Below the pieces are notes generated by a model. The model worked only from the letters and a program-made list of their open reading frames with translations, did not search any database and was not told where the DNA came from. The position numbers were made by a program, and so were the translations under genes. A stretch of 64,000 nt of DNA from Arthrobacter sp. SPG23 (GTDB lineage: Bacteria; Actinomycetota; Actinomycetes; Actinomycetales; Micrococcaceae): assembly GCF_000876655.1 (NCBI RefSeq), contig NZ_JYCN01000015.1, positions 124,001 to 188,000 of the forward strand. Direction: 5' to 3'. Below, piece by piece: positions 1-64,000 of this stretch. Position 1 is the first letter of the stretch; each line of letters starts with the position of its first letter.

Positions 1-237
1 CCGACTGACCGGCTGCGGGAAGCAGGCCGTGAGGTCGGGCGCCAGATCGCCGAGCAGCTGGAGGCCTCCGAAGAAGTCCAACAGGTTGTTGCACGCCTGG
101 AGACCCGCTACGACGAGAAGGCTGAGGGCACGGTACGCCGTTCCCTGCTGGCCGATGAAAACGATGAACTGCCGAACGCTGATGCGCTGGGCGCCGCGGT
201 GGAGGCCTATCTCGCCCGCGAAGAACCCCGCCAGTAA
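1..237 (+). CDS. PAC2-family protein, 3' end only
   Basis: Frame 1 is open from the window edge to TAA at 235-237 and gives the last 78 residues of a protein that starts outside. The tail is charged and helical, runs through QLEASEEVQQVVARLE and ends EAYLAREEPRQ. This resembles the C-terminus of actinobacterial PAC2 (proteasome assembly chaperone 2-like) proteins, which often lie near sigA in this family. The family call rests on this short tail and on context; no catalytic core is visible. The other open frame here (29-250) has shadow-like composition and was not chosen. Confidence 0.55.
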   Translation, partial: PTDRLREAGREVGRQIAEQLEASEEVQQVVARLETRYDEKAEGTVRRSLLADENDELPNADALGAAVEAYLAREEPRQ

Positions 238-273
238 ACCGCCTCAATAAATAGGACTTATGCCGGCGGCGGG

Positions 274-279
274 CATAAT
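274..279 (+). promoter_or_regulatory. -10 hexamer of a leaderless promoter for the MFS gene
   Basis: CATAAT lies exactly six bases before the GTG start at 286, the spacing expected if transcription begins at the start codon. No convincing -35 is visible. The intervening GGAGAG could instead act as a weak ribosome binding site. Confidence 0.45.
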
Positions 280-285
280 GGAGAG

Positions 286-1617
286 GTGACTGCACCGCGC
301 GCCTGGCTCATCTGGACCGTCGGAATATTTGCGTATCTGGTCGCGGTCAGCCAGCGCACGTCCTTTGGCGTGGTGGGACTTGAAGCGACCGAGCGGTTCC
401 ACGCCGCCGCCGCGGAGATCTCCTTCTTTACCGTGCTGCAGCTGCTGGTCTACGCAGGGCTCCAGATCCCGGTGGGAGTCCTCGTTGACCGGCTGGGGTC
501 CCGGACCATGATTGCCGGGGGAGCAGTCCTCATGGGACTTGGCCAGCTCCAACTGGCCTTCGCGGACAACATTCCGGGCGGCGTGCTCGGCCGTGTGCTG
601 GTGGGCGCCGGGGACGCTATGACCTTCATTTCGGTGATCCGGCTGATTCCGCTGTGGTTCGCGCCGGCGAGGGTGCCGCTCATCACGCAGCTGACAGGTA
701 TGTCGGGCCAGCTCGGGCAGCTCTTCAGCGTCGTCCCGTTCGCACTGATACTCCATGCCGCAGGCTGGACCCCGGCATTCCTGACGCTCGCTGCGATGTC
801 CGCGCTCGCCGTCGTCCTGGTGCTGGCCGTGCTGAAGGACCAGCCGCCAGGCCACCCCAGCCCGGAACCCGGCCAGGGACTGAGGGCCACCGGCGTCTCC
901 CTCTCCAGCGCCTGGCGGCAGCCCGGCACCAGGCTGGGGCTGTGGAGCCACTTCACGATCCAGTTCAGCGGCACAGTGTTCGCCATGACCTGGGGATACC
1001 CGTTCCTCATTTCCGCGCAGGGCCTCGATGCCGCCACGGTGTCCGGCCTGATGTCCATCTATGTGGCCGCAGCCATCGCCGCCGGTCCGCTGATCGGCAG
1101 GTTCGTTTCCAGGCATCCCCTGCGCCGTTCCACGATGGTGCTCCTGATTGCAGCCACGACGGCGGCTGCCTGGGCCGCTGTGCTGCTGATGCCGGGCCGG
1201 TCCCCGCTGTGGATGCTCGCCGGGCTGGTGGTGGTGCTGGCCATCGGAGGTCCCGGTTCCATGATCGGCTTCGACTTTGCCCGCACCTTTAATCCCGCAC
1301 ACCGGATCGGAACCGCCACCGGAATCGTTAACGTGGGCGGATTCATCGCAGCGCTCGTGGCCATCTACCTCGTCGGCGTCGTGCTCGATGTCCTCCACGC
1401 CACCGGGTTTTCCCGGGGGGAGCTCTACGGCCTGGATCCGTTCCGCATCGCGCTGAGCGTCCAGTTCGTGCTGATCGGCATCGGCTCGGCCGCTATCATC
1501 GCCACCCGGAGGAAGGTCCGGCGCCAGATGGCCGCGCAGGGTGTCGTTGTGCCGCCGCTTCTCAAGGCCCTCGCTCAGCAGCGCCGGCGGAACCTGGAGC
1601 GCCGACGGGCTGAATAG
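286..1617 (+). CDS. MFS transporter
   Basis: 443-residue integral membrane protein with about twelve hydrophobic segments, the length usual for the major facilitator superfamily. The cytoplasmic loop after helix 2 reads VGVLVDRLGSRTM, the typical MFS loop motif. The N-terminus WLIWTVGIFAYLVAVSQRTS and the middle WGYPFLISAQGLD resemble nitrate/cyanate-type or sugar-phosphate-type carriers, but nothing fixes the substrate. A basic tail (QQRRRNLERRRAE) ends the protein. It stands alone between the PAC2 gene and DUF4192. The GTG start is supported by the hexamer six bases upstream. Confidence 0.85.
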   Translation: MTAPRAWLIWTVGIFAYLVAVSQRTSFGVVGLEATERFHAAAAEISFFTVLQLLVYAGLQIPVGVLVDRLGSRTMIAGGAVLMGLGQLQLAFADNIPGGVLGRVLVGAGDAMTFISVIRLIPLWFAPARVPLITQLTGMSGQLGQLFSVVPFALILHAAGWTPAFLTLAAMSALAVVLVLAVLKDQPPGHPSPEPGQGLRATGVSLSSAWRQPGTRLGLWSHFTIQFSGTVFAMTWGYPFLISAQGLDAATVSGLMSIYVAAAIAAGPLIGRFVSRHPLRRSTMVLLIAATTAAAWAAVLLMPGRSPLWMLAGLVVVLAIGGPGSMIGFDFARTFNPAHRIGTATGIVNVGGFIAALVAIYLVGVVLDVLHATGFSRGELYGLDPFRIALSVQFVLIGIGSAAIIATRRKVRRQMAAQGVVVPPLLKALAQQRRRNLERRRAE

Positions 1618-1682
1618 GCCCTGTTTCCACATAGCAAAGGCCGGCTCTTAACCTGGGGCGCCGGTCGTACAAGTCTGGATGC

Positions 1683-2942
1683 ATGACACCTCCAGAACGA
1701 CCGACTCCAGAACGACTCACCATCACCGGCCCTGAGGACATCCTGGGCTTTATTCCGCACTCCCTCGGCTACTGGCCGGCCAACAGCCTGGTGGCCATGA
1801 CCATGCAGGGGAAACGCCTCGGCGCCACCCTCCGCGTGGACTTGCCCGTACTCGACTCTGATGCGGGGCTGCGCCGGTTTGCGCGCACTGTCAGGGAGTA
1901 TCTTGAAGCGGACCACGACGCCGACGGCACCCTGCTGGTGCTCTTCAGCGATGAAGGATGGTTCGCCGGCGCAGATTCTGTTCCCGGCGGTGTTCCCGCC
2001 GGAGTGCCGGCGGAGGGGACTTTGGCATGGCTTGTGGCAGCACTGGAGGTGGAGCTGGAATTATCCGGGCGTCCGGTCCGCGACGCCTGGTATGTCGGAG
2101 AGGTCTTCTGGCGGAACGCGCATTGCTTTGACCCGTCCTGCTGCCCGTTTCCCGGGCGCTCGGTGGAAGAGATCAGGGAAAGCAGGCTGAACGCCGAGAT
2201 GGTTTTCCGGGGCAGCAGCGTGGGGGAGGACCCTTCCGTCGCAGCCGTTGCCCCGCCTGTGGCGGCCCGGGCCGACGGGTCCGTGCTGGAAGCCGAAGAG
2301 CGCTGGGCCGGGGAACTTGTTGCCCTCCGGGGGAGCCGATCCCAGTTCGCCATGGTCCTGGATGTCTGGGGGCGCGTACTGGCAGCTGACCCGGGGACGA
2401 TCCTTCCGGCAACGCTGGCCGGGTACCTGCGGGCTTCGTTGCGTGTGCCCCATTGGCGGGACGCCGTACTGGTGATGAGCGCAGCGGGCCGGCAGGCAGC
2501 GGAGCAGGGTGCGGAGGACTTCGGGATCTTCGAACCGGACGGTGACTTGCCGGTGGTGTCACCGCCCCTGGGCGGACTACCGGCGGCGTCCCCGGCTGAG
2601 GATGCTGCCTACCCGGTCCCCGGCTACGGGGACGTGCTGTTGGGGCTGGCGCCGGCTTCACCGCGCTGGAACCGGATGCGGACGCTGGAAGTGGTCCTTC
2701 TGCAGCTGGGTGCGGCAGGCGGAGGCGAAGGCGGTGCGGCGTCGCTGACGGGACGGGGCTGGATCGAATGGTGCCGGGGCAGGGGCTCGTTTGCCCATGC
2801 CCTGTTGGACCAGGCCCTCGCAGTGCACCCCGGATACCGGCTGGCTGGGCTCTTGTCCGAACTGGTCAGCCGGGGGACCCTCTGCGGATGGGCAGGGCGC
2901 CGCGACGCCGCGTGGCAGAAGTTCGAAACAGACGCGGCGTAG
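1683..2942 (+). CDS. DUF4192 domain-containing protein
   Basis: 419 residues. The N-terminus (TITGPEDILGFIPHSLGYWP, then SLVAMTM) is the hallmark of the actinobacterial DUF4192 family, whose function is unknown. The middle is rich in Ala and Gly and low in complexity. The C-terminal part (WIEWCRGRGSFAHALLDQAL...PGYRLAGLL) is the second conserved block of the family. It is cytosolic, with no signal peptide or membrane segment. It precedes sigA but is separated from it by about 300 bp with a hairpin, so it is probably not co-transcribed with it. Confidence 0.85.
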   Translation: MTPPERPTPERLTITGPEDILGFIPHSLGYWPANSLVAMTMQGKRLGATLRVDLPVLDSDAGLRRFARTVREYLEADHDADGTLLVLFSDEGWFAGADSVPGGVPAGVPAEGTLAWLVAALEVELELSGRPVRDAWYVGEVFWRNAHCFDPSCCPFPGRSVEEIRESRLNAEMVFRGSSVGEDPSVAAVAPPVAARADGSVLEAEERWAGELVALRGSRSQFAMVLDVWGRVLAADPGTILPATLAGYLRASLRVPHWRDAVLVMSAAGRQAAEQGAEDFGIFEPDGDLPVVSPPLGGLPAASPAEDAAYPVPGYGDVLLGLAPASPRWNRMRTLEVVLLQLGAAGGGEGGAASLTGRGWIEWCRGRGSFAHALLDQALAVHPGYRLAGLLSELVSRGTLCGWAGRRDAAWQKFETDAA

Positions 2943-2989
2943 GGCCGGGCTGTCCGGGCGGACGCCCGGCAGGGCAAGGCAGCCCGGCC
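2943..2989 (+). terminator. GC-rich nested hairpin after the DUF4192 gene
   Basis: Outer arms GGCCGGGCTG (2943-2952) and CAGCCCGGCC (2980-2989) pair perfectly. An inner hairpin CCGGGCG / CGCCCGG (2954-2960, 2963-2969) sits inside. There is no T-run, as is common for actinobacterial terminators. It starts immediately after the stop codon. Confidence 0.45.
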
Positions 2990-3246
2990 GAAACATTGGG
3001 GCCTGCGGACCGCCGTGAGGCGCCGATTGGGAAAATCATGAGACAATGGTTGCCGAGACCCGGTTGGGTCCGTGAATCAAGTGCATGTAGTGATGCCCGG
3101 AAACGGGAACATTACGGCCGTTCCGGCAGTTCTACTTAATGACTCTGCCGGCCGCGATCGCACCTGATGTGAATCACGGACTTGACAGGGTCATAGTGGT
3201 GTTGCCCGCATGGTGATTCCACAGACCGCCGCTAGAAAGGTTTTCT
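2990..3246 (+). promoter_or_regulatory. sigA upstream region, no gene seen
   Basis: This is the rest of a roughly 300-bp gap before sigA, with no credible ORF. A perfect TTGACA is at 3182-3187, but no good -10 lies 16-19 bases further on. Short complementary arms GAATCAC (3171-3177) and GTGATTC (3213-3219) flank that hexamer. A weak ribosome site (AGAAAGG, about 3233-3240) precedes the GTG start. I infer a long sigA leader with one or more promoters that I cannot place. Confidence 0.4.
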
Positions 3247-4569
3247 GTGACCCCGTCTTCCGCGAAGAAGGAACCCGCCGACCAGGCCGAATTGTCCCCT
3301 GAGGAGAAGAAGGCGGCGACGAGCGCCAAGCGTGCCGCCACGCGTGCAGCCAATAAGGCTGTCAAGGATGCTGCTTCCGCCGAGGGCGGCGCCCCGGCCA
3401 AACCCGAGCCCAAAAAGCGCGGACCCAAGCCCGGCGCCAAGGCTGCCGCCGAGGCCGGCAAGACGCGCACGTCGGACGACGACGATACAGAGGATGTCGA
3501 ACTTGATGAAGATCTTGACGACGTCACTCCGGATCCGTCCGAACTGAGCGAGGAGGAAGCCGCCAGCAAGACCGGTGCCGCTGCCACCGGGTCCGGCTTC
3601 GTCTACTCCGACGCCGATGACGACGACGCGCCTGTCCAGCAGGTCATGTCCGCCGGTGCTACGGCCGACCCCGTCAAGGACTACCTGAAGCAAATCGGCA
3701 AGGTTGCCCTGCTGAACGCTGAACAGGAAGTGGACCTCGCCCTTCGCATCGAGGCGGGCTTGTTCGCCGAAGAGAAGATCGCGGCTGACGACGGCTCCAT
3801 GGATCCGAAGCTCAAGCGCGAGCTCGAGTTCGTCATCCACGACGGCAAGCGTGCCAAGAACCACCTGCTGGAGGCCAACCTCCGTCTCGTCGTCTCCCTG
3901 GCCAAGCGCTACACCGGCCGCGGCATGCTCTTCCTCGACCTCATCCAGGAAGGCAACCTGGGCCTCATCCGTGCGGTCGAGAAGTTCGACTACACCAAGG
4001 GCTTCAAGTTCTCCACCTACGCCACCTGGTGGATCCGCCAGGCCATCACGCGCGCCATGGCCGACCAGGCCCGCACCATCCGTATTCCGGTGCACATGGT
4101 CGAAGTCATCAACAAGCTGGCCCGTGTGCAGCGCCAGATGCTGCAGGATCTCGGGCGCGAACCTACGCCCGAAGAGCTGGCCCTCGAACTGGACATGACA
4201 CCCGAAAAGGTCGTCGAGGTCCAGAAGTACGGCCGCGAGCCGATTTCCCTGCACACGCCGCTGGGCGAAGACGGCGACTCGGAATTCGGTGACCTCATCG
4301 AGGACTCCGAGGCCGTGGTCCCGGCCGACGCGGTGAGCTTCACCCTGCTGCAGGAACAGCTGCACTCGGTGCTGGACACCCTCTCCGAGCGCGAAGCCGG
4401 CGTTGTCGCCATGCGGTTCGGCCTCACCGACGGACAGCCGAAGACTTTAGACGAAATCGGCAAGGTCTACGGAGTGACGCGTGAGCGTATCCGCCAGATC
4501 GAATCGAAGACGATGTCCAAGCTGAGGCACCCGTCCCGGTCCCAGGTCCTGCGCGACTACCTGGACTAA
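3247..4569 (+). CDS. sigA: Primary RNA polymerase sigma factor SigA (HrdB/RpoD type)
   Basis: 440 residues. The first ~140 are a lysine/alanine-rich then acidic, disordered extension (KKEPADQAE..., [11 protein letters not shown]) typical of actinobacterial principal sigma factors. Region 1.2 follows near residue 141 ([16 protein letters not shown]). Region 2 near 220-265 carries the -10 recognition and melting motif ([19 protein letters not shown]). Region 4 near 408-425 has the -35 helix-turn-helix ([15 protein letters not shown]). The end [10 protein letters not shown] is the canonical terminus. The start is GTG preceded by AGAAAGG. A strong terminator follows directly, so it is probably transcribed alone. 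Confidence 0.97.
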
Positions 4570-4580
4570 CCCGCACTCAC

Positions 4581-4622
4581 ACATGGGAAAGGCCCCGCCA
4601 ATTGGCGGGGCCTTTCCCATGT
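4581..4622 (+). terminator. sigA intrinsic terminator
   Basis: Perfect 19-bp stem (4581-4599 against 4604-4622) with an AATT loop, starting 11 bases after the sigA stop. The stem carries GGCCCCGCC paired with GGCGGGGCC. There is no long T-run, but the hairpin is very stable. Confidence 0.85.
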
Positions 4623-4653
4623 CGTGGCATCGTCCGGAAGTCGACGGCAAGCA

Positions 4654-4686
4654 AACAGGGCCCCTCCGAAGCGGAGGAGCCCTGTT
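4654..4686 (-). terminator. Terminator for the DUF7455 gene
   Basis: Arms AACAGGGC and GCCCTGTT plus inner CTCCG / CGGAG form a hairpin just downstream of the minus-strand stop at 4703. Together with the sigA hairpin it insulates the two convergent genes. Confidence 0.65.
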
Positions 4687-4702
4687 CTAACCGGAGAGTT
4701 GC

Positions 4703-4924
4703 TTAGTCCACCGATACCGGCGGCTTCTCGTGAAGCCGGCCCGTCTCGTCGTGCCAGTCGGAACTCAGCGGCTTGAGCGTCGCTTCGACTGCCCGTGCGT
4801 GGTGGCCGCAGAAGAGCAGCTCCCCGCCGGAGGACTCAAGAACAACCCGGACGTACGCCTGTGCTCCGCAACGATCGCACCGGTCCAGTGCGTTGAGCGT
4901 GCGGTCCGCAACTGCTGTTGTCAT
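4703..4924 (-). CDS. DUF7455 small zinc-finger-like protein
   Basis: 73 residues with two cysteine/histidine clusters, CDRCG near residue 16 and CGHH near residue 39, which together could bind one zinc. The core LDRCDRCGAQAYVRV and GELLFCGHHA is a small protein conserved beside sigA in actinobacteria; its function is unknown. A good ribosome site (AAGGAGG) precedes the ATG. It is divergent from parE and convergent with sigA, each with its own terminator. Confidence 0.8.
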   Translation of the reverse strand: MTTAVADRTLNALDRCDRCGAQAYVRVVLESSGGELLFCGHHARAVEATLKPLSSDWHDETGRLHEKPPVSVD

Positions 4925-5147
4925 TTCGGCCTCCTTAGTAGATCTGTATATCTATATAACCAGCATTCGAAGCAAAACCATGACAAGGATGGATCACTTT
5001 CGCTGTGCGCGTATCACCGTTCCGTAACGGGGACCGCGCGTTGCAGCGGCTGCTGGAGTGGCTGGCGGGCGTCCCGGCGCGGGCCGACTAACCTAGGAAG
5101 AGCGTCAAAAGCATTAGTAGTCCCGTCACTGAAGGAGTTCACAACCC
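4925..5147. promoter_or_regulatory. Divergent promoter region DUF7455 / parE
   Basis: 223 bp with no ORF. Near 4940-4965 is an unusually AT-rich patch (GTATATCTATATAAC on plus), probably holding the minus-strand -10 for the DUF7455 gene. On the parE side a TAACCT hexamer (5089-5094) resembles a -10, without a clear -35. A GAAGGAG ribosome site is at 5131-5137. Confidence 0.4.
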
Positions 5148-7256
5148 GTGGCACCAAGTTCTGATTACACCGCCCGGCACCTGTCTGTACTGGAAGGCCT
5201 CGAGGCCGTCCGTAAGCGCCCGGGCATGTACATCGGTTCCACCGACTCCCGCGGCCTGATGCACTGCCTGTGGGAGATCATCGACAACTCCGTCGACGAG
5301 GCGCTGGCCGGGTTCGGCCACGACATCAAGATCATCCTCCACGCCGACAATTCCGTCGAGATCCACGATGACGGACGCGGTATTCCCATCGACGTCGAAC
5401 CCAAGACCGGACTGACCGGCGTCGAGGTTGTCTTCACCAAGCTGCACGCCGGCGGAAAGTTCGGCGGCGGCTCCTACACGGCGTCCGGCGGCCTGCACGG
5501 TGTGGGCGCCTCGGTGGTCAATGCGCTGTCCTCCCGGCTGGACGTGGAAGTGGACCGCGGCGGGAAGACCTACAAAATGTCCTTCCGGCGCGGTGAGCCG
5601 GGGCGGTTCAAGGACCCCGGGACGAAGCCCGACCCCGCTGCGACGTTCGAACCGTTCGTTAATGACTCCGTCCTGGACGTCGTGGGCAAGGCCAAGCGCG
5701 GGGTCACCGGCACCCGGATCCGCTACTGGGCTGACCGCCAGATCTTCACCCCGGACGCCAAATTCTCGTACGACGAGCTGGCCGCACGGGCCCGGCAGAC
5801 GTCCTTCCTCATCCCGGGCCTGAAGCTGACCGTCCGCGATCAGCGCAGGATCCCGGGCACGCCGGGCGAGCTGGGCGGCCACGAGGAAATCTTCCATCAC
5901 GACGGCGGCATCTCCGAGTTCGTGGACTTCCTCGCCGCGGATCCTGCGGTCACCGACACCTGGCGGCTGCACGGCTCGGGCAAGTTCAAGGAAACCGTTC
6001 CGGTCCTGGACGAGCGGGGCCACAGCCAGCTGGCCGAGGTGGAACGCGACTGTGAAGTGGACGTGGCTCTCCGCTGGGGAATCGGCTATGACAGCACGGT
6101 CCGCAGCTTCGTCAATATCATCTCCACTCCCAAGGGCGGGACGCACCAGTCCGGGTTCGAACAGGCACTGGTGAAGACCTTCCGCAAGGCTGTTGAGGCG
6201 AATGCCCGCAAGCTCAAGGCAGGCAACGACAAGATCGAGAAAGATGACATTTTCGCAGGGCTGACTGCCGTGCTGACCGTACGCCTGGCCGAGCCGCAGT
6301 TCGAGGGCCAGACCAAGGAGATCCTCGGCACGTCCGCGGTGCGGGCCATTGTGGCCCGGGTGGTGGAGAAGGAGATCAACGCGAAGCTGAACTCGGCCAA
6401 CCGCAATGACAAGGCCCAGTCCGCGCTCCTCCTGGAGAAAATCGTCAGCGAGATGAAGTCCCGCATTTCGGCGCGCGTCCACAAGGAGACGCAACGCCGG
6501 AAGAACGCACTGGAGACGTCATCGATGCCCACGAAGCTCGCCGATTGCCGCACCGATGACGTGGTCCGCTCGGAGCTGTTCATCGTGGAGGGTGACTCCG
6601 CGCTGGGAACAGCCAAGCTTGCCCGCTCCTCCGACTTCCAGGCACTGCTGCCGATCCGCGGCAAAATCCTCAACGTCCAGAAGGCCTCGGTGGGGGACAT
6701 GCTGTCCAACGCCGAGTGCGCCGCGCTGATCCAGGTGGTGGGTGCAGGGTCAGGGCGCAGCTTCGACATCAGCGCCGCACGCTACGGCAAGGTGATCCTC
6801 ATGACCGACGCCGACGTGGACGGCGCCCACATCCGCACTCTGCTCCTCACGCTCTTCTTCCGTTACATGCGGCCCATGATCGATGAGGGCCGGGTGTTCG
6901 CCGCAGTGCCGCCGCTGCACCGGGTGGAGGTGATCAACGCGGGGCAGAAAGCCAACGAGATGATCTACACCTACTCCGAGGCCGAGCTCCACGTCCTGCT
7001 GGCCCGGCTGGCCAAGGAGGGCAAGCGTTACAAGGAGCCCATCCAGCGCTACAAGGGCCTGGGTGAAATGGACGCCGAACAGCTGGCGGAAACCACCATG
7101 GACCCGCGCCACCGGACACTTCGGAAGGTGGGGATCGAAAACGCCAAGCAGGCCGAGGAAACGTTCGACCTGCTGATGGGCTCGGACGTCGCGCCGCGCA
7201 AGGACTTCATCATCGCCGGCGCCGCGAGCCTGGACCGGGAGCGGATCGACGCCTGA
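5148..7256 (+). CDS. parE: DNA topoisomerase IV subunit B
   Basis: 702 residues, a type IIA topoisomerase ATPase subunit. The N-terminal GHKL ATPase has VRKRPGMYIGST, DNSVDEALAG and the glycine lid motifs HAGGKFGGG and GGLHGVGASVVNAL. The Toprim domain has EGDSALG near residue 480 and the metal-binding DADVDGAHIRTLL near 555. The C-terminal KGLGEMDAEQLAETTMDP helps contact the A subunit. The partner subunit A is encoded at 16857-19355 on the other strand, in the common actinobacterial sigA-parE-parC neighbourhood. The GTG start follows GAAGGAG by ten bases. A second gyrB could exist elsewhere; naming it parE rests on this neighbourhood and on length. Confidence 0.93.
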   Translation: MAPSSDYTARHLSVLEGLEAVRKRPGMYIGSTDSRGLMHCLWEIIDNSVDEALAGFGHDIKIILHADNSVEIHDDGRGIPIDVEPKTGLTGVEVVFTKLHAGGKFGGGSYTASGGLHGVGASVVNALSSRLDVEVDRGGKTYKMSFRRGEPGRFKDPGTKPDPAATFEPFVNDSVLDVVGKAKRGVTGTRIRYWADRQIFTPDAKFSYDELAARARQTSFLIPGLKLTVRDQRRIPGTPGELGGHEEIFHHDGGISEFVDFLAADPAVTDTWRLHGSGKFKETVPVLDERGHSQLAEVERDCEVDVALRWGIGYDSTVRSFVNIISTPKGGTHQSGFEQALVKTFRKAVEANARKLKAGNDKIEKDDIFAGLTAVLTVRLAEPQFEGQTKEILGTSAVRAIVARVVEKEINAKLNSANRNDKAQSALLLEKIVSEMKSRISARVHKETQRRKNALETSSMPTKLADCRTDDVVRSELFIVEGDSALGTAKLARSSDFQALLPIRGKILNVQKASVGDMLSNAECAALIQVVGAGSGRSFDISAARYGKVILMTDADVDGAHIRTLLLTLFFRYMRPMIDEGRVFAAVPPLHRVEVINAGQKANEMIYTYSEAELHVLLARLAKEGKRYKEPIQRYKGLGEMDAEQLAETTMDPRHRTLRKVGIENAKQAEETFDLLMGSDVAPRKDFIIAGAASLDRERIDA

Positions 7257-7316
7257 CCCTTGGAACCGGACAGCCGGGTAGTAGCGGCCAGGCAGTATCC
7301 GGCGGCCGACTGCCGT

Positions 7317-7339
7317 CCGGCCGCCCACGGGGCGGCCGG
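7317..7339. terminator. Hairpin between convergent parE and the M56 gene
   Basis: Perfect 10-bp GC stem CCGGCCGCCC / GGGCGGCCGG with a 3-base ACG loop, between the two stop codons. It probably serves both strands; there is no T-run. Confidence 0.6.
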
Positions 7340-7347
7340 GTGTCCTG

Positions 7348-8355
7348 CTAGCCGAGCAGCCCCGGGACGATCAGCAGGGCTGTGGGCACCGCCAGCAGCA
7401 GCAGGCAGCACGCCAGGACAAGGGCCCGCAGCGGTGCCGGCAGCGGGTCCTTGGGGGACAGGAGCCGGCTCACCCTGGATGCTGTGGTGCCGGCTGAACC
7501 GGCGCCTCCGGACGCCCCCTGGATGCCGCCGTCGACAATTCCGTCTGCTGCAGATGGAAGTCCGGCGCCGCCGTTGAATGCCACCCGGCTGGCGGGCACA
7601 CCGCTTGGCCCGCTGGCAACAATGGCAATGGCCTTGATCAACGTGGCTTTGCTTTCGGTCTTCAGCGCGACGTCATCGGCGAGCATTTCGATCAGCGAGC
7701 TCACGGCTTCCTGGGCGAGGCGGGTGGTCGGAAGCCAGGGGAGGGCCTGGCGCCACGCCGCGAAAGCCCACAGCAGGAGGTGGTGGCGCTGGCTCAGGTG
7801 GGCGTTTTCGTGGATTAGCACTGCACGCAGTTCCGCAGGCTCCAGGGCCGCCATCAGGCCGTCGCTCAAGACCGTGACGGAGCGGGCGCCGCCGGGGAGG
7901 CAGTAGGCCACGGGGGAATCGTGGTTGATGACCACGGTTCCGGGACCGTCCGTCGACGGGGACGCCAGAAGCGCCAGGAGCTCGCGGTGGCGCCTGCGCT
8001 GGCGTTCGATCCGGTAGTAGGTGAGCAGTAAGGTGAAAACGAGGTGGGCAGTGAGGAGGGCGGCTGCCGACAGCGCGAAAAGATGCCAGAAGCCCAGCGC
8101 CGTCGTGGGCGCATTAAAAAGGACCATGCCGGCCAGTGCGCCCAGGCCGGCCAGGAGATTGTCACCGATCGGCTCGAGGCCGTAGACCAGCATGGCGCCA
8201 ATCATTGACAGGCCGCCGGCGAGGCCGATTGCCTGCCAGAGCAGCATGGCGGTGAACGGTGACCGGGCCGGCCATTGCGCGCGCGAGAGAAGGATAGGCA
8301 CCGGCCACGCCAGGACTATCGCCAGGACCGCCAGCAAATATGAGGTCCAGAACAT
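7348..8355 (-). CDS. M56 (BlaR1-type) membrane metallopeptidase
   Basis: 335 residues. Four hydrophobic segments lie in the first ~120 residues, then a cytosolic domain with the zinc motif HENAH (in VLIHENAHLSQRHH) and the downstream acidic site MLADDVAL, and a final transmembrane helix (LACCLLLLAVPTALLIVPGLL). This is the M56 peptidase family, whose members cleave BlaI-type repressors on a signal. It lacks the long penicillin-binding sensor domain of staphylococcal BlaR1, so the signal need not be a beta-lactam. It lies directly after blaI (6-nt gap) and opposite the cyd genes, which suggests a de-repression switch for them. Confidence 0.85.
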   Translation of the reverse strand: MFWTSYLLAVLAIVLAWPVPILLSRAQWPARSPFTAMLLWQAIGLAGGLSMIGAMLVYGLEPIGDNLLAGLGALAGMVLFNAPTTALGFWHLFALSAAALLTAHLVFTLLLTYYRIERQRRRHRELLALLASPSTDGPGTVVINHDSPVAYCLPGGARSVTVLSDGLMAALEPAELRAVLIHENAHLSQRHHLLLWAFAAWRQALPWLPTTRLAQEAVSSLIEMLADDVALKTESKATLIKAIAIVASGPSGVPASRVAFNGGAGLPSAADGIVDGGIQGASGGAGSAGTTASRVSRLLSPKDPLPAPLRALVLACCLLLLAVPTALLIVPGLLG

Positions 8356-8361
8356 GCGCTA

Positions 8362-8748
8362 TTAGATGTGGCCAAGCAGTTTGCGCAGAGTTTCGGCTTC
8401 ACTTTCGGTGACGGAGCCAATGAAGCGGGCAAGGACGGCTTCGCGGTCCGGCGCCGAGCCCAGAACTTCATGCATCAGCTCTGCGGTGTGGTCCGCCCGG
8501 CTGGAGACGGCCTGGTAGCGGTGGGGACGGGTGCCGCGTTCGCGCTCAACCAGCCCCTTCTTCTCCAGCCGTGACAGCACGGTCAGAACGGTGGTGACCG
8601 CGAGATCCTTGCCTTCGTGGCCGGCGGTGCCGCCCTGGGCCTGGGTGCTCTGCGCCAGCAGGTCCCTCAGGGTGTTGGCGGTGGCCGCTTCCTGGCCTGC
8701 CCAGAGCAGATCCATCACTGCCCGTTCCAGTTCACCAAGACTTGCCAT
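8362..8748 (-). CDS. BlaI/MecI/CopY-family transcriptional repressor
   Basis: 128 residues. The N-terminal winged helix starts LGELERAVMDLLW and continues through VTTVLTVLSRLEKKGLVERE, the conserved family core. The C-terminal dimerisation helices are ADHTAELMHEVL and SEAETLRKLLGHI. I chose the ATG at 8748, because AAGAAGGA lies eight bases before it; the upstream in-frame ATG at 8757 overlaps this ribosome site. It is paired with an M56 peptidase and divergent from cydA, with three matching inverted repeats in between. It probably represses itself and/or cydABDC. Confidence 0.88.
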   Translation of the reverse strand: MASLGELERAVMDLLWAGQEAATANTLRDLLAQSTQAQGGTAGHEGKDLAVTTVLTVLSRLEKKGLVERERGTRPHRYQAVSSRADHTAELMHEVLGSAPDREAVLARFIGSVTESEAETLRKLLGHI

Positions 8749-8851
8749 TCCGTACATCCTTCTTAAAGGTCCGATCCGCGAAGCCGGAGCGGCGATCGCG
8801 GAGCGTAGTTCGAATACTTAAGTTCTAAATTTACCTCTTTTTGGACTTTCT

Positions 8852-8868
8852 TTCTACATGAGGTAGAA
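8852..8868. promoter_or_regulatory. Operator copy 1, TTCTAC-N5-GTAGAA
   Basis: 17-bp inverted repeat with perfect 6-bp arms, 103 bp upstream of the blaI start. It matches copies 2 and 3 in arm sequence and in the 5-bp spacer length. The core resembles BlaI-type TACA/TGTA half-sites. Confidence 0.7.
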
Positions 8869-8940
8869 CAGTCGGCGCGTCGCACCCTTGCCAGTGGCTG
8901 CGGCCAGTGGAACTGTTGTTTACACTGCATGCCGAAAGTG

Positions 8941-8957
8941 TTCTACACTCTGTAGAA
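8941..8957. promoter_or_regulatory. Operator copy 2, TTCTAC-N5-GTAGAA
   Basis: Perfect 6-bp arms, spacer ACTCT. It overlaps TACACT (8944-8949), a candidate cydA -10, with a TTTACA-like -35 at 8919-8924 (19-bp spacing, weak). Bound protein here would block transcription of cydA. Confidence 0.75.
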
Positions 8958-8964
8958 GTTGGTC

Positions 8965-8981
8965 TTCTACGAGATGTAGAA
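8965..8981. promoter_or_regulatory. Operator copy 3, TTCTAC-N5-GTAGAA
   Basis: Perfect 6-bp arms, spacer GAGAT. Its centre is 24 bp from that of copy 2 and 50 bp before the cydA start, so two dimers could bind side by side over the promoter or early transcribed region. Confidence 0.75.
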
Positions 8982-9022
8982 GACTTGGACTGATGAAAGC
9001 CTAGCCAAAAGTAGGGACTGCC

Positions 9023-10621
9023 TTGGACGCTTTGGAAATCGCACGCTGGCAATTCGGAATCACCACCGTGTACCACTTCATGATGGTCCCGCTGACCATC
9101 GGGCTGGGCCTCGTGGTGGCAGTCATCCAGACGGTCTGGTACCGCACCGGCAAACCGGAGTATCTGCGCATGACCAAGTTCTGGGGGAAACTCTTCCTCA
9201 TCAACTTCATCATGGGCGTTGCCACCGGCATCGTGCAGGAGTTCCAGTTCGGAATGGCCTGGAGCGAGTACAGCCGCTTCGTCGGCGACGTTTTCGGGGC
9301 GCCGCTGGCGCTCGAGGCGCTCCTGGCCTTCTTCGTGGAATCCACCTTCCTGGGGCTGTGGATCTTCGGCTGGAAGCAGCTCAAAAGGGGAGTCCACCTT
9401 GCCTGCCTCTGGATCGCTGTGGTGGGCTCCGTGTTCTCCGCGTACTTCATCATCGTGGCCAACAGTTGGATGCAGCACCCCGTCGGTGTGGAAATGATCA
9501 ACGGGCGCCCGGTCATGACCGACGCCTGGGCCGTTTTCACCAACAACACCGCCCTCGTCGCCGTCCCGCACACCCTCTTCGGTGCCCTGGCCGTGGCCGG
9601 AGGCTTCCTGCTGGGCATTGCCTGGTACCACCTGTGGCGCCGACGCCATGACGGGATCGACACCGTGGGCGCGGACGGCAAGGTCATTCCCGGTGAAGCG
9701 GACATCCCGGGCCGGGACAAGGCTGACCACAAGGTGTGGATCCGCTCGCTGCGCATCGGCGCCGTAGTTGCCATGATTTCCTTCGCCGGCACGGCCCTCA
9801 CCGGAGACCTCCAGGGCAAGCTCATGTTCGAACAGCAGCCCATGAAAATGGCCGCGGCCGAGGCTGCCTGCCACGACGGCACCGGCTTCTCTGTCCTGAG
9901 CGTCGGCAACCTCGGCTCGAAGAACTGCGACGACATCGTCGCTGTCATCGAAGTTCCCGGGATTCTGTCCTTCCTCGCCAAGGGCGATTTCACCACCGAG
10001 GTGAAGGGCGTCAACAGCCTGCTGGACCAGTACAAGGCCGACTACGGAACCCACCTTCCGGACAACCCCATCTACGGTGACCGGGCCGGGCAGGAAATCG
10101 AGTACGTTCCGGTCATGGAAGTGACCTACTGGGGCTTCCGGATGATGATCGGATTCGGCGGGCTGGCCGCCCTGGCGGCACTTGTGGCCCTCTGGGTGAC
10201 CCGCAAGGGCACCGTGCCGGCCTCCCGCGGCCTGATGCGGCTCGCCGTCGTCGGCATCCTGGCGCCGTTCGGCGCGAATGCCGCCGGCTGGATCTTCACC
10301 GAAATGGGCCGCCAGCCGTTCGTTGTGGCACCCAATCCCGATCCCAGCGGCATCGACCAGGTCTTCATGTTCACCGCTGCCGCCGTCTCACCCGGCGTTT
10401 CCGCCGGGGAACTGCTCACCTCCCTGGTGGTCCTGACGGCCGTGTACGCCGTGCTGCTGGTGGTGGAGGTGAAGTTGCTGGTGAAGTACATCCGCGGCGG
10501 CGTCGTGTCCGCCATGCCCGAACTCGCCCACGCCCCGGTTGACGAAAACGAGGACGCCACACCGGGCTCCGGCACCGGCAAACCCGGCGGCTCCGACGAC
10601 GTCCTGGCATTCGCCTACTAA
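9023..10621 (+). CDS. cydA: Cytochrome bd ubiquinol/menaquinol oxidase subunit I
   Basis: 532 residues, integral membrane, about nine hydrophobic helices. The N-terminus ARWQFGITTVYHFMM contains His18, equivalent to the haem b595 ligand at the start of E. coli CydA. The quinol-binding Q-loop follows the fourth helix, and the late motif EMGRQPFVV matches the GRQP signature. It oxidises quinol and reduces oxygen with high affinity. The start is TTG at 9023 with AGGGA five bases upstream; no better ATG/GTG is available. It is first in cydA-cydB-cydDC and is preceded by two of the three BlaI-type operators. Confidence 0.95.
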   Translation: MDALEIARWQFGITTVYHFMMVPLTIGLGLVVAVIQTVWYRTGKPEYLRMTKFWGKLFLINFIMGVATGIVQEFQFGMAWSEYSRFVGDVFGAPLALEALLAFFVESTFLGLWIFGWKQLKRGVHLACLWIAVVGSVFSAYFIIVANSWMQHPVGVEMINGRPVMTDAWAVFTNNTALVAVPHTLFGALAVAGGFLLGIAWYHLWRRRHDGIDTVGADGKVIPGEADIPGRDKADHKVWIRSLRIGAVVAMISFAGTALTGDLQGKLMFEQQPMKMAAAEAACHDGTGFSVLSVGNLGSKNCDDIVAVIEVPGILSFLAKGDFTTEVKGVNSLLDQYKADYGTHLPDNPIYGDRAGQEIEYVPVMEVTYWGFRMMIGFGGLAALAALVALWVTRKGTVPASRGLMRLAVVGILAPFGANAAGWIFTEMGRQPFVVAPNPDPSGIDQVFMFTAAAVSPGVSAGELLTSLVVLTAVYAVLLVVEVKLLVKYIRGGVVSAMPELAHAPVDENEDATPGSGTGKPGGSDDVLAFAY

Positions 10622-10640
10622 GCGCAGAGGAAATTCGACA

Positions 10641-11690
10641 ATGGAACTGCTGCCCACCATCTGGTTCATCGCCATCGCGGTGTTGTGGACGGGATACCTC
10701 TTTCTCGAAGGATTCGACCTCGGCGTCGGCATGCTGATGAAGCTCTTCGCCCGCAACAACACCGAACGCCGCGTCCTGCTCAACACGATCGGACCCGTCT
10801 GGGACGGCAACGAGGTATGGCTGCTGACCGCCGGCGGCGCCACGTTCGCCGCCTTCCCGCTCTGGTACGCCTCCCTGTTCTCCGCCCTCTACCTTCCCTT
10901 GCTGCTGGTCCTCGTGGCCCTCATCTTCCGGGCCGTGGCTTTCGAATACCGCGGCAAGGTGGACACGGACCGCTGGCGCGCGGTGTGGGACTGGGCCATT
11001 GCGGCCGGCTCCCTCGTTGCCGCTTTCGGCGTGGGCGCGGCACTGGCCCTGACCACCACCGGGCTTCCGCTCAACGCCAACGGTGACCGCGAAGGCGGAC
11101 CGTTCGCCTGGTTCAGCGGTTACGCCGTCCTGGGCGGGCTTGCCGTGGTGTGCTTCTCCCTGCTGCACGCGCTGGCGTTCCTGGCGCTGAAGACCGACGG
11201 CGACGTCAGGCACCGTGCCCGCAACTGGTTTGTCCGGCTCCTGCCGGTCCTCCTGCTCCCCATCGCCGGCTGGGCCATCAGCGTCCAGCTTCTCAGCGGC
11301 GAGGTGTGGACCGTCGCGGCGGTTGCCGCTGCCGTTGTGGCAGCAGTGTTCGCCTGGCAATTTGGCCGGAACGGCCTGGAAGGGAAGGCGTTCCTGTCGC
11401 TCGGGGTGTTCCTGCTCCTGGGCAGCGCCTCCATCTTCGGTGCGGCCTTCCCGGTGGTGCTTCCCTCCACCATCAGCCCGGACTTCAACCTGACCATTTC
11501 CAATGCCTCATCCTCCGACTACACCCTGGGACTCATGAGCATCGTGGCCTGCGTGGGACTGCCGCTGGTGCTGGCCTACCAGGCCTGGACCTACTGGGTG
11601 TTCCGCCGCCGTGTCAGCGCCGCGCACATTCCGGAAGCCCACAGCTTCCTTCCCGCCATCGCCGCCAGGGCGCTGGCACCCAAGGACTAG
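10641..11690 (+). CDS. cydB: Cytochrome bd oxidase subunit II
   Basis: 349 residues, with eight to nine hydrophobic segments. The N-terminus LPTIWFIAIAVLWTGYLFLE then GFDLGVGML, followed by GPVWDGNEVWLLTAGGA, is the CydB signature. The frame is open further upstream, but the ATG at 10641 has AGAGGAAA before it and lies 19 nt after cydA. It forms the heterodimeric bd oxidase with CydA and is co-transcribed with cydA and the cydDC exporter. Confidence 0.95.
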   Translation: MELLPTIWFIAIAVLWTGYLFLEGFDLGVGMLMKLFARNNTERRVLLNTIGPVWDGNEVWLLTAGGATFAAFPLWYASLFSALYLPLLLVLVALIFRAVAFEYRGKVDTDRWRAVWDWAIAAGSLVAAFGVGAALALTTTGLPLNANGDREGGPFAWFSGYAVLGGLAVVCFSLLHALAFLALKTDGDVRHRARNWFVRLLPVLLLPIAGWAISVQLLSGEVWTVAAVAAAVVAAVFAWQFGRNGLEGKAFLSLGVFLLLGSASIFGAAFPVVLPSTISPDFNLTISNASSSDYTLGLMSIVACVGLPLVLAYQAWTYWVFRRRVSAAHIPEAHSFLPAIAARALAPKD

Positions 11691-11696
11691 GACCAC

Positions 11697-14600
11697 ATGA
11701 GACCGCAGTTCCCGGCCGGACCCGCAAACCGACTGGCCCTCTACTGGCTGGGCCTCCTCGCAGCACTCAAGGCGCTGTCACTGGTGCTGATGGGCCAGGC
11801 CGTGGCATCCGTCCTGGCCGGGCTGGTAACCCAGAGCCCGGCGTGGGCAGACCAGCTGGGCTGGGGACTTGCCGGCGTGATCCTTCGGTCCCTGACTGTG
11901 TGGGCGCAGGGCGTCGCGTCCCGCCGGGCCGCCCTCGGGGTCAAGGAAGAACTGCGCGCCGCCTTGTTGGAACGTGCGTTGAGGAACGGCACGCGTGCTG
12001 CAGGTCCGTCCGACGGCGGCCTGGCCATCCTGGCCACCAGGGGCCTCGACGCGCTGGACAGCTACTACACGCAGTTCCTGCCGGCCCTTGTCAACTGCGC
12101 CGCCATCCCGCTCCTGCTTGGCGCCCGCGTCCTGTTCGCCGACTGGGTCAGCGCGGTGGTGATCGTGCTGACCGTGCCGCTGGTACCTGTCTTTATGGTG
12201 CTGATCGGACGCTATACCGAGGACCGGGTCCGGGCCGCGCAATCGGCCCTGGCCCGGTTGTCGGGCCACATGCTGGAACTGGCCAAAGGGCTGCCCGTGC
12301 TGGTGGGGCTGGGCCGGGCCAGCGCCCAGCGCAAGGCGCTGGAGGATATTTCCGAGCAGTACCGGTCCCGCACCATGGAAACCCTCCGGACGGCCTTCCT
12401 TTCCGCCCTGGCCCTCGAACTGATCGCCACGATCTCGGTGGCCGTTGTGGCCGTCTTCATCGGCGTGCGCCTGGTGCACGGGGACATGCCGCTGGAGGCC
12501 GGGCTGCTGGCCCTCATCCTGGCACCCGACTGCTACCTGCCGCTGCGGGAACTGGGCACCGCCCACCACGCCAGCGACGACGGCCGTGCCGCCCTGGCCG
12601 AGGTCACCGGGGTCATGGATGCGCCTGAAGTCCAGCCGCTGGTGCCGCGGGACGGCCTCAGTGCGGAAGGCAGCCTGCAGCCCCCGGGGAAGGCGTCCGA
12701 CGTCGGCGCGGACCTTCCGGTGATTACCGTCCGGGGCCTGACGGTGACTTATGGCGGACGGTTGGAACCCGCCGTCGGACCGCTCAGCTTTGAGGCGCCT
12801 GCAGGCCGGATCACCGCCCTCGACGGCGCCAGCGGCGCGGGCAAGAGCACCATCCTGGGCGTCCTGGCCGGAACCGTTGGCACCGGCGGCGGTGCTGTGG
12901 TGAGCGGACGCATTGCGGGGTTCGTGCGGTCGGACGTGGCCTGGGTGCCTCAGCACCCGGTCATGGTGGCGACAAGCGTCCTGGCCGAAGTGCGGCTCTA
13001 CCTGACGGACGGTGCCGACACCGGCACCGCTGCCGCTGACTCTGCCGCTGCCGCACAGCGCTGCCTCGTGGCAGCCGGAGCAGGACACCTGGCCGGAAAG
13101 CACCCCGCCGAGCTCAGTCCGGGGGAGCTGCGCAGGGTTGCCCTGGCGCGTGGCCTGGCGCGGATTGAGGCCGGTGCCATGCTGCTGCTGCTCGACGAAC
13201 CCACTGCGCACCTGGACCGCGAATCCGCCAACGTGGTCAACGAAGCCATCCGGAAGCTGCGCGGCCGGGCCACCGTCCTGCTGGTGGCCCACGACCGGAT
13301 CACCCGGGAACTCGCGGACCATGTAGTGGCAGTGAGGGCGGCCTCTGCCCCGGCGCGGGCGGTGGAACCGGCCGCCGGTCGGACAGCGGACGGCACTCCG
13401 GCCACGCCCGCCGTCACCCCCGGCGGCCACGCCCGCCGGCACCGCGGCCCGCACGCCTGCGGATGACGGCGGCGCTGTCCCGGCTCCGGCCAGCGCCAAC
13501 ACCCCGGCCCGGATCTTCCGGCTCCTGCGGCCGGAGTCCCTCAAATTCGGCGCGGCCGGCATCGTGGGGGTCCTGGCGGCGTTGTTCGCGGTGGCCCTTG
13601 CGGGCCTGTCCGGCTGGCTCATCATCCGGGCCAGCGAGCAGCCGCCCATTCTCTACCTCCTCACCGCCATCGTGGGTGTGCGGTTCTTCGGCATCGGCAG
13701 GGCCGTCCTGCGCTACACCGAGCGGCTCCTGCTGCACGACGCCGTGTTCGCCTCGCTCACCAGGCTGCGCGGCCGGCTGTGGGATTCGCTGAGCCGCCGG
13801 GCCCTCTCCCTGCGCCGGCTCCTGCAGGGCGGCAACGTCCTGGGCACAGTGATTGACGACGTCGACACCGTACGGGACCTGCTTCCCCGGGTCGTCCTGC
13901 CGCCCGTTACAGCAGTAGCGGTGGGGGCCTCTGCCGTGGCGGCCACTGCGCTGCTGCTGCCGGTGGCGCTGCCGGCAGCCATCGCCGCCGCGCTGGTGTC
14001 CCTGGTGGCCGCACCGGCGGCTGCCCTCCTGACGGACAGGATGTCCGCCCAGGCCGAACAACGGCTGCGTTCCGGGGTCCTGCGTGACGTTGCCGCAGCG
14101 CTGGATGCGCGGGCCGAACTGCACGCCAACGGTGTTGCGGGCCCGGTGCTGGCCGCCATCGGCGACGCCGACAAGGAGGCAACCGCCGCCTCGCAGCGCT
14201 CCGCGTGGGCGGAAGGACTGGGCCAGGCGCTCACTGTCCTGGCCTGCGGCGCCGCCGCCCTGGCCAGTGCTGTGCTGGCCGGACCCCAGGTGATGGACGG
14301 CTCCGTAGCACCGGCCACCGCCGCCGTCGTGGTCCTGCTGCAGCTCGCCCTGGTGGATCCGTACGCCGCCATCACGACGGCGGTCCGCCAGTACCCGGCG
14401 CTCCGCCAGGTCCTGGACCGGATCAGCGAGGCCGGTGTGCTGGATGCCCCCGCCACAGGCGAACCAGGCATATCCGATGCCCGGGCAAGGGGGGCACAAG
14501 CATCGAACGCCGGGACCGGCGGGCTGGAGCTAGTCGACCCGCGCTCCGGCGGGCAGCCGGGCCTGGAGCTCCAGGCCCTGTCCGCGGCCTGGCCCGCAGG

Positions 14601-15219
14601 ACCGGTGGTCTTCACGGGAGTCTCCGCGACCGCGGAACCCGGCCGGTGGCTGGCCGTGACAGGCGCCTCCGGATCCGGAAAATCCACCCTGCTGGCCGTT
14701 ATGCTCGGGTTCCTGCCGCCGCGCTCCGGACGGATTGCAGTCAGCGGACGGGTGGCATGGTGCCCGCAGGAAGCCCACCTTTTCGATTCCACCATCCGCG
14801 GCAACCTCCTGCTGGGCCGGCCGGAGGGCGCGGCCGGCACGGCCGAAGAGGAGATGGCCGAGGCCCTGGCTGCCGTGGGGCTCGAGCCGCTGCTGCGCCG
14901 GCTGGAGGACGGTGCCGACACCCGGATCGGGCCCGGCGGCGCGTTCCTGAGCGGCGGCGAACGCCAGCGGTTGGCTGTCGCCAGGACGCTCATGACCGGC
15001 GCCGATGTGATCCTGCTGGACGAACCCACCGCGCACCTGGACGCGGAGGCGGGCAGGGAAATGCTGGCTGACCTCCGCAGGGGGCTCACCCGGCGGACCG
15101 TGGTGCTGGTCACCCACAATCCTGACGACATTGACCCGGCGGACCGCAGGCTGGACCTTGACGCAGGAGCGGGCACCGTCGTCGTTCCGGTTCTGGCGCG
15201 GGGCGGGGCCGGCAGCTAG
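11697..15219 (+). CDS. cydDC: CydDC thiol exporter, probably one fused ORF split by a frameshift
   Basis: Two ABC half-transporters that export cysteine/glutathione-type thiols needed for bd oxidase assembly. The first half (11697 to ~13420) has six membrane helices, Walker A GASGAGKST near residue 380, signature LSPGELRRVAL and Walker B MLLLLDEPTAHLD. The second half has Walker A GASGSGKSTLL, signature LSGGERQRLAV and LLDEPTAHLD. The first reading frame stops at 13466. The second frame is open from 13336 but has no ATG, GTG or TTG before 13564, which is already inside its first helix. Removing one C from the C5 run at 13417-13421 joins the frames through a Pro/Ala/Thr linker, giving about 1173 residues, the size of fused actinobacterial CydCD proteins. 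Confidence 0.8.
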
Positions 15220-15222
15220 CCT
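15217..15222 (+). promoter_or_regulatory. -10 hexamer of a leaderless promoter for the GNAT gene
   Basis: TAGCCT, beginning with the cydDC stop codon, lies exactly six bases before the ATG at 15229. There is no ribosome site in between, and the -35 is not obvious. Confidence 0.5.
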
Positions 15223-15228
15223 GTTGCC

Positions 15229-16293
15229 ATGCTGAACGACGATGCCCCGGTGCCGGGATCCTGGCGAAATGCACTCACCCGGGCGGGTTTGGTGTGGCGT
15301 CCTGCGGCGGAGGGTGACATTGAGGCGTGGGCTGCCCTGATCGCCCGGACGGCCGAGGCTGAAAGGCCGGTGTGGTTCGAGCGCGCCGCCGACCTCGAGC
15401 AGATCCTGCAGTCGAAAAAGAACCCTCCGGCCGCCAACACCATCCTGTTGCTGGATGGCGGGAAGGTTCCCCGCGCCTATGCCCGCATCACGAAGAACAG
15501 GGAAGGCGACAAAGCCTACGGCTTCGGCTGTGTCGACCCCGCCTGGCAGCGCCGGGGGATCGGCACGGCCTTGCTGGGATGGCTGAGCGAGCGGACCCTC
15601 CAGCGCTTCGCGGAGGATAGCGCACCTGGGGACGGCGCCCCCGGGGACAATGAGCCCTTGCGGGAACGCCCCGTGCCGCGTCTGCGGATCCACATGGAGC
15701 AGCAGCACGAGCACCAGCAGCAGCTGCTCCGCAAATCCGGATTCCGGGTGGTCCGCTATTTCAACGAGATGCACCGGCGCCTGGAGGGCACTGCCCTTCC
15801 GGAGGTGCGGCTCGATGACGGGCTGGACCTCGTGACCATGCACGCGGAGCTCAGTGAAGGCGTCCGGCAGGCCCACAACGCGGCCTTCCGCGACCATTGG
15901 GGCAGCGAGCCGCGGGATGAGGAGTCCTGGGGTTTCACCGTCAATGATCCGCAGGCGAGGCCGGACCTGAGCGCCGTGGTCCTGGACCGGGCCTCAGGGA
16001 CCGTCGCGGGCTACCAGCTGGCCAGCCACGATCCGGGCAGCGCGGCGTCCCGTGGCTACAGCGAGGGCTACACGGACCTGCTGGGCGTCCGCCGTGAGTA
16101 TCGCGGACGCGGTATCGCCCAAGCCCTGCTCGCTGACGCGATGCGGCGCTTTGCGGCGGCCGGGATGGACCGCGCTTCCCTGGATGTCGATTCAGAGAAT
16201 CCCACCGGTGCACTGGCCCTCTACGAAAAGATGGGGTACGCCGCAGTCAACCGGAGCCTGGCCTGGGACAAGGAGCTTCCGGAGGGCAGCTGA
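15229..16293 (+). CDS. Double GNAT-domain N-acetyltransferase
   Basis: 354 residues made of two GNAT folds. The acetyl-CoA-binding motif A is seen as QRRGIGTALLGWL in the first half and YRGRGIAQALLADAM in the second. The C-terminal block SLDVDSENPTGALALYEKMGY is classic GNAT. Two-domain enzymes of this layout include mycothiol synthase (MshD), but I see no feature that proves that role, so I leave it unnamed. It lies ten bases after cydDC but appears to have its own promoter. Confidence 0.85.
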   Translation: MLNDDAPVPGSWRNALTRAGLVWRPAAEGDIEAWAALIARTAEAERPVWFERAADLEQILQSKKNPPAANTILLLDGGKVPRAYARITKNREGDKAYGFGCVDPAWQRRGIGTALLGWLSERTLQRFAEDSAPGDGAPGDNEPLRERPVPRLRIHMEQQHEHQQQLLRKSGFRVVRYFNEMHRRLEGTALPEVRLDDGLDLVTMHAELSEGVRQAHNAAFRDHWGSEPRDEESWGFTVNDPQARPDLSAVVLDRASGTVAGYQLASHDPGSAASRGYSEGYTDLLGVRREYRGRGIAQALLADAMRRFAAAGMDRASLDVDSENPTGALALYEKMGYAAVNRSLAWDKELPEGS

Positions 16294-16328
16294 TCCGGTC
16301 CTCAGCCAACTGTCGTCAGCTGCGGACG

Positions 16329-16847
16329 TCAGGCGTCGATGTCGTGCAGGTGATGGACGACGTCGTGCAGGAAGTACTGCGCGAGGGTCATGACGGTGAA
16401 CTCCGAACCGTTGCTCCGGAAGCCTTTCCGGCCCCATTCGTCTTCGTGCACTGCGGCGAACGACCCCGCGATCTGCTCCCCCTCGGATGTCAGTTCAACA
16501 CTGACGACCGCGGGGTCCGCGTTGGCGTAGTCCTGCTCCACGGCGGTCTTGTCCTGGTCCCAGTTCTCGAAGCGGGCGTTGTCCTCGCTGAGCATCATGT
16601 TCAGCCGGTGGTCGAAAAGGCTGAAGACGTCCCGGACATGGGATGCGTACTCCAGTACGGACCACGTGGCGTCGTCCGGGCGTTCCGCGACGTCCGGCCG
16701 GCGCAGCGCCGCCCGCCAGCGGGGAAGCATGTTGGTGACACTCCCGGGAACCGTGGCCGGCGTGACCGTTGAGGCGTCGAAACCGCATTCCGGGCAGACC
16801 CGGGTCAGCACCCAGGTCCAGTCCTTTTCGTCAGGGATGATAGGCAT
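16329..16847 (-). CDS. DinB-family protein
   Basis: 172 residues, predicted four-helix bundle of the DinB/YfiT superfamily. A helix with WSVLEYASHVRDVFSLFDHRL carries a conserved metal-type histidine, and a C-terminal helix TLAQYFLHDVVHHLHDI has a His-rich metal site. Actinobacterial relatives include mycothiol-dependent enzymes, but the substrate is unknown. The N-terminal CPECGFD adds a Cys pair. It is downstream of parC on the same strand with its own promoter. Confidence 0.8.
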   Translation of the reverse strand: MPIIPDEKDWTWVLTRVCPECGFDASTVTPATVPGSVTNMLPRWRAALRRPDVAERPDDATWSVLEYASHVRDVFSLFDHRLNMMLSEDNARFENWDQDKTAVEQDYANADPAVVSVELTSEGEQIAGSFAAVHEDEWGRKGFRSNGSEFTVMTLAQYFLHDVVHHLHDIDA

Positions 16848-16853
16848 GCCAGT

Positions 16854-16882
16854 AGTCTAGGGCCACGTCATGCTGGGCCCAA
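16854..16882 (-). promoter_or_regulatory. Leaderless promoter of the DinB-family gene
   Basis: Minus strand: TTGGGC, 17-nt spacer, TAGACT, then six bases to the ATG at 16847. Both hexamers and the spacing fit a housekeeping sigma promoter with no leader. The -35 lies inside the 3' end of parC. Confidence 0.6.
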
Positions 16883-19355
16883 TGGCGTCCACTGCCTGCG
16901 ACAGCGGGATGCCGGAGCCGTCCCGGCGGCCGTGTTCCTGCGGCAGCGACCGCGCCACCCCGGCCAGCGAGGACGCCTTGGCCGGGCCGTGTCCTGCCCA
17001 CGCGATGAGGAGGGTATCCTCGCCCTTCAGGAAGCGGTGCGCACGGACTCCGGCAGTGGCCCGGCCCTTGGCCGGGTACTCCGCAAAAGCAGTGACTTTC
17101 CCGGCCCCGGGAGCCGTGCCCGGCAGGGCGCCTTCGGTCCCGGACACCGTCACCACAACGGCGTCCTCGTCGCCCGGGGCGACGGTGCCGAAGAACAGCA
17201 CTTGGTCCCCGGCGGCCAGTTTGATCCCCGCCATGCCGCCCGCGGTGCGGCCCTGCGGCCGGACATTTGCCGCGCTGAAGCGCAGCAGCTGGGCCTGCCT
17301 GGTCAGGAACACGAGGTCGACGTCGTCGGACCCGGCGGGTTCAACGCCCACCACCGTGTCCTTGTCCTTGAGGGCAATGACTTCCCAGTCCTCGCGGTTG
17401 AGGGGGTAGTCGGGCTGCACGCGTTTGACGATGCCCTGCGCCGTACCGATCGCCAGCACGGAGTCCAGCGGAGCGAACGCAACCAGCGTTTCACCCTTCA
17501 GCAGGGTGATGAAGTCCTTGGCGGGCACGCCGCCGGCCAGGTTGGGAAGCCCGGACATCGGCGGCAGTACGGGCATGTCCATGACCTGGAGGCGCAGCAT
17601 CCTGCCCAGGGATGTGACGGCGGCGATCTCGCCGCGCGCGGAGGTTTTCACCACGGACCGGAAGACGTCGTGCTTTGACCGCGGTCCGGACTCGGCGAGG
17701 GGTTCCTGGTTGGAGGTCCGGGCGATCTGTCCGCTGGCGGTCAGGATGGCCCAGCAGGGGTCGTCGGCGATTTCGAGTGCGAGCGGGGCCGCCTTGCCCT
17801 TGCCGCCGGGCGCAGCAGCCAGCGCGGCGACGGTGGGGGAGACCGCTTCGGACTCGAGCAGGACTGTCCGGCGGGGCGTGCCGTACTTCTCGGCAATGTC
17901 GCCGAGTTCGTCGGACACCAGTTCGCGCAGGCGCTGGTCCGAACCGAGGATGGCCTCCAGTTCCGCGATTTCGCGTTTGAGCTGGTCCTGCTCCTTTTCG
18001 AGCTCGATCCGGGAGTACTTGGTCAGCTGCCGGAGCCGGAGTTCCAGGATGTAGTTCGCCTGGATCTCGGTGAGGTCGTAGATGGACATGAGGCGTTCGC
18101 GGGCGGCGGCAACCTCGTCGGAGGACCGGATGATCTGGATGACCTCATCGATGTCCACGATGGCGATCAGGAGGCCCTCCACCAGGTGGAGGCGGTCCTT
18201 TTTCTTTGCCAGCCGGAAGGCCGTCCGGCGCCGCACCACGGTGATGCGGTGGTCGACGTAGACGGAGAGGAGCTGCACCAGCCCCAGCGTCTGGGGCTGG
18301 CCGTCCACCAGCGTCACGTTGTTGATGCCGAAGGAATCTTCCATGGGCGAGTAGCGGTACAGCTGCTGGAGCACGGCGTTCGGGTTGAAGCCGTTCTTCA
18401 GTTCGATGACCAGCCGCAGCCCGTGCTTGCGGTCGGTGAGGTCCACGATGTCGCTGATGCCGGTCAGCTTCTTGCCATTGACGGCGTCCTTGATCTTCTC
18501 GATCACCTTCTCCGGGCCCACCATGTAGGGAAGTTCGGTGACCACCAGGCCGGTGCGGCGGGCGGACAGCTGCTCCACCTCCACCTTGGCGCGTGTCTTG
18601 AACGAGCCACGGCCGGTGGCATACGCGTCCCGGATGCCGTCCAGTCCCACGATCCGTCCGCCCGTGGGCAGGTCCGGGCCGGGGACGAAGCGCATGAGGT
18701 CCTCGAGGGTGGCCTCCGGGTTCGCGATCAGGTGCCTGGCGGCGGAGATGACCTCCACGAGGTTGTGCGGGGCCATGTTCGTGGCCATGCCGACGGCGAT
18801 GCCGGTGGCGCCGTTGACCAGCAGGTTGGGGAACGCCGCCGGGAGGACATCCGGCTGGGTCAGCTGGTTGTCATAGTTGGGGACAAAGTCCACCACGTCT
18901 TCGTCGAGGTGGTCGGTGAGGGTGAGCGCCGCCGCCGCGAGGCGGGCCTCTGTGTACCGCGGGGCCGCCGGGCCGTCGTCGAGCGAGCCGAAGTTGCCGT
19001 GGCCGTCGATCAGCGGCAGCCGCAGCGAAAAGTCCTGTGCCATGCGCACCATGGCATCGTAGATCGCCGTGTCGCCGTGCGGGTGCAGCTTGCCCATGAC
19101 TTCGCCCACCACGCGGGCGCTCTTCACGTGGCCGCGGTCCGGACGCAGGCCCATCTCGCTCATCATGTAGAGAATGCGCCGCTGCACCGGCTTCAGGCCG
19201 TCACGGGCGTCCGGGAGGGCCCGCGAATAGATGACTGAATAGGCGTACTCGAGGAACGAGCCTTCCATTTCCGACGTGACGTCGATGTCAACAATGTTCT
19301 CGGTGTAGTCCTGGACGGCGTCCCCTGCCGGGGCGGAACTTTGGCGGCGGGCCAT
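16857..19355 (-). CDS. parC: DNA topoisomerase IV subunit A
   Basis: 832 residues. The breakage-reunion domain carries the catalytic tyrosine Tyr134 in [10 protein letters not shown]. The quinolone-region helix [10 protein letters not shown] spans residues 91-100, with Thr96 at the position of E. coli GyrA Ser83 and Asp100 at that of Asp87. A long coiled-coil and C-terminal beta-pinwheel follow. It works with ParE (5148-7256) to decatenate chromosomes. The subunits are on opposite strands and about 9.6 kb apart, with the cyd cluster between. The divergent gene at 19409 begins only 53 bp away. Confidence 0.93.
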
Positions 19356-19396
19356 GGGGCTGGTGGATCCTTAACGGTTTACTGGCGAATTTTAGC

Positions 19397-19409
19397 TAGG
19401 CTAAGCCTA
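19397..19409 (+). promoter_or_regulatory. Palindrome and leaderless -10 at the start of the GNAT/ACS gene
   Basis: TAGGCT-A-AGCCTA is a 13-bp palindrome whose left arm is also a -10 hexamer exactly six bases before the ATG at 19409. An overlapping repeat TTAGC-TAG-GCTAA (19392-19404) shares the centre region. It sits in the 53-bp divergent gap with parC, so a bound regulator would affect initiation directly. Confidence 0.45.
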
Positions 19410-22129
19410 TGGTGGATCAGCCCGGGGACGGCGTATATCCGGAATATTGGGAAGCCGATGTCGTTCTGCGGGACGGAGGGACGGCTCATTTGCGCCCGAT
19501 CCACCCCGCAGATGCCGACGCCGTACAGGCTTTCCATACCGGCCAGTCGCAAAAATCCATCTACATGCGGTTCTTCGCCTTCAAGGCGCGGCTCTCCAGC
19601 AAGGAGCTGAAGCGCTTCACGGAAGTGGACTACAAGGACCGGGTGGCGCTGGTGATCACCATCGGCGGTGAAATCCTGGGCATCGGCCGCTACGACCGGC
19701 TGGCCGATCCCGAAGAAGCCGAGGTTGCCTTCAATATAGCGGACGCCCACCAGGGCCGCGGCATCGGGTCGATCCTGCTTGAGCACCTGGCCGCCGCCGC
19801 CCGCGAAAACGGGATCCGGAAGTTCAGTGCCGAAGTGCTGCCGGAAAACCGCAAAATGCTGATGGTCTTCTCCGACGCCGGCTACGACGTCAAAAGGCAC
19901 TTCGACGACGGCGTCGTGAGCCTGGAGTTCAACATCGACCCCACGGAAAAGTCCCGGGCCGTGATGGAATCACGGGAGCACCGCGCGGAGGCGCGCAGCA
20001 TCCAGGAGCTGCTGGCGCCGTCGTCGGTGGCCGTGATCGGTGCCAGCCGCAAATGGGGCACCATCGGCTACCAGCTGCTCGAACACATCATCGAAGGCGG
20101 TTTCACCGGGCCGGTCTATGCCATCAACCCCGAGGCACTCGAACTCGCCGGCATGCTGTCCTTCGCCAGGCTCTCCGACGTGCCGGACCCTGTCCGGCTG
20201 GCCATCATCGCCGTGCCGTACGAGGAAGTACCGAACGTGGTGGCTGACTGCGCAGCCGCAGGCGTGAAGGGCGTTGTGGTGGCGACGGCCGGGTACGCCG
20301 ACGACGGCGAACGCGGGCTGGCACGGCAGCGCGAGCTGGTCCGCCAGGCCAGATCCAATGGAATGCGCGTGATCGGACCGGCATCCCTGGGCATCGTCAA
20401 TACCAACCCCGCCGTGTCCCTGAATGCGTCGATGGCGCCGAGCCTGCCGCGCCGCGGCGGTCTGGGCCTGTTCAGCCAGTCCGCCGCCATCGGAGTGGCC
20501 TTGTACGCGGCGTCCAGCCGGCGCCGGCTGGGCCTCTCGACCTTCCTGTCGGCAGGCAACCGGGCGGACGTCTCCGGCAACGACATGATGCAGTTCTGGG
20601 AAGACGACGCCGACACGGCCGCGGTGGGGCTGTACCTGGAATCCATCGGCAATCCGCGTAAGTTTTCCCGGCTGGCGCGGCGCCTTGCCCGCACCAAGCC
20701 CGTCATTGTGGCCAAGTCGGACGCCACGGGCCTCCAGCTGCCTCCGGGGCATGCGGTGCGGACCACCCAGGCCCCCGCCGGCGCACTGGACGCGATGATG
20801 CGCCAGTCCGGCGTGATCCGGGTTGAAACCATTGAACAGCTGATGGACGTGGCACAGATTGTGGCCGGCCAGCCGCTGCCTGCCGGGGCGGACATCGCCG
20901 TTTTCAGCAACTCCCGCGCGCTCGGCAAAGTGGTGGCGGACAGTGCCGCAGCCAACGGGCTCGGGGTTGAACAGATTGTCACCGACGTGGATCTCGACGC
21001 CGGCATGTCACTGGCGCTGCCTGCCCTCCGCGAGAGCCTGGCCAGGACACTCGCTGCGGACTCCGTCCACGCCGTGGTGGTGGCGCTGCTGCCGGCACGG
21101 GGCCTGACCGTGGAAAAAATCGCCGGAGTCCTGGCGGAATGCTCCGCCGCAGCCGGGAAACCGGTGGTTGCCGCGTTCACCGGGATCCTGGACCCGTCCG
21201 TCTACGTCGAGGGAATGGTGGGGGCCGAAGCCGGGCCGGTCCACTCCGTGGAGCATGAGTCCGCAAGCGGATCAGTGCCCTGCTACTCCAATCCCGGCGC
21301 CGCCGTCGCAGCGCTCGCCGCCGTGGTCAAGTATGCCGAGTGGGTGGACCGCGACCAGGGCCTGTTCGTGGAGCCGGAGGGCTGCGACCCGGAAAGTGTC
21401 AGGACCGGGCTTGAGGAAATGCTCCATGACGTCCCCGGTGAACAGCTGGTGCAGCTTGACCCTGCGAGGGCAGCAACGCTGCTGGCCCATTACGGTATCC
21501 ACGTTGTCCCGTCCGAGGGGTTCGAGACGCCGGACCAGGCCGTGGCGGCCGCGGAGCGGTTGGGCTGGCCTGTGGTGCTCAAGACAACGGACCCGGCACT
21601 GCGCCACCGGCTGGATCTGGGCGGGGTGCGGCTGGACATCCAGGACGCGGACTCCCTGCGGCGGAACATCGTTGAAATGCACCGCGCCCTGGCGCCGTAC
21701 GGCTCGCCGTCCATGGAGGTCCAGACGATGGCGCCTGTGGGGCAGGCCTGCACCTTCCGGGCGATTGAGGATCCGCTGCTGGGCCCGGTGGTTTCCTTCG
21801 GACTGGCCGGCGACGCCGTGAACCTGCTGGAGGACTGGGCCCACCGGGTGCCGCCGCTGTCCGGCGCCGATGTCCACGATTTCATCCGCGCACCGCGGGC
21901 AGCCCGGAAACTGTTTGGCTACCAGGGCCTGCCGGCCGTGGATGTCGCGGCGCTGGAGGACATCGCTGCGCGGTTGACCCGGCTCAAGGACAACCATCCC
22001 GAAATAGCGCTCGTTGAGTTCAATCCTGTCCTGGCCGGCCCGCGGGGCGCATCGATCCTGGCGGCCGATGTCCGGATCGCGAACGCAGCCCAGCGGACCG
22101 ACAGCGCCCGGCGTGCGATGCGGAGTTAG
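19409..22129 (+). CDS. GNAT / NDP-forming acyl-CoA synthetase fusion (Pat-type protein acetyltransferase)
   Basis: 906 residues. An N-terminal GNAT domain (motif A NIADAHQGRGIGSILLEHL, residues ~110-130) is followed by a CoA-binding domain (SVAVIGASRKWGTIGYQLL near 205), a succinyl-CoA-ligase-like domain (GGLGLFSQSAAIG) and a C-terminal ATP-grasp domain (LGWPVVLKTT near 715). This is the reverse of the E. coli Pat/YfiQ order and matches the Streptomyces PatA-type arrangement, which acetylates lysines of acyl-CoA synthetases. That role is inferred from architecture. The ATG start has a -10 six bases upstream. Confidence 0.85.
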   Translation: MVDQPGDGVYPEYWEADVVLRDGGTAHLRPIHPADADAVQAFHTGQSQKSIYMRFFAFKARLSSKELKRFTEVDYKDRVALVITIGGEILGIGRYDRLADPEEAEVAFNIADAHQGRGIGSILLEHLAAAARENGIRKFSAEVLPENRKMLMVFSDAGYDVKRHFDDGVVSLEFNIDPTEKSRAVMESREHRAEARSIQELLAPSSVAVIGASRKWGTIGYQLLEHIIEGGFTGPVYAINPEALELAGMLSFARLSDVPDPVRLAIIAVPYEEVPNVVADCAAAGVKGVVVATAGYADDGERGLARQRELVRQARSNGMRVIGPASLGIVNTNPAVSLNASMAPSLPRRGGLGLFSQSAAIGVALYAASSRRRLGLSTFLSAGNRADVSGNDMMQFWEDDADTAAVGLYLESIGNPRKFSRLARRLARTKPVIVAKSDATGLQLPPGHAVRTTQAPAGALDAMMRQSGVIRVETIEQLMDVAQIVAGQPLPAGADIAVFSNSRALGKVVADSAAANGLGVEQIVTDVDLDAGMSLALPALRESLARTLAADSVHAVVVALLPARGLTVEKIAGVLAECSAAAGKPVVAAFTGILDPSVYVEGMVGAEAGPVHSVEHESASGSVPCYSNPGAAVAALAAVVKYAEWVDRDQGLFVEPEGCDPESVRTGLEEMLHDVPGEQLVQLDPARAATLLAHYGIHVVPSEGFETPDQAVAAAERLGWPVVLKTTDPALRHRLDLGGVRLDIQDADSLRRNIVEMHRALAPYGSPSMEVQTMAPVGQACTFRAIEDPLLGPVVSFGLAGDAVNLLEDWAHRVPPLSGADVHDFIRAPRAARKLFGYQGLPAVDVAALEDIAARLTRLKDNHPEIALVEFNPVLAGPRGASILAADVRIANAAQRTDSARRAMRS

Positions 22130-22134
22130 CACAG

Positions 22135-22164
22135 TTAGCAAGTGCCCAGCCGATCTGTGAAAAT
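22135..22164 (+). promoter_or_regulatory. Leaderless promoter of the DUF5998 gene
   Basis: TTAGCA (22135-22140), an 18-nt spacer, TG-GAAAAT type -10 (22159-22164), then six bases to the ATG at 22171. No ribosome site is present. Confidence 0.45.
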
Positions 22165-22170
22165 GGGGTA

Positions 22171-22911
22171 ATGAGTCCCCAGCCTCCCACGTCGAAGCCG
22201 CAAGCACCCCGAACCGGCCACCAGGCCCCGCACAGCCATAACGCGCATGACCACGGTGCCCAGGGCCAGAGCCTTGAAGGGGCCCTCCAGCAGGCAGGCT
22301 TCTACCCCCGGCTGGTAGCCGATGTTGTTGACGATGCACTGGACGGCCGCGACTGCATGGCGCACCTTGTGCACCTTGAGACCCATTTCGACCGGGCAGA
22401 AGTCCGCCGCCACATCACCGTGCTGGTGCTGACGGACGACATGCTGGTCATCGCCCACGTTGACGACCAGCAGTTGGACGAGGCCGGGGAACAGATCGTC
22501 GCCCAAATCTCCACCGAGTCCGTGCCCGTGGCGCAGATCCGCTCCGTGGTGCTGAGCTACATGTACGCCCAGCCGCAGAACTACAAGCCCTCCGATCCTG
22601 TCCGGGAACTCACCCTCTCCATCGCCTGGTCCGGCGGCCAGCGGCTGGACATGGGACCGGCCAGCTGCGGGGATCCGCAGTGCGAGGCGGACCACGGCTA
22701 CAGCGGCACCATCGCCCAGGAAGACATTGTGCTGCGCATCAGCGCCGAAGCTGACGGCCTGCAGGCCGTCCAGGACGCCAAGCTGTTCGCCCGGGCGCTT
22801 CGTGCGGTCAACACCGGTTCGCCGGCGCCCGTGCCGCACAGCCCCGTGTCCGCGCCGCGACCCCGCACCGGTGTCTTCGGAAACCGCCTCAGCCGCGGGC
22901 ACCAGCGCTGA
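22171..22911 (+). CDS. DUF5998 family protein
   Basis: 246 residues. A His/Gln/Pro-rich N-terminus of ~35 residues precedes the conserved body (LQQAGFYPRLVADVVDDAL; HLVHLETHFDRAEVRRHIT; VLTDDMLVIAHVDD). The family is widespread in actinobacteria next to a phosphodiesterase and has no known function. It appears cytosolic. It ends with TGA at 22911; the next gene starts two bases later, so the two are probably translated together. Confidence 0.8.
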   Translation: MSPQPPTSKPQAPRTGHQAPHSHNAHDHGAQGQSLEGALQQAGFYPRLVADVVDDALDGRDCMAHLVHLETHFDRAEVRRHITVLVLTDDMLVIAHVDDQQLDEAGEQIVAQISTESVPVAQIRSVVLSYMYAQPQNYKPSDPVRELTLSIAWSGGQRLDMGPASCGDPQCEADHGYSGTIAQEDIVLRISAEADGLQAVQDAKLFARALRAVNTGSPAPVPHSPVSAPRPRTGVFGNRLSRGHQR

Positions 22912-22912
22912 G

Positions 22913-24151
22913 ATGACGCCCGGAAACAACAGCGAACCGTCAGCAATAGCCGTCACGGAGGGAACCCCCGCTCCTTCGTCGATGCCCGCGGCGCCCGCGT
23001 TCGGTCAACGCTCCATCGCGGAAGTCCTCACCAGTGCGGCAGCCAGCCTTGGGATTGAGGGCTTCGATAACCGGTTGAACCTGCCTGCCGCCAAGCGGGT
23101 ATGCGTGGTCCTGGCAGATGGCCTGGGCCGCGGCCTGCTGAAACAGAAGTCGGCGCACACCCCCTTCCTCCGGTCCGTGATGCAGCAGGGACAGGGAAAG
23201 GTGCCGGTAGCCCTGGATTCCGCTTTTCCCTCTACCACTGCATCCTCCCTCGCCAGCTTTGGTACCGGGCTCCCGGCCGGCCAGCACGGACTGGTGGGCT
23301 ATGACGTCCTGGACCCGGCACAGGACAAGGTTGTCAACATGCTGGGCAACTGGGACGCCGGAGTGGACCCCCGGGAGTGGCAGCCCTTTACGACGGTGTT
23401 CGAGCGCGCCGCCGCCCACACCGACGTCACCACCATCAGCCTTCCCCAGTTCGGCGACTCACCCATGACGCAGGCTGCCCTGCGGGGTGGCCGCTTTATC
23501 GCCGCCGCAACTCCGCATGCCAGGACTGCCGCAGCGGCCGACGCCATGCTTGCGGCCGAAAGCTCACTGATGTACTTCTACGTCAACGACCTGGACAAGG
23601 CCGGACACCGTTATGGCTGCCAGTCGGCCCAGTGGGAACACCAGCTTGAAGAACTGGACGCCACCGTCAAGCGGCTTAACGCCACCCTTCCGCCGGGCAC
23701 CACGGTCCTTTTGACGGCGGACCATGGCATGCTCGACGTTCCCGAATCGCAGCGCCTCGACTACTCGGCGGATCCTGACCTCATTGCCGGGGTCCGGCAC
23801 ACAGCGGGGGAGCCGCGCATGGTGCACCTGTACCTTGAGCCGGACGCCGGGGAACAGGACCGCGCCAGGCTCCTCGGGTCGTGGCGGGAACGGTTCGGCG
23901 ACAGGATCTGGGCGTTTACCCGGGAGCAGGCCGTGGCCGCCGGGCTGTTCGGCGATGTCCGGCCGGAGGTCAGCCCGCGCATCGGGGACGTGATGATCGC
24001 CGCCCGGGATGCCCTGGCGTTCTACGACACGCGCCGAGTGCGCCCCACCGCGCTGGAGGTCGTAGGACAGCACGGATCGCTGACCAAGGCGGAGCGAGAG
24101 GTTCCGCTGTTGTGTTTCCAGGCTCAAGGCAGAAAGGGAGCGCGTGGCTGA
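22913..24151 (+). CDS. Alkaline phosphatase-type phosphodiesterase / nucleotide pyrophosphatase
   Basis: 412 residues. The frame is open upstream, but the ATG at 22913, just after the DUF5998 stop, is the sensible start. Metal ligands of the type I phosphodiesterase (NPP / alkaline phosphatase superfamily) fold are visible: VVLADGLGRG near residue 65, nucleophile Thr region FPSTTASSLASFGTG, YVNDLDKAGHRYG, and TADHGMLDVP. The substrate is unknown. It overlaps tdk by eight bases, so the gene set DUF5998-phosphodiesterase-tdk looks like one operon. Confidence 0.85.
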   Translation: MTPGNNSEPSAIAVTEGTPAPSSMPAAPAFGQRSIAEVLTSAAASLGIEGFDNRLNLPAAKRVCVVLADGLGRGLLKQKSAHTPFLRSVMQQGQGKVPVALDSAFPSTTASSLASFGTGLPAGQHGLVGYDVLDPAQDKVVNMLGNWDAGVDPREWQPFTTVFERAAAHTDVTTISLPQFGDSPMTQAALRGGRFIAAATPHARTAAAADAMLAAESSLMYFYVNDLDKAGHRYGCQSAQWEHQLEELDATVKRLNATLPPGTTVLLTADHGMLDVPESQRLDYSADPDLIAGVRHTAGEPRMVHLYLEPDAGEQDRARLLGSWRERFGDRIWAFTREQAVAAGLFGDVRPEVSPRIGDVMIAARDALAFYDTRRVRPTALEVVGQHGSLTKAEREVPLLCFQAQGRKGARG

Positions 24152-24866
24152 ACTCGTTTTCTTCTCAGGCACCATGGACTGCGGGAAATCCACCCTGGCC
24201 CTGCAGATGGACCACAACCACCGTGCCCGCGGGCGCGGCGGTGTCCGGTTCAGCCGCAACGACCGGGCGGGCGGTGCAAGGATCTCCAGCCGGCTCGGAC
24301 TGGAGACGGACTGCGTGGAGGTCCAGGACACCACGGATTTCTGGGACGAAGTGATCGAGCGGCGCACCCGCGGCCTGCGGGTGGACTACCTCATCTGCGA
24401 CGAAGCCCAGTTCTACTCGCCGGAGCAGGTGGAACAGCTGGCCCGGATTGTGGATGAGATCGACGTCGACGTGTTTGCGTTTGGGATCAGCGCGGACTTC
24501 CGCACCAGGCTCTTCCCGGGATCGCAGCGGCTGATCGAGCTGGCGGACCGCGTTCAGGTCCTGCAGGTGGAGGCCTTGTGCTGGTGCGGACGCCGGGCCA
24601 CCCATAATGCACGGACCATTGACGGAGTGATGGTCACCGAAGGGGCTCAGGTAGTGGTGGGCGACGTCGACATGGCTGGAGATCCGGCGTCCACCGGCAC
24701 AGCGGACCATGCCCCGGTGGTGGGCTATGAGACATTATGCAGGCGGCACTTCATGCGGCGGGTTACGGCCCACGGAGCCAACGTCATGGCCCAGCAGGAC
24801 CAGTTGCTGCCGTTCGAGGTGGACGCCTGCCTGTGGCACGGTTCCGGTGAAACCCGGCGCAGCTGA
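24144..24866 (+). CDS. tdk: Thymidine kinase
   Basis: 240 residues, type II thymidine kinase. P-loop FFSGTMDCGKST (residues 6-17), Walker B-like YLICDEAQFYSP, lasso and zinc-binding parts ALCWCGRRATHNAR with LCRRHF. It phosphorylates thymidine to dTMP in salvage. The GTG start overlaps the phosphodiesterase end, implying translational coupling and a link of that hydrolase to nucleotide metabolism. The C-terminal ~30 residues (VDACLWHGSGETRRS) are less conserved. Confidence 0.92.
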   Translation: MAELVFFSGTMDCGKSTLALQMDHNHRARGRGGVRFSRNDRAGGARISSRLGLETDCVEVQDTTDFWDEVIERRTRGLRVDYLICDEAQFYSPEQVEQLARIVDEIDVDVFAFGISADFRTRLFPGSQRLIELADRVQVLQVEALCWCGRRATHNARTIDGVMVTEGAQVVVGDVDMAGDPASTGTADHAPVVGYETLCRRHFMRRVTAHGANVMAQQDQLLPFEVDACLWHGSGETRRS

Positions 24867-24870
24867 CCTG

Positions 24871-25416
24871 CTAGGCCGGGGCGCTGCCTGCCGGCGCGGA
24901 CGGAGCAGGGTTAGCCAATTGGGCGGTTACCTCATCTGTCCAGGCGTCGACAGCAGCCCAGTCCCGCAAATCCCCGAACTGGCCGCCGGTGAGGCGGAAC
25001 AACACCCGGAGCGGTGCCGGCATCTGACCGGCCTCGTATACACCGGAGAAGAGTTTGTGGCCGCGAAGCGGAACGTCCTTGGCGAGAACTCCCGTCAGGC
25101 GTGCCTGTTGTATCGCCGCACCCCGCTTGCGGAACGGCTTTGGCAGGGCGTCCGACATCCCCACGCTGAAGGCCCAGACAGGTCGCTTGGCCAGCTCAGG
25201 CGCATGGCGTGCAAGAAACGCGGCGGCCGGGGGCAGCCACGCCTGGTTGTGGATGGCGCTCCCCACAACAACAGCCTCGTACGAGGAGACCGACCCGATG
25301 TCCTCGACGGACCTGCACTCGACCTTCCCCATTTCGACCGCAATCCGGGAAGCTATGTGCTGAGCGATCTCGCGGGTGGAACCCAGTGCACTTGCATAGG
25401 CGACAAGAACAGCCAT
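24871..25416 (-). CDS. Flavodoxin-domain protein (HemG-like)
   Basis: 181 residues. VLVAYASALGSTREIAQHIA is the FMN phosphate loop of a flavodoxin fold, and VVVGSAIHNQAWLPPAA follows as in menaquinone-dependent protoporphyrinogen oxidase-like proteins. The longer frame to 25479 is open, but the ATG at 25416 has GGAGG seven bases upstream and begins the fold exactly. It is convergent with tdk with only four bases between stop codons. No partner gene suggests the electron acceptor. Confidence 0.85.
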   Translation of the reverse strand: MAVLVAYASALGSTREIAQHIASRIAVEMGKVECRSVEDIGSVSSYEAVVVGSAIHNQAWLPPAAAFLARHAPELAKRPVWAFSVGMSDALPKPFRKRGAAIQQARLTGVLAKDVPLRGHKLFSGVYEAGQMPAPLRVLFRLTGGQFGDLRDWAAVDAWTDEVTAQLANPAPSAPAGSAPA

Positions 25417-25515
25417 GATGAAGCCTCCTACCTTCCGTCCTCCAGTCTCCTTGAAACGTTGCCGGCTGGAAGGTGCCAAAAGTCCTGTTGCGCGCTCAGG
25501 CGAGGCAGGACCGGC

Positions 25516-26982
25516 TTAGTCGCCGCGTGCGCCGAAAACTATCTCATCCCAACTGGGTACGCTGGAGCGCTTGGGTTTTGACGGCTGCCGCTCCGGCTGT
25601 TCGGCTTCCCGGTCATTCCTGGCTGCGTCGTTCCGTGCTGCGTCGTTCCTCGCCGGTGCCGGAGCGTCGTCCCGGACCCGGCGGGGGCTCCCGCCGCCCA
25701 ACAGCTCATCCAAGCCCACGTTCGGGGCGGATTCGCGGTTCCAGCCGGACTGGCGGCCGGTGGCCGCTCCCCTCACGGGAGCGGACTCCGCGCCGGCAGT
25801 TTCATCGCGTGGCGGGGCAGAATCGATCGTGGCCGGTGTGCTGCCGGACTCATCAGCGGATGCTTCGTCCGGACCCGTTACCGGGCGCAGGGGAGAGGCC
25901 ACGATGGTGATTTCACGGGTTTCGGTGCTGACGCCGTCGTGGAGTTTCAGCCGTTCGTCGTCGTCCTCGGTGTGGCGGGGGGCCAGGCTCAGGCGGGACA
26001 GCACGGAGGCGCGGACCTCCCGCTTACGGGTGAACGAGTCGCCTTTGGCGGCAGGTGCAATGGCTTCCTCGCCGCTTTCTGGCGCTGTCCCGTTTTCGTC
26101 TGCCTCGGGTTCCGCTACTACATCGGACGGACGCGGGTGGGCCGCCGGAACACCGTTGGTGAGCAGCAGTGCCAAGGCATCGTCGCCATCTTCGTCCACG
26201 CCCAGCCGTTGGCCGCGGCGTGACCGCAGCATGTCGAGCAGCCCGTCCGGATCCTTTCCCGGCTGGCCGGAAGCCGTCCGGGCGGCTGCCGCTTCGGCGT
26301 CTGTCTCAAAGTCGAACGGCCGGTCGGAAACCGCTGACAGGCGGCGGGCAGGGACCGGGCCGTCGAGCGGTTCCAGTTCGCTGAGCTGCTGCGCCCACCG
26401 GTTGGCATTGTGAAGGGACTTGCGGGCCGGACTGAAGGTCCACATGGCTGGCGGTTCCTCGCCGATGCTGGCGTGCCGGCCGGGATTGGTCTCGAAGCGG
26501 GCGACGACGGTCCACGTGCCGTCCGGGCGCCGCCAGGAGTCCCATTCAACCGTTGAGGACTCGATGCCGTGGGCGTTGAGGCGGTGTGCCACCATGTCAC
26601 CCAGGGTGGCGGGGCTGTCCCCGAAAGCGGAGCGGTAGACGTCATGGCCCGGTGCCGGGGAGGCCACCTCGATTTTTCGAGCCTGCTGGGCCACGTACTC
26701 GCGTTCCGCCAGGACGGGGCCTTCGTAGCGCTGGACCTTGGCCAGGGGAATGCCTGAGAGGTCTGCTACTTCGGCCGCCGTGGCCCCGCTTCGGATGCGC
26801 GCCTGGATGTCCCGCGGGGACATGGCAACGGGCGCAACGGTAGCGGCTACTTTCGCCGGAGAGCGGCTGGCCGCGAGTCGGAGAGCTTCGTCGATAGGCA
26901 GCTGGAACATCTCGCCGCCGGTGCCGCTCAACAGGAGATGCTCTCCGTCGTCGTGGACGCCTACAAGCCGTAGATCCTGCAT
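25516..26982 (-). CDS. sepH: Septation protein SepH
   Basis: 488 residues. The N-terminal conserved domain (MQDLRLVGVHDDGEHLLL; RIRSGATAAEVADLSGIPLAKVQRYEGPV, a helix-turn-helix-like core) is SepH, which binds and stimulates FtsZ in actinobacteria. The C-terminal ~300 residues are low-complexity, acidic and Pro/Ser-rich, ending in SVPSWDEIVFGARGD, a conserved terminal peptide. The start is ATG at 26982 with GGAGG eight bases upstream. The upstream in-frame extension to 27144 has no conserved sequence. Confidence 0.9.
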   Translation of the reverse strand: MQDLRLVGVHDDGEHLLLSGTGGEMFQLPIDEALRLAASRSPAKVAATVAPVAMSPRDIQARIRSGATAAEVADLSGIPLAKVQRYEGPVLAEREYVAQQARKIEVASPAPGHDVYRSAFGDSPATLGDMVAHRLNAHGIESSTVEWDSWRRPDGTWTVVARFETNPGRHASIGEEPPAMWTFSPARKSLHNANRWAQQLSELEPLDGPVPARRLSAVSDRPFDFETDAEAAAARTASGQPGKDPDGLLDMLRSRRGQRLGVDEDGDDALALLLTNGVPAAHPRPSDVVAEPEADENGTAPESGEEAIAPAAKGDSFTRKREVRASVLSRLSLAPRHTEDDDERLKLHDGVSTETREITIVASPLRPVTGPDEASADESGSTPATIDSAPPRDETAGAESAPVRGAATGRQSGWNRESAPNVGLDELLGGGSPRRVRDDAPAPARNDAARNDAARNDREAEQPERQPSKPKRSSVPSWDEIVFGARGD

Positions 26983-27338
26983 ACAAATCCTCCACCCTGG
27001 CATTACTGACATTCGAAACTCTGCCACCCGCCAGTCGCTTTTCCGGGGAAGGGAGAGGGCGCGCCGCGATATTCCGCGACTTTCCGGGGTTTGCCCCTCC
27101 ATCGGGCCGCCCCGGTCCGCCGCCTGCCGGGCGTCCGGTTGCATGCTGCCCGAAGACCTCTCGCCTTCGGGCTTTGGTTAGGTGAAAATGGGCGCCTGCG
27201 CCGGGCACAAAATCATGCAGCCCGGCGTTGACATCGGTGAACCGGACCGGCGCCATGCCAAGGGGCATCATGATTCCCGGGGCGCAGCCTGCCGGGACCG
27301 GCGATCCAACCGAACAAAGCGGAGTGTGAAAGAAAATA
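26983..27338. promoter_or_regulatory. Divergent intergenic region sepH / DUF4193 with orphan hairpin
   Basis: 356 bp with no credible ORF. A hairpin GCCCGAAG-N9-CTTCGGGC (27148-27172), followed by TTT on the plus strand, looks like an intrinsic terminator but has no plus-strand gene before it. A TTGACA hexamer lies at 27228-27233, with no clear -10. The region may hold a small RNA or an attenuated leader for DUF4193. Confidence 0.4.
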
Positions 27339-27638
27339 ATGGCGACAGATTATGATGCGCCGCGGAAATCAGAAGAGGAACTGAACGAGGATTCCATCGA
27401 GGAGCTGAAGACCAGGCGCGCGGAAAAGCCGACGGCGGTGGTGGATGAGGACGAGTCCGACCTTGCCGAAGGCTATGAGCTCCCGGGTGCAGATCTGTCC
27501 GGCGAGGAACTTTTGGTCCGCGTCCTGCCGGCCCAGGCGGATGAATTCACCTGCTCGTCATGCTTCCTTGTCCGTCACCGCTCGCAGATCGCCCGCGAGA
27601 AGGACGGTCTGCTGTTCTGCAAGGACTGCGAGGGCTGA
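27339..27638 (+). CDS. DUF4193 zinc-ribbon-like protein
   Basis: 99 residues. The conserved N-terminus MATDYDAPRKSEEELNEDSI and an acidic middle lead to a C-terminal CSSCFLVRHRSQ...CKDCEG, two CxxC pairs that probably bind zinc. It is an actinobacterial family of unknown function, often strongly expressed. It sits alone between sepH and the dut region. Confidence 0.88.
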   Translation: MATDYDAPRKSEEELNEDSIEELKTRRAEKPTAVVDEDESDLAEGYELPGADLSGEELLVRVLPAQADEFTCSSCFLVRHRSQIAREKDGLLFCKDCEG

Positions 27639-27678
27639 GAGCGTCGGGGGCTGCTCGCCGGCGCGTGCGCGCGTGTGC

Positions 27679-28167
27679 TCAGGCGCCGGTCAGGACGGCG
27701 GTCAGTTCTGCCGGGTGCCGCGTTGACGTGAGCCAGTATGGAGTCGGATCGGAGGGGTCGGTGATGTCGATCTTAACCACGGGGTCAACCCAGCCGCGGA
27801 TGCAGAGGTATGCCAGTCCGTTCAGGCGCGGGCCGCGCTCTGCGGTCGCCTCCTTGCCGCTGAACGGGGTCACGGTTCCTATGTACCGGCGTTCGATGGT
27901 GGCGCGCCCCACCTGAAGGGTCTCCGCCGTCACCGTGATTGAGGGCGTGGACAGGACCAGCAGTACGGTGATGATGGCGAAAAGCACCAGCGCCGCCGTG
28001 ATGCCGGCCGCCATGCTGATCGGAGCGAAAACAAGGATGCCGGCGCCGGACAGGCCGGCCGCCACCAGCCAGATCCAGGGACTGGGGCGGATCTTCTCGT
28101 TGTAAAGAACGGTTGTTCCGCGGGGTGTGCTGTTGGGGGCAGGCACAGCTGCACTAGATTCCGGCAT
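27679..28167 (-). CDS. DUF3093 membrane protein
   Basis: 162 residues. After a short N-terminus, LYNEKIRPSPWIWLVAAGLS starts the family signature, with two transmembrane helices (~residues 33-80). A soluble domain follows with QVGRATIERRYIGTVTPF and RGWVDPVVKIDITDPSDP, then PYWLTSTRHPAELTAVL. Function unknown. It is divergent from dut, as in many actinobacteria. Confidence 0.85.
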   Translation of the reverse strand: MPESSAAVPAPNSTPRGTTVLYNEKIRPSPWIWLVAAGLSGAGILVFAPISMAAGITAALVLFAIITVLLVLSTPSITVTAETLQVGRATIERRYIGTVTPFSGKEATAERGPRLNGLAYLCIRGWVDPVVKIDITDPSDPTPYWLTSTRHPAELTAVLTGA

Positions 28168-28267
28168 AGGCCCAGCTTTCCACTTTTCCCGGGCTATTTC
28201 ACCTTGGCCGGGCGCCGGACGGTACCAGCGGCGGCTAGGCCCGGGTGTGCCGCTGGCGTTAGAGTGA

Positions 28268-28822
28268 ATGACTGTGACTGAAGAAACTGCAGCCGTGACT
28301 ACTTTGCCGTCGGACTCCCCGGAAGGCAGCGCTGCCGCCTACGGATCGCCCACCCTGTCCGTGCAGCTGAAAATGCTGGATGACGGCCTCGAAGCGCCGT
28401 CCTACGCCCATCCGGGCGACGCCGGGGCGGATCTGCGGGCGCGCGAGGACGTGATCCTTGAACCGGGTGAACGCCGGCTGGTGCCCACCGGAGTCTCGAT
28501 AGCCCTGCCGAACGGATTCGTGGCCCTCATCCACCCGCGTTCGGGGCTCGCCACCAAGCACGGACTGACAGTGGTCAACGCCCCCGGAACGGTCGACGCC
28601 GGATACCGCGGCGAGATCTCCGTGACCCTGCTGAACACGGACCGGGAGAAAGCCATTGAGCTCCGGCGCGGCGATAGAATTGCACAGATGGTCATTCAGC
28701 GCGTGGAGTACGCACAGTTTGTGGCCGTCGCGGAATTGAGCGACTCAGTCCGCGGTGACGGCGGCTTCGGTTCCACCGGTGGTTTCGGTTCGGCCGGCGG
28801 CTTCGCAACACCGCAGGCGTAG
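28268..28822 (+). CDS. dut: dUTP diphosphatase
   Basis: 184 residues. All five trimeric dUTPase motifs are present: HPGDAGADLRAR, PRSGLATKHGL, GTVDAGYRGEI, RGDRIAQMVI and a Gly-Phe-rich C-terminal arm (FGSTGGFGSAGG). It hydrolyses dUTP to dUMP, preventing uracil incorporation. A 35-residue N-terminal extension precedes the fold. A TAGAGT hexamer (28260-28265) sits only two bases before the ATG. It heads the conserved dut-DUF3710-OB-DUF3159 group. Confidence 0.95.
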   Translation: MTVTEETAAVTTLPSDSPEGSAAAYGSPTLSVQLKMLDDGLEAPSYAHPGDAGADLRAREDVILEPGERRLVPTGVSIALPNGFVALIHPRSGLATKHGLTVVNAPGTVDAGYRGEISVTLLNTDREKAIELRRGDRIAQMVIQRVEYAQFVAVAELSDSVRGDGGFGSTGGFGSAGGFATPQA

Positions 28823-28917
28823 GCCCGGGGCGCCGCCAGGCACTGCCGGCGCTGCATGATTTACCGCGCGGCCCGGGTGGCACGGCGGGACAAGATCACA
28901 ACTAAGGAGACAACCCG

Positions 28918-29622
28918 ATGGTTTTTGGGCGTGGCAAGAAGGCCAAGAAGGACCAGGCAGCAGAGCCCGGGGAAACCCTGGAGACTGCAGGCTCTGACGA
29001 GGAGAGCACCGGCCGCCAAGCCACGGGACCCTTTGACGTCTCGGAGATTGACAGCACCGACGGCTACGTGGATCTCGGCGCCCTGCTGATTGCACCCCGG
29101 GAAGGCCTCCAGCTTCGTCTCGAAATAGAGGAAGCCACGCAACGGGTTGTGGCCGTCACCATGGACCTTGACGGTTCGAGCCTCCAGCTCCAGGCCTTCG
29201 CTGCCCCGCGCACCGAGGGACTCTGGGACGAGATCCGGGAGCAGATCGGGCAGTCCGTGGGAAGCCAGGGCGGCCAGGTCGAAGAAATCCCCGGAGCCTT
29301 CGGCACCGAACTGGTGGCTAAGCTTCCGGCAGGAACTGCCGACGGCGCGGCCGGCTACCGCGTGGCCCGCTTCATCGGCGTCGACGGTCCCCGCTGGTTC
29401 CTCCGCGGCGTCCTGGGCGGTGAGGCCGCACTGGACCGCGATGCCGCGGCGAACCTCGAATCCCTGTTCCGCCAGATCGTGGTGGTCCGGGGCGAGAGCC
29501 CGATGCCTCCGCGTGACCTGCTGCAGCTTCGCCTGCCGAAGGACTCCGCTCCGGCGCCCCAGCAGGGCGCACCCGAGTTCCAGCAACCCGAGCGCGGTCC
29601 GGAGATCACCCAGATTGGCTGA
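28918..29622 (+). CDS. DUF3710 domain-containing protein
   Basis: 234 residues. A basic N-terminus (VFGRGKKAKKD) is followed by the family core GYVDLGALLIAPREGLQLRL, then GRW-type block VDGPRWFLRGVLGG and RDLLQLRLP. Function unknown. AAGGAGA precedes the ATG by eight bases. It lies downstream of dut and overlaps the OB-fold gene by eight bases. Confidence 0.85.
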   Translation: MVFGRGKKAKKDQAAEPGETLETAGSDEESTGRQATGPFDVSEIDSTDGYVDLGALLIAPREGLQLRLEIEEATQRVVAVTMDLDGSSLQLQAFAAPRTEGLWDEIREQIGQSVGSQGGQVEEIPGAFGTELVAKLPAGTADGAAGYRVARFIGVDGPRWFLRGVLGGEAALDRDAAANLESLFRQIVVVRGESPMPPRDLLQLRLPKDSAPAPQQGAPEFQQPERGPEITQIG

Positions 29623-30007
29623 TCCGGCCGGCCAATATCCGCAGCCCGAACTTTCCATTGGTGGATTGCCGGAGCGGGGCCGGGTGCTGTGCCGTGGCTT
29701 CATTGAGTCCGTGACGTACGTTCCGGCCACCCAGGTTGCCACGTTCACCGCGATCGTCATGGACCACGACCTCCCGCGCACCAAGCGCGGACCTGCCCCG
29801 GCCGGCACGGAACCGCGGTCGTCCCGGAAACCCGGGGGACCGGGCCGGCGCGACCGGCTGCGGGTCGTGTGGCTCGGCCGGCGGCGGGTACCCGGCGTCG
29901 ACCCTGGGTGTGAACTCAGGCTGGAAGGCATGCTGACTGTGCGCGACGGTCTTCCCACCATGTTCAACCCCCGCTACGAGATACTGTCCCGCCAGGAGAA
30001 CCAATGA
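29615..30007 (+). CDS. OB-fold nucleic acid-binding domain protein
   Basis: 130 residues starting at TTG 29615, inside the end of DUF3710 (ATTGGCTGA overlap). The frame is open far upstream, but conserved sequence begins after this point (RGRVLCRGFIESVTYVPATQ). It contains beta-strand-like segments with RLRVVWLGRRRVPGVDPG, the shape of a small OB-fold as in mycobacterial Rv2694c-type proteins. The nucleic acid target is unknown. It overlaps the DUF3159 gene by four bases (ATGA). Confidence 0.75.
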   Translation: MADPAGQYPQPELSIGGLPERGRVLCRGFIESVTYVPATQVATFTAIVMDHDLPRTKRGPAPAGTEPRSSRKPGGPGRRDRLRVVWLGRRRVPGVDPGCELRLEGMLTVRDGLPTMFNPRYEILSRQENQ

Positions 30008-30789
30008 CGACGTCCGAGAACCCGGATCCCGCAGCCAGGCCCGGCCAGCCGCGCCCCACTCCGGAGTCGCCGTCAGTTGCCGACCTCGCGGAAGGCTACG
30101 CCGCGAAGGCCGGCCTGCACCGCTCGGAGGACGGCAGTATCGACGTGCTCAAGAGTGCGGGCGGTGTCCAGGGCATCGCGGAGAGCATCGTCCCCGGACT
30201 TGTCTTCCTCGTGGCCTTCACCGTCACCCGGGAGCTCACCCTGTCCCTGGTAGGCGCCCTGGCTGCGGCCGCTGCCTTCACGGTTGCCCGCCTCGTCCAA
30301 CGCCGCCCGCTGACCCAGGCGCTGGCGGGGATCGCCGGCGTCGGAATTTCCGCGTGGCTTGCGAACACCACCGGCAAGGCTGAGAACTTCTATGTCCTCG
30401 GGTTCTTCACCAATGCCGCGTACATAGCCGGCATGGTGCTGTCCATTGCGCTCCGCTGGCCCATTGCGGGCCTGCTGTTCGGCTTTATCCGGAACGAGGG
30501 CCTGGACTGGCGCAAGGACCCGGCCCGGGTCCGGGCCTACCGCCTGGGCACCTGGGTGATCGTCGGCGTCCTGGCCCTGCGGCTCCTCGTTCAGGTGCCG
30601 CTGTACCTCCTCGGCGAGCAGGGCCTGGCCGGTCTTGCCACCACACGGCTTCTGATGGGGGCGCCGCTGTACATCCTGGGCATCTGGGTGGCGTGGCTCA
30701 TCACCAAGCCCGTTGTGCCGGCGGAGCCGCCGGCTCCGTCACCGCCGCCGGGTGCACCGTCACAGCCGGGTCCTCCGCCGCTGCCTTAG
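30004..30789 (+). CDS. DUF3159 membrane protein
   Basis: 261 residues. A soluble N-terminus (~60 residues, with GVQGIAESIVPGLVFL beginning the membrane part) and about six transmembrane helices; the Pro-rich tail APSPPPGAPSQPGPPPLP ends it. An actinobacterial family of unknown function, regularly beside TrkA genes. It is co-directional with dut, DUF3710 and the OB gene, and convergent with the TrkA genes. Confidence 0.85.
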   Translation: MTTSENPDPAARPGQPRPTPESPSVADLAEGYAAKAGLHRSEDGSIDVLKSAGGVQGIAESIVPGLVFLVAFTVTRELTLSLVGALAAAAAFTVARLVQRRPLTQALAGIAGVGISAWLANTTGKAENFYVLGFFTNAAYIAGMVLSIALRWPIAGLLFGFIRNEGLDWRKDPARVRAYRLGTWVIVGVLALRLLVQVPLYLLGEQGLAGLATTRLLMGAPLYILGIWVAWLITKPVVPAEPPAPSPPPGAPSQPGPPPLP

Positions 30790-30801
30790 CCGGCGGAACG
30801 T

Positions 30802-31561
30802 TCAGCCGTCGAAGCCGTCGTCCTCCGGCGCCTGCTGTTCCTGCCGGGCGGGGAGGTGGCCTTCTTCCCCCGCGGCCTGCTCCGATTCCCGGTCCTGCTG
30901 CTGCTCGGGGGGAGAGCAGCGCCCTGAGGTCGTCTTCGGCGGCGATGGTGGTGACGAAAAACAGTTCGTCACCGCCGTCGAGCACGTCGTCCCGGCTGGG
31001 AGTGATGGGGGCCTGGTCCCGCAGGATCGCCACCAGCGTTGAGTCTTCGGGCCAGTCGATGTCTCCTACAGTGAGTCCGATGACGTGTGAGTCGTGGGGA
31101 ACGGTGAATTCGACAAGGGACGAAACCCCGGTCTGCAGGGTGAGCAGCCGGACGAGGTCGCCGATTTCCACCGCTTCCTCGACGAGTGCGGTCATGAGCT
31201 GGGGGGTGTTGACTGCGACGTCGACACCCCAGGAGTCGTTGAACATCCAGTCGTTCTTGGGGTTGTTGACGCGTCCCACGGTGCGTCCGACGCCGAACTC
31301 GGTCTTCGCCAGCAGGGACACCACCAGGTTGACCTTGTCGTCTCCTGTGGCTGAAACCACCACGTCGGCGTCGTCGAGTTTGGCGTCCTGGAGCGTGCTC
31401 AGCTCGCAGGCGTCGCCGACCAGCCAGTGCGCCCCGCGGAGCCCGCTGCGCCCGATCACTTCCGGCTTCAGGTCGATCAGCAGGATCTCGTGTTTGTGGG
31501 AAAGAAGCTCACGGGCGATCGAGGAACCGACGCTCCCTGCCCCGACGATAACGACTTTCAC
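30802..31561 (-). CDS. TrkA-family potassium uptake protein (CeoC-like), 3' end frameshifted
   Basis: N-terminal Rossmann/RCK_N fold (VVIVGAGSVGSSIARELL, GDACELSTLQDA, SATGDDKVNLVV) and a TrkA_C domain. The GTG start at 31561 directly follows the upstream TAA. As printed, the frame runs to 30701 and enters DUF3159 antisense with a basic, Pro/Arg-rich tail. Dropping one G of the G6 run at 30907-30912 instead gives an acidic, Gln-rich tail ending EDDGFDG at 30802, only 12 bases from the DUF3159 stop. I give that repaired end. The protein would gate a potassium transporter according to nucleotide binding. Confidence 0.85.
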
Positions 31562-32233
31562 TTACTGCTCCTTGGGTGGTTCTTTGGCAAGAATGTGGCC
31601 TACCTCTGCGCTGCGGTCCACGCGCAGCATGGCATGGACAGTGTCGCCCTCCTGGTAGGAGGTGCCGGGGCCGGGCAGCATCCCTTCGCCGAACCTGGTC
31701 AGGTAGGCAATCCGGATGTCGGCCACCTTCTCGATGGCGGCCAGCGGGTGCCCGATCCAGGCCGGGTCGAGGTCGATTTCGGCCAGGACCAACCGGCCTG
31801 AAGGCTCACGGAAGTCCCCGGCCAGGTGCTGTTCCGGCAGGATCCGGCGCAGCACCTGGTCCGCGCTCCAACGCACGGCCGCCACCGTGGGAATGCCCAG
31901 GCGCTGGTAGATCTCGGCGCGGCCGGGGTCGTAGATCCTGGCCACCACATGGGGCACGTGGAAAGTCTCGCGGGCCACCCGGGTGGCCAGAATGTTGGAG
32001 TTGTCACCGCTGGACACCGCGGCGAAGGCATAGGCCTCACTGACGCCGGCCTGCTTCAGGGTTTCGCGGTCGAACCCGACTCCGGTGACCTTCCGGCCGG
32101 AAAAACCGGTGCGGAGCCGGCGGAAGGCGCGGTCGTCCTGGTCGATGATGGCCACCGAATGGCCCGCATCCTCGAGGGTATGCGCCAGCGTTGCTCCCAC
32201 GCGGCCACAACCCATGATCACGAAGTGCGCCAC
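31562..32233 (-). CDS. TrkA-family potassium uptake protein (CeoB-like)
   Basis: 223 residues. RCK_N domain with the NAD-type loop VIMGCGRVGATLAHTLEDAG and TRVARETFHVPHVVARIYDP, then a TrkA_C domain (LVLAEIDLDPAWIGHPL). The frame is open to 32398, but the GTG at 32233 with AGGAGG six bases upstream starts the fold precisely. It is the first gene of the two-gene trkA unit. There is no TrkH/TrkG gene in the window; the nearest transporter is the divergent KimA-like permease. Confidence 0.9.
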   Translation of the reverse strand: MAHFVIMGCGRVGATLAHTLEDAGHSVAIIDQDDRAFRRLRTGFSGRKVTGVGFDRETLKQAGVSEAYAFAAVSSGDNSNILATRVARETFHVPHVVARIYDPGRAEIYQRLGIPTVAAVRWSADQVLRRILPEQHLAGDFREPSGRLVLAEIDLDPAWIGHPLAAIEKVADIRIAYLTRFGEGMLPGPGTSYQEGDTVHAMLRVDRSAEVGHILAKEPPKEQ

Positions 32234-32353
32234 CCGTGCCTCCTCAGTCTTTTTCCTGTTGCTGCGTAAGACTCTACCGGCCGTCCGGGCCGCCCGTTCC
32301 GGTGTCCGGCAGATACTGCGCGGCGTCGGCGGAGGCACCGGGCGGATCCTGTC

Positions 32354-32382
32354 ATGACATCGCGTCCGAATCAGACTAGCTT
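32354..32382 (+). promoter_or_regulatory. Leaderless promoter of the KimA-like permease
   Basis: -35 ATGACA (32354-32359), spacer of 17, -10 TAGCTT (32377-32382), then six bases to the GTG at 32389. This is one of the best complete promoters in the window. Confidence 0.65.
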
Positions 32383-32388
32383 TGTGGA

Positions 32389-34365
32389 GTGCTGACAATA
32401 TTGAATGCCGTTAAACGGGTTCTCGTCGGGCGGCCATTCCGCAATGACCGGCTCGCCCATACCTTGCTGCCAAAGCGGATCGCGCTTCCGATTTTCGCCT
32501 CCGACGCCCTGTCCTCGGTGGCCTACGCGCCCGACGAAATCCTCCTGACCCTGGCCCTGGCGGGCGTCAGCGCCGTGGCCTTCTCGCCCTGGGTGGGGCT
32601 GGCCGTCATGGTAGTGCTGTTGACCGTCGTCGCGTCCTACCGGCAGAATGTCCACGCCTACCCCTCCGGCGGCGGCGATTACGAGATCGCCAACGAAAAC
32701 CTGGGCAAGTTTGCCGGGCTCACGGTAGCGTCAGCGCTGCTGGTCGACTACGTCCTGACCGTTGCCGTGTCGATGTCCTCGGCCGCAGCCTATCTGACCA
32801 CCGCCGTGCCCTCGCTGCACGGCGAGCGGGCCCTCATTGCGACTATCGGCGTCATCATTCTGGCCCTGGTGAACCTTCGCGGCATCCGGGAGGCCGGCAG
32901 CGTGTTCGCCGTCCCCACGTACATCTTCATGGCCTCCATCCTCGGCATGACTGCCGTCGGCATCTTCCAGGCCCTCACAGGCCAGTTAGGCAAGGCGCCG
33001 TCGGCGGATTTCACGATCGTTCCGGCCGCCGGCTTCGACGAAGGGCTGGTGGGCCTGGCCGGAGCGTTCCTGTTGCTGCGGGCGTTCTCCTCGGGTGCCG
33101 CGGCGCTTACCGGCGTCGAAGCCATCAGCAACGGCGTGCCGAACTTCCGGAAACCCAAGAGCAAGAACGCCGCGACCACCTTGCTCATGCTGGGCGTCAT
33201 CGCCGCCTCCATGCTTGCCGGCATCATCTACCTGGCCAACGCCACCAAAGTGCACATTGTGCTGGACCCCGCCACGGAATTCCTGCTGGACGGGCAGCCC
33301 CTGCCCGAGGGCTACATCCAGAATCCGGCCATCAGCCAGATTGCCCAGACCATCTTCGGTGAAGGATCCATCCTTTTCTACGTGGTGGTCGCCGCCACCG
33401 GCGTGATCCTGGTGTTCGCGTCCAACACGGCCTTCAACGGCTTCCCGGTCCTGGGTTCGATCCTGGCCCAGGACGGCTACCTGCCCCGCCAGCTGCGCAC
33501 CCGCGGCGACCGGCTGGCCTTCAGCAACGGCGTCCTGGCCCTGGCCGCCGGAGCCCTCGTGTTGATCCTCGCCTTCGACGCCGACGTCACCAAACTCATC
33601 CAGCTGTACATTGTGGGTGTCTTCATCTCGTTCACGATGAGCCAGCTCGGCATGATCCGGCACTGGGGCCGGGAGCTGAAGCTGGCCAGGGACCCTGCCA
33701 TCAAGCTGCGCATGCTCAAGTCGCGCATCATCAACACGATCGGCTTCGGCATGACGGCGCTGGTCCTGGTGATCGTGCTGATCACCAAGTTTGAACAGGG
33801 GGCCTGGATCGCGCTGCTGGCGATGTTCGTGCTCTTCCTGATCATGTGGAGCATCCGCGCACACTACGACAACGTTGCCAAGGAACTGTCCGTGGACGAG
33901 GATTCCTCGCCCCGCGCCCTGCCGTCCCGCGTCCACGCCGTGCTGCTGGTTTCCCACGTCCGCAAGCCTGTGCTGCGGGCACTGGCATACGCCCGGGCAT
34001 CGCGGCCCTCGCGGCTTGACGCCATCACCGTGGACATCAACTCCGAAGAAACCGCACACACCCTGGCCGACTGGGAAAAGCTCGAAATTCCGGTGCCGCT
34101 GACGGTCCTCGCCAGCCCGTACCGGGAAACGGTGACCCCCATCATGGAATACGTAAAGAACATGCGGCGGGATTCGCCCCGTGACCTGATCGTGGTCTAC
34201 ATCCCCGAGTACGTGGTGGGTAAATGGTGGGAACAGTTGGTCCATAACCAGACGGCCCTGCGGATCAAAACCCGCCTCCATTTCGAGCCGGGAGTCATGG
34301 TTGCCAGTGTGCCCTGGCAACTGAAATCGTCCGAAGAAGCCAAGAAATTGCAGGATATCCAATGA
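32389..34365 (+). CDS. APC-superfamily permease, KimA-like potassium importer
   Basis: 658 residues, about twelve transmembrane helices then a ~150-residue cytosolic domain. From memory, these motifs match Bacillus subtilis KimA (YdaO): SDALSSVAYAPDEIL, SYRQNVHAYPSGGGDYE, LLVDYVLTVAVS, AFSSGAAALTGVEAISNGVP and LRTRGDRLAFSNG. KimA is a high-affinity, proton-coupled K+ importer. The cytosolic tail (VHAVLLVSHVRKPVLRALAY, VVYIPEYVVGKWWEQLVHNQ) resembles a USP-like fold. It is divergent from two TrkA genes and overlaps the methyltransferase by four bases. Confidence 0.85.
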   Translation: MLTILNAVKRVLVGRPFRNDRLAHTLLPKRIALPIFASDALSSVAYAPDEILLTLALAGVSAVAFSPWVGLAVMVVLLTVVASYRQNVHAYPSGGGDYEIANENLGKFAGLTVASALLVDYVLTVAVSMSSAAAYLTTAVPSLHGERALIATIGVIILALVNLRGIREAGSVFAVPTYIFMASILGMTAVGIFQALTGQLGKAPSADFTIVPAAGFDEGLVGLAGAFLLLRAFSSGAAALTGVEAISNGVPNFRKPKSKNAATTLLMLGVIAASMLAGIIYLANATKVHIVLDPATEFLLDGQPLPEGYIQNPAISQIAQTIFGEGSILFYVVVAATGVILVFASNTAFNGFPVLGSILAQDGYLPRQLRTRGDRLAFSNGVLALAAGALVLILAFDADVTKLIQLYIVGVFISFTMSQLGMIRHWGRELKLARDPAIKLRMLKSRIINTIGFGMTALVLVIVLITKFEQGAWIALLAMFVLFLIMWSIRAHYDNVAKELSVDEDSSPRALPSRVHAVLLVSHVRKPVLRALAYARASRPSRLDAITVDINSEETAHTLADWEKLEIPVPLTVLASPYRETVTPIMEYVKNMRRDSPRDLIVVYIPEYVVGKWWEQLVHNQTALRIKTRLHFEPGVMVASVPWQLKSSEEAKKLQDIQ

Positions 34366-35724
34366 GCCCCGAGACCCAGACCCGCACGCACGCCGAACTC
34401 GTAGTGGACATCGGGCCCATCGCCCACGGCGGCCACTGCGTTGCCCGCCACGAAGGCCGCGTGGTTTTTGTCCGCCACGCCATTCCTGGCGAAAAGGTCC
34501 GGATCCGCCTGACGGACGCGGGCGAGGACTCAAATGTTTTGGCGCGCCGACGTCGTGGAAGTTCTCGAGGCGTCGCCGGACCGCCTGGCCCATTTCTGGC
34601 ACGTGGCCGATTCCCTGCGGTCCTGGTCCCATGGCCACCCTCCGGTAGGCGGTGCAGAGCTGGGCCACGTATCACTTGGACGCCAGCGAAGCCTCAAGGC
34701 GGACGTCCTGGCGGAACAGCTGAAGCGGCTCGCCGGCGTCGAACGTGTCACGGAGGTGGAAGCTGTCGGCGCGGCCGCCGCCACAGGCGACCACAGCCCT
34801 GGTGCGCCCGGTCTGGGCTGGCGCACACGGGCCAGCTTTGCCGTGACACCCGCAGGCAAGCTGGGCATGCACGCCCACCGGTCCGACCAGGTCATTGCCA
34901 TCCGCGAGATGCCATTGGCCGTGTCCGGCATCAACGACCTCAGGCTCTGGGACATCGACCTCACGGGCATTGAGCGCGTCGAAGTGGCAGCCCCCGCCAA
35001 CGGATCGCGCGCGCTGGTGCTGCTGGCCCCGGCTGCAGGCACCCGCGCAAAGCGCCTCAGCGGGATCCTTGCCCAGCTGCCCGACGACGTCTCGGTGGCC
35101 AGCTTCGATCCGGCCAAGGGGGAGGCGCTGCAGCTCCGCGGACGCACGTGGGTGCAGGAGTCGGCCGCCGGGCACGAGTTCCGGGTCACGGGGGAGGGCT
35201 TCTGGCAGATCCACCGGGATGCTCCGGAGACACTCGTCGGGGCGGTGAAGGGATTCCTGCGCGACGGCGGGTACCTGGAGCCCGGCGCGGTGGTTGCGGA
35301 CCTGTATGCCGGGGCGGGCCTGTTCACCGCCGCACTCGCGGACGCCGTGGGCGTGACCGGCTCCGTGCTGTCCGTGGAGGGTGCCCCCGGCACCAGCCGC
35401 GACGCGCGGAAGAACCTGCACGAGGCGCCGCAGGTGGAGATCGTGCAGGGACGCGTGGAGCGCGTCCTGCGCCAGAAGCCCCGTAACTTCGATGCCCTGG
35501 TGCTGGACCCGCCCCGTGCCGGCGCGGGCAAGGCAGTGGTCAGCCAGCTGATGGCGGCAGGTCCCCGGGCCGTCGCCTACGTCTCCTGCGATCCGGCGTC
35601 GTTCGCCCGGGACCTGGGGTACTTCCGGCAGGGAGGCTGGCAGCTCGCGGGGTTGCGGGCGTTCGATCTGTATCCGCACACGCACCACATGGAGACAGTG
35701 GCGTTGCTGACGCCCCCGGCCTGA
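34362..35724 (+). CDS. TRAM-domain RNA (uracil-5-)methyltransferase, TrmA/RlmCD type, with one frameshift
   Basis: The first frame (from ATG 34362, overlapping the permease stop) encodes a TRAM domain: VVDIGPIAHGGHCVARHEGR, VVFVRHAIPGEKVRIRLTD. The second frame (from ~34534) encodes the rest: EGFWQIHRDAPETLV, SAM-binding VADLYAGAGLFTAALA, catalytic LDPPRAGAGKAVV and AYVSCDPASFARDL with the nucleophile Cys. Removing one base around 34530-34540 (near AAATGTTTT) joins them as ~453 residues, the normal family size. It would methylate uridine in tRNA or rRNA. The same permease-methyltransferase pair exists in mycobacteria. Confidence 0.85.
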
Positions 35725-35808
35725 TGTGACTAGGATGGGCGTAGTAGTCCCACGTCGCGCGCCGAATTCTCGGCTGACCCCATGCTCTTTTGTATGACCT
35801 TGTACTAA

Positions 35809-35822
35809 TTAGGATGACCTAA
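35809..35822 (+). promoter_or_regulatory. Inverted repeat in the acnA leader region
   Basis: TTAGG-ATGA-CCTAA, perfect 5-bp arms, overlaps a TAGGAT hexamer (35810-35815) that could be the acnA -10. It lies 57 bases before the acnA ATG. A nearby CTAATTAG palindrome (35805-35812) overlaps it. Confidence 0.35.
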
Positions 35823-35878
35823 CTAGCAAGCGGTCTACCGCGCGACAAAGATGAAACTGTTGCGAGAGGAGTCCTGCG

Positions 35879-38689
35879 ATGAGCATTGTGGACAGCTTCG
35901 GTTCAAAAGGCAAACTTAATGTAGCCGGTACCGAATACGAAATTTTCCGGTTGAACTCCGTTGAAGGTGCAGAAAACCTTCCGTTCAGCCTCAAGGTATT
36001 GCTTGAAAACCTGTTGAGGACCGAGGACGGCGCCAACATCACGGCCGATCACGTCCGAGCACTGGCCGGTTGGGATCCCAGCGCCGAGCCCGACACTGAA
36101 ATCCAGTTCACGCCGGCGCGTGTGATCATGCAGGACTTCACTGGCGTGCCCTGCGTTGTGGACCTCGCCACCATGCGTGAGGCAGTCAAGGAACTCGGCG
36201 GCGACCCCAAGCGGGTTAACCCCCTGGCACCGGCCGAGATGGTGATCGACCACTCGGTGCAGATCGACGCATTCGGCAACTCCGGCGCACTGGAGCGCAA
36301 CATGGAGATCGAATACCAGCGGAACGGGGAGCGCTACCAGTTCCTCCGCTGGGGCCAGACCGCGTTTGACGACTTCAAGGTCGTCCCGCCGGGAACCGGC
36401 ATCGTGCACCAGGTCAACATCGAGTACCTGGCCCGCACCGTCATGACCCGCGAAATTGACGGCGTTGTCCGGGCCTACCCGGACACCTGCGTCGGCACCG
36501 ACTCCCACACCACCATGGTCAACGGCCTGGGCGTGCTGGGCTGGGGCGTGGGCGGCATTGAAGCCGAGGCGGCAATGCTGGGCCAGCCCGTGTCCATGCT
36601 GATCCCGCGCGTCGTGGGCTTCAAGCTGACCGGGTCCATCCCGGCCGGCGCCACCGCCACCGACGTTGTCCTGACCATCACCGAGCAGCTGCGCAAGCAC
36701 GGCGTGGTGGGCAAGTTCGTGGAATTCTACGGCGAGGGTGTGGCGGCGGTGCCGCTGGCCAACCGCGCCACCATCGGCAACATGAGCCCGGAGTTCGGTT
36801 CCACGGCCGCCATGTTCCCGATCGACGACGTCACCCTCGAGTACCTGCGCCTCACCGGCCGCTCGGAAGAGAACGTGGCCCTCGTGGAGTCCTACGCGAA
36901 GGAACAGGGCCTTTGGCACGATCCTTCCAAGGAGATCAAGTTCTCCGAATACCTCGAGCTGGACCTGTCGACGGTTGTTCCGTCGATCTCCGGCCCGAAG
37001 CGCCCGCAGGACCGCATCGAGCTCACGGACGCCAAGGAGCAGTTCCGCAAGGACATCCACAACTACGTGTCCATCGAAGACGGAAGCGTGGACGAGTCCC
37101 TGGAAGAGTCCTTCCCGGCCTCCGATCCGCCCTCCTTTACCCACGCTGATTCCCACACCACGGAAACGGCCCGGGTCGAGTCCGCCGCCAACGGCGCCCA
37201 CGGACGTCCGTCCACCCCGGTGCACGTTGTCACCGCGGACGGCCGCGAGTTCGAGCTGGACCACGGCGCGGTGTCCATCGCCTCGATCACCTCCTGCACC
37301 AACACGTCCAACCCGTCCGTGATGCTCGCCGCAGCACTGCTGGCACGCAACGCCGTGGATAAGGGCCTGGCCGCGAAGCCGTGGGTCAAGACCTCCGTTG
37401 CCCCCGGCTCCAAGGTGGTCACCGACTACTACAACAAGTCCGGCCTCACCCCCTACCTGGAGAAGCTCGGCTTCTACATCGTGGGCTACGGCTGCGCCAC
37501 CTGCATCGGCAACTCCGGCCCGCTCGACGCCGAAATCTCCGAGGCCATCCAGGCCAACGACCTTTCCGTCACCGCCGTGCTGTCCGGTAACCGCAACTTC
37601 GAGGGGCGGATCAACCCGGACGTCAAGATGAACTACCTGGCCTCCCCGCCGCTGGTCATCGCCTACGCCCTGGCCGGAACCATGGACTTCGACTTCGATA
37701 CCGACGCACTCGGCCAGGACGAAGCCGGCAACGACGTCTTCCTGAAGGACATCTGGCCGAACCCGGTCGAGGTCCAGAAGGTCATCGATTCCTCGATCGA
37801 CAAGGAGATGTTCGCCCGCGGCTACGAGGGCGTCTTCGACGGCGACGACCGCTGGAAGGCCCTCGACACCCCTGCCGGCGACACCTTCGCCTGGGATGAG
37901 AAGTCCACCTACGTCCGGAAGCCCCCGTACTTCGAAGGCATGAAGGCCAAGCCGGAGCCCGTCACGGACATCACCGGCGCCCGCGTGCTGCTCAAGCTCG
38001 GCGATTCCGTCACCACCGACCACATCTCCCCGGCCGGTTCCTTCAAGTCGGACACCCCTGCCGGCCAGTACCTGCTGGCCAACGGTGTGGAGCGCAAGGA
38101 CTTCAACTCCTACGGCTCACGCCGTGGCAACCACGAAGTCATGATCCGCGGCACCTTCGCGAACATCCGCATCAAGAACCAGCTGCTCGACGGCGTCGAG
38201 GGTGGCTTCACCCGCGACTTCACCCAGGCAGACGGCCCCCAGGCGTACGTCTACGACGCCGCCCAGAACTACCAGGCAGCCGGCACCCCGCTGGTGGTCC
38301 TGGCAGGGAAGGAATATGGCTCCGGCTCGTCCCGTGACTGGGCAGCCAAGGGAACCGCACTCCTGGGCGTCAAGGCTGTCATTGCTGAAAGCTACGAGCG
38401 CATCCACCGCTCCAACCTGATCGGCATGGGCGTCCTGCCGCTGCAGTTCCCGGCCGGCGAATCAGCCGCAACCCTGGGCCTGACGGGCACGGAAACCTTC
38501 TCAGTCGAGGGCGTCACCGCCCTCAACGAGGGCACCACCCCGAAGACCCTCAAGGTCACTGCCACGGCTGAAGACGGCTCCGCCAAGTCCTTCGATGCGG
38601 TCCTCCGCATCGATACCCCGGGCGAAGCCGACTACTACCGCAACGGCGGCATCCTGCAGTACGTGCTGCGCCAGATCTCCGCCAACTAG
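35879..38689 (+). CDS. acnA: Aconitate hydratase
   Basis: 936 residues, monomeric AcnA/IRP-type aconitase. Iron-sulfur cluster cysteines: [13 protein letters not shown] and [12 protein letters not shown]. Swivel domain motifs [13 protein letters not shown] and a C-terminal [16 protein letters not shown]. It isomerises citrate and isocitrate in the TCA cycle. An acidic insertion with [15 protein letters not shown] near residue 405 separates two core blocks. GAGAGGAG precedes the ATG by about six bases. A strong terminator follows, so it is probably monocistronic. Confidence 0.97.
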
Positions 38690-38715
38690 CGGCAGAGGTC
38701 ACAACCGGCACCACC

Positions 38716-38752
38716 AAAAGCCCCGGCCTGTCACCGACAGGCCGGGGCTTTT
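38716..38752 (+). terminator. acnA intrinsic terminator
   Basis: 17-bp perfect stem (38716-38732 against 38736-38752) with an ACC loop and a TTTT end on the plus strand. It lies 27 bases after the acnA stop. Confidence 0.9.
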
Positions 38753-38837
38753 GCGTTGCGGCGGGCGGTCACTGCGTCCGTCCCGCCGGCGAGGCGTTAG
38801 AGTTAAAAGGCATGTCTACCACCCGAAGGAGGCCCCG

Positions 38838-40811
38838 TTGGGAATTTTGGACACCATCCGGAATCCGCAGGACCTGAGCAAGTTGACCGAAGAACAGCTG
38901 TCCCAGCTGGCTGCGGAGGTCCGGAGTTTCCTGATCGGAAACGTGTCGCAGACGGGTGGCCACCTCGGACCGAACCTCGGCGTCGTGGAACTGACCATGG
39001 CCGTGCACCGCATTTTCGATTCCCCCCGTGACAGCATCGTGTTTGACACCGGGCACCAGTCGTATGTCCACAAGCTCCTCACCGGACGCCATGACTTCAG
39101 CACCCTTCGCCAGGAGGGCGGCATGTCCGGCTATCCGGACCGGGAAGAGTCCGAGCACGACATCGTGGAAAGCTCCCACGCCTCCTCGTCGCTGTCCTGG
39201 GCCGACGGCATCTCCCGCGCCCGGCAGCTGACCGGCGACGGCGACCGCTACGTGATTGCCGTGGTGGGTGACGGCGCCCTGACCGGCGGCATGGCCTGGG
39301 AAGCGATCAACAACATCGCCGCGGATAAACGCCGCCGCGTGGTGATCGTCGTGAACGACAACGGCCGTTCGTATGCGGCCACCGTGGGCGGCTTCGCTGA
39401 CTATCTCGCATCGTTGCGCCCCACCATCGATTCCTTCCGTGCAGCTCCTGCTTACGAGGGCACCCTGGACTGGTGGAAGCGGAAGCTCCAAAACGGGGGA
39501 CCGGTGGGCCAGTTCACGTACCGCAGCCTGCATGCCATGAAGAAGGGCATCAAGGACTGGTGGGCGCCGCAGGGCATGTTCGAGGACCTGGGCATGAAGT
39601 ACATCGGCCCCGTGGACGGCCACAACCTCCAGGCGATGGAGCATGCACTCTCAACCGCAAAGAACTATGCCGGCCCGGTCATCGTGCACGCGATGACCGA
39701 AAAGGGCCATGGCTATGCGCCGGCGCGCGCCCACGAGGCCGACCAGTTCCATGCTGTGGGCATCATCGATCCCGAAACCGGGGAGCCCACCGAGGCTGGC
39801 GGCGCCCAATCCTGGACGTCGGTGTTCGCCGATGAGATCGCCGCCATCGCCGATGAGCGCAAGGACATCGTGGGCATTACCGGTGCGATGCTCATTCCTG
39901 TAGGCCTGCACAAATTCGCCGCACGGCACCCGGAGCGCGTCTTCGACGTCGGTATTGCCGAACAGCACGCGCTCACTTCCGCCGCGGGCATGGCCTTCGG
40001 CGGGCTCCACCCCGTGGTGGCCGTCTATGCGACGTTCCTGAACCGTGCCTTCGACCAGCTGCTCATGGACGTGGCCCTGCACAAGGCAGGGGTGACGATA
40101 GTTTTGGACCGTGCCGGCGTCACCGGCCCCGACGGCGCCAGCCACCACGGCATGTGGGACATGGCCATGGTCCAGATTGTGCCCGGCCTCCACCTGGCTG
40201 CCCCCCGCGACGCAACCAGGCTCCGCGAAGAACTCCGCGAAGCCGTGGCCATCGAGGACGCACCCACCGTGGTCCGGTATTCCAAGGGCAGCGTGGGCGC
40301 AGAAGTGGAAGCCCTCGAACGCCTTGGCGACGGCGTGGATGTGCTGGCACGCCGCCCTGCGGGCTCCAACGAAAACGACGTACTGATTGTCAGCGTCGGC
40401 GCCATGTCCGAACTCGCCCTGGACGTTTCCAACCGCCTGGGCGCGCAAGGCATCAGCTCCACCGTGGTGGACCCCCGCTGGCTGCTGCCGGTCCGGAAAT
40501 CCATCATTGCGCTGGCTGCCCGCCACCGGTTGGTCATCTGCATCGAAGACGGCGTCCGGGCCGGCGGCGTGGGTTCACGCATCCGGCAGGAAATGCGCGC
40601 CGCAGGCGTGGACACCGCCCTCAACGAGGTGGGGCTGCCCGTGGAGTTCCTGGACCACGGCACCCGCGCGCAGGTGCTGGAACGGGTCGGTCTCACGGCC
40701 CGCCAGATCACGCACGACGTCGTTGCGCAGGTTTTGGGGACAAAAGTTCCTTTTGCCCGTCCCCTGCCAGGCCAGGAACATCCGACTACGGGGAGCCTGC
40801 CTAAACTGTGA
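38838..40811 (+). CDS. dxs: 1-deoxy-D-xylulose-5-phosphate synthase
   Basis: 657 residues. The thiamine diphosphate motif runs [18 protein letters not shown] through VVIVVNDN. Catalytic histidine blocks are [11 protein letters not shown] and KGHGYAPA; the pyrimidine-domain glutamate is in [15 protein letters not shown]. It makes DXP from pyruvate and glyceraldehyde-3-phosphate, the entry step of the MEP isoprenoid pathway. The open frame starts at 38595, but TTG 38838 with GAAGGAGG five bases before it begins the family's MGILDTI-type N-terminus. It overlaps DUF402 by four bases (GTGA). Confidence 0.95.
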
Positions 40812-41367
40812 TTTCGCATGAGGCCACACCCCCGGAGAGCCTGAACCCGGGAGACCTGGTGGTGGCACGGAACCGCAAATGGGACGGCGGAGCCACTGGG
40901 TGGTCCCGGGCAGCTACCTCGGCGAGGACCGCCACGGCTGGTGGATCTTCCAGCCCGAGGGATCGTTTATTTCGCGGCCCGGGGCAGCCTTCCACGCGAG
41001 GTCCGATGCCGTGCTTCTGGTTCCACGGACCGGGGACTACGTTGCCACTTTCTACGATGACGAGTACCCGGGGGACTTCCGGGTGTACGTGGACCTGGCC
41101 GTGGGCCACGGCTGGAACCACCTCCGGCCCGGCACGCTGGAATTCCACGTGATCGACATGGACCTGGACGTGATCCGGTCCGTGACCCGGGGCGTCTACA
41201 TCGACGACGAGGACGAATTCGCCGAGCACCAGGTGAGCATGCACTATCCGCGGGACCTCGTGGACCGCATGCTCGCGGAGACAGAACAGCTTTACCAGGC
41301 CGTTAAGGCGCAGCAGGCACCGTTCGACGGCACAGACGCCGAGTGGTTTAGGAGAGGACGGGCATGA
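40808..41367 (+). CDS. DUF402 domain-containing protein, frameshifted
   Basis: GTG 40808 overlaps the dxs stop and gives [19 protein letters not shown] in frame 2. The continuation [20 protein letters not shown] is in frame 1. Adding one base (probably C, making GCCCAC) at 40892-40896 joins them as ~186 residues. The body ([41 protein letters not shown]) is the DUF402/FomD-like fold; relatives hydrolyse nucleotides, but the substrate here is unknown. It overlaps the next gene by four bases (ATGA). Confidence 0.8.
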
Positions 41368-41924
41368 GCGGAATCATCAGGGTCTACAAACGCGACGACG
41401 AAGGGGTCCTGCTGTTCCGGGAGGCCTGGTTCGATGAGGACTACAGCCAGTTCGTGATGAATCACGGCGTGGTGGGGCACCAGAGCAAGACGGACGAAAC
41501 GGACGTTGCCGATGCCGCGGCCGCGGAAGGCCTGATGGACGCTTTCGCGGTGCAATGCGCCGAGGACGGCTATGCCGAGCTTGCCGACGAAGATCAGTTC
41601 TGGGTGGTGGCCCAGTACGCCTTGAAAACCAAGGACGGCACGGACCGTGACCGCTACCTCGAGGAAAAAGCCAAAGACGCCCTCATCAGCCACCTCGCCT
41701 GGCGCGGCCTCGGCACCGTGGAACGAAGCGAGTTTGGCGACGCCAAACTCAATATCTTCTGCCTGTGCCCGGACGTCAACAAAGCCGTGAATGCGATCAA
41801 GGTCTGCATCCGCGGCGAGGACCTGGACTTCACCAAGCTCAGCATCGCGGCGGCGCCGTTTGCGGATCCGGAAGCGTTTAAGCTCAAGCACTCGCCGAAA
41901 CCGGCTTCGGGCTTTACCCTCTAA
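41364..41924 (+). CDS. Conserved-looking protein of unknown function
   Basis: 186 residues that I do not recognise. It begins GIIRVYKRDDEGVLLFREAW, is mixed alpha/beta in character, acidic, and has no signal peptide or membrane helices. A later stretch KLNIFCLCPDVNKAVNAIKV contains the only cysteine pair (CLC). The ATG overlaps the DUF402 stop, so it is probably in the dxs operon. Confidence 0.75.
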   Translation: MSGIIRVYKRDDEGVLLFREAWFDEDYSQFVMNHGVVGHQSKTDETDVADAAAAEGLMDAFAVQCAEDGYAELADEDQFWVVAQYALKTKDGTDRDRYLEEKAKDALISHLAWRGLGTVERSEFGDAKLNIFCLCPDVNKAVNAIKVCIRGEDLDFTKLSIAAAPFADPEAFKLKHSPKPASGFTL

Positions 41925-41958
41925 GAGGGGGCAACCGACTCACTGGGAGGCATCCGCT

Positions 41959-42177
41959 ATGGCGCCAAAGTCCGTTCAACCAGGCCGCACCCCGATTCCC
42001 CGTGGAATTGGTGCGCCTGCCCGCAGGGCCATGGCCCATGCCGGACTGGAAACCTTGGAACAAGTGGTCCAGTTCGGTCAACGGGAACTGTCGAAGTTGC
42101 ACGGAATGGGCGTCAAGACCATGGCCCAGCTCGAAGATGCCATGGACGAGCACGGACTCGAGTTCCCCGCGGTCTGA
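41959..42177 (+). CDS. Small helix-hairpin-helix DNA-binding protein
   Basis: 72 residues. A basic N-terminus (APKSVQPGRTPIPRG) precedes GIGAPARRAMAHAGLETLEQ and LSKLHGMGVKTMAQLEDAM, a helix-hairpin-helix pattern as in the RNA polymerase alpha C-terminal domain. A ribosome site GGGAGG lies eight bases before the ATG. It follows the unknown gene by 34 bases. The DNA target and function are unknown. Confidence 0.75.
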   Translation: MAPKSVQPGRTPIPRGIGAPARRAMAHAGLETLEQVVQFGQRELSKLHGMGVKTMAQLEDAMDEHGLEFPAV

Positions 42178-42205
42178 GCGGCCTTCCGGACACTCGCACG
42201 GCACT

Positions 42206-42231
42206 GGACGCCCCCGGACTGGAGGGCGTCC
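42206..42231 (+). terminator. Possible terminator after the helix-hairpin-helix gene
   Basis: 8-bp arms GGACGCCC / GGGCGTCC with a 10-base loop, 28 bases after the stop; no T-run. It would end the dxs operon before the separately started aldo/keto reductase gene. Confidence 0.4.
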
Positions 42232-42252
42232 GGACCGCTGGCGTGGCCGTTA

Positions 42253-42258
42253 TAGGCT
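42253..42258 (+). promoter_or_regulatory. -10 hexamer of a leaderless promoter for the aldo/keto reductase
   Basis: TAGGCT with exactly six bases to the ATG at 42265. It is preceded by TTA, so TTATAGGCT is locally AT-rich. No clear -35 or ribosome site. Confidence 0.55.
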
Positions 42259-42264
42259 GATTTC

Positions 42265-43242
42265 ATGACTGAATACCGCCGCCTTGGAAATTCCGGATTG
42301 ACCGTCTCCGTTGTGGGACTCGGCTGCAACAACCTGGGCCGGGCCAATACCGTGACGGAGTCGCAGGAGGGGACCGACGCCGTCGTTCATGCCGCCCTGG
42401 ACGCGGGCATTACGCTTTTTGACGTCGCGGACACCTACGGCAAGGAACCCGGAGTCAGCGAAACCATGCTGGGTAAGGCCCTGGCCGGCCGGCGCGAAGA
42501 CGCAATTGTCGCCACGAAATTCGGCATGGACATGCGCGGGGCCAACGGCAACGACTTCGGTGCCCGCGGGTCACGCCGCTACATCGTCCAGGCCGCCGAG
42601 GCTTCACTGCGGCGGCTCGGCACCGACTGGATCGACCTCTACCAGTTCCATACTCCGGATCCGCTGACCCCCATCGACGAGACCTTGGCCGCCCTCGACG
42701 ACCTCGTGACCAGCGGGAAGGTCCGTTACGTGGGCCACTCCAACCGGGCCGGCTGGCAGATCGCCGAGGCCGAATTTGTGGCCCGCGCCCGTGGCGGTGC
42801 GCGGTTCATTTCCACCCAGAACCATTACAACCTGCTGGACCGCCGCGCTGAACTCGAAGTCACGCCTGCTGCCGAAGCCTACGGCCTGGGCGTGCTGCCG
42901 TACTTCCCGCTGGCCAACGGGCTGCTGACCGGCAAGTACGCGCCGGGCAAGGCCCCGGAAGGCTCCCGCCTGAGCCACACCCGCACCAACCTGGTCAACG
43001 ACGCGGACTGGGGCCAACTGGAGAAGTTCAGCAAGTTCGCCGCCGAGCGCAACCTCAGCGACATCCAGGTGGCGTTCTCCTGGCTGGCGGCCCAGCCGTC
43101 CGTCAGCAGCGTGATCGCGGGCGCCACCCGGCCGGAGCAGGTCCGCGAGAACGCAGCCGCTGTGGCCTGGGTGCCCAGCGCGGACGAACGTGCCGAACTG
43201 GATGAGATCTTCCCGCGCACGCCCAAGGTGGCACTCTTCTGA
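42265..43242 (+). CDS. Aldo/keto reductase
   Basis: 325 residues, (beta/alpha)8 barrel of the AKR superfamily. The tetrad is visible: Asp in FDVADTYG, Tyr in the same motif, Lys in IVATKFGM, and His in VRYVGHSN. NADPH-binding C-terminal IAGATRPEQVRENAAAV. Such enzymes reduce aldehydes or ketones; the substrate is unknown. It overlaps the nucleoside hydrolase by one base (TGATG). Confidence 0.92.
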   Translation: MTEYRRLGNSGLTVSVVGLGCNNLGRANTVTESQEGTDAVVHAALDAGITLFDVADTYGKEPGVSETMLGKALAGRREDAIVATKFGMDMRGANGNDFGARGSRRYIVQAAEASLRRLGTDWIDLYQFHTPDPLTPIDETLAALDDLVTSGKVRYVGHSNRAGWQIAEAEFVARARGGARFISTQNHYNLLDRRAELEVTPAAEAYGLGVLPYFPLANGLLTGKYAPGKAPEGSRLSHTRTNLVNDADWGQLEKFSKFAAERNLSDIQVAFSWLAAQPSVSSVIAGATRPEQVRENAAAVAWVPSADERAELDEIFPRTPKVALF

Positions 43243-44264
43243 TGCATTCGGTCCTGATGGACGTGGACACCGGGATCGACGACGCCCTGGCCCTGGTGTA
43301 CCTGCTGTCCCGCCCCGACGTCCGCCTGCAGGCCATCACCTGCACCGCCGGAAACGTGGGGGCGCGGCAGGTGGCCCTGAACAACCTGGCCCTCCTGGAG
43401 CTGTGCGGCACACCGGGAGTCGAGGTGGCGATCGGGGCCGAGGTGCCGCTGGAAATCCCGCTGGTTACCACGGAGGAAACCCACGGACCGCAGGGAATCG
43501 GATACGCGGAACTTCCACCCCCTGCCGGCCGGATCTCGGACCGGCATGCCGTGGACGTCTGGGTGGACGAGGCGCGGAAGCACCCCGGCGAGATCACGGG
43601 CCTCATTACCGGTCCATTGACCAACTTCGCCCTCGCCCTCCGCCGGGAACCGGACCTGCCGCGCCTGCTCAAAGGGCTGGTGATCATGGGCGGCTGCTTC
43701 TACTACCAGGGCAACACCACGCCGACGGCGGAGTGGAACGTTTCGGTCGATCCGCATGCCGCGAAGGAAGTCTTTGCCGCCTACCGCGGCCTCCCGGAGG
43801 ACAAACTGCCGGTGGTGTGCGCTCTTGAGACCACCGAACTCATCGAGATGCGGCCCGAACACCTGCAGCGCCTGGCCGAAGCCGCGGGCACCGGTCCCGA
43901 ACTCGTACTGCCGGGCCAGCCGGAGGGTCTCCGCAGCAGCTCCGGCAACCCCTTGGTGGCGTGCCTGTCCGACGCCATCCGCTTCTACATGGAGTTCCAC
44001 CGGCTCTACGACCAGGGCTACGTGGCCCATGTGCACGATGCCTTCGCTGCCTGTGTGGCCGTGGGACGGACGGAATACACCGCCCGGCTGGCCACCGTTG
44101 ACGTCGAAACAGGATCGCCACTGCTGATGGGCACCACCGTGGCCGATTACCGCGGACTCTGGGGGCTGCCGCCGAACGCCCGCATCGTGGCGTCCAACAA
44201 TCCGAAGCAGTGCTTTGATGAGCTCATCAATTCAGTGGGAGCACTGGCCAGGCGGCTGGCCTAA
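43242..44264 (+). CDS. Nucleoside hydrolase (IUNH family)
   Basis: 340 residues. The calcium-binding N-terminus LMDVDTGIDDALALVYLL holds the family DxDxxxDD motif, with a later VIMGGCFYYQGNTTP and AEWNVSVDPHAA. It cleaves the N-glycosidic bond of nucleosides to free base plus ribose; base specificity cannot be read. It is coupled to the aldo/keto reductase and lies 93 bp before an ECF transporter whose substrate is unknown, suggesting nucleoside or related vitamin salvage. Confidence 0.9.
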   Translation: MHSVLMDVDTGIDDALALVYLLSRPDVRLQAITCTAGNVGARQVALNNLALLELCGTPGVEVAIGAEVPLEIPLVTTEETHGPQGIGYAELPPPAGRISDRHAVDVWVDEARKHPGEITGLITGPLTNFALALRREPDLPRLLKGLVIMGGCFYYQGNTTPTAEWNVSVDPHAAKEVFAAYRGLPEDKLPVVCALETTELIEMRPEHLQRLAEAAGTGPELVLPGQPEGLRSSSGNPLVACLSDAIRFYMEFHRLYDQGYVAHVHDAFAACVAVGRTEYTARLATVDVETGSPLLMGTTVADYRGLWGLPPNARIVASNNPKQCFDELINSVGALARRLA

Positions 44265-44310
44265 GATGGTAGCTGCGCCGAGGTGACATAGGCGCACGTT
44301 TGCCGATCCC

Positions 44311-44324
44311 GGTACCGGTGTACC
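44311..44324 (+). promoter_or_regulatory. Inverted repeat before the ECF S gene
   Basis: GGTAC-CGGT-GTACC, perfect 5-bp arms, 33 bases before the S-component ATG in the 93-bp gap after the nucleoside hydrolase. It could be an operator; I see no riboswitch fold. Confidence 0.35.
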
Positions 44325-44357
44325 CGCGGAACGCAATCCACAGCCAAAGGAACAGCC

Positions 44358-45176
44358 ATGTCACAGCAATCCCGGACCCTACCCGCGCCTGCACAGGCGG
44401 TCCGCAACCGCCGCCTGCTCGAAGCGCTCGGCGCGGTATCCATCGCAGCCACCTTCATCTTCCTCGTCCTGACGCAGCCCGCGGATATCACCAACGGGCT
44501 GGCAAGCGGATCCACCCTGGTGGCCCTGGGCGGGTTCCTGCTGGGAGCCATCCTCCTGATTGTCGGAGTGCTGCCCACCCTTCCCACCTCCACCCTGGTG
44601 CTGATCCCCGTGGCACTGGTCCTCAACATCGCCCTCGGCCAGATCATGGGATCCACCGGCCTGCCGTTCTACTTCGACGCGATCGGCACAGTCCTCATCG
44701 CCGTCCTGGCAGGCCCGGCGGCGGGGGCAGCAACGGGCGCCCTCAGCAGCGTCGTCTGGTCCTTCATCAATCCCACGGTGCTGCCCTTTGCCGCCGGCGC
44801 TGCGCTCATCGGTTTCCTGGCCGGCGTAGCCGCCCGCTACGGGCTGTTCCGGCGCTTCTACCTTGCCCCGGTGGCCGGCTTCGTGACGGGCATCCTGGCC
44901 GGCGTCGTCTCCGCACCCATCGCGGCTTTCGTTTTCGGCGGCACCTCCGGCGTCGGTACCGGCGCCATCGTCAGCGCCTTCCGGGCCATGGGCGATACGC
45001 TCCTGGCTGCCATCACCAAGCAGGCATTGATTTCGGACCCGATGGACAAGGCCATTGTCTTCGCAGTAGTCGCGATGCTGGTGTACGCGCTGCCGCGCCG
45101 GACCGCGCTGCAGTTCCCTTTTGTGCGCCGGTTCAACGTGCTGGCCGGCAAGAAGCAGGAAACTCCGGACGCCTGA
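44358..45176 (+). CDS. ECF transporter substrate-binding (S) component
   Basis: 272 residues with about six to seven hydrophobic helices, beginning after a short soluble N-terminus (LGAVSIAATFIFLVLTQP). It is rich in small residues (FYFDAIGTVLIAVLAGPAAG), as in membrane S components that bind vitamins or other scarce nutrients. No S-family signature that I recognise fixes the substrate. AAAGGA lies six bases before the ATG. It is followed at once by T and ATPase genes. Confidence 0.82.
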   Translation: MSQQSRTLPAPAQAVRNRRLLEALGAVSIAATFIFLVLTQPADITNGLASGSTLVALGGFLLGAILLIVGVLPTLPTSTLVLIPVALVLNIALGQIMGSTGLPFYFDAIGTVLIAVLAGPAAGAATGALSSVVWSFINPTVLPFAAGAALIGFLAGVAARYGLFRRFYLAPVAGFVTGILAGVVSAPIAAFVFGGTSGVGTGAIVSAFRAMGDTLLAAITKQALISDPMDKAIVFAVVAMLVYALPRRTALQFPFVRRFNVLAGKKQETPDA

Positions 45177-45180
45177 TCCC

Positions 45181-45990
45181 GTGCCCGCCCCGTTGAACAC
45201 AGCTGCCCGCCTGAAAACTCCCGCTCCGCTCAACCCGCTGACCGCATTGGCGGCGGCCGTAGCGACTGCGGCCATCACGACGGCAGTTTCCAGTTGGGCA
45301 GTTTCCCTTACCGTGGCCCTGGGCTGCGCCGCGCTGGCGGTGCGCGCCGGAGTGGCCGGCCGGCTGGCACCCGCAGCAGCGGTGATCCTGGCGCCCTTTT
45401 GGCTGTCGCTGCTGGTCATGCACGGACTGTTCTTTCCCGAGGGCAGGACGGTCCTGGCTGAGTGGGGCGCCGTGCGGGTCACTGCCGAGGGGCTTGGTTT
45501 TGCGCTGGACATGGGAGCACGGACGGCCGCCTATGTCATGGTGTGCCTGCTCTTTTCGTTCACGGTCCGGGTTCCGGACCTGGTTGCAGTGATGTCAGCG
45601 CGCCGCGTGCCGCCGCAGTTCGGCTATGTCCTGGCGTCCACCCTGACGCTGGCGCCGGCCATCACCGGCCGGCTGGTGCGGATCCGGCAGGCCCAGGAAT
45701 CCCGGGGACTGGTTCTTGGTGGCGGCCCGCTGCCGCGGCTGGCAGCGGCACGGCTGCAGATGCTGCCGCTGGTCCTCGCACTCATCCAGGACGCCGGGGA
45801 GCGGGCGCAGGCGCTTGAATCACGCGGTTTCAACGGCACCCGGGCGCGCACCAGCTACCGGGACGTGCCGGATACCGCCGCCCAGCGCGGATTCCGGGTC
45901 CTTGCGCTGCTGCTGGCCGCGGCCGCGGTGGCACTTCGGATATCCGGCCAATGGCCCGGCATACCGTGGCCCTGGGGAGTGCAGCCATGA
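45181..45990 (+). CDS. ECF transporter transmembrane (T) component
   Basis: 269 residues, with about five transmembrane helices and two long coupling helices. Motifs MSARRVPPQFGYVLASTL and GERAQALESRGFNG (the Ala-Arg-Gly type coupling motif) are typical of EcfT. The GTG at 45181 directly follows the S-gene stop by four bases; the frame is open further upstream. It ends by overlapping the ATPase gene (ATGA). Confidence 0.88.
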   Translation: MPAPLNTAARLKTPAPLNPLTALAAAVATAAITTAVSSWAVSLTVALGCAALAVRAGVAGRLAPAAAVILAPFWLSLLVMHGLFFPEGRTVLAEWGAVRVTAEGLGFALDMGARTAAYVMVCLLFSFTVRVPDLVAVMSARRVPPQFGYVLASTLTLAPAITGRLVRIRQAQESRGLVLGGGPLPRLAAARLQMLPLVLALIQDAGERAQALESRGFNGTRARTSYRDVPDTAAQRGFRVLALLLAAAAVALRISGQWPGIPWPWGVQP

Positions 45991-47461
45991 GGGCGGCTGC
46001 CTCTCTGGAGGCCAGGATCGAGGCCTTCAGCTACCACGGTGACGCGCGCCCGTACTCCACGACGTGGACGTGAGTGCGGCGCCGGGCACACTCACCGCCG
46101 TGCTGGGCGGCTCCGGCAGCGGGAAGTCAACCCTCGGCAGGCTGCTGGCGGGCTGGCTGTCGGGCGGGAACTCCGGCCGGTTCACGGGCAGCCTCTGGTC
46201 CGGGCAGGTGGGCTTCGTTCCGCAGGATGCCGCGGCCCTGCTGTCCACCGTGGGGTCCACAGTTGCAGAGGAGCTGGCGTTCGGCCTGGAAAACCAGGGC
46301 TTGGACAGGCGCCTCATGCGCGCGGAGGTGGCGCGTGCCGCCGACGCAGCTGGACTGACGGCACTGCTGGAACGCGATCCGGCCACGCTCTCCGGCGGTG
46401 AACTGCGGCGGCTGGCCGTGGCCTGTTCTGCCATTACGCGCCCGGGTTTCCTGGTGTTGGATGAACCGCTCGGCTCGCTGGACGAAGCCGGCGCCGCCTC
46501 GGTCCGTGCGCTGGTCCGCGGCCTCCTTGACTCCGGCACCGCCGTCGTCGTGTTGAGCCAGACCGCGGATGAACTTGCCCGGGCAGCAGGGCAATGGCTT
46601 GTGCTCGACGGCGGCACTGTCACCGCCCGCGGCACGCCCGGCGAGCTGGCGGGCACCCCCGCCCTGCTGCAGTCCGGCGTCGTCATTCCCGCCCTGGCGG
46701 GCTTCGGTTCCGGACCCCGCCGCCGGACCGCCGGCCCGTCCGCAGCTGCCCGCCGTCCCGGTGGGACGGAGGTGCCTGCTGCCGTCCTGGAGCTGGACAG
46801 CATCACGTTCGGCTATCCTGCCGGCCGCCGGGAACGCCGCGGAAACCGGGGGACACAGCGGGGGGTGTTGTGCGGGCTTGGCCTCGCTGTGGCGCCGGGT
46901 GAGATCGTGGCTGTGACGGGTCCGAACGGCGCCGGGAAGTCCACCCTGCTCCGGCATTTCAACGGCCTGCTCCGCCCGGACCGGGGATCCGTCCGGATTC
47001 TCGGCAAGGATATTGCCGGGGTTCCCACGGGACGAGTGGCTGACCGGGTGGGCCTGCTGTTCCAGCAGCCGCGGGACCAGCTCTTCGAACGCACCGCCCT
47101 GCGTGAAGTGCTTTTTGGCCTGGACCGGACATTCGGGGCGGCGGCGGACACGCAGGCACGGGCCGCGCTGGCCGCCGTCGGACTCGGTGACCAGCTGGAG
47201 ATCCATCCGCATGAGCTGCCGGCATCCCGGCAGCGGCTCCTGGCCCTCGCCACCGTGCTCGCCCGGGACCCGAAGCTCATTGCACTGGATGAACCCACCG
47301 TGGGGCTGGACCGCCACGGCCGCGAACGCCTTGATGAAGCCGTTGGCGCCGCAGCGGAGCGGGGTGCCGCCGTGGTGATGGTCACGCACGAGCTCGACTA
47401 CGCCCGGGCCGCCGCCCATCGGGTCCTGGTGCTCACGGAGGGCACACTGCGGGAACTATGA
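45987..47461 (+). CDS. ECF transporter double ATPase, frameshifted near its start
   Basis: Two ABC domains in one chain. From ATG 45987 frame 3 reads LEARIEAFSYHGDARP then diverges; from ~46052 frame 2 continues VLHDVDVSAAPGTLTAVLGG. One base missing at ~46044-46051 explains this; repaired length is ~491 residues. Domain 1: Walker A GGSGSGKST, signature LSGGELRRLAV, Walker B FLVLDEPLGSLDE. Domain 2: Walker A GPNGAGKST, Walker B LIALDEPTVGLD, but its signature is ELPASRQRLL rather than LSGGQ, so one composite ATP site is probably degenerate. It powers uptake by the S and T proteins. Confidence 0.87.
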
Positions 47462-47489
47462 CCGCCTCGGGATACAGCAGCGCCGCCGC

Positions 47490-47509
47490 CCGCACCGGGA
47501 AAGGTGCGG
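47490..47509. terminator. Hairpin between the ECF ATPase and fadB
   Basis: CCGCACC / GGTGCGG, 7-bp stem, 6-base loop, with further GC pairing possible outside (GCGCCGC / GCGGCGC). It lies between convergent stop codons; there is no T-run. Confidence 0.45.
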
Positions 47510-47541
47510 ACAGCGGCGCCGTGTGACTGCGAGGCGTAACG

Positions 47542-49728
47542 CTAGGCCGCGGCCGCCGCGGACGCGACACCCGGCGCGAGGAACCTCTTGCCGTTGACGC
47601 GTTCGGAGGCCCCCACCCGGTCCAAATACGGGGTGATGCCGCCGAGGAACATCGGCCAGCCGGCGCCCAGGATCATGCAGAGGTCGATGTCTTCCGGTCC
47701 GGCCACCACGCCTTCGTCCAGCATGAGTCCGATTTCCTCGGCCAGCGCGTCCTGTGTCCGGCGGAGGACTTCCTCACCCGTCGAGGGGGAGGTGCCGAAG
47801 GACAGCAGCGCCAGCGTTTCGGCCGGAATGAACGGCTTGCCGTCCGGGCCCTTCTCCGGCGCCCCGTTCTGCACAGCCCACAGGGATGTCACGCCGTTGT
47901 CGATCAGCTTCTGCAGGTTCCGGGACACCGTGAAGCGGTCACCAAACGCGGCGTGCAGGGATTCCTGGACGTGCTGCGCCACCGGCAGGCCCACCATGGC
48001 ACCGAGCGTGAACGGGGTCATGGGCAGGCCCATCGGGCGCAGCGCATTGTCCGCCACGTCGGCCGGAGTCCCCTCATCGAACGCGGCGGTCACTTCGCCC
48101 ATCAGCCGCAGCAGGATGCGGTTGACCACGAACGCCGCGGCGTCCTTGACCAGGACAGCGGTCTTCTTCAGGCCCTTGGCGAGCTCGAACGCGGTGGCCA
48201 GCACGGCGTCGTCGGTCCTGGGCGCACGGACGATCTCCAGCAGCGGCATCACGGCCACCGGGTTGAAGAAGTGGAAGCCCACCAGGCGCTCCGGGTGCTC
48301 CAGGTCCGCAGCCATCGCAGTCACGGACAGCGAGGACGTGTTCGTGGCCAGGATGCACTCGGGGGAGACGATCGCCTCCACCTCGGCGAACACCTGCTTC
48401 TTGACGTTCAGCTCCTCAAACACGGCCTCGATGACGAAGTCGGCGTCGGCAAACGCCTCCTTCGATACCGATCCGGTGACCAGCGCCTTCGTGCGGTTGG
48501 CGGCATCGGGACTGATCCGTTTTTTCGCCAGCATCTTGTCCACTTCAGCGTGGACGTAGCCCACGCCTTTGTCCACGCGGGCCTGGTCGATGTCCGTCAT
48601 CACGACGGGCACCTTGAGCTGCCGGGCGAAGAGCAGCGCAAGCTGGCTGGCCATCAGGCCTGCGCCCACCACGCCCACCTTGGTCACGGGCCGGGCCAGT
48701 TTGCGGTCAGGTGCACCGGCCGGGCGCTTGGAGCGCTTCTGCACGAGGTCCAGGAACGCGTACACCGTGGAGCGGAATTCGTCGGTCTGCATGAGGCCGG
48801 CCAGGGTCTCGCACTCGAGCGCTGCCGAGTCCGCCTGGCTCATGGTCCTGTTGGCCTCCATGATGTCCAGCACCTTGGCCGGCGCGGGTGAGGCATTGGA
48901 CGTCTTGGATTCCACGAAGGCGCGCCCGGCGGCAACGGCCGCCGTCCAGCGTTCGGCAATTGCCGGGTCGGAGGGGTCGACGGCGTTGGGCCGTTCCGGG
49001 GCTGCCGCACCCGAAATGACGCTCGCGGCCCAGGCGAGGGACTGTTCCACGAAGTCCGCAGGTTCGAACATGGCGTCGGCAATTCCCAGCCCGAAGGCCT
49101 GCGGACCGGTGAGAGTCCGGTTGTTGCTGAGCGGATTCTCGATCATCACCTTGACGGCGTTCTCCGGCCCGATCAGCCGCGGCAGGATGTAGACGCCTCC
49201 CCATCCGGGAACCAGGCCGAGGAAGGCTTCGGGAAGTGCCAGCGCTCCGGCTCCGGTGGACACGGTGCGGTAGGTGGACTGCAGGGCGATTTCCAGCCCC
49301 CCGCCCAGGGCCACGCCGTTGATGAAGGCGAAGCTGGGAACGCCGAGGTTGGCCAAGGTGGCATAGACGTCGTGGCCAAGCTGGGCCATCCAGAGGCCGT
49401 GGTCCCGGTTGTTGAGGGACTTGACGGCGGACAGGTCGGCACCGGCCACCAGGTAGTACGGCTTGCCGGTCACGCCGACGCCCACGATCTCGCCGCGGGC
49501 GGCCCGGTCCTTGAGCCCCTCGAGGACAGTGCCCAGCTCCACCAGGGTGTTCGGGCCCAGGGTGGTGGGCTTGGAGTGGTCCAGGCCGTTGTCCAGGGTG
49601 ATGAGTGCGAAGGTTCCCGGGCTGGGCCTGCCGCCGGCTGCCGGCAGCTGGATGTCCTGCACGTAGGAATGCGTGACGGTCTCGTCGGGGAAGAGATCGG
49701 CAAGCTTGCGGAAATCTGCGGCGCTCAT
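47542..49728 (-). CDS. fadB: Multifunctional fatty acid oxidation protein: enoyl-CoA hydratase / 3-hydroxyacyl-CoA dehydrogenase
   Basis: 728 residues. The N-terminal crotonase domain has the oxyanion hole AFINGVALGGGLEIAL and EAFLGLVPGWGGVYILPRL. The NAD-binding domain has VGVVGAGLMASQLALLFA near residue 355 and ILATNTSSLSVTAMA, then the 3HCDH signature GFHFFNPVAVMPLLEIVR. It catalyses hydration and dehydrogenation in beta-oxidation. It overlaps the end of the thiolase gene (fadA) by four bases, forming an fadA-fadB operon on the minus strand. Confidence 0.93.
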   Translation of the reverse strand: MSAADFRKLADLFPDETVTHSYVQDIQLPAAGGRPSPGTFALITLDNGLDHSKPTTLGPNTLVELGTVLEGLKDRAARGEIVGVGVTGKPYYLVAGADLSAVKSLNNRDHGLWMAQLGHDVYATLANLGVPSFAFINGVALGGGLEIALQSTYRTVSTGAGALALPEAFLGLVPGWGGVYILPRLIGPENAVKVMIENPLSNNRTLTGPQAFGLGIADAMFEPADFVEQSLAWAASVISGAAAPERPNAVDPSDPAIAERWTAAVAAGRAFVESKTSNASPAPAKVLDIMEANRTMSQADSAALECETLAGLMQTDEFRSTVYAFLDLVQKRSKRPAGAPDRKLARPVTKVGVVGAGLMASQLALLFARQLKVPVVMTDIDQARVDKGVGYVHAEVDKMLAKKRISPDAANRTKALVTGSVSKEAFADADFVIEAVFEELNVKKQVFAEVEAIVSPECILATNTSSLSVTAMAADLEHPERLVGFHFFNPVAVMPLLEIVRAPRTDDAVLATAFELAKGLKKTAVLVKDAAAFVVNRILLRLMGEVTAAFDEGTPADVADNALRPMGLPMTPFTLGAMVGLPVAQHVQESLHAAFGDRFTVSRNLQKLIDNGVTSLWAVQNGAPEKGPDGKPFIPAETLALLSFGTSPSTGEEVLRRTQDALAEEIGLMLDEGVVAGPEDIDLCMILGAGWPMFLGGITPYLDRVGASERVNGKRFLAPGVASAAAAA

Positions 49729-51089
49729 GCTGCGGCTCCTTCAGTCTCGGTGGTGGCAGTCCCGGTCGCGGGTGCAGTTTTGGTTGCGTGTGTGTCGGTT
49801 GGTGACAGGACGCCGCTGTAGTCTGTGTATTCCGAGTGACGCGGGTTTTCCCAGATGACGGTGGCGCCCATGCCCAGGCCGATGCACATGGTGGTCATGC
49901 CGTAACGGACCGAGGGGTCCTCTTCGAACTGGCGCGCCAGCTGGTTCATCAGGCGCACTCCGGACGAGGCCAGGGGATGCCCGACGGCGATCGCGCCGCC
50001 GTACCGGTTAACGCGGGGATCGTCGTCGGAAATACCGAAGTGGTCCAGGAAGCTCAGCACCTGGACGGCGAAAGCCTCGTTGATTTCGAACAGTCCGATG
50101 TCCGCGATGCCGAGGCCGGCGTTCTTCAGTGCCTTCTCCGTGGCAGGGACCGGCCCGATGCCCATGACTTCGGGCTCCACGCCGGCGAAGGCGTAGCTGA
50201 CCAGGCGCATCTTCACCGGCAGCCCGAGCTCCGCGGCGGCATCTGCCGAGGCGAGCAGGGCCGCAGTGGCACCGTCGTTCAACCCGGCCGCGTTGCCTGC
50301 AGTGACCCGGCCGTGGGGACGGAATGGCGTGCGCAGTGCTGCAAGGTCCTCACGGGAGGTTCCCGGCCGGGGCGGTTCGTCAACGGTGTTGACGGTCCAG
50401 CCCAGCCCGGGCTTCATCGTGGCCACCGGCACCAGGTCCGGCTGGATCTGGCCCTTCCCGTAGGCCGCTGCCAGCTTGTCCTGGGAGGCCACGGCGTAGG
50501 CGTCCGTGCGGTCCTTCGTAATGGCCGGAAAACGGTCGTGCAGGTTTTCCGCGGTGTTTCCCATGTTCAGGGCCGCGGGATCCACCAGGCGCTCGGACAT
50601 GAACCGCGGATTGGGATCGGCTCCCTCGCCCATGGGGTGGTTGCCCATGTGCTCCACTCCGCCGGCGATAACGACGTCGTAGGCGCCGAAGGCAATCCCG
50701 CTGGCCGTGGTGGTCACCGCGGTCATCGCTCCGGCGCACATGCGGTCCACGGCGAAGCCTGGAACGGTACGGGGGAGTCCTGCCAGCAGGGCGGCCGTGC
50801 GGCCGATGGTGAGCCCCTGGTCGCCGGTCTGGGTGGTGGCGGCAACGGCCACCTCGTCGATGCGGTCCGCGGGGAGCGAGGGGTTGCGGCGCATCAGTTC
50901 GCGGATGCACTTGACCACGAGGTCATCAGCGCGGGTTCCGGCGTAGATGCCCTTTTCGCCCGCACGTCCGAACGGGGTCCGGACGCCGTCCACAAAAACG
51001 ACGTCGCGGACGGTCCTGTGATTTCCCCTGCCGGGGATTCCGCTGCTCTGTGCTCCGCTGTTGTCTTTTCCGCTGTGGGGTTGGCTCAC
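49725..51089 (-). CDS. fadA: Acetyl-CoA acyltransferase (thiolase)
   Basis: 454 residues. A ~30-residue Ser/Gly-rich N-terminus precedes DVVFVDGVRTPFGRAG. Catalytic Cys is in VDRMCAGAMTAV, His in NEAFAVQVL and the second Cys in MCIGLGMG; GGAIAVGHPLASSG is the thiolase loop. It cleaves 3-ketoacyl-CoA in beta-oxidation. The GTG at 51089 has GAGGAG six bases upstream; the frame is open to 51239 but covers the promoter. First gene of the fadA-fadB operon. Confidence 0.93.
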   Translation of the reverse strand: MSQPHSGKDNSGAQSSGIPGRGNHRTVRDVVFVDGVRTPFGRAGEKGIYAGTRADDLVVKCIRELMRRNPSLPADRIDEVAVAATTQTGDQGLTIGRTAALLAGLPRTVPGFAVDRMCAGAMTAVTTTASGIAFGAYDVVIAGGVEHMGNHPMGEGADPNPRFMSERLVDPAALNMGNTAENLHDRFPAITKDRTDAYAVASQDKLAAAYGKGQIQPDLVPVATMKPGLGWTVNTVDEPPRPGTSREDLAALRTPFRPHGRVTAGNAAGLNDGATAALLASADAAAELGLPVKMRLVSYAFAGVEPEVMGIGPVPATEKALKNAGLGIADIGLFEINEAFAVQVLSFLDHFGISDDDPRVNRYGGAIAVGHPLASSGVRLMNQLARQFEEDPSVRYGMTTMCIGLGMGATVIWENPRHSEYTDYSGVLSPTDTHATKTAPATGTATTETEGAAA

Positions 51090-51163
51090 GTGATACTCCT
51101 CATTGAGACATTGGTGCCGGCCGCACGCCAGTGGCAGCGGCGGGCCGGGCGGCATAGATCTCA

Positions 51164-51192
51164 ATGTTACTCGCGAGTAACTTAGCTGGCAA
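51164..51192 (-). promoter_or_regulatory. fadA promoter
   Basis: Minus strand: -35 TTGCCA (51192-51187), spacer of 17, -10 TAACAT (51169-51164). Start of transcription near 51157 would give a ~68-nt leader with a normal ribosome site. The operator palindrome overlaps its spacer and -10. Confidence 0.65.
51166..51181. promoter_or_regulatory. Operator: perfect 16-bp palindrome over the fadA promoter
   Basis: GTTACTCGCGAGTAAC has full two-fold symmetry. It covers the right half of the spacer and most of the -10 of the fadA promoter, so a bound dimer would block RNA polymerase. Shape and position suggest a TetR-type fatty acid repressor, whose gene is not in this window. Confidence 0.7.
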
Positions 51193-51250
51193 GGACCCTG
51201 GCGGGCCGTATGTCCGGTACGGCCAGCCTGGGAGGACACGTCCGGGAAGC

Positions 51251-52600
51251 CTAGCTTCCCGCGCCGGGAGCGGCCTTGGGTTCCTTCGGTTCCTTGGGTT
51301 CCTTGGGCGGCAGCGGCTGCGGATTGAGGAACGCGGCGGTGATCAGGGGAGCCGTCAGCTCGATCTGCCAGGGCCTGGCACCGAGTTCACCGAGCTCCTC
51401 GGCGATCCCTTCCTCGCTGAGCTCCGCGGGCGGACGCCACGCCACCCGGCGGAGGAAGTCGGGCGTGAGAAGGTTTTCGACGGGCAGGTTCAGCTCGTCG
51501 GCTTTGTCCTGCAGGAGGGGTCTTGCAGTGGCCAGGCGTTCGGCTGCGGCCGGGTCCCTGTCCGCCCACACGCGCGGCGGCGGCGGTGCGTTGGTGGGCA
51601 GGTGCAGCGGCGGCAGCTCCTCCATGGCCCGCGCCGTAGCGATGCAGCGCAGCCAACGGGGGGCCTCGCGCTGGGCGGCGCGTCCGTGGAAGCCCTTGGT
51701 GCCTAGCAGCTGCGGCACGGTGGCGGGCATGGCCTTGGCTGCCGCCACAAGCGCGGAGTCGGGGATGAGCCGGCCGGGGGCAACGTCGCGCTTGCGGGCG
51801 AGGGAGTCGCGTTCCAGCCACAGTTCGCGGACCGCGGCCAGCTGGCGGCGGTCCCTGATCTGGTGGAGCCCGGAGGTCTTGCGCCAGGGATCCACGCGGG
51901 GCGGGGCGAGCCCGGCCGCGAGGATGGCGGCGAATTCCTGTTCGGCGTATTCAAGCTTCCCGTCGGCCTGGAGCAGCTCGATGAGTTCTTCGCGCAGCTC
52001 GGTGAGGACTTCGACGTCCAGGGCCGCGTACCGCAGCCAGGGTTCAGGGAGCGGGCGCGTGGACCAGTCGGCGGCGGAATGTTCCTTGGCGAGGCCGAAG
52101 CCGAGCAGTTGTTCGATGACTGCCGCCAGGCCTACCCGAGGCAGCCCCGCCAGTCGTGCGGCCAGCTCGGTATCGAACAGTTTATGCGGCCACATGCCCA
52201 GCTCGGAAAGGCACGGCAGGTCCTGGCTCGCTGCGTGCAGGATCCACTCGACACCTTCCAGGGCGTCGTTGATGATCCGCAGGTCACCGAAGGGTTCAGG
52301 GTCGATGAGCCACGTCCCCGAGCCTTCGCGGCGGATCTGTACCAGGAAGGCCCGTTGGCCGTAGCGGAACCCCGATGCGCGCTCGGCGTCCACCCCGGCC
52401 GGGCCCGTCCCCGCGGCAATGGCGGCGGCGCAGCGTTCCAGTCCGGCGGGAGTTTCAATGACCAGTGGTACCCCGTCGCGTGGCGAGTCCAGGTCGATGA
52501 CCTCGGGGACCAGGCTGTCAAAGCCTTCCACCGTGATGTGGGGAGTGATGTCAGCAGCCGGGACGCCGGCTGTGGTGTGTTCCGGATTTTGAGGGGTCAT
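51251..52600 (-). CDS. rnd: Ribonuclease D
   Basis: 449 residues. DEDDy 3'-5' exonuclease domain: GVDAERASGF, LHAASQDLPCLSELG, LFDTELAARLAGL and YAALDVEVL (the Tyr-xxx-Asp site). An HRDC domain follows near residues 230-300 (LAAVRELWLERDSLARKRD). It processes tRNA 3' ends and other stable RNAs. The C-terminus carries a short KEP repeat. It precedes fadA on the same strand, about 160 bp away. Confidence 0.92.
   Translation of the reverse strand: MTPQNPEHTTAGVPAADITPHITVEGFDSLVPEVIDLDSPRDGVPLVIETPAGLERCAAAIAAGTGPAGVDAERASGFRYGQRAFLVQIRREGSGTWLIDPEPFGDLRIINDALEGVEWILHAASQDLPCLSELGMWPHKLFDTELAARLAGLPRVGLAAVIEQLLGFGLAKEHSAADWSTRPLPEPWLRYAALDVEVLTELREELIELLQADGKLEYAEQEFAAILAAGLAPPRVDPWRKTSGLHQIRDRRQLAAVRELWLERDSLARKRDVAPGRLIPDSALVAAAKAMPATVPQLLGTKGFHGRAAQREAPRWLRCIATARAMEELPPLHLPTNAPPPPRVWADRDPAAAERLATARPLLQDKADELNLPVENLLTPDFLRRVAWRPPAELSEEGIAEELGELGARPWQIELTAPLITAAFLNPQPLPPKEPKEPKEPKAAPGAGS
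51276..51307 (-). repeat. 9-bp tandem repeat in the rnd 3' end
   Basis: Three and a half copies of TTGGGTTCC (second copy TTCGGTTCC) encode the KEPKEPKEPK stretch near the RNase D C-terminus. Copy number may vary between strains. Confidence 0.6.
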
Positions 52601-52657
52601 GATGCCTTCAGTTTACCGACATCGCGCTGGAGGGCGCCCCGCCGTAGCCAGCCATGG

Positions 52658-53308
52658 TCAGTTGCGCCGCCTGCGGGGCAGGGCGGAGACGCCCTCCGGC
52701 AGCGGCGGGAGTCCGGCGAACGTGCAGACCATGTCCGACCACGCCTCCAGGTGCGACCGGATATCCGGCCCTTCGGGCGTCCAGGATGCCCGCAGTTCAA
52801 TGTCGATGGAACCCGGCCGGTCAGCGAGCGTGCCGAAGCTTTCGGACAGGATCCTGGTGGCTGTTCCGCCTGCCTCGCGGTAGGGCGCCTTGTGGTTCTC
52901 CAGCGCTTCGACCAGCCAGGTCCACGCCACCGAGCCGAGCATTTCGTCGTTTCCCATCTCCGCCTCCAGCTGGGCGCGGATGTAGGTGACGATCCGGAAC
53001 TCCCCGTCCCAAACAGCCGAGCCGTCGGGATCGTAGAGCAGGATGAACCGGCCGGTGGCGAGTTCCTCTGCTTCGTCGTCAACAGTTCCCGCAGCGCGGA
53101 CAAGCGCGGCGGAAACCGGTCCGTGGACGGCGGCAGGGGCCGGTCCGGGGACAGGCCCGATGACCTCGGCTCCGAGGGCCACGGCGAAGGGCGCCAGCCG
53201 TGAGGGCGCCGGGATCTCGTCCAGGTGCAGCTCACTGCGGCACCGTGCTTTTCGAAGGGATCCCAAAGCGGAAAGGAACTCCGCGGGAACCTGGGCGAGT
53301 TCGTTCAC
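52658..53308 (-). CDS. DUF3000 domain-containing protein
   Basis: 216 residues. Conserved blocks: SELHLDEIPAPSRLAPFAVA, SAVWDGEFRIVTYIRAQLE, SVAWTWLVEAL and a C-terminal RASWTPEGPDIRSHLEAWSD. Actinobacterial family of unknown function, cytosolic, usually beside an RNase D gene as here. The GTG start has a -10 six bases upstream. Confidence 0.87.
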   Translation of the reverse strand: MNELAQVPAEFLSALGSLRKARCRSELHLDEIPAPSRLAPFAVALGAEVIGPVPGPAPAAVHGPVSAALVRAAGTVDDEAEELATGRFILLYDPDGSAVWDGEFRIVTYIRAQLEAEMGNDEMLGSVAWTWLVEALENHKAPYREAGGTATRILSESFGTLADRPGSIDIELRASWTPEGPDIRSHLEAWSDMVCTFAGLPPLPEGVSALPRRRRN

Positions 53309-53314
53309 ATTCGC

Positions 53315-53320
53315 AGGTTA
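53315..53320 (-). promoter_or_regulatory. -10 hexamer of a leaderless promoter for DUF3000
   Basis: TAACCT on the minus strand with exactly six bases to the GTG at 53308. No ribosome site and no obvious -35. Confidence 0.5.
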
Positions 53321-53369
53321 CGCAAATTGTGGCGCCGATCCCGGCAGGCTCGCCGCCCCGTGCGGCCGG

Positions 53370-54470
53370 TCAACCGGCCGCCAGCTCCCGCTTGATGGCG
53401 GCGACGAACGAATCCACGTCCTCTTCGCTCGTATCGAACGAGCACATCCAGCGGACCTCCCGGGCGGCTTCGTTCCAATCGTAGAAGCGGAAGGATTCCC
53501 GCAGCCTGTCCGCAACGCCTGCGGGCAGGATGGCGAACACGCCATTGGATTCCGTCTTCTGGGTGGGTTCCACGCCGTCGATCCCGTCCACTGCTGCGCG
53601 CAACCGGGCAGCCATTGCGTTGGCGTGCCTGGCCGAGCGAAGCCACAGGTCGCCCTCCAGCAGGGCGATGAACTGGGCGGACATGAACCGCATCTTGGAG
53701 GCCAGCTGCATGTTCATCTTGCGGAGGTAGACCAGCCCCTGCGCGGCACCGGGGTTCAGCGCCACCACCACTTCGCCGAACAGCAGCCCGTTCTTGGTGC
53801 CGCCGAAGGAGAGGATGTCCACGCCGGCGTCGCGGGTGAACGTCCGCAACGGCACGTCCAGGTGGGCCGCGGCGTTGGCCAGCCGGGCGCCGTCCATGTG
53901 GAGCTTCATGCCCTTGGCATGGACGTGGTCCGCGATGGCGCGGACCTCCTCGGGCGTGTAGCAGGTGCCCAGCTCGGTGGTCTGCGTGATGGACACCGCC
54001 AGGGGCTGGGCGCGGTGCTCGTCTCCCCATCCCCATGCTTCCCTGTCGATCAACTCCGGGGTGAGCTTTCCGTCCGTGGTGGGGACTTGGAGGAGCTTGG
54101 TCCCGCCGATCCGCTCCGGGGCGCCGTTCTCATCCATGTTGATGTGGGCTGTCGACGCGCAGATCACCGCGCCCCAGCGGGGGAGCAGGGACTGGAGGGA
54201 GAGGACGTTGGCTCCCGTTCCGTTGAAGACGGGGAAGCATTCGATGCCCGCCCCGAAGTGCTCCTCCATGAGCACCTGCAGCCGTGCCGTGTAGTCGTCT
54301 TCGCCGTAGGAGACCTGGTGGCCCTCGTTGGCAGCCGCCAGCGCTGCCAGGACTTCCGGGTGGACGCCCGAATAGTTGTCGGACGCGAACCCCCGGACAG
54401 CAGGGTCGTGGAGCCGGGCCGCGGTGGCGGCAGGGGCAGTTTCAACTGTGGTTGTCATCGCTTTGGTCAC
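53370..54470 (-). CDS. Low-specificity L-threonine aldolase (beta-eliminating lyase family)
   Basis: 366 residues, PLP-dependent fold type I. N-terminal FASDNYSGVHPEVLAAL, substrate and cofactor residues FNGTGANVLSLQSLL, HMDGARLANAA and the Schiff-base lysine in LSFGGTKNGLLFGE. It cleaves threonine to glycine and acetaldehyde. It is the last gene after DUF6421 and the SDR on the same strand, but has its own leaderless-type promoter. The GTG at 54470 fits that promoter better than the inner ATG at 54458. Confidence 0.88.
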   Translation of the reverse strand: MTKAMTTTVETAPAATAARLHDPAVRGFASDNYSGVHPEVLAALAAANEGHQVSYGEDDYTARLQVLMEEHFGAGIECFPVFNGTGANVLSLQSLLPRWGAVICASTAHINMDENGAPERIGGTKLLQVPTTDGKLTPELIDREAWGWGDEHRAQPLAVSITQTTELGTCYTPEEVRAIADHVHAKGMKLHMDGARLANAAAHLDVPLRTFTRDAGVDILSFGGTKNGLLFGEVVVALNPGAAQGLVYLRKMNMQLASKMRFMSAQFIALLEGDLWLRSARHANAMAARLRAAVDGIDGVEPTQKTESNGVFAILPAGVADRLRESFRFYDWNEAAREVRWMCSFDTSEEDVDSFVAAIKRELAAG

Positions 54471-54476
54471 GCTTTC

Positions 54477-54482
54477 AGTCTA
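54477..54482 (-). promoter_or_regulatory. -10 hexamer of a leaderless promoter for the threonine aldolase
   Basis: TAGACT with exactly six bases to the GTG at 54470. It lies in the 25-bp gap after the SDR gene, giving the aldolase independent transcription in addition to possible read-through. Confidence 0.5.
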
Positions 54483-54495
54483 GGGATGTCCGCCG

Positions 54496-55200
54496 TTATC
54501 GGCTAAGGACCAGCCGCCGGCCGTTCAGTTCAGCCGCGGGGGTGGTGAAAAGTCCGACGGCGGCAGCGGCCAGGTCGGTCACGTCGGTGAAGCCGGGGAA
54601 GCTGCGGGACGGGGACCGTTCACGCATGGCTGCGTCCACGAGGCCCTTCACCACGAAGATGACCGCGGCGCTGTGAGTCCCGCTGCTGAAGCCTTCGGCG
54701 ACCGCCAGAGTCCATGCTTCGGCGGCCGCCTTGGCGGCGACGTAGCTTGCGCCCGCTGCCGTTGGTGTTTCAGCGGCAGTGGAGGTCACCATGGCGAAAC
54801 GGCCGGTTTCCGAGGCGGCGAGGTCGTCGTAGAACACCCGCGTGACGTTCCGCAGGGTGGTGACGGCTGAGCGTTCCAGGAAGTCCCAGTCCTCGTCGCT
54901 CTGGTCGGTGATGCCCTTGGCGCCGCGCCAGCCGCCCACAAGGTGGATGACGCCGTCGACCCTTCCGGCAGTGGCGGAAATGGTGGCGTGCAGCGCCCGT
55001 ACGTCGGCCAGGCTGGCGAGGTCGCAGGCCAGGGGAGTGACGCCGTCGCCCGCTTCCGCGGCGGCAGCCTCGATCCGGGGACCGTCCGAACCGACCGTAA
55101 CGACCGTATGGCCGGCTTCGCGCAGCGCGCGTGCGGCCGCGATCCCGGCCGGACCGCTGCCGCCGGTGACAACCACGTTCAGGGGGTGTCCGGCACTCAT
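54496..55200 (-). CDS. SDR-family NAD(P)-dependent oxidoreductase
   Basis: 234 residues. Glycine-rich cofactor loop VVTGGSGPAGIAAARAL, VDGVIHLVGGWRG, and the active-site YVAAKAAAEAWTLAVAEGF with Tyr-xxx-Lys (AGASYVAAKA). Classical short-chain dehydrogenase size, unknown substrate. Its start overlaps the DUF6421 stop by four bases, so the two are translationally coupled. Confidence 0.88.
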   Translation of the reverse strand: MSAGHPLNVVVTGGSGPAGIAAARALREAGHTVVTVGSDGPRIEAAAAEAGDGVTPLACDLASLADVRALHATISATAGRVDGVIHLVGGWRGAKGITDQSDEDWDFLERSAVTTLRNVTRVFYDDLAASETGRFAMVTSTAAETPTAAGASYVAAKAAAEAWTLAVAEGFSSGTHSAAVIFVVKGLVDAAMRERSPSRSFPGFTDVTDLAAAAVGLFTTPAAELNGRRLVLSR

Positions 55201-56606
55201 CCGGCGTTCACGGCCCGCGTGTCGCCGGCGGCGCCGCTGCCGGTGTCTGACGAGCCGGTGATCCCGGCGGTGGACTCGATGACCGGACGCATCTTCTTCT
55301 CGAGGGCTTCATAGAACATCGACAGCGGGAATTCGTCGTCGAGCACCTGGTCGGTCAGGCCGCGCGGCGGTCCGGCCAGCGGCAGCGCACCCGGGCCCTT
55401 GGCCCAGACGGACGCCGGGTTCGGCGTGACGGTCCCGGAGATCAGCTCGTACGCTGCCAGCCAGTGGGCCATCTTCGGTCGGTCGATCGAGCGCCAGTAA
55501 AGCTCCTCGATCCGGGCGCCGAGCTCAACCACGACGTCGGCAACTTCATCCCAGTCAATGCTGAGCTTGCTGTCGGTCCAGTGGAGGACACGGTGCTGGT
55601 GCATCCAGGCGAAGAGCAACTGGCCGCCGAGGCCGTCGTAGTTGCGGACCCGGCTGCCGGTGATGGCGAAGCGGAAGATCCGGTCGAAGATGACGGCATA
55701 CTGGACCAGCTTGGCGTGACGGCGGGCTTCGGAGGCAGCCTCTTCGTCCTTTTCGATCTTCACGCATTCGCGGAAGGCCGTCAGGTCACAGCGGAGTTCC
55801 TCCAGTGAGTACAGGAAATACGGCATGCGCTGTTTGATCATGAACGGATCGAAGGGCAGGTCCCCGCGCATGTGGGTGCGGTCATGGATCAGGTCCCACA
55901 TCACGAACGTTTCCTGGGTGAGTTCCTGGTTCTCCAGGAACTCCGCCGCTTCGGCGGGGAGCTCCAGCCGGGTGATATCGGCAGCAGCCCCGAGCACCCG
56001 GCGGAAGCGGGCTGCTTCCCGGTCTGCGAAGATGGCGCCCCACGTGAACGTCGGGGTTTCCCTGACGGCGACGGTTTCCGGGAACAGCACCGCGGAGTTG
56101 GTGTTGTAGCCCGGCGTGAAGTCAACGAACCGGATCGGAACGAAGAGCTTGTTGGAGTACTCGCCGTCCTCGAGGCCGGCAATGAACTCCGGCCAGATGA
56201 CCTCGATCAGGACGGCCTCCACGAGGCGGCTGCTGCTGCCGTTCTGGGTGTACATGGGGAAGACCACCAGATGCTGCAGCCCGTTGACGCGGTGCTGCTG
56301 CGGCTGGAAGGCGAGCAAGGAGTCCAGGAAATCCGGCACGCCGAATCCGCCGGCGGCCCAGCGGCCGAAGTCGCTGACCAGGAGTTCGAGGTAGCGGGCG
56401 TCGTGCGGAAAGGCGGGGGCCAGTGCGTTGACAGCAGTGCAGATGGTGCTGACTTGTGCGGCAGCAGCCTCATGGTCGGCGGTATCCGGGACGGAGCCGT
56501 CCTGGACCTGGAGGGCCTGGAGTGCCGTCGCGGCGGCCTTGATCCGCAGCCATTCCGGGTGGTTTTCGGTGAGCCGGGCCGGGGCGGTGAGAGCGGTCGT
56601 AGTCAT
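55197..56606 (-). CDS. DUF6421 family protein
   Basis: 469 residues. A large, well-conserved actinobacterial protein with blocks LVVFPMYTQNGSSSRLVEAV, FTPGYNTNSAVLFPETVAV, MWDLIHDRTHMRGDLPFDPF and LLFAWMHQHRVLHWTDSKL. The many His, Asp and Glu residues in HDRTHMRG and WMHQHRVLHW suggest a metal site, though no function is known. It heads an operon with an SDR and a threonine aldolase, a set also seen in Streptomyces, pointing to amino-acid or aldehyde metabolism. Confidence 0.85.
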   Translation of the reverse strand: MTTTALTAPARLTENHPEWLRIKAAATALQALQVQDGSVPDTADHEAAAAQVSTICTAVNALAPAFPHDARYLELLVSDFGRWAAGGFGVPDFLDSLLAFQPQQHRVNGLQHLVVFPMYTQNGSSSRLVEAVLIEVIWPEFIAGLEDGEYSNKLFVPIRFVDFTPGYNTNSAVLFPETVAVRETPTFTWGAIFADREAARFRRVLGAAADITRLELPAEAAEFLENQELTQETFVMWDLIHDRTHMRGDLPFDPFMIKQRMPYFLYSLEELRCDLTAFRECVKIEKDEEAASEARRHAKLVQYAVIFDRIFRFAITGSRVRNYDGLGGQLLFAWMHQHRVLHWTDSKLSIDWDEVADVVVELGARIEELYWRSIDRPKMAHWLAAYELISGTVTPNPASVWAKGPGALPLAGPPRGLTDQVLDDEFPLSMFYEALEKKMRPVIESTAGITGSSDTGSGAAGDTRAVNAG

Positions 56607-56762
56607 CGTCGGCGATCGCCTTTCTGGTTGCTTGGAGCTTCTACGGCGAGCGTAGCAAGCAAACAGATCTCCTAATGCAAAATCAGCCTGAGCATAAGAA
56701 AGACTTGTGCAAGTGGATCAGCAGCCCCGCCCCAGCCCTAGCGGGCGCAGGGCTGCCGTCAA

Positions 56763-57248
56763 CTACCTGGGGTCTTCAGCCCTAACCAGGGTCAGCGATA
56801 CGGAGTTGATGCAATAGCGCTGGTCCGTGGGAGTGCCGTAGCCCTCGCCCTCGAAGACGTGGCCCAGGTGCGAGTCGCAACTCGCGCAGCGCACCTCCAC
56901 CCGGTCCATGCCCATCGTGCGGTCATGGATGTAGCGGACAGTGCCGTCGGCAAGGGGCGCCCAGAAGGACGGCCAGCCGCAATGGGAATCGAATTTCTCA
57001 TTGCTGGTGAACAGCTCCGTGCCGCAGGCGCGGCATGTGTAGACGCCGGCGGTGTGGGTGTCCCAGTACTCGCCGGTGTAGGGCCGCTCGGTGCCTGCCT
57101 GCCGGAGCACCCGGTACTCCTCCGGCGTCAACTCCTGACGCCATTCCTCGTCGGTCTTCTCAACCCGTGGAGCGGCATTTTCCGCCACCGATCCATCGGC
57201 GGGGACCTGGACGGGCGTGACTTTCGGCTTGTTGCTAAAGATGCTCAT
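56763..57248 (-). CDS. msrB: Peptide-methionine (R)-S-oxide reductase
   Basis: 161 residues. Zinc-binding pairs CRAC and CASC, substrate motif SHCGWPSFW, and the C-terminal catalytic Cys in RYCINSVSL. It repairs R-methionine sulfoxide in proteins. It is preceded on the same strand by an unknown gene ending 14 bases upstream, probably co-transcribed. Confidence 0.95.
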   Translation of the reverse strand: MSIFSNKPKVTPVQVPADGSVAENAAPRVEKTDEEWRQELTPEEYRVLRQAGTERPYTGEYWDTHTAGVYTCRACGTELFTSNEKFDSHCGWPSFWAPLADGTVRYIHDRTMGMDRVEVRCASCDSHLGHVFEGEGYGTPTDQRYCINSVSLTLVRAEDPR

Positions 57249-57262
57249 GGCTACAACAACGC

Positions 57263-57754
57263 TCAGGAGTCCCCGATAAATCCCGAGCCGGCATACAGGT
57301 GCAGCACCGGCAGCCCCAGCTGGTCCTGGGCCTTGTTGGCCCAGTCGGTGTGGAAGGTGTCGGAAATGGCATGCGGCCGCGTGATGACGACGGCCTGGCC
57401 TGCGCCGACTTCCTTGACCTTTGCCACGAGTCCCTGCACGGCGCCGCCGTCCACCACCTCGCCGGTGATTCCGCCGCCGATTCCTGCCAGTGCGTTGAGC
57501 GATACCGCAAGGGTTTCGGCGGCGGCGGCGCGCTCGGTTGCAGGATCCGGGGCGTGGGAGGTCAGTTCGCGGAAGGCCTTCGCGACGTCCAGGAGGGACA
57601 GGTTTTCGAGGAAGTCCACCAGGAGGTGCCGTTCCGTGTTGGCCGGGACCAGCACGACGAGGGGCGCGTCACCCCCGTCCACCAGGCGTTCGATGTTTAC
57701 GCGGTCGTCCGCACCCAGCGGCTCTTCTGTCAGAATGACGATTGGATCGCTCAT
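57263..57754 (-). CDS. Unrecognised protein upstream of msrB
   Basis: 163 residues that I cannot assign. It begins PIVILTEEPLGADDRVNIER and alternates beta and alpha segments (APLVVLVPANTERHLLVDFL; QAVVITRPHAISDTFHTDWA), which looks like a Rossmann-type or universal-stress-like fold. No cysteines and no membrane segment. Coupled to msrB, it may serve in stress response. Its own -10 lies six bases before the ATG. Confidence 0.75.
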   Translation of the reverse strand: MSDPIVILTEEPLGADDRVNIERLVDGGDAPLVVLVPANTERHLLVDFLENLSLLDVAKAFRELTSHAPDPATERAAAAETLAVSLNALAGIGGGITGEVVDGGAVQGLVAKVKEVGAGQAVVITRPHAISDTFHTDWANKAQDQLGLPVLHLYAGSGFIGDS

Positions 57755-57760
57755 GCCCCC

Positions 57761-57766
57761 AGCCTA
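57761..57766 (-). promoter_or_regulatory. -10 hexamer of a leaderless promoter for the gene before msrB
   Basis: TAGGCT on the minus strand, six bases from the ATG at 57754. No ribosome site; no -35 recognised. Confidence 0.5.
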
Positions 57767-57889
57767 GTCCCGGCCCGGGCTTCCCGCACGAATTTCGACC
57801 GGGCCGGTCCGCGCCCTCAAGTGCCCCTGTCCCGCCCCGCACGGCGTGCCCGAATATGTCCCGGGGCCGGCAGCAGTAAGAATGGATCC

Positions 57890-59221
57890 ATGGCATCCAT
57901 CCCGGGGCTGCGCCCGGCCACACCTGCAACTCCGCTTCCTTCCGGGGGCGGGCTCCGAGCCGCCTCAGACGCCGGTATGTCCTCCAGTGCCAAATGGGCA
58001 GTGGGCGGCGTTATCGCGGGCGGCGCCGCGGCGGGCCTGCTGGGCGCCGGGTCGTCAGCCCTTGCCCTCTACTTCGCGCGGCGGGTTATCACACCGGTGC
58101 GGGTGCGCGATGAGAACCAGGAAGTGCTGGCGGTCATCCGTGCCGCGGACGGCCTCCAGGTCATCCTTGCCGCCACCGACGACGCCACCGTGGAAGGTGT
58201 GTACGGCTTGTTCTTCGACGGCGGCCGCGGGCACGCACGAATCGGCAGGATCGTCTCGTACTCACCCGCCGAACGCACCGTGCTGCGCGAGGTGGAAGCC
58301 GTCTACTCCGGGGATCTCACCACGGCACGCCGGGGCTACTGGAGCGGTGCCGCTTATCCGGATCCCGCGTCCATCGGGCTGTCGGCCGATGACGTGGACA
58401 TCGACGTCGAGGGCGGGACCGCGCCGGCCTGGCTGGTGCGCGCGCCGGCGCCTTCGGATACCTGGGCCATCATGGTCCACGGCCGCGGCGCCACCCGGCA
58501 GGAGTGCCTGCGTGCCCTGCGCCCGGCACAGGAGCTCGGCCTGACCAGCCTGGTCATCTCCTACCGCAACGACGGGCTGGCGCCGTCGGCCCCCGACGGC
58601 CGCTATGGCCTCGGTTCCACCGAATGGCGCGACGTCGAGGCAGCCATCAGTTTCGCCCTCGCCAACGGCGCCAGGGAGGTCGTGTTGTTTGGCTGGTCCA
58701 TGGGCGGCGCGATCTGCCTGCAGACGGCGGACCTTTCACGGCACCACAACCTGATCCGGGCCATGGTGCTTGACGCGCCGGTGGTTGACTGGGTGAACGT
58801 GCTGGCGCACCACGCGCAGCTGAATCGCATCCCGTCTGCCGTGGGACGCTACGGACAGCTGATGATGGGCCACCCCCTCGGCCGGCGCCTGACCGGGCTG
58901 GCGGCGCCGGTGGACCTGAAATCGATGGACTGGGTCTCCCGCGCCGTGGAACTGCGGACTCCCACGCTGATCCTGCATAGCGTCGACGATGAATACGTAC
59001 CCTATGGACCCTCGGCAAGCATCGCCGAGAAGAACCCCGAGATGGTCACTTTCGAAACCTTCCAGGACGCACGGCACACCAAGGAATGGAACGTCGATCC
59101 GGAGCGCTGGGAAGGCCTGGTCACCGCGTGGCTGCGGCTGCAGCTGGCTCCCCGCGCCAATCCCGGCTCCCGCACCCGGATCCCCGGCGCCGACCGCACT
59201 GCCGCTATCGGCCCGGAGTAA
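57890..59221 (+). CDS. Alpha/beta hydrolase with N-terminal membrane anchor
   Basis: 443 residues. A hydrophobic segment near residues 35-58 (AVGGVIAGGAAAGLLGAG) anchors the protein. The hydrolase core has VHGRGATRQE as the oxyanion region, nucleophile elbow VLFGWSMGGAICL, the acid in LILHSVDDEYVPYG and the His near QDARHTKEWNVD. Substrate unknown. The frame is open to 57299, but the ATG at 57890 is the first that fits the family start, about 115 bp from the divergent gene. Its last 17 bases overlap ybaK head to head. Confidence 0.85.
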   Translation: MASIPGLRPATPATPLPSGGGLRAASDAGMSSSAKWAVGGVIAGGAAAGLLGAGSSALALYFARRVITPVRVRDENQEVLAVIRAADGLQVILAATDDATVEGVYGLFFDGGRGHARIGRIVSYSPAERTVLREVEAVYSGDLTTARRGYWSGAAYPDPASIGLSADDVDIDVEGGTAPAWLVRAPAPSDTWAIMVHGRGATRQECLRALRPAQELGLTSLVISYRNDGLAPSAPDGRYGLGSTEWRDVEAAISFALANGAREVVLFGWSMGGAICLQTADLSRHHNLIRAMVLDAPVVDWVNVLAHHAQLNRIPSAVGRYGQLMMGHPLGRRLTGLAAPVDLKSMDWVSRAVELRTPTLILHSVDDEYVPYGPSASIAEKNPEMVTFETFQDARHTKEWNVDPERWEGLVTAWLRLQLAPRANPGSRTRIPGADRTAAIGPE

Positions 59222-59717
59222 CCTTCGGGCCGGTTCCGATGCGGGCAGTAATGGCGCCGGTGAGCTTCACCAGGTGTTCCGGGTCCAACTCGATGTCCAG
59301 GCCGCGCCGGCCGCCGGACACCAGGATGCTGTCCTGGCCGAGTGCGCTCTCATCCAGGACGGTGGGGGAGGGCTGGCGCTGTCCCAGCGGTGATATTCCG
59401 CCCAGGACGTACCCGGTCCTGCGCTGGGCCGTGGCAGGATCCGCCATGGCGGCCTTCTTGCCGCCCAGAGCCGCGGCCATTGCCTTCAGGTCAAGGTTTC
59501 CATGCACAGGCACTATCCCCACCGCGAGCCGGCCGTCAACGTCCACCATCAGGGTCTTGAAGACCCTGCCAGGATCCACTCCCAATACGTCGGCGGCTTC
59601 CATGCCGTAACTGGCAGCCGAGGGGTCGTGGCTGTACGGATGCAACACAAAAGGAACGCCGGCCGCGGCGAGTGCTGCCGTGGCCGGCGTTCCCTGGGAA
59701 GCCTGCTTGCGCGCCAT
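59205..59717 (-). CDS. ybaK: Cys-tRNA(Pro)/Cys-tRNA(Cys) deacylase YbaK
   Basis: 170 residues. YbaK/EbsC editing fold: GVPFVLHPYSHDP, KTLMVDVDGRLAVGIVPV and the conserved Lys region LGGKKAAMADPATAQRRTGYVLGGISPLGQ. It hydrolyses misacylated Cys-tRNA(Pro). It ends inside the opposite-strand hydrolase (17-bp overlap) and sits 13 bp after the sufE stop on the same strand, so sseA-sufE-ybaK may be one unit. Confidence 0.92.
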   Translation of the reverse strand: MARKQASQGTPATAALAAAGVPFVLHPYSHDPSAASYGMEAADVLGVDPGRVFKTLMVDVDGRLAVGIVPVHGNLDLKAMAAALGGKKAAMADPATAQRRTGYVLGGISPLGQRQPSPTVLDESALGQDSILVSGGRRGLDIELDPEHLVKLTGAITARIGTGPKVTPGR

Positions 59718-59730
59718 GCTGTGCCCTGGC

Positions 59731-60192
59731 CTAAGCCTTCGGGGCAGCGGACGCGGCGACCTTGCGCTTGATGCGTCCCAGCATGGCCGTCATTCCCCGC
59801 ATACGCAGGGGAGTGATGGCACGGGTGAGCCCCAGGAGTTCGGGCATGTCGTCCGGAACCGCCAGGATTTCCGTCGCCGTGAGACCGTCGAGCCCTTCGT
59901 GCAGGACGCCTGCGAAGCCGCGGGTGGTCGGTGCTTCCTTCGGTGCTTTGAAGTAGAGCCGTACGCTGTCCGGCGAACCGGCGTCGTTCTTCTCAGTCTC
60001 AATGGTCAGGAACAGCGGTGACTGGCACTCCACAACCTGCTCCAGCAGTTCCGGATGGTCCTTCAACCGGTCCGGCAATTCGGGGAGCCCCTGGGAGAAT
60101 TCCAGCAGCAGTTGCAGCCGCTCGGGTTCGGTCAGGGCCTGGAAGTCATCAACTATTTCCGCAAGGGGGGCGGGAAGGGCGTGGGTATTCAT
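59731..60192 (-). CDS. sufE: SufE-family sulfur acceptor
   Basis: 153 residues. The active-site Cys lies in QVVECQSPLFL; LPEIPD-type LPELPDRLKDHPELL and RGFAGVLHEGLDGLTA complete the SufE signature. It receives sulfur and passes it on in Fe-S assembly or a sulfurtransferase relay. The frame is open to 60303 inside sseA, but ATG 60192 begins the fold and a TAAACT hexamer (60205-60200), containing the sseA stop, lies seven bases before it. Confidence 0.92.
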   Translation of the reverse strand: MNTHALPAPLAEIVDDFQALTEPERLQLLLEFSQGLPELPDRLKDHPELLEQVVECQSPLFLTIETEKNDAGSPDSVRLYFKAPKEAPTTRGFAGVLHEGLDGLTATEILAVPDDMPELLGLTRAITPLRMRGMTAMLGRIKRKVAASAAPKA

Positions 60193-60199
60193 CAAGGCC

Positions 60200-60205
60200 A
60201 GTTTA
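60200..60205 (-). promoter_or_regulatory. Possible internal -10 for sufE
   Basis: TAAACT on the minus strand, seven bases from the sufE ATG and containing the sseA stop codon. There is no ribosome site, so sufE may be translated from a leaderless internal transcript. Confidence 0.35.
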
Positions 60206-61114
60206 CGCCGGAACCGTTCCGCGCTCTGTTCCCTTGGCGATGGGCACACGGACAGCGTTGCCCCACTCGGTCCAGGAGCCGTCGTAGTTTCGGACTGTGT
60301 CAAAGCCCAGCAGGTACTTCAGGGCGAACCACGTGTGGCTGGAGCGCTCGCCGATCCGGCAGTAGGCCACGACGTCGTCGCCTTCCGTGAGGCCCGCTTC
60401 GCCGAGGTAGAGGGCTTCGAGTTCGGCCCGGTTGCGGTAGGTGCCGTCCTCGGCAGCCGCCCGGGCCCACGGGATGGAGGCTGCGGTGGGGATGTGGCCG
60501 CCCCGCAGGGCGCCTTCCTCCGGGTAGGCGGGCATGTGGGTGCGCTGGCCCGTGTATTCCTCGGTGGAGCGGACGTCAATCAGCGGCTTGCCGAAGTGGG
60601 CCAGCACATCTTCCTTGAAGGCGCGGATCGGTGCGTCATTGCGCTCGACCTCCGGGTATTCGGCAGGAGCGGGGACAGTAACATCCGTGGTGAGTGCGCG
60701 GTCCTCGGCAATCCACTTGTCGCGGCCGCCGTCGAGCAGCCTGACGTCCTCGTGGCCGAAGAGCGTGAATACCCACAGCGCGTAGGCTGCCCACCAGTTG
60801 GATTTATCGCCGTAGATCACCACGGTGCTGTCCCGGGAAATGCCCTTGGCTGCGGCCAGGGCCGCAAACGCCTTGCCGTCCACGTAGTCGCGGGTGACCT
60901 CGTCGTTCAGGTCGGTGTGCCAGTCGATCTTGACGGCCCCCGGGATGTGGCCGGTCTCATAGAGCAGGACATCTTCATCAGACTCCACCACCACGAGTTT
61001 GCCGTCGGCCAGGGCGCCGCCGTCGATGGCAGCCGCCAGCCACTCGGTGGAGACGAGGCGCTCCGGGTGCGCGTACGCTGCGAACTTGTCGTTCTCTTCA
61101 ACTGGGTAGGACAT
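60203..61114 (-). CDS. sseA: Thiosulfate / 3-mercaptopyruvate sulfurtransferase
   Basis: 303 residues, two rhodanese domains. Inactive N-terminal domain with [20 protein letters not shown]; active C-terminal domain with [18 protein letters not shown], where the loop Cys-Arg-Ile-Gly-Glu-Arg starts with the catalytic Cys. It moves sulfane sulfur from thiosulfate or mercaptopyruvate. It lies 10 bases before sufE, suggesting that sulfur passes between them. Confidence 0.92.
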
Positions 61115-61332
61115 GGGGATGGCCTTTCACTGAAACGGTCATGGGGCCCCTGCCGACGGAAAGCGTCGCTGCGGCGGGCCAGTTCCAACACTAGCCACGC
61201 CCCGGCGGTTATGCCCCACTGCGTTCACAGGGGGAAATATGGCCTTGGTCACGTGGGCTCGCCGCGTTATGAGGCCGGTGCCGCATTGCCGGTATCCTTT
61301 CTGGGGACACGAGACCAGCAGAACGGACCACC
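61115..61332. promoter_or_regulatory. Divergent region sseA / zapE
   Basis: 218 bp with no credible ORF. On the sseA side GAAAGGCC lies a few bases before its ATG. On the zapE side a GGTATCCT hexamer region (~61288-61295) could be a -10 about 40 bases before the TTG start. No repeats or operators seen. Confidence 0.35.
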
Positions 61333-62370
61333 TTGGTACAGATCGAACAGCTCTCCGCGCGGACACCGTCTGTTTCCGTGGATGAACTCCTCAAGGGTTT
61401 CTATCCCTCCCCGCGGTTCGGAGAGGTTTCCTTTGCCAGCTACCGGCCCGATTCTTCGCAGCCGAGCCAGGCCGCAGCGGTGACGGCGCTGGAATCCTTC
61501 GCAACCGGTGTGGGCGCCAACGGAAGCTCCGGACTTTTCAAGAAGCTGTTCGCGAAGAAGGACAACTCCCGTGCCGGCATCTACCTGGATGGCGGCTTCG
61601 GCGTGGGCAAGACGCACCTGCTCGCCTCCCTGTGGCATGCGTCCCCGGGTCCGAAGGCCTTCGGCACCTTCGTTGAGTACACCAATCTGGTTGGCGCACT
61701 GTCCTTCCGCAAGACGGTTGAAGCGCTGAGCAATTACAAGCTCGTGTGCATCGACGAATTCGAACTCGACGATCCGGGCGATACGGTCCTGATGTCACGG
61801 CTCATGCGGGAGCTGGCCGACGCCGGCGTCAAGCTGGCCGCAACCTCGAACACCCTCCCCGGTTCACTGGGGGACGGGCGGTTCGCTGCCGTCGACTTCC
61901 AGCGTGAGATCCAGGTGCTGGCAGACCAGTTCGACGTCGTCAGGATCGACGGCGAGGACTTCCGCCACCGCGGACTCCCGGCAGCGCCGGCTCCCTTGAA
62001 GAACGAAGACCTGACTCACCACATGCAGGCGGAATTCCACGGCAAGACCGTGGCCCGGGATGATTTCAAAACCCTCATCAACCACCTTGCCGGCGTCCAC
62101 CCCAGCCGGTACCGGCAGCTTCTGGCGGGCATCGAGGGTGTGGTGTGGCGTGATGTGGAAACCATCACCGAGCAGGCGGTGGCCCTACGGTTCGTGGTGC
62201 TGGCCGACCGGCTGTACGACAAGGACGTGCCCATCCTGGCCAGCGGGGTCCCGTTCGATCAGCTCTTCACGGAAGAGATGATGACCGGCGGCTACACCAA
62301 GAAGTACTTCCGGGCGGTGTCCCGTCTCACGGCTCTGGCACGCGAAGGCCAGAACCACGAACCGTCCTAG
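61333..62370 (+). CDS. zapE: Cell division ATPase ZapE (AFG1-like)
   Basis: 345 residues. Walker A GGFGVGKTHLL near residue 90, Walker B VCIDEFELDDPGD near 140, sensor ATSNTLPGSLGDGRFAAVDF and a late ITEQAVALRFVVLADRLYD block are the AFG1/ZapE signature. ZapE acts on Z-ring stability under stress. The TTG at 61333 is the only start that keeps the conserved N-terminus ELLKGFYPSPRFGEVSFASY. Confidence 0.92.
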   Translation: MVQIEQLSARTPSVSVDELLKGFYPSPRFGEVSFASYRPDSSQPSQAAAVTALESFATGVGANGSSGLFKKLFAKKDNSRAGIYLDGGFGVGKTHLLASLWHASPGPKAFGTFVEYTNLVGALSFRKTVEALSNYKLVCIDEFELDDPGDTVLMSRLMRELADAGVKLAATSNTLPGSLGDGRFAAVDFQREIQVLADQFDVVRIDGEDFRHRGLPAAPAPLKNEDLTHHMQAEFHGKTVARDDFKTLINHLAGVHPSRYRQLLAGIEGVVWRDVETITEQAVALRFVVLADRLYDKDVPILASGVPFDQLFTEEMMTGGYTKKYFRAVSRLTALAREGQNHEPS

Positions 62371-62384
62371 CTCTTAAACGCCAA

Positions 62385-62420
62385 AGGTGCCGGCGCCGCC
62401 TCACGGCGGGACCGGCACCT
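62385..62420. terminator. Bidirectional hairpin between zapE and the antitoxin-like gene
   Basis: AGGTGCCGG (62385-62393) and CCGGCACCT (62412-62420) pair perfectly with an inner CCGCC / GGCGG, lying between convergent stop codons. Confidence 0.6.
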
Positions 62421-62445
62421 CGCTGACGTTCCTGGGTTATTAGCC

Positions 62446-62703
62446 CTACGGCCGGGGTTCTCCGGCTACAGGGGGCTCTCCGGCGACGGGAGGTTCGTCG
62501 ACTGGAGCCGCGTGCGGCTTCGGGTCGACCTTGTCCACGAGGCCGGCTGCGCCTTTCTGGACGGAATCGATCTTGTCGGCGTACTTTCCGCCGGTCTTTG
62601 AGTCGATGAAATCACCGGCTTTGCCGATGCCGTTCTTGATGGCCTGTTCATTGCCACCAACCAGTCGCTGAGCCTTGCCCTTTAGATCGTCAAGAATACC
62701 CAC
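62446..62703 (-). CDS. MT0933-like antitoxin-family small protein
   Basis: 85 residues. GILDDLKGKAQRLVGG then KAGDFIDSKTGGKYADKIDS and AAGLVDKVDP match the MT0933/Rv0909 antitoxin family (a short helical repeat protein). The tail has PVAGEP twice. I prefer GTG 62703 (GGAGG five bases upstream, first residues MGILDDL) over GTG 62709. No toxin gene is adjacent, so an antitoxin role is unproven. Confidence 0.7.
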   Translation of the reverse strand: MGILDDLKGKAQRLVGGNEQAIKNGIGKAGDFIDSKTGGKYADKIDSVQKGAAGLVDKVDPKPHAAPVDEPPVAGEPPVAGEPRP

Positions 62704-62849
62704 GGGCACCTCCCTTCTGTCGCGGAGCCAGATTGCTCCTCCGCTTTCGATCCTAGCCCCGAGTCACCGGGCGTGCCAAGGGCACGCGCCGTGGGGTTGT
62801 CTAGGGTCCAGGTGCCCTATTTCGGGAGCTTCGTTCGCGTCTGGACAAC

Positions 62850-62875
62850 AAAAAAGCAGCTCCGGAGAGCTGCTT
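62850..62875 (-). terminator. Terminator of the tRNA gene cluster
   Basis: AAGCAGCTC (62854-62862) / GAGCTGCTT (62867-62875) with a four-base loop, followed on the minus strand by a T-run (A's at 62850-62855 on plus). It lies just after tRNA-Val. Confidence 0.85.
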
Positions 62876-62877
62876 GA

Positions 62878-62952
62878 TGGTGGGCGATACTGGGATCGAA
62901 CCAGTGACCTCTTCCGTGTCAGGGAAGCGCGCTACCGCTGCGCCAATCGCCC
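62878..62952 (-). tRNA. tRNA-Val (GAC), copy 1
   Basis: Acceptor GGGCGAT, T-arm GGTTCGATCC, anticodon loop CTGACAC with anticodon GAC. The CCA tail is encoded (62878-62880). Identical to the copy at 63118. Confidence 0.93.
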
Positions 62953-62989
62953 GCAACCGGAAGGATCCGGAGTGGAATTAAAGAAAGAG

Positions 62990-63062
<73 letters not shown>

Positions 63063-63117
63063 ATTCAGTCCATGCCGGCCGGGCCGGTGGTACTTCAACA
63101 AGCAAGTTGCCTTGCTC

Positions 63118-63192
63118 TGGTGGGCGATACTGGGATCGAACCAGTGACCTCTTCCGTGTCAGGGAAGCGCGCTACCGCTGCGCCAATCGCCC
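63118..63192 (-). tRNA. tRNA-Val (GAC), copy 2
   Basis: Same sequence as the copy at 62878, including the encoded CCA (63118-63120); anticodon GAC. Confidence 0.93.
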
Positions 63193-63233
63193 AAATGTTC
63201 TCCGGGATTAACCGGATACCAAGGTTTTCACCG

Positions 63234-63304
63234 AGGTGGGTACGGGATTCGAACCCGTGTATACGGCTTTGCAGGCCGCTGCCTCGCCTCTCGGCCAACC
63301 CACC
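63234..63304 (-). tRNA. tRNA-Cys (GCA)
   Basis: Acceptor GGTGGGT; anticodon loop CTGCAAA gives anticodon GCA; T-arm GGTTCGAATCC. No encoded CCA. Single copy in this window. Confidence 0.93.
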
Positions 63305-63350
63305 GTGTAAGCCAGGTTCCGAAAAACCTTCGCCATGACAGTGTCCTGCG

Positions 63351-63423
<73 letters not shown>

Positions 63424-63740
63424 ATTATTGTCAGCATTTCCGTGCCGCATTCGGCATTTCCTCGCGTTCCAACGAGTAAGAACTCTATAGGAGGTTCAGG
63501 GAACTTACAAATCGGGGCGTCGTCATCTGCTCCGGATGGCCCCGCTTCCTTGAAATCTAGGGGATTTTCCTAATTACAGATGTGTAATTCGGCGCTGGCG
63601 ACGCGTCGGTTGTCCCTTCCGGGAAGTTTCGACGGCCGCCGGCGGGCGGACCCTCCGGCGACGCAATCCGGGGCCGGAGGGGCGCGGAGGCCTTCGATTT
63701 TCCAAATAGCGTCGGGGTGGGCTAGCATTCAATGGCATTG
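63424..63740. promoter_or_regulatory. Intergenic region between the two tRNA units
   Basis: 317 bp with no convincing ORF. On minus, TATAGA (63489-63484) with TTTGTA 16 bases upstream (63511-63506) is a likely promoter of the Gly-Cys-Val-Gly-Val tRNA unit. An 18-bp inverted repeat AATTACA-GATG-TGTAATT lies at 63572-63589 in an AT-rich patch. On plus, TAGCAT (63723-63728) is a likely -10 for tRNA-Val (CAC). Confidence 0.5.
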
Positions 63741-63815
63741 GGGCGATTGGCGCAGTGGTAGCGCGCTTCGTTCACACCGAAGAGGTCACTGGTTCGAACC
63801 CAGTATCGCCCACCA
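63741..63815 (+). tRNA. tRNA-Val (CAC)
   Basis: Acceptor GGGCGAT, anticodon loop TTCACAC with anticodon CAC, T-arm GGTTCGAACC, encoded CCA at 63813-63815. It differs from the GAC copies mainly in the anticodon arm. Confidence 0.93.
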
Positions 63816-63818
63816 ATG

Positions 63819-63854
63819 AATGGCCCGTTCCGCTGACCAGCGGAACGGGCCATT
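63819..63854 (+). terminator. Terminator of tRNA-Val (CAC)
   Basis: 16-bp perfect stem (63819-63834 against 63839-63854) with a GACC loop, four bases after the tRNA; it ends TTTC. Confidence 0.8.
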
Positions 63855-63918
63855 TCGCTTTCCGGCCGCGTCTCCTGCGCCCCGCAATCCTGTCGGCCCT
63901 TCATGAAAGAGTGTTTGC

Positions 63919-64000
63919 ATGACAGATCCACTGCTTGCCCACGCCACGGAATACGGGCGGATGTATGCGCGCTCGACCTCCGAGTCGTTTTCCGTTCCGT
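63919..64000 (+). CDS. 5' end of an unrecognised gene
   Basis: ATG at 63919 opens a frame to the window edge: 27 residues, beginning MTDPLLAHATEYGRMYARST. A GAAAGAG stretch lies 8-9 bases upstream and could be the ribosome site. The start is plausible, but too little is visible to name a family. Confidence 0.6.
   Translation, partial: MTDPLLAHATEYGRMYARSTSESFSVP

What the first reader, a model, noticed from the sequence alone, without database searches (positions are those of the whole stretch)
30802..34365. TrkA pair beside a KimA-like importer: candidate potassium system without TrkH
Two soluble RCK proteins (CeoB/CeoC type) are divergent to a permease carrying motifs that, from memory, match B. 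subtilis KimA. No TrkH/TrkG channel is in the window. Mycobacteria keep the same gene order. Inference: the RCK pair gates the KimA-like importer, a different partnership from classic Trk-TrkA; the permease's cytosolic domain may be the docking site or a c-di-AMP site.
Basis: partly seen in the sequence, partly recalled or inferred. Interest (0 to 1): 0.6.

Follow-up and report, generated by a model that had tools for sequence, protein, structure and literature searches.

The report
Potassium sensor pair beside KimA importer
In many soil and related bacteria two small potassium-sensing proteins, usually assumed to serve a channel, sit beside a different kind of potassium importer, and comparison of many genomes suggests that they form one system with it; this gives a testable candidate for a missing membrane partner.

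Summary
In detail: two single-RCK TrkA-type proteins (CeoB, CeoC) are divergent to a true KimA homologue (E 4.8e-115 to B. subtilis KimA; ion-site residues intact). "Without TrkH" is wrong for this genome: it holds a KtrAB and an orphan TrkH on other contigs. In 118 genomes of the class, CeoC is in 113, KimA in 106, TrkH in 39; 43 of 45 TrkH genes have a KtrA beside them; CeoC and KimA are divergent neighbours in 89. In other classes of the phylum similar RCK pairs adjoin KimA in divergent and in co-directional order, and the class's CeoC nests among KimA-partnered RCKs, mostly apart from TrkH-partnered ones. Against an exclusive partnership: CeoBC stays where KimA has left the locus (20 genomes, 4 more undecided at contig ends) or has lost its essential ion-site Asp (15 Micrococcaceae loci). 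By its residues c-di-AMP is likelier to act on KimA than on the RCK pair. Unexpectedly, related RCK pairs also follow Na,K-ATPase-like P-type pumps. No binding or gating is shown; all is comparative inference.

The parts
30701..31561 (-). CeoB: single RCK protein (RCK_N + RCK_C); annotated ORF leaves the frame of its relatives after about residue 218
   Evidence: Pfam TrkA_N 5e-25, TrkA_C 2.2e-15; PDB relatives TrkA 4g65 3.1e-31 and TM1088B 3l4b_C 6.5e-25
30802..30912 (-). neighbouring frame that carries the acidic CeoB tail ending DDGFDG-stop, conserved in Arthrobacter-group relatives
   Evidence: frames printed; tails of relatives
31562..32233 (-). CeoC: second RCK protein, GTG start with a GGAGG upstream
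   Evidence: TrkA_N 1.2e-24; alignments A1/A2; start seen; model pLDDT 85, best PDB match two-subunit RCK ring 3l4b
32354..32382 (+). promoter-like ATGACA - 17 - TAGCTT, 6 bases before the KimA GTG: perhaps a leaderless kimA transcript
   Evidence: ATGACA and a TA(G/A)CTT at this place in 19 of 22 Micrococcaceae sequences, not in L153, L161, L163 (output cut in the middle); no Rfam match in the window but six tRNAs; reading as promoter is inference
32389..34365 (+). KimA-like K+/H+ symporter of the KUP family, 658 aa, membrane part plus cytosolic domain
   Evidence: phmmer 4.8e-115 to 6s3k; ion-site residues D39 Y46 D120 T124 E244 Y407 and c-di-AMP-site residues R367 H619 N620 Q621 kept; Foldseek best 8b70 5.9e-35
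30004..30789 (+). DUF3159 membrane protein, convergent neighbour of CeoB (considered and rejected as partner)
   Evidence: Pfam PF11361 3e-62; matched in 113 of 118 genomes, also in the 3 f4 genomes that lack CeoC

Best explanation
CeoB and CeoC form a two-subunit RCK assembly that binds nucleotides and regulates K+ uptake by the KimA-type K+/H+ symporter encoded divergently beside them. It is a Trk-like control ring whose usual membrane partner in this lineage is KimA, not TrkH. c-di-AMP most likely inhibits KimA directly at its own cytosolic site, so KimA would be under two controls: a nucleotide or energy signal through CeoBC, and c-di-AMP. The pair also serves, or can switch to, other K+ uptake proteins, because it survives where KimA is gone. 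Shown by sequence: identity of the proteins, residues, gene order, phyletic pattern, clustering by partner. Inferred: physical contact, gating, ligands, direction of control.
For: KimA identity and intact ion site. CeoC in 113, KimA (E 1e-40 or better) in 106, TrkH in 39 of 118 class genomes; divergent adjacency in 89 of 118, in 32 of 38 families; 77 of 79 TrkH-less genomes have CeoC, 74 of those 77 KimA. 43 of 45 TrkH genes have a KtrA beside them (two tandem TrkH of one genome share one). Named loci: KimA on the opposite strand within the fetched flank of up to 6 kb in 77 of 80. In 39 RCK loci of other classes a transporter of a K+-related kind adjoins the pair (within about 0.75 kb) in 38: KimA 13, TrkH 12, P-type ATPase 11, APC permease 2, none 1; KimA is co-directional in 3 of its 13. 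Of 76 KimA matches in other classes, 23 lie within 1.5 kb of a listed RCK match, 16 divergent and 7 co-directional. CeoC tree: the class groups with 10 of 13 KimA-partnered rows (support 99/97); 5 label changes against a shuffled mean of 33.9. In family f14 a KimA of only 36% identity stands at the same place beside CeoBC (L070). M. tuberculosis transposon mutants in ceoB and Rv2690 share a survival phenotype (PMC12216072, passages); in one patient's last isolate changes in ceoC (25%) and Rv2690c (26%) appeared together (PMC11878324, passages; weak). CeoB and CeoC match the two subunits of an octameric RCK ring (3l4b).
Against: Of 24 class genomes with CeoC but no KimA match beside it, 20 show CeoC next to RlmD with KimA missing (4 undecided, at contig ends). 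In 15 Micrococcaceae loci the essential ion-site Asp is Ser/Asn and KimA is 1.35 times as far from outgroups as in Asp-keeping relatives, while CeoB (1.01) and CeoC (1.07) do not exceed the neighbours RlmD and DUF3710 (1.10 each); CeoC's small rise is significant there (Mann-Whitney p 5e-7), as are RlmD's and DUF3710's, CeoB's is not. So CeoBC constraint does not hang on KimA's ion site. 37 of 76 KimA matches of other classes have no listed RCK match on their contig and 16 only a distant one. KimA alone restored growth of an E. coli K+-uptake mutant (PMC6994465, passages), so an RCK partner is not needed for transport. KimA lies in a block whose other genes are also conserved, so adjacency within the class is weak evidence alone.
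Confidence: 0.57

Rival explanations
1. CeoBC and KimA belong to the same physiology (K+ balance) but do not touch; CeoBC acts on some other, more constant target, and KimA stands beside it for joint regulation only.
For: CeoBC outlives KimA at the locus (20 genomes) and is not relaxed beyond its neighbours where KimA loses its ion-site Asp. KimA works alone in E. coli (PMC6994465).
Against: Co-directional KimA-CeoC-CeoB order and partner-wise clustering in other classes. No universal alternative partner was found among the few tried: DUF3159 does not track CeoC, KUP is in only 15 of 118 genomes.
Confidence: 0.25
2. Classic Trk: CeoBC gates a TrkH encoded elsewhere, in this genome the orphan TrkH on contig C19, which lacks a KtrA of its own.
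For: The orphan TrkH exists; only three strong RCK_N matches are in the genome, CeoB, CeoC and KtrA. Of 8 genomes with CeoC and no KimA match, 5 have TrkH.
Against: 77 of 79 TrkH-less genomes carry CeoC; 43 of 45 TrkH have a KtrA beside them, including those of these 5 genomes; 16 of 17 TrkH-labelled RCK rows of other classes lie on the other side of the tree, moderately supported 90/76.
Confidence: 0.13
3. Plain synteny: an old conserved block (DUF3710, OB-fold protein, DUF3159, ceoB, ceoC, kimA, rlmD, acnA) without functional link of CeoBC to KimA.
For: The neighbours are conserved too; RlmD and DUF3159 mostly stay where KimA leaves.
Against: In the loci of other classes the pair adjoins KimA in different orders and orientations, and the rest of the block was not found there by the same queries except one weak OB match (L240); shared transposon phenotype in M. 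tuberculosis.
Confidence: 0.05

Closest known systems
B. subtilis KimA (KUP family K+/H+ symporter, c-di-AMP inhibited)
   Same: Homology over nearly the whole length; K+ and proton residues and most c-di-AMP residues kept.
   Different: In the passages read KimA of B. subtilis is not described with an RCK pair; here one is encoded beside it. Residues of the c-di-AMP cooperativity path differ (F565 is Ile605, F568 is Tyr608, R587 is Lys627, W592 is Phe632).
TrkA/TrkH and KtrA/KtrB systems
   Same: RCK proteins with the TrkA fold; best PDB matches are TrkA rings and TM1088, then KtrA/KtrC.
   Different: Two separate single-RCK proteins; the membrane neighbour is a KUP-family symporter, not TrkH; the genome's TrkH on C18 has its own KtrA.
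Thermotoga TM1088A:TM1088B octameric two-subunit RCK ring (PDB 3l4b)
   Same: Two subunits; the CeoC profile hits TM1088A at 3e-29, CeoB hits TM1088B at 6.5e-25.
   Different: Structure of the assembly only; its membrane partner was not looked up here.
M. tuberculosis 'Trk' system CeoBC and Rv2690c; Streptomyces venezuelae Vnz_27460 and Vnz_27465
   Same: Adjacency of ceoB and Rv2690 is in print; a review calls Vnz_27465 KimA-like and finds no TrkH or KtrB in S. venezuelae (PMC10117811, passages).
   Different: Three CeoBC papers searched for the words TrkH, TrkG, Rv2690 and KimA hold none of them. Neighbourhood of Vnz_27460 and Vnz_27465 is my inference from the tags.
CpeA-CpeB / KhtTU (RCK_C protein with K+/H+ antiporter)
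   Same: Example of an RCK-type protein acting on a transporter that is not a channel (PMC10117811, passages); a likely CpeAB pair is also in this genome (RCK_C match; antiporter by my reading of the ORF).
   Different: RCK_C only, presumed efflux antiporter; CeoB/CeoC lack the Arg that the CpeA-like protein and KtrA of this genome have at the aligned place.

Membership tests
KimA (KUP family) | whole-length homology including the cytosolic domain | tested here: met
   query 6-646 on 3-606 of 6s3k, E 4.8e-115; Foldseek 8b70 5.9e-35, TM 0.65/0.73, model mean pLDDT 72.6
KimA (KUP family) | K+ and H+ residues D36, Y43, T121, Y377, E233 | tested here: met
   D39, Y46, T124, Y407, E244 in the window protein (residues from PMC6994465, passages)
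KimA (KUP family) | K+ transport | not testable with these tools
   needs a complementation assay
KimA (KUP family) | c-di-AMP pocket (R337, H579, N580, Q581, S582, P479) and lock residues Y118, N237 | tested here: inconclusive
   R367 H619 N620 Q621 Y121 N248 kept, S582 is Thr622 as reported for S. aureus KimA, P479 is Leu520; a DAC-domain protein is in the genome; binding not tested
TrkA-type RCK pair | Rossmann RCK_N with GxGxxG and acidic residue, RCK_C | tested here: met
   RCK_C of CeoC by model only
TrkA-type RCK pair | ring of eight RCK domains that gates a transporter | not testable with these tools
Trk/Ktr system with TrkH/KtrB | TrkH/KtrB partner encoded with the RCK gene | tested here: not met
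   no TrkH in the window; genomic TrkH on C18 has its own KtrA, that on C19 has no RCK match near
c-di-AMP-binding RCK_C proteins | Arg of the RCK_C c-di-AMP motif | tested here: not met
   CeoB and CeoC have Asp/Glu where KtrA and the CpeA-like protein of this genome have Arg (one four-sequence alignment; a loose form of the whole published motif matched none of the four, KtrA included); review reports by unpublished data that Vnz_27460 does not bind

The most novel reading that the evidence does not exclude
The single-RCK pair is a portable K+-responsive control module that has been attached to transporters of three unrelated folds in Actinomycetota: TrkH channels, KimA-type symporters and Na,K-ATPase-like P-type pumps. 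CeoBC-KimA of the window is the KimA branch of this scheme, and RCK-controlled P2C-type pumps would be a further, so far unnoticed, kind of K+ transport system.
Probability: 0.45. Interest if true: 0.85.

Novelty: new variant of a known kind. Interest (0 to 1): 0.66.

Why it matters
CeoBC has been called the mycobacterial 'Trk system' and its deletion has clear phenotypes, but the three CeoBC papers I searched do not mention TrkH, TrkG, Rv2690 or KimA. A KimA homologue as partner would supply the membrane part, would show an RCK ring controlling an APC-fold symporter instead of a channel, and would join nucleotide sensing with c-di-AMP control on one importer. The broader pattern, one RCK pair beside three kinds of K+ transporters, can be tested in harmless laboratory strains.

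Tried and rejected
DUF3159 as the membrane partner of CeoB: it is present in all 3 f4 genomes that lack CeoC (113 of 118 overall), so it does not track CeoBC. KUP as the general partner: only 15 of 118 genomes. A ydaO-type riboswitch before kimA: no Rfam match at the gathering threshold in the window except six tRNAs, and the likely promoter leaves no leader. Compensation of KimA loss by TrkH: 7 of 12 KimA-less against 32 of 106 KimA-bearing genomes, Fisher p 0.06, not corrected for kinship, so weak. Direct coupling analysis of KimA with CeoB/CeoC was not tried, the paired set being too small. A complex prediction could not be run. Kdp was not searched in the own genome. The first KimA tree script ended in an error at display and was repeated with fewer rows, 97 instead of 116. 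The intergenic alignment output was cut in the middle; 3 of its 22 rows (L153, L161, L163) do not share the promoter-like stretch.

Rows dropped before counts: the phylum list of RCK matches was itself cut by the tool, so RCK loci of weaker families (for example f48) were not sampled; 39 loci from 38 genomes were picked by hand to spread over families before their neighbours were seen. KimA proteins aligned over 560 residues or less were left out of the residue counts (134 kept). In the rate comparison some loci lacked a neighbour gene (for example AcnA in only 4 of the 15).

Full report
WHAT IS THERE. The window lies in a genome of the Arthrobacter/Pseudarthrobacter group (nearest named CeoC 96% identical, Arthrobacter sp. 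Y81). CeoB and CeoC are read on the minus strand, 30701-31561 and 31562-32233; the permease is divergent at 32389-34365. CeoB has TrkA_N and TrkA_C; CeoC has TrkA_N by Pfam, and its predicted structure (mean pLDDT 85.1) gives the two-subunit RCK ring TM1088A:TM1088B (3l4b) and TrkA rings as best matches (TM-scores by query length only about 0.5, probably because the two domains are set differently). CeoC's profile hits TM1088A at 3e-29 and CeoB hits TM1088B at 6.5e-25. The permease's only PDB relative by sequence at E 0.001 is B. subtilis KimA, E 4.8e-115.

KimA RESIDUES. Residue numbers of B. subtilis KimA come from passages of PMC6994465 and PMC10284832. D36, Y43, D117, T121, T230, E233, Y377 are D39, Y46, D120, T124, T241, E244, Y407 here. 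Of the c-di-AMP site, R337, H579, N580, Q581 are kept, S582 is Thr, P479 (a backbone contact) is Leu; Y118 and N237, which pass the inhibition on, are kept. The genome has one DAC-domain protein, and no riboswitch is found in the window. In CeoB and CeoC the aligned place of the RCK_C Arg is Asp/Glu, whereas KtrA and the CpeA-like protein of this genome have Arg; none of the four matched a loose form of the whole published motif. A review reports, from unpublished data, that the RCK_C domain of Vnz_27460 does not bind c-di-AMP (PMC10117811, passages); that this gene is the neighbour of the KimA-like Vnz_27465 I infer from the tags.

TrkH ELSEWHERE. The claim 'without TrkH' fails for the organism: two TrkH matches, one with KtrA directly after it (contig C18), one without an RCK match in 11 kb (C19).

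CLASS SURVEY. In 118 genomes of the class: KimA-like in 106 (E 1e-40 or better, down to 33% identity), CeoC in 113, TrkH in 39. CeoC and a KimA are divergent neighbours in 89, unlinked in 16, CeoC alone in 8, KimA alone in 1, neither in 4. Of the 79 TrkH-less genomes 77 have CeoC, 74 have both, 62 have them adjacent. Family f6 (6 genomes, not named by the tool; I guess mycobacteria and kin) is adjacent in 6 of 6 and TrkH-less in 6 of 6. Of 45 TrkH genes found, 43 have a KtrA-type gene beside them (in G102 two tandem TrkH share one); the exceptions are the own C19 copy and one cut by a contig end. So TrkH in this class has its own regulator and CeoBC is not tied to it. Of 80 named loci fetched by CeoC, 77 have KimA on the opposite strand within the fetched flank, in a few 1.5 to 3.6 kb away; of the other 3, one is at a contig end, one on a 3.3-kb contig, one (Streptomyces sp. 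AV19) has no KimA within 6 kb.

RESULTS AGAINST. All 24 genomes with CeoC but no KimA match beside it were fetched. In 20 CeoC stands directly next to RlmD and only KimA is missing; in 4 a contig end lies by CeoC (L054, L056, L057, and L062, which still holds a KimA fragment) and loss is unproved. One clean case, G022, has neither KimA nor TrkH but a KUP; two others, G067 and G090, have none of the three and sit at contig ends. A second natural experiment: 15 Micrococcaceae loci (for example Arthrobacter subterraneus, Citricoccus, Micrococcus) have Ser or Asn for the essential D36. They form one clade in the KimA tree (SH-aLRT 91, quick method). The 14 of these genomes that could be searched all have TrkH, but so do the other Micrococcaceae searched (28 of 29 genomes, the exception a Streptomyces). 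Their KimA is 1.35 times as far from outgroups as in D36-keeping relatives; CeoB 1.01, CeoC 1.07, RlmD 1.10, DUF3710 1.10, DUF3159 0.95, AcnA 0.95 (4 loci); the rises of CeoC, RlmD and DUF3710 are significant by rank test, not corrected for kinship. Three Kocuria/Rothia loci keep D36 but have KimA at 1.43 to 1.93. So CeoBC is held by something beyond KimA's K+ transport, at least there. Three unlinked KimA copies in family f15 have Gly at this place.

OTHER CLASSES. With the CeoC alignment, 123 of 149 genomes of the phylum have a match (at least 12 of the 149 are of the own class). I fetched 39 RCK loci of other classes. Within about 0.75 kb the pair adjoins KimA in 13, TrkH in 12, a P-type ATPase in 11, APC permeases in 2, none of these in 1 (one locus, L236, has both TrkH and ATPase and is counted under ATPase; in L241 and L254 a small ORF lies between). 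KimA is divergent in 10 and co-directional, upstream of CeoC-CeoB, in 3 (L226, L228, L244); in L230 the order of CeoB and CeoC is exchanged. Counted from the KimA side, 23 of 76 KimA matches in other classes lie within 1.5 kb of a listed RCK match (16 divergent, 7 co-directional), 16 farther off on the same contig, and 37 have none on their contig. In a tree of 68 CeoC-like domains the 20 rows of the own class (one locus twice) form one group, nested with 10 of 13 KimA-partnered rows of other classes (99/97); 16 of 17 TrkH-labelled rows lie on the other side of the tree (90/76), together with the two tandem-RCK domains of L229, a locus labelled by its ATPase; the four labels need 5 changes, shuffled mean 33.9. 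The change of orientation together with the keeping of the partner argues for function rather than plain synteny.

P-TYPE ATPASES. All 11 ATPases stand directly before the RCK pair on the same strand. Six of the 11 were tested with Pfam or NCBIfam and are P2-type; the other five are named by similarity to these. The best NCBIfam model is TIGR01106 (Na,H/K ATPase alpha, E 1e-188 to 1e-199 in the five proteins scanned, one of them downstream of its RCK pair), below its cut-off. For one, the best PDB relatives are Na,K-ATPase alpha chains (1.8e-170), ahead of a bacterial Ca-ATPase (2e-159). PEGLLPT is in 11 of 11, DLGT(D/E) before the TM6 proline in 11 of 11, SNxPE in 8 of 11; I recall these as Na,K-ATPase-like. 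The two P-ATPases that lie farther from RCK genes (L238, L259) look SERCA-like. A search for P-type ATPase, TrkA, RCK domain and operon gave no paper; two further listings (15 of 106 listed; 73: 1) showed none that fits by title or abstract start.

LITERATURE. M. tuberculosis CeoBC deletion affects K+ sensitivity and host colonisation (PMC6375644, passages). This paper, PMC12136442 and PMC13163235 do not hold the words TrkH, TrkG, Rv2690 or KimA. A transposon study reports ceoB and the adjacent Rv2690 with the same enhanced survival in rifampicin and counts both to the Trk system (PMC12216072, passages). That Rv2690c is the KimA homologue I infer from gene order; I did not test its sequence. 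In searches no listed title or abstract start proposes RCK control of KimA; most of these papers I did not open, searches list only 20 of 26 and 25 of 30, and the library lacks most subscription journals.

MECHANISM. Shown: protein families, residues, gene order, phyletic patterns. Inferred: CeoB and CeoC form a ring that binds nucleotides and touches KimA; c-di-AMP acts on KimA itself. The anatomy fits a double control of one importer. The pair's survival without KimA suggests that it can also serve another K+ uptake protein.

VERDICT.

Noticed in passing
window 30802-30912: CeoB of Arthrobacter-group relatives ends in an acidic tail with conserved DDGFDG; in the window the annotated ORF leaves that frame at a run of six C and reads on to 30701. 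A real frameshift or a sequencing error.
   Followed up: partly
window 34362-35724: The RlmD-like gene after kimA appears as two overlapping ORFs in different frames (34362-34973 and 34534-35724); with the CeoB case this hints at small indel errors in this assembly.
   Followed up: no
   Followed up: partly
L162, L165-L171, L173, L175-L177, L181-L183: KimA beside CeoBC with the essential ion-site Asp replaced by Ser or Asn, still an open reading frame.
   Followed up: yes
L256, L257: Two tandem APC-type permeases upstream of an RCK pair on the same strand; the second one of L256 has a weak match to a universal stress protein at its end.
   Followed up: no
L059, L071, L072, L073: CeoB of family f28 ends in a short tail with Cys-Phe-Ile near the C-terminus (CFIAQ, CFIEQ, CFISQ).
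   Followed up: no
L070: In family f14 the KimA beside CeoBC has only 36% identity to the window's and groups, on long branches, with copies otherwise found unlinked, as if replaced in place.
   Followed up: partly
L081 3959-5640: Own genome: RCK_C protein followed by an ORF that reads like a cation/proton antiporter, a likely CpeAB pair.
   Followed up: no
window 62878-63815: Cluster of six tRNA genes (three Val, two Gly, one Cys).
   Followed up: no
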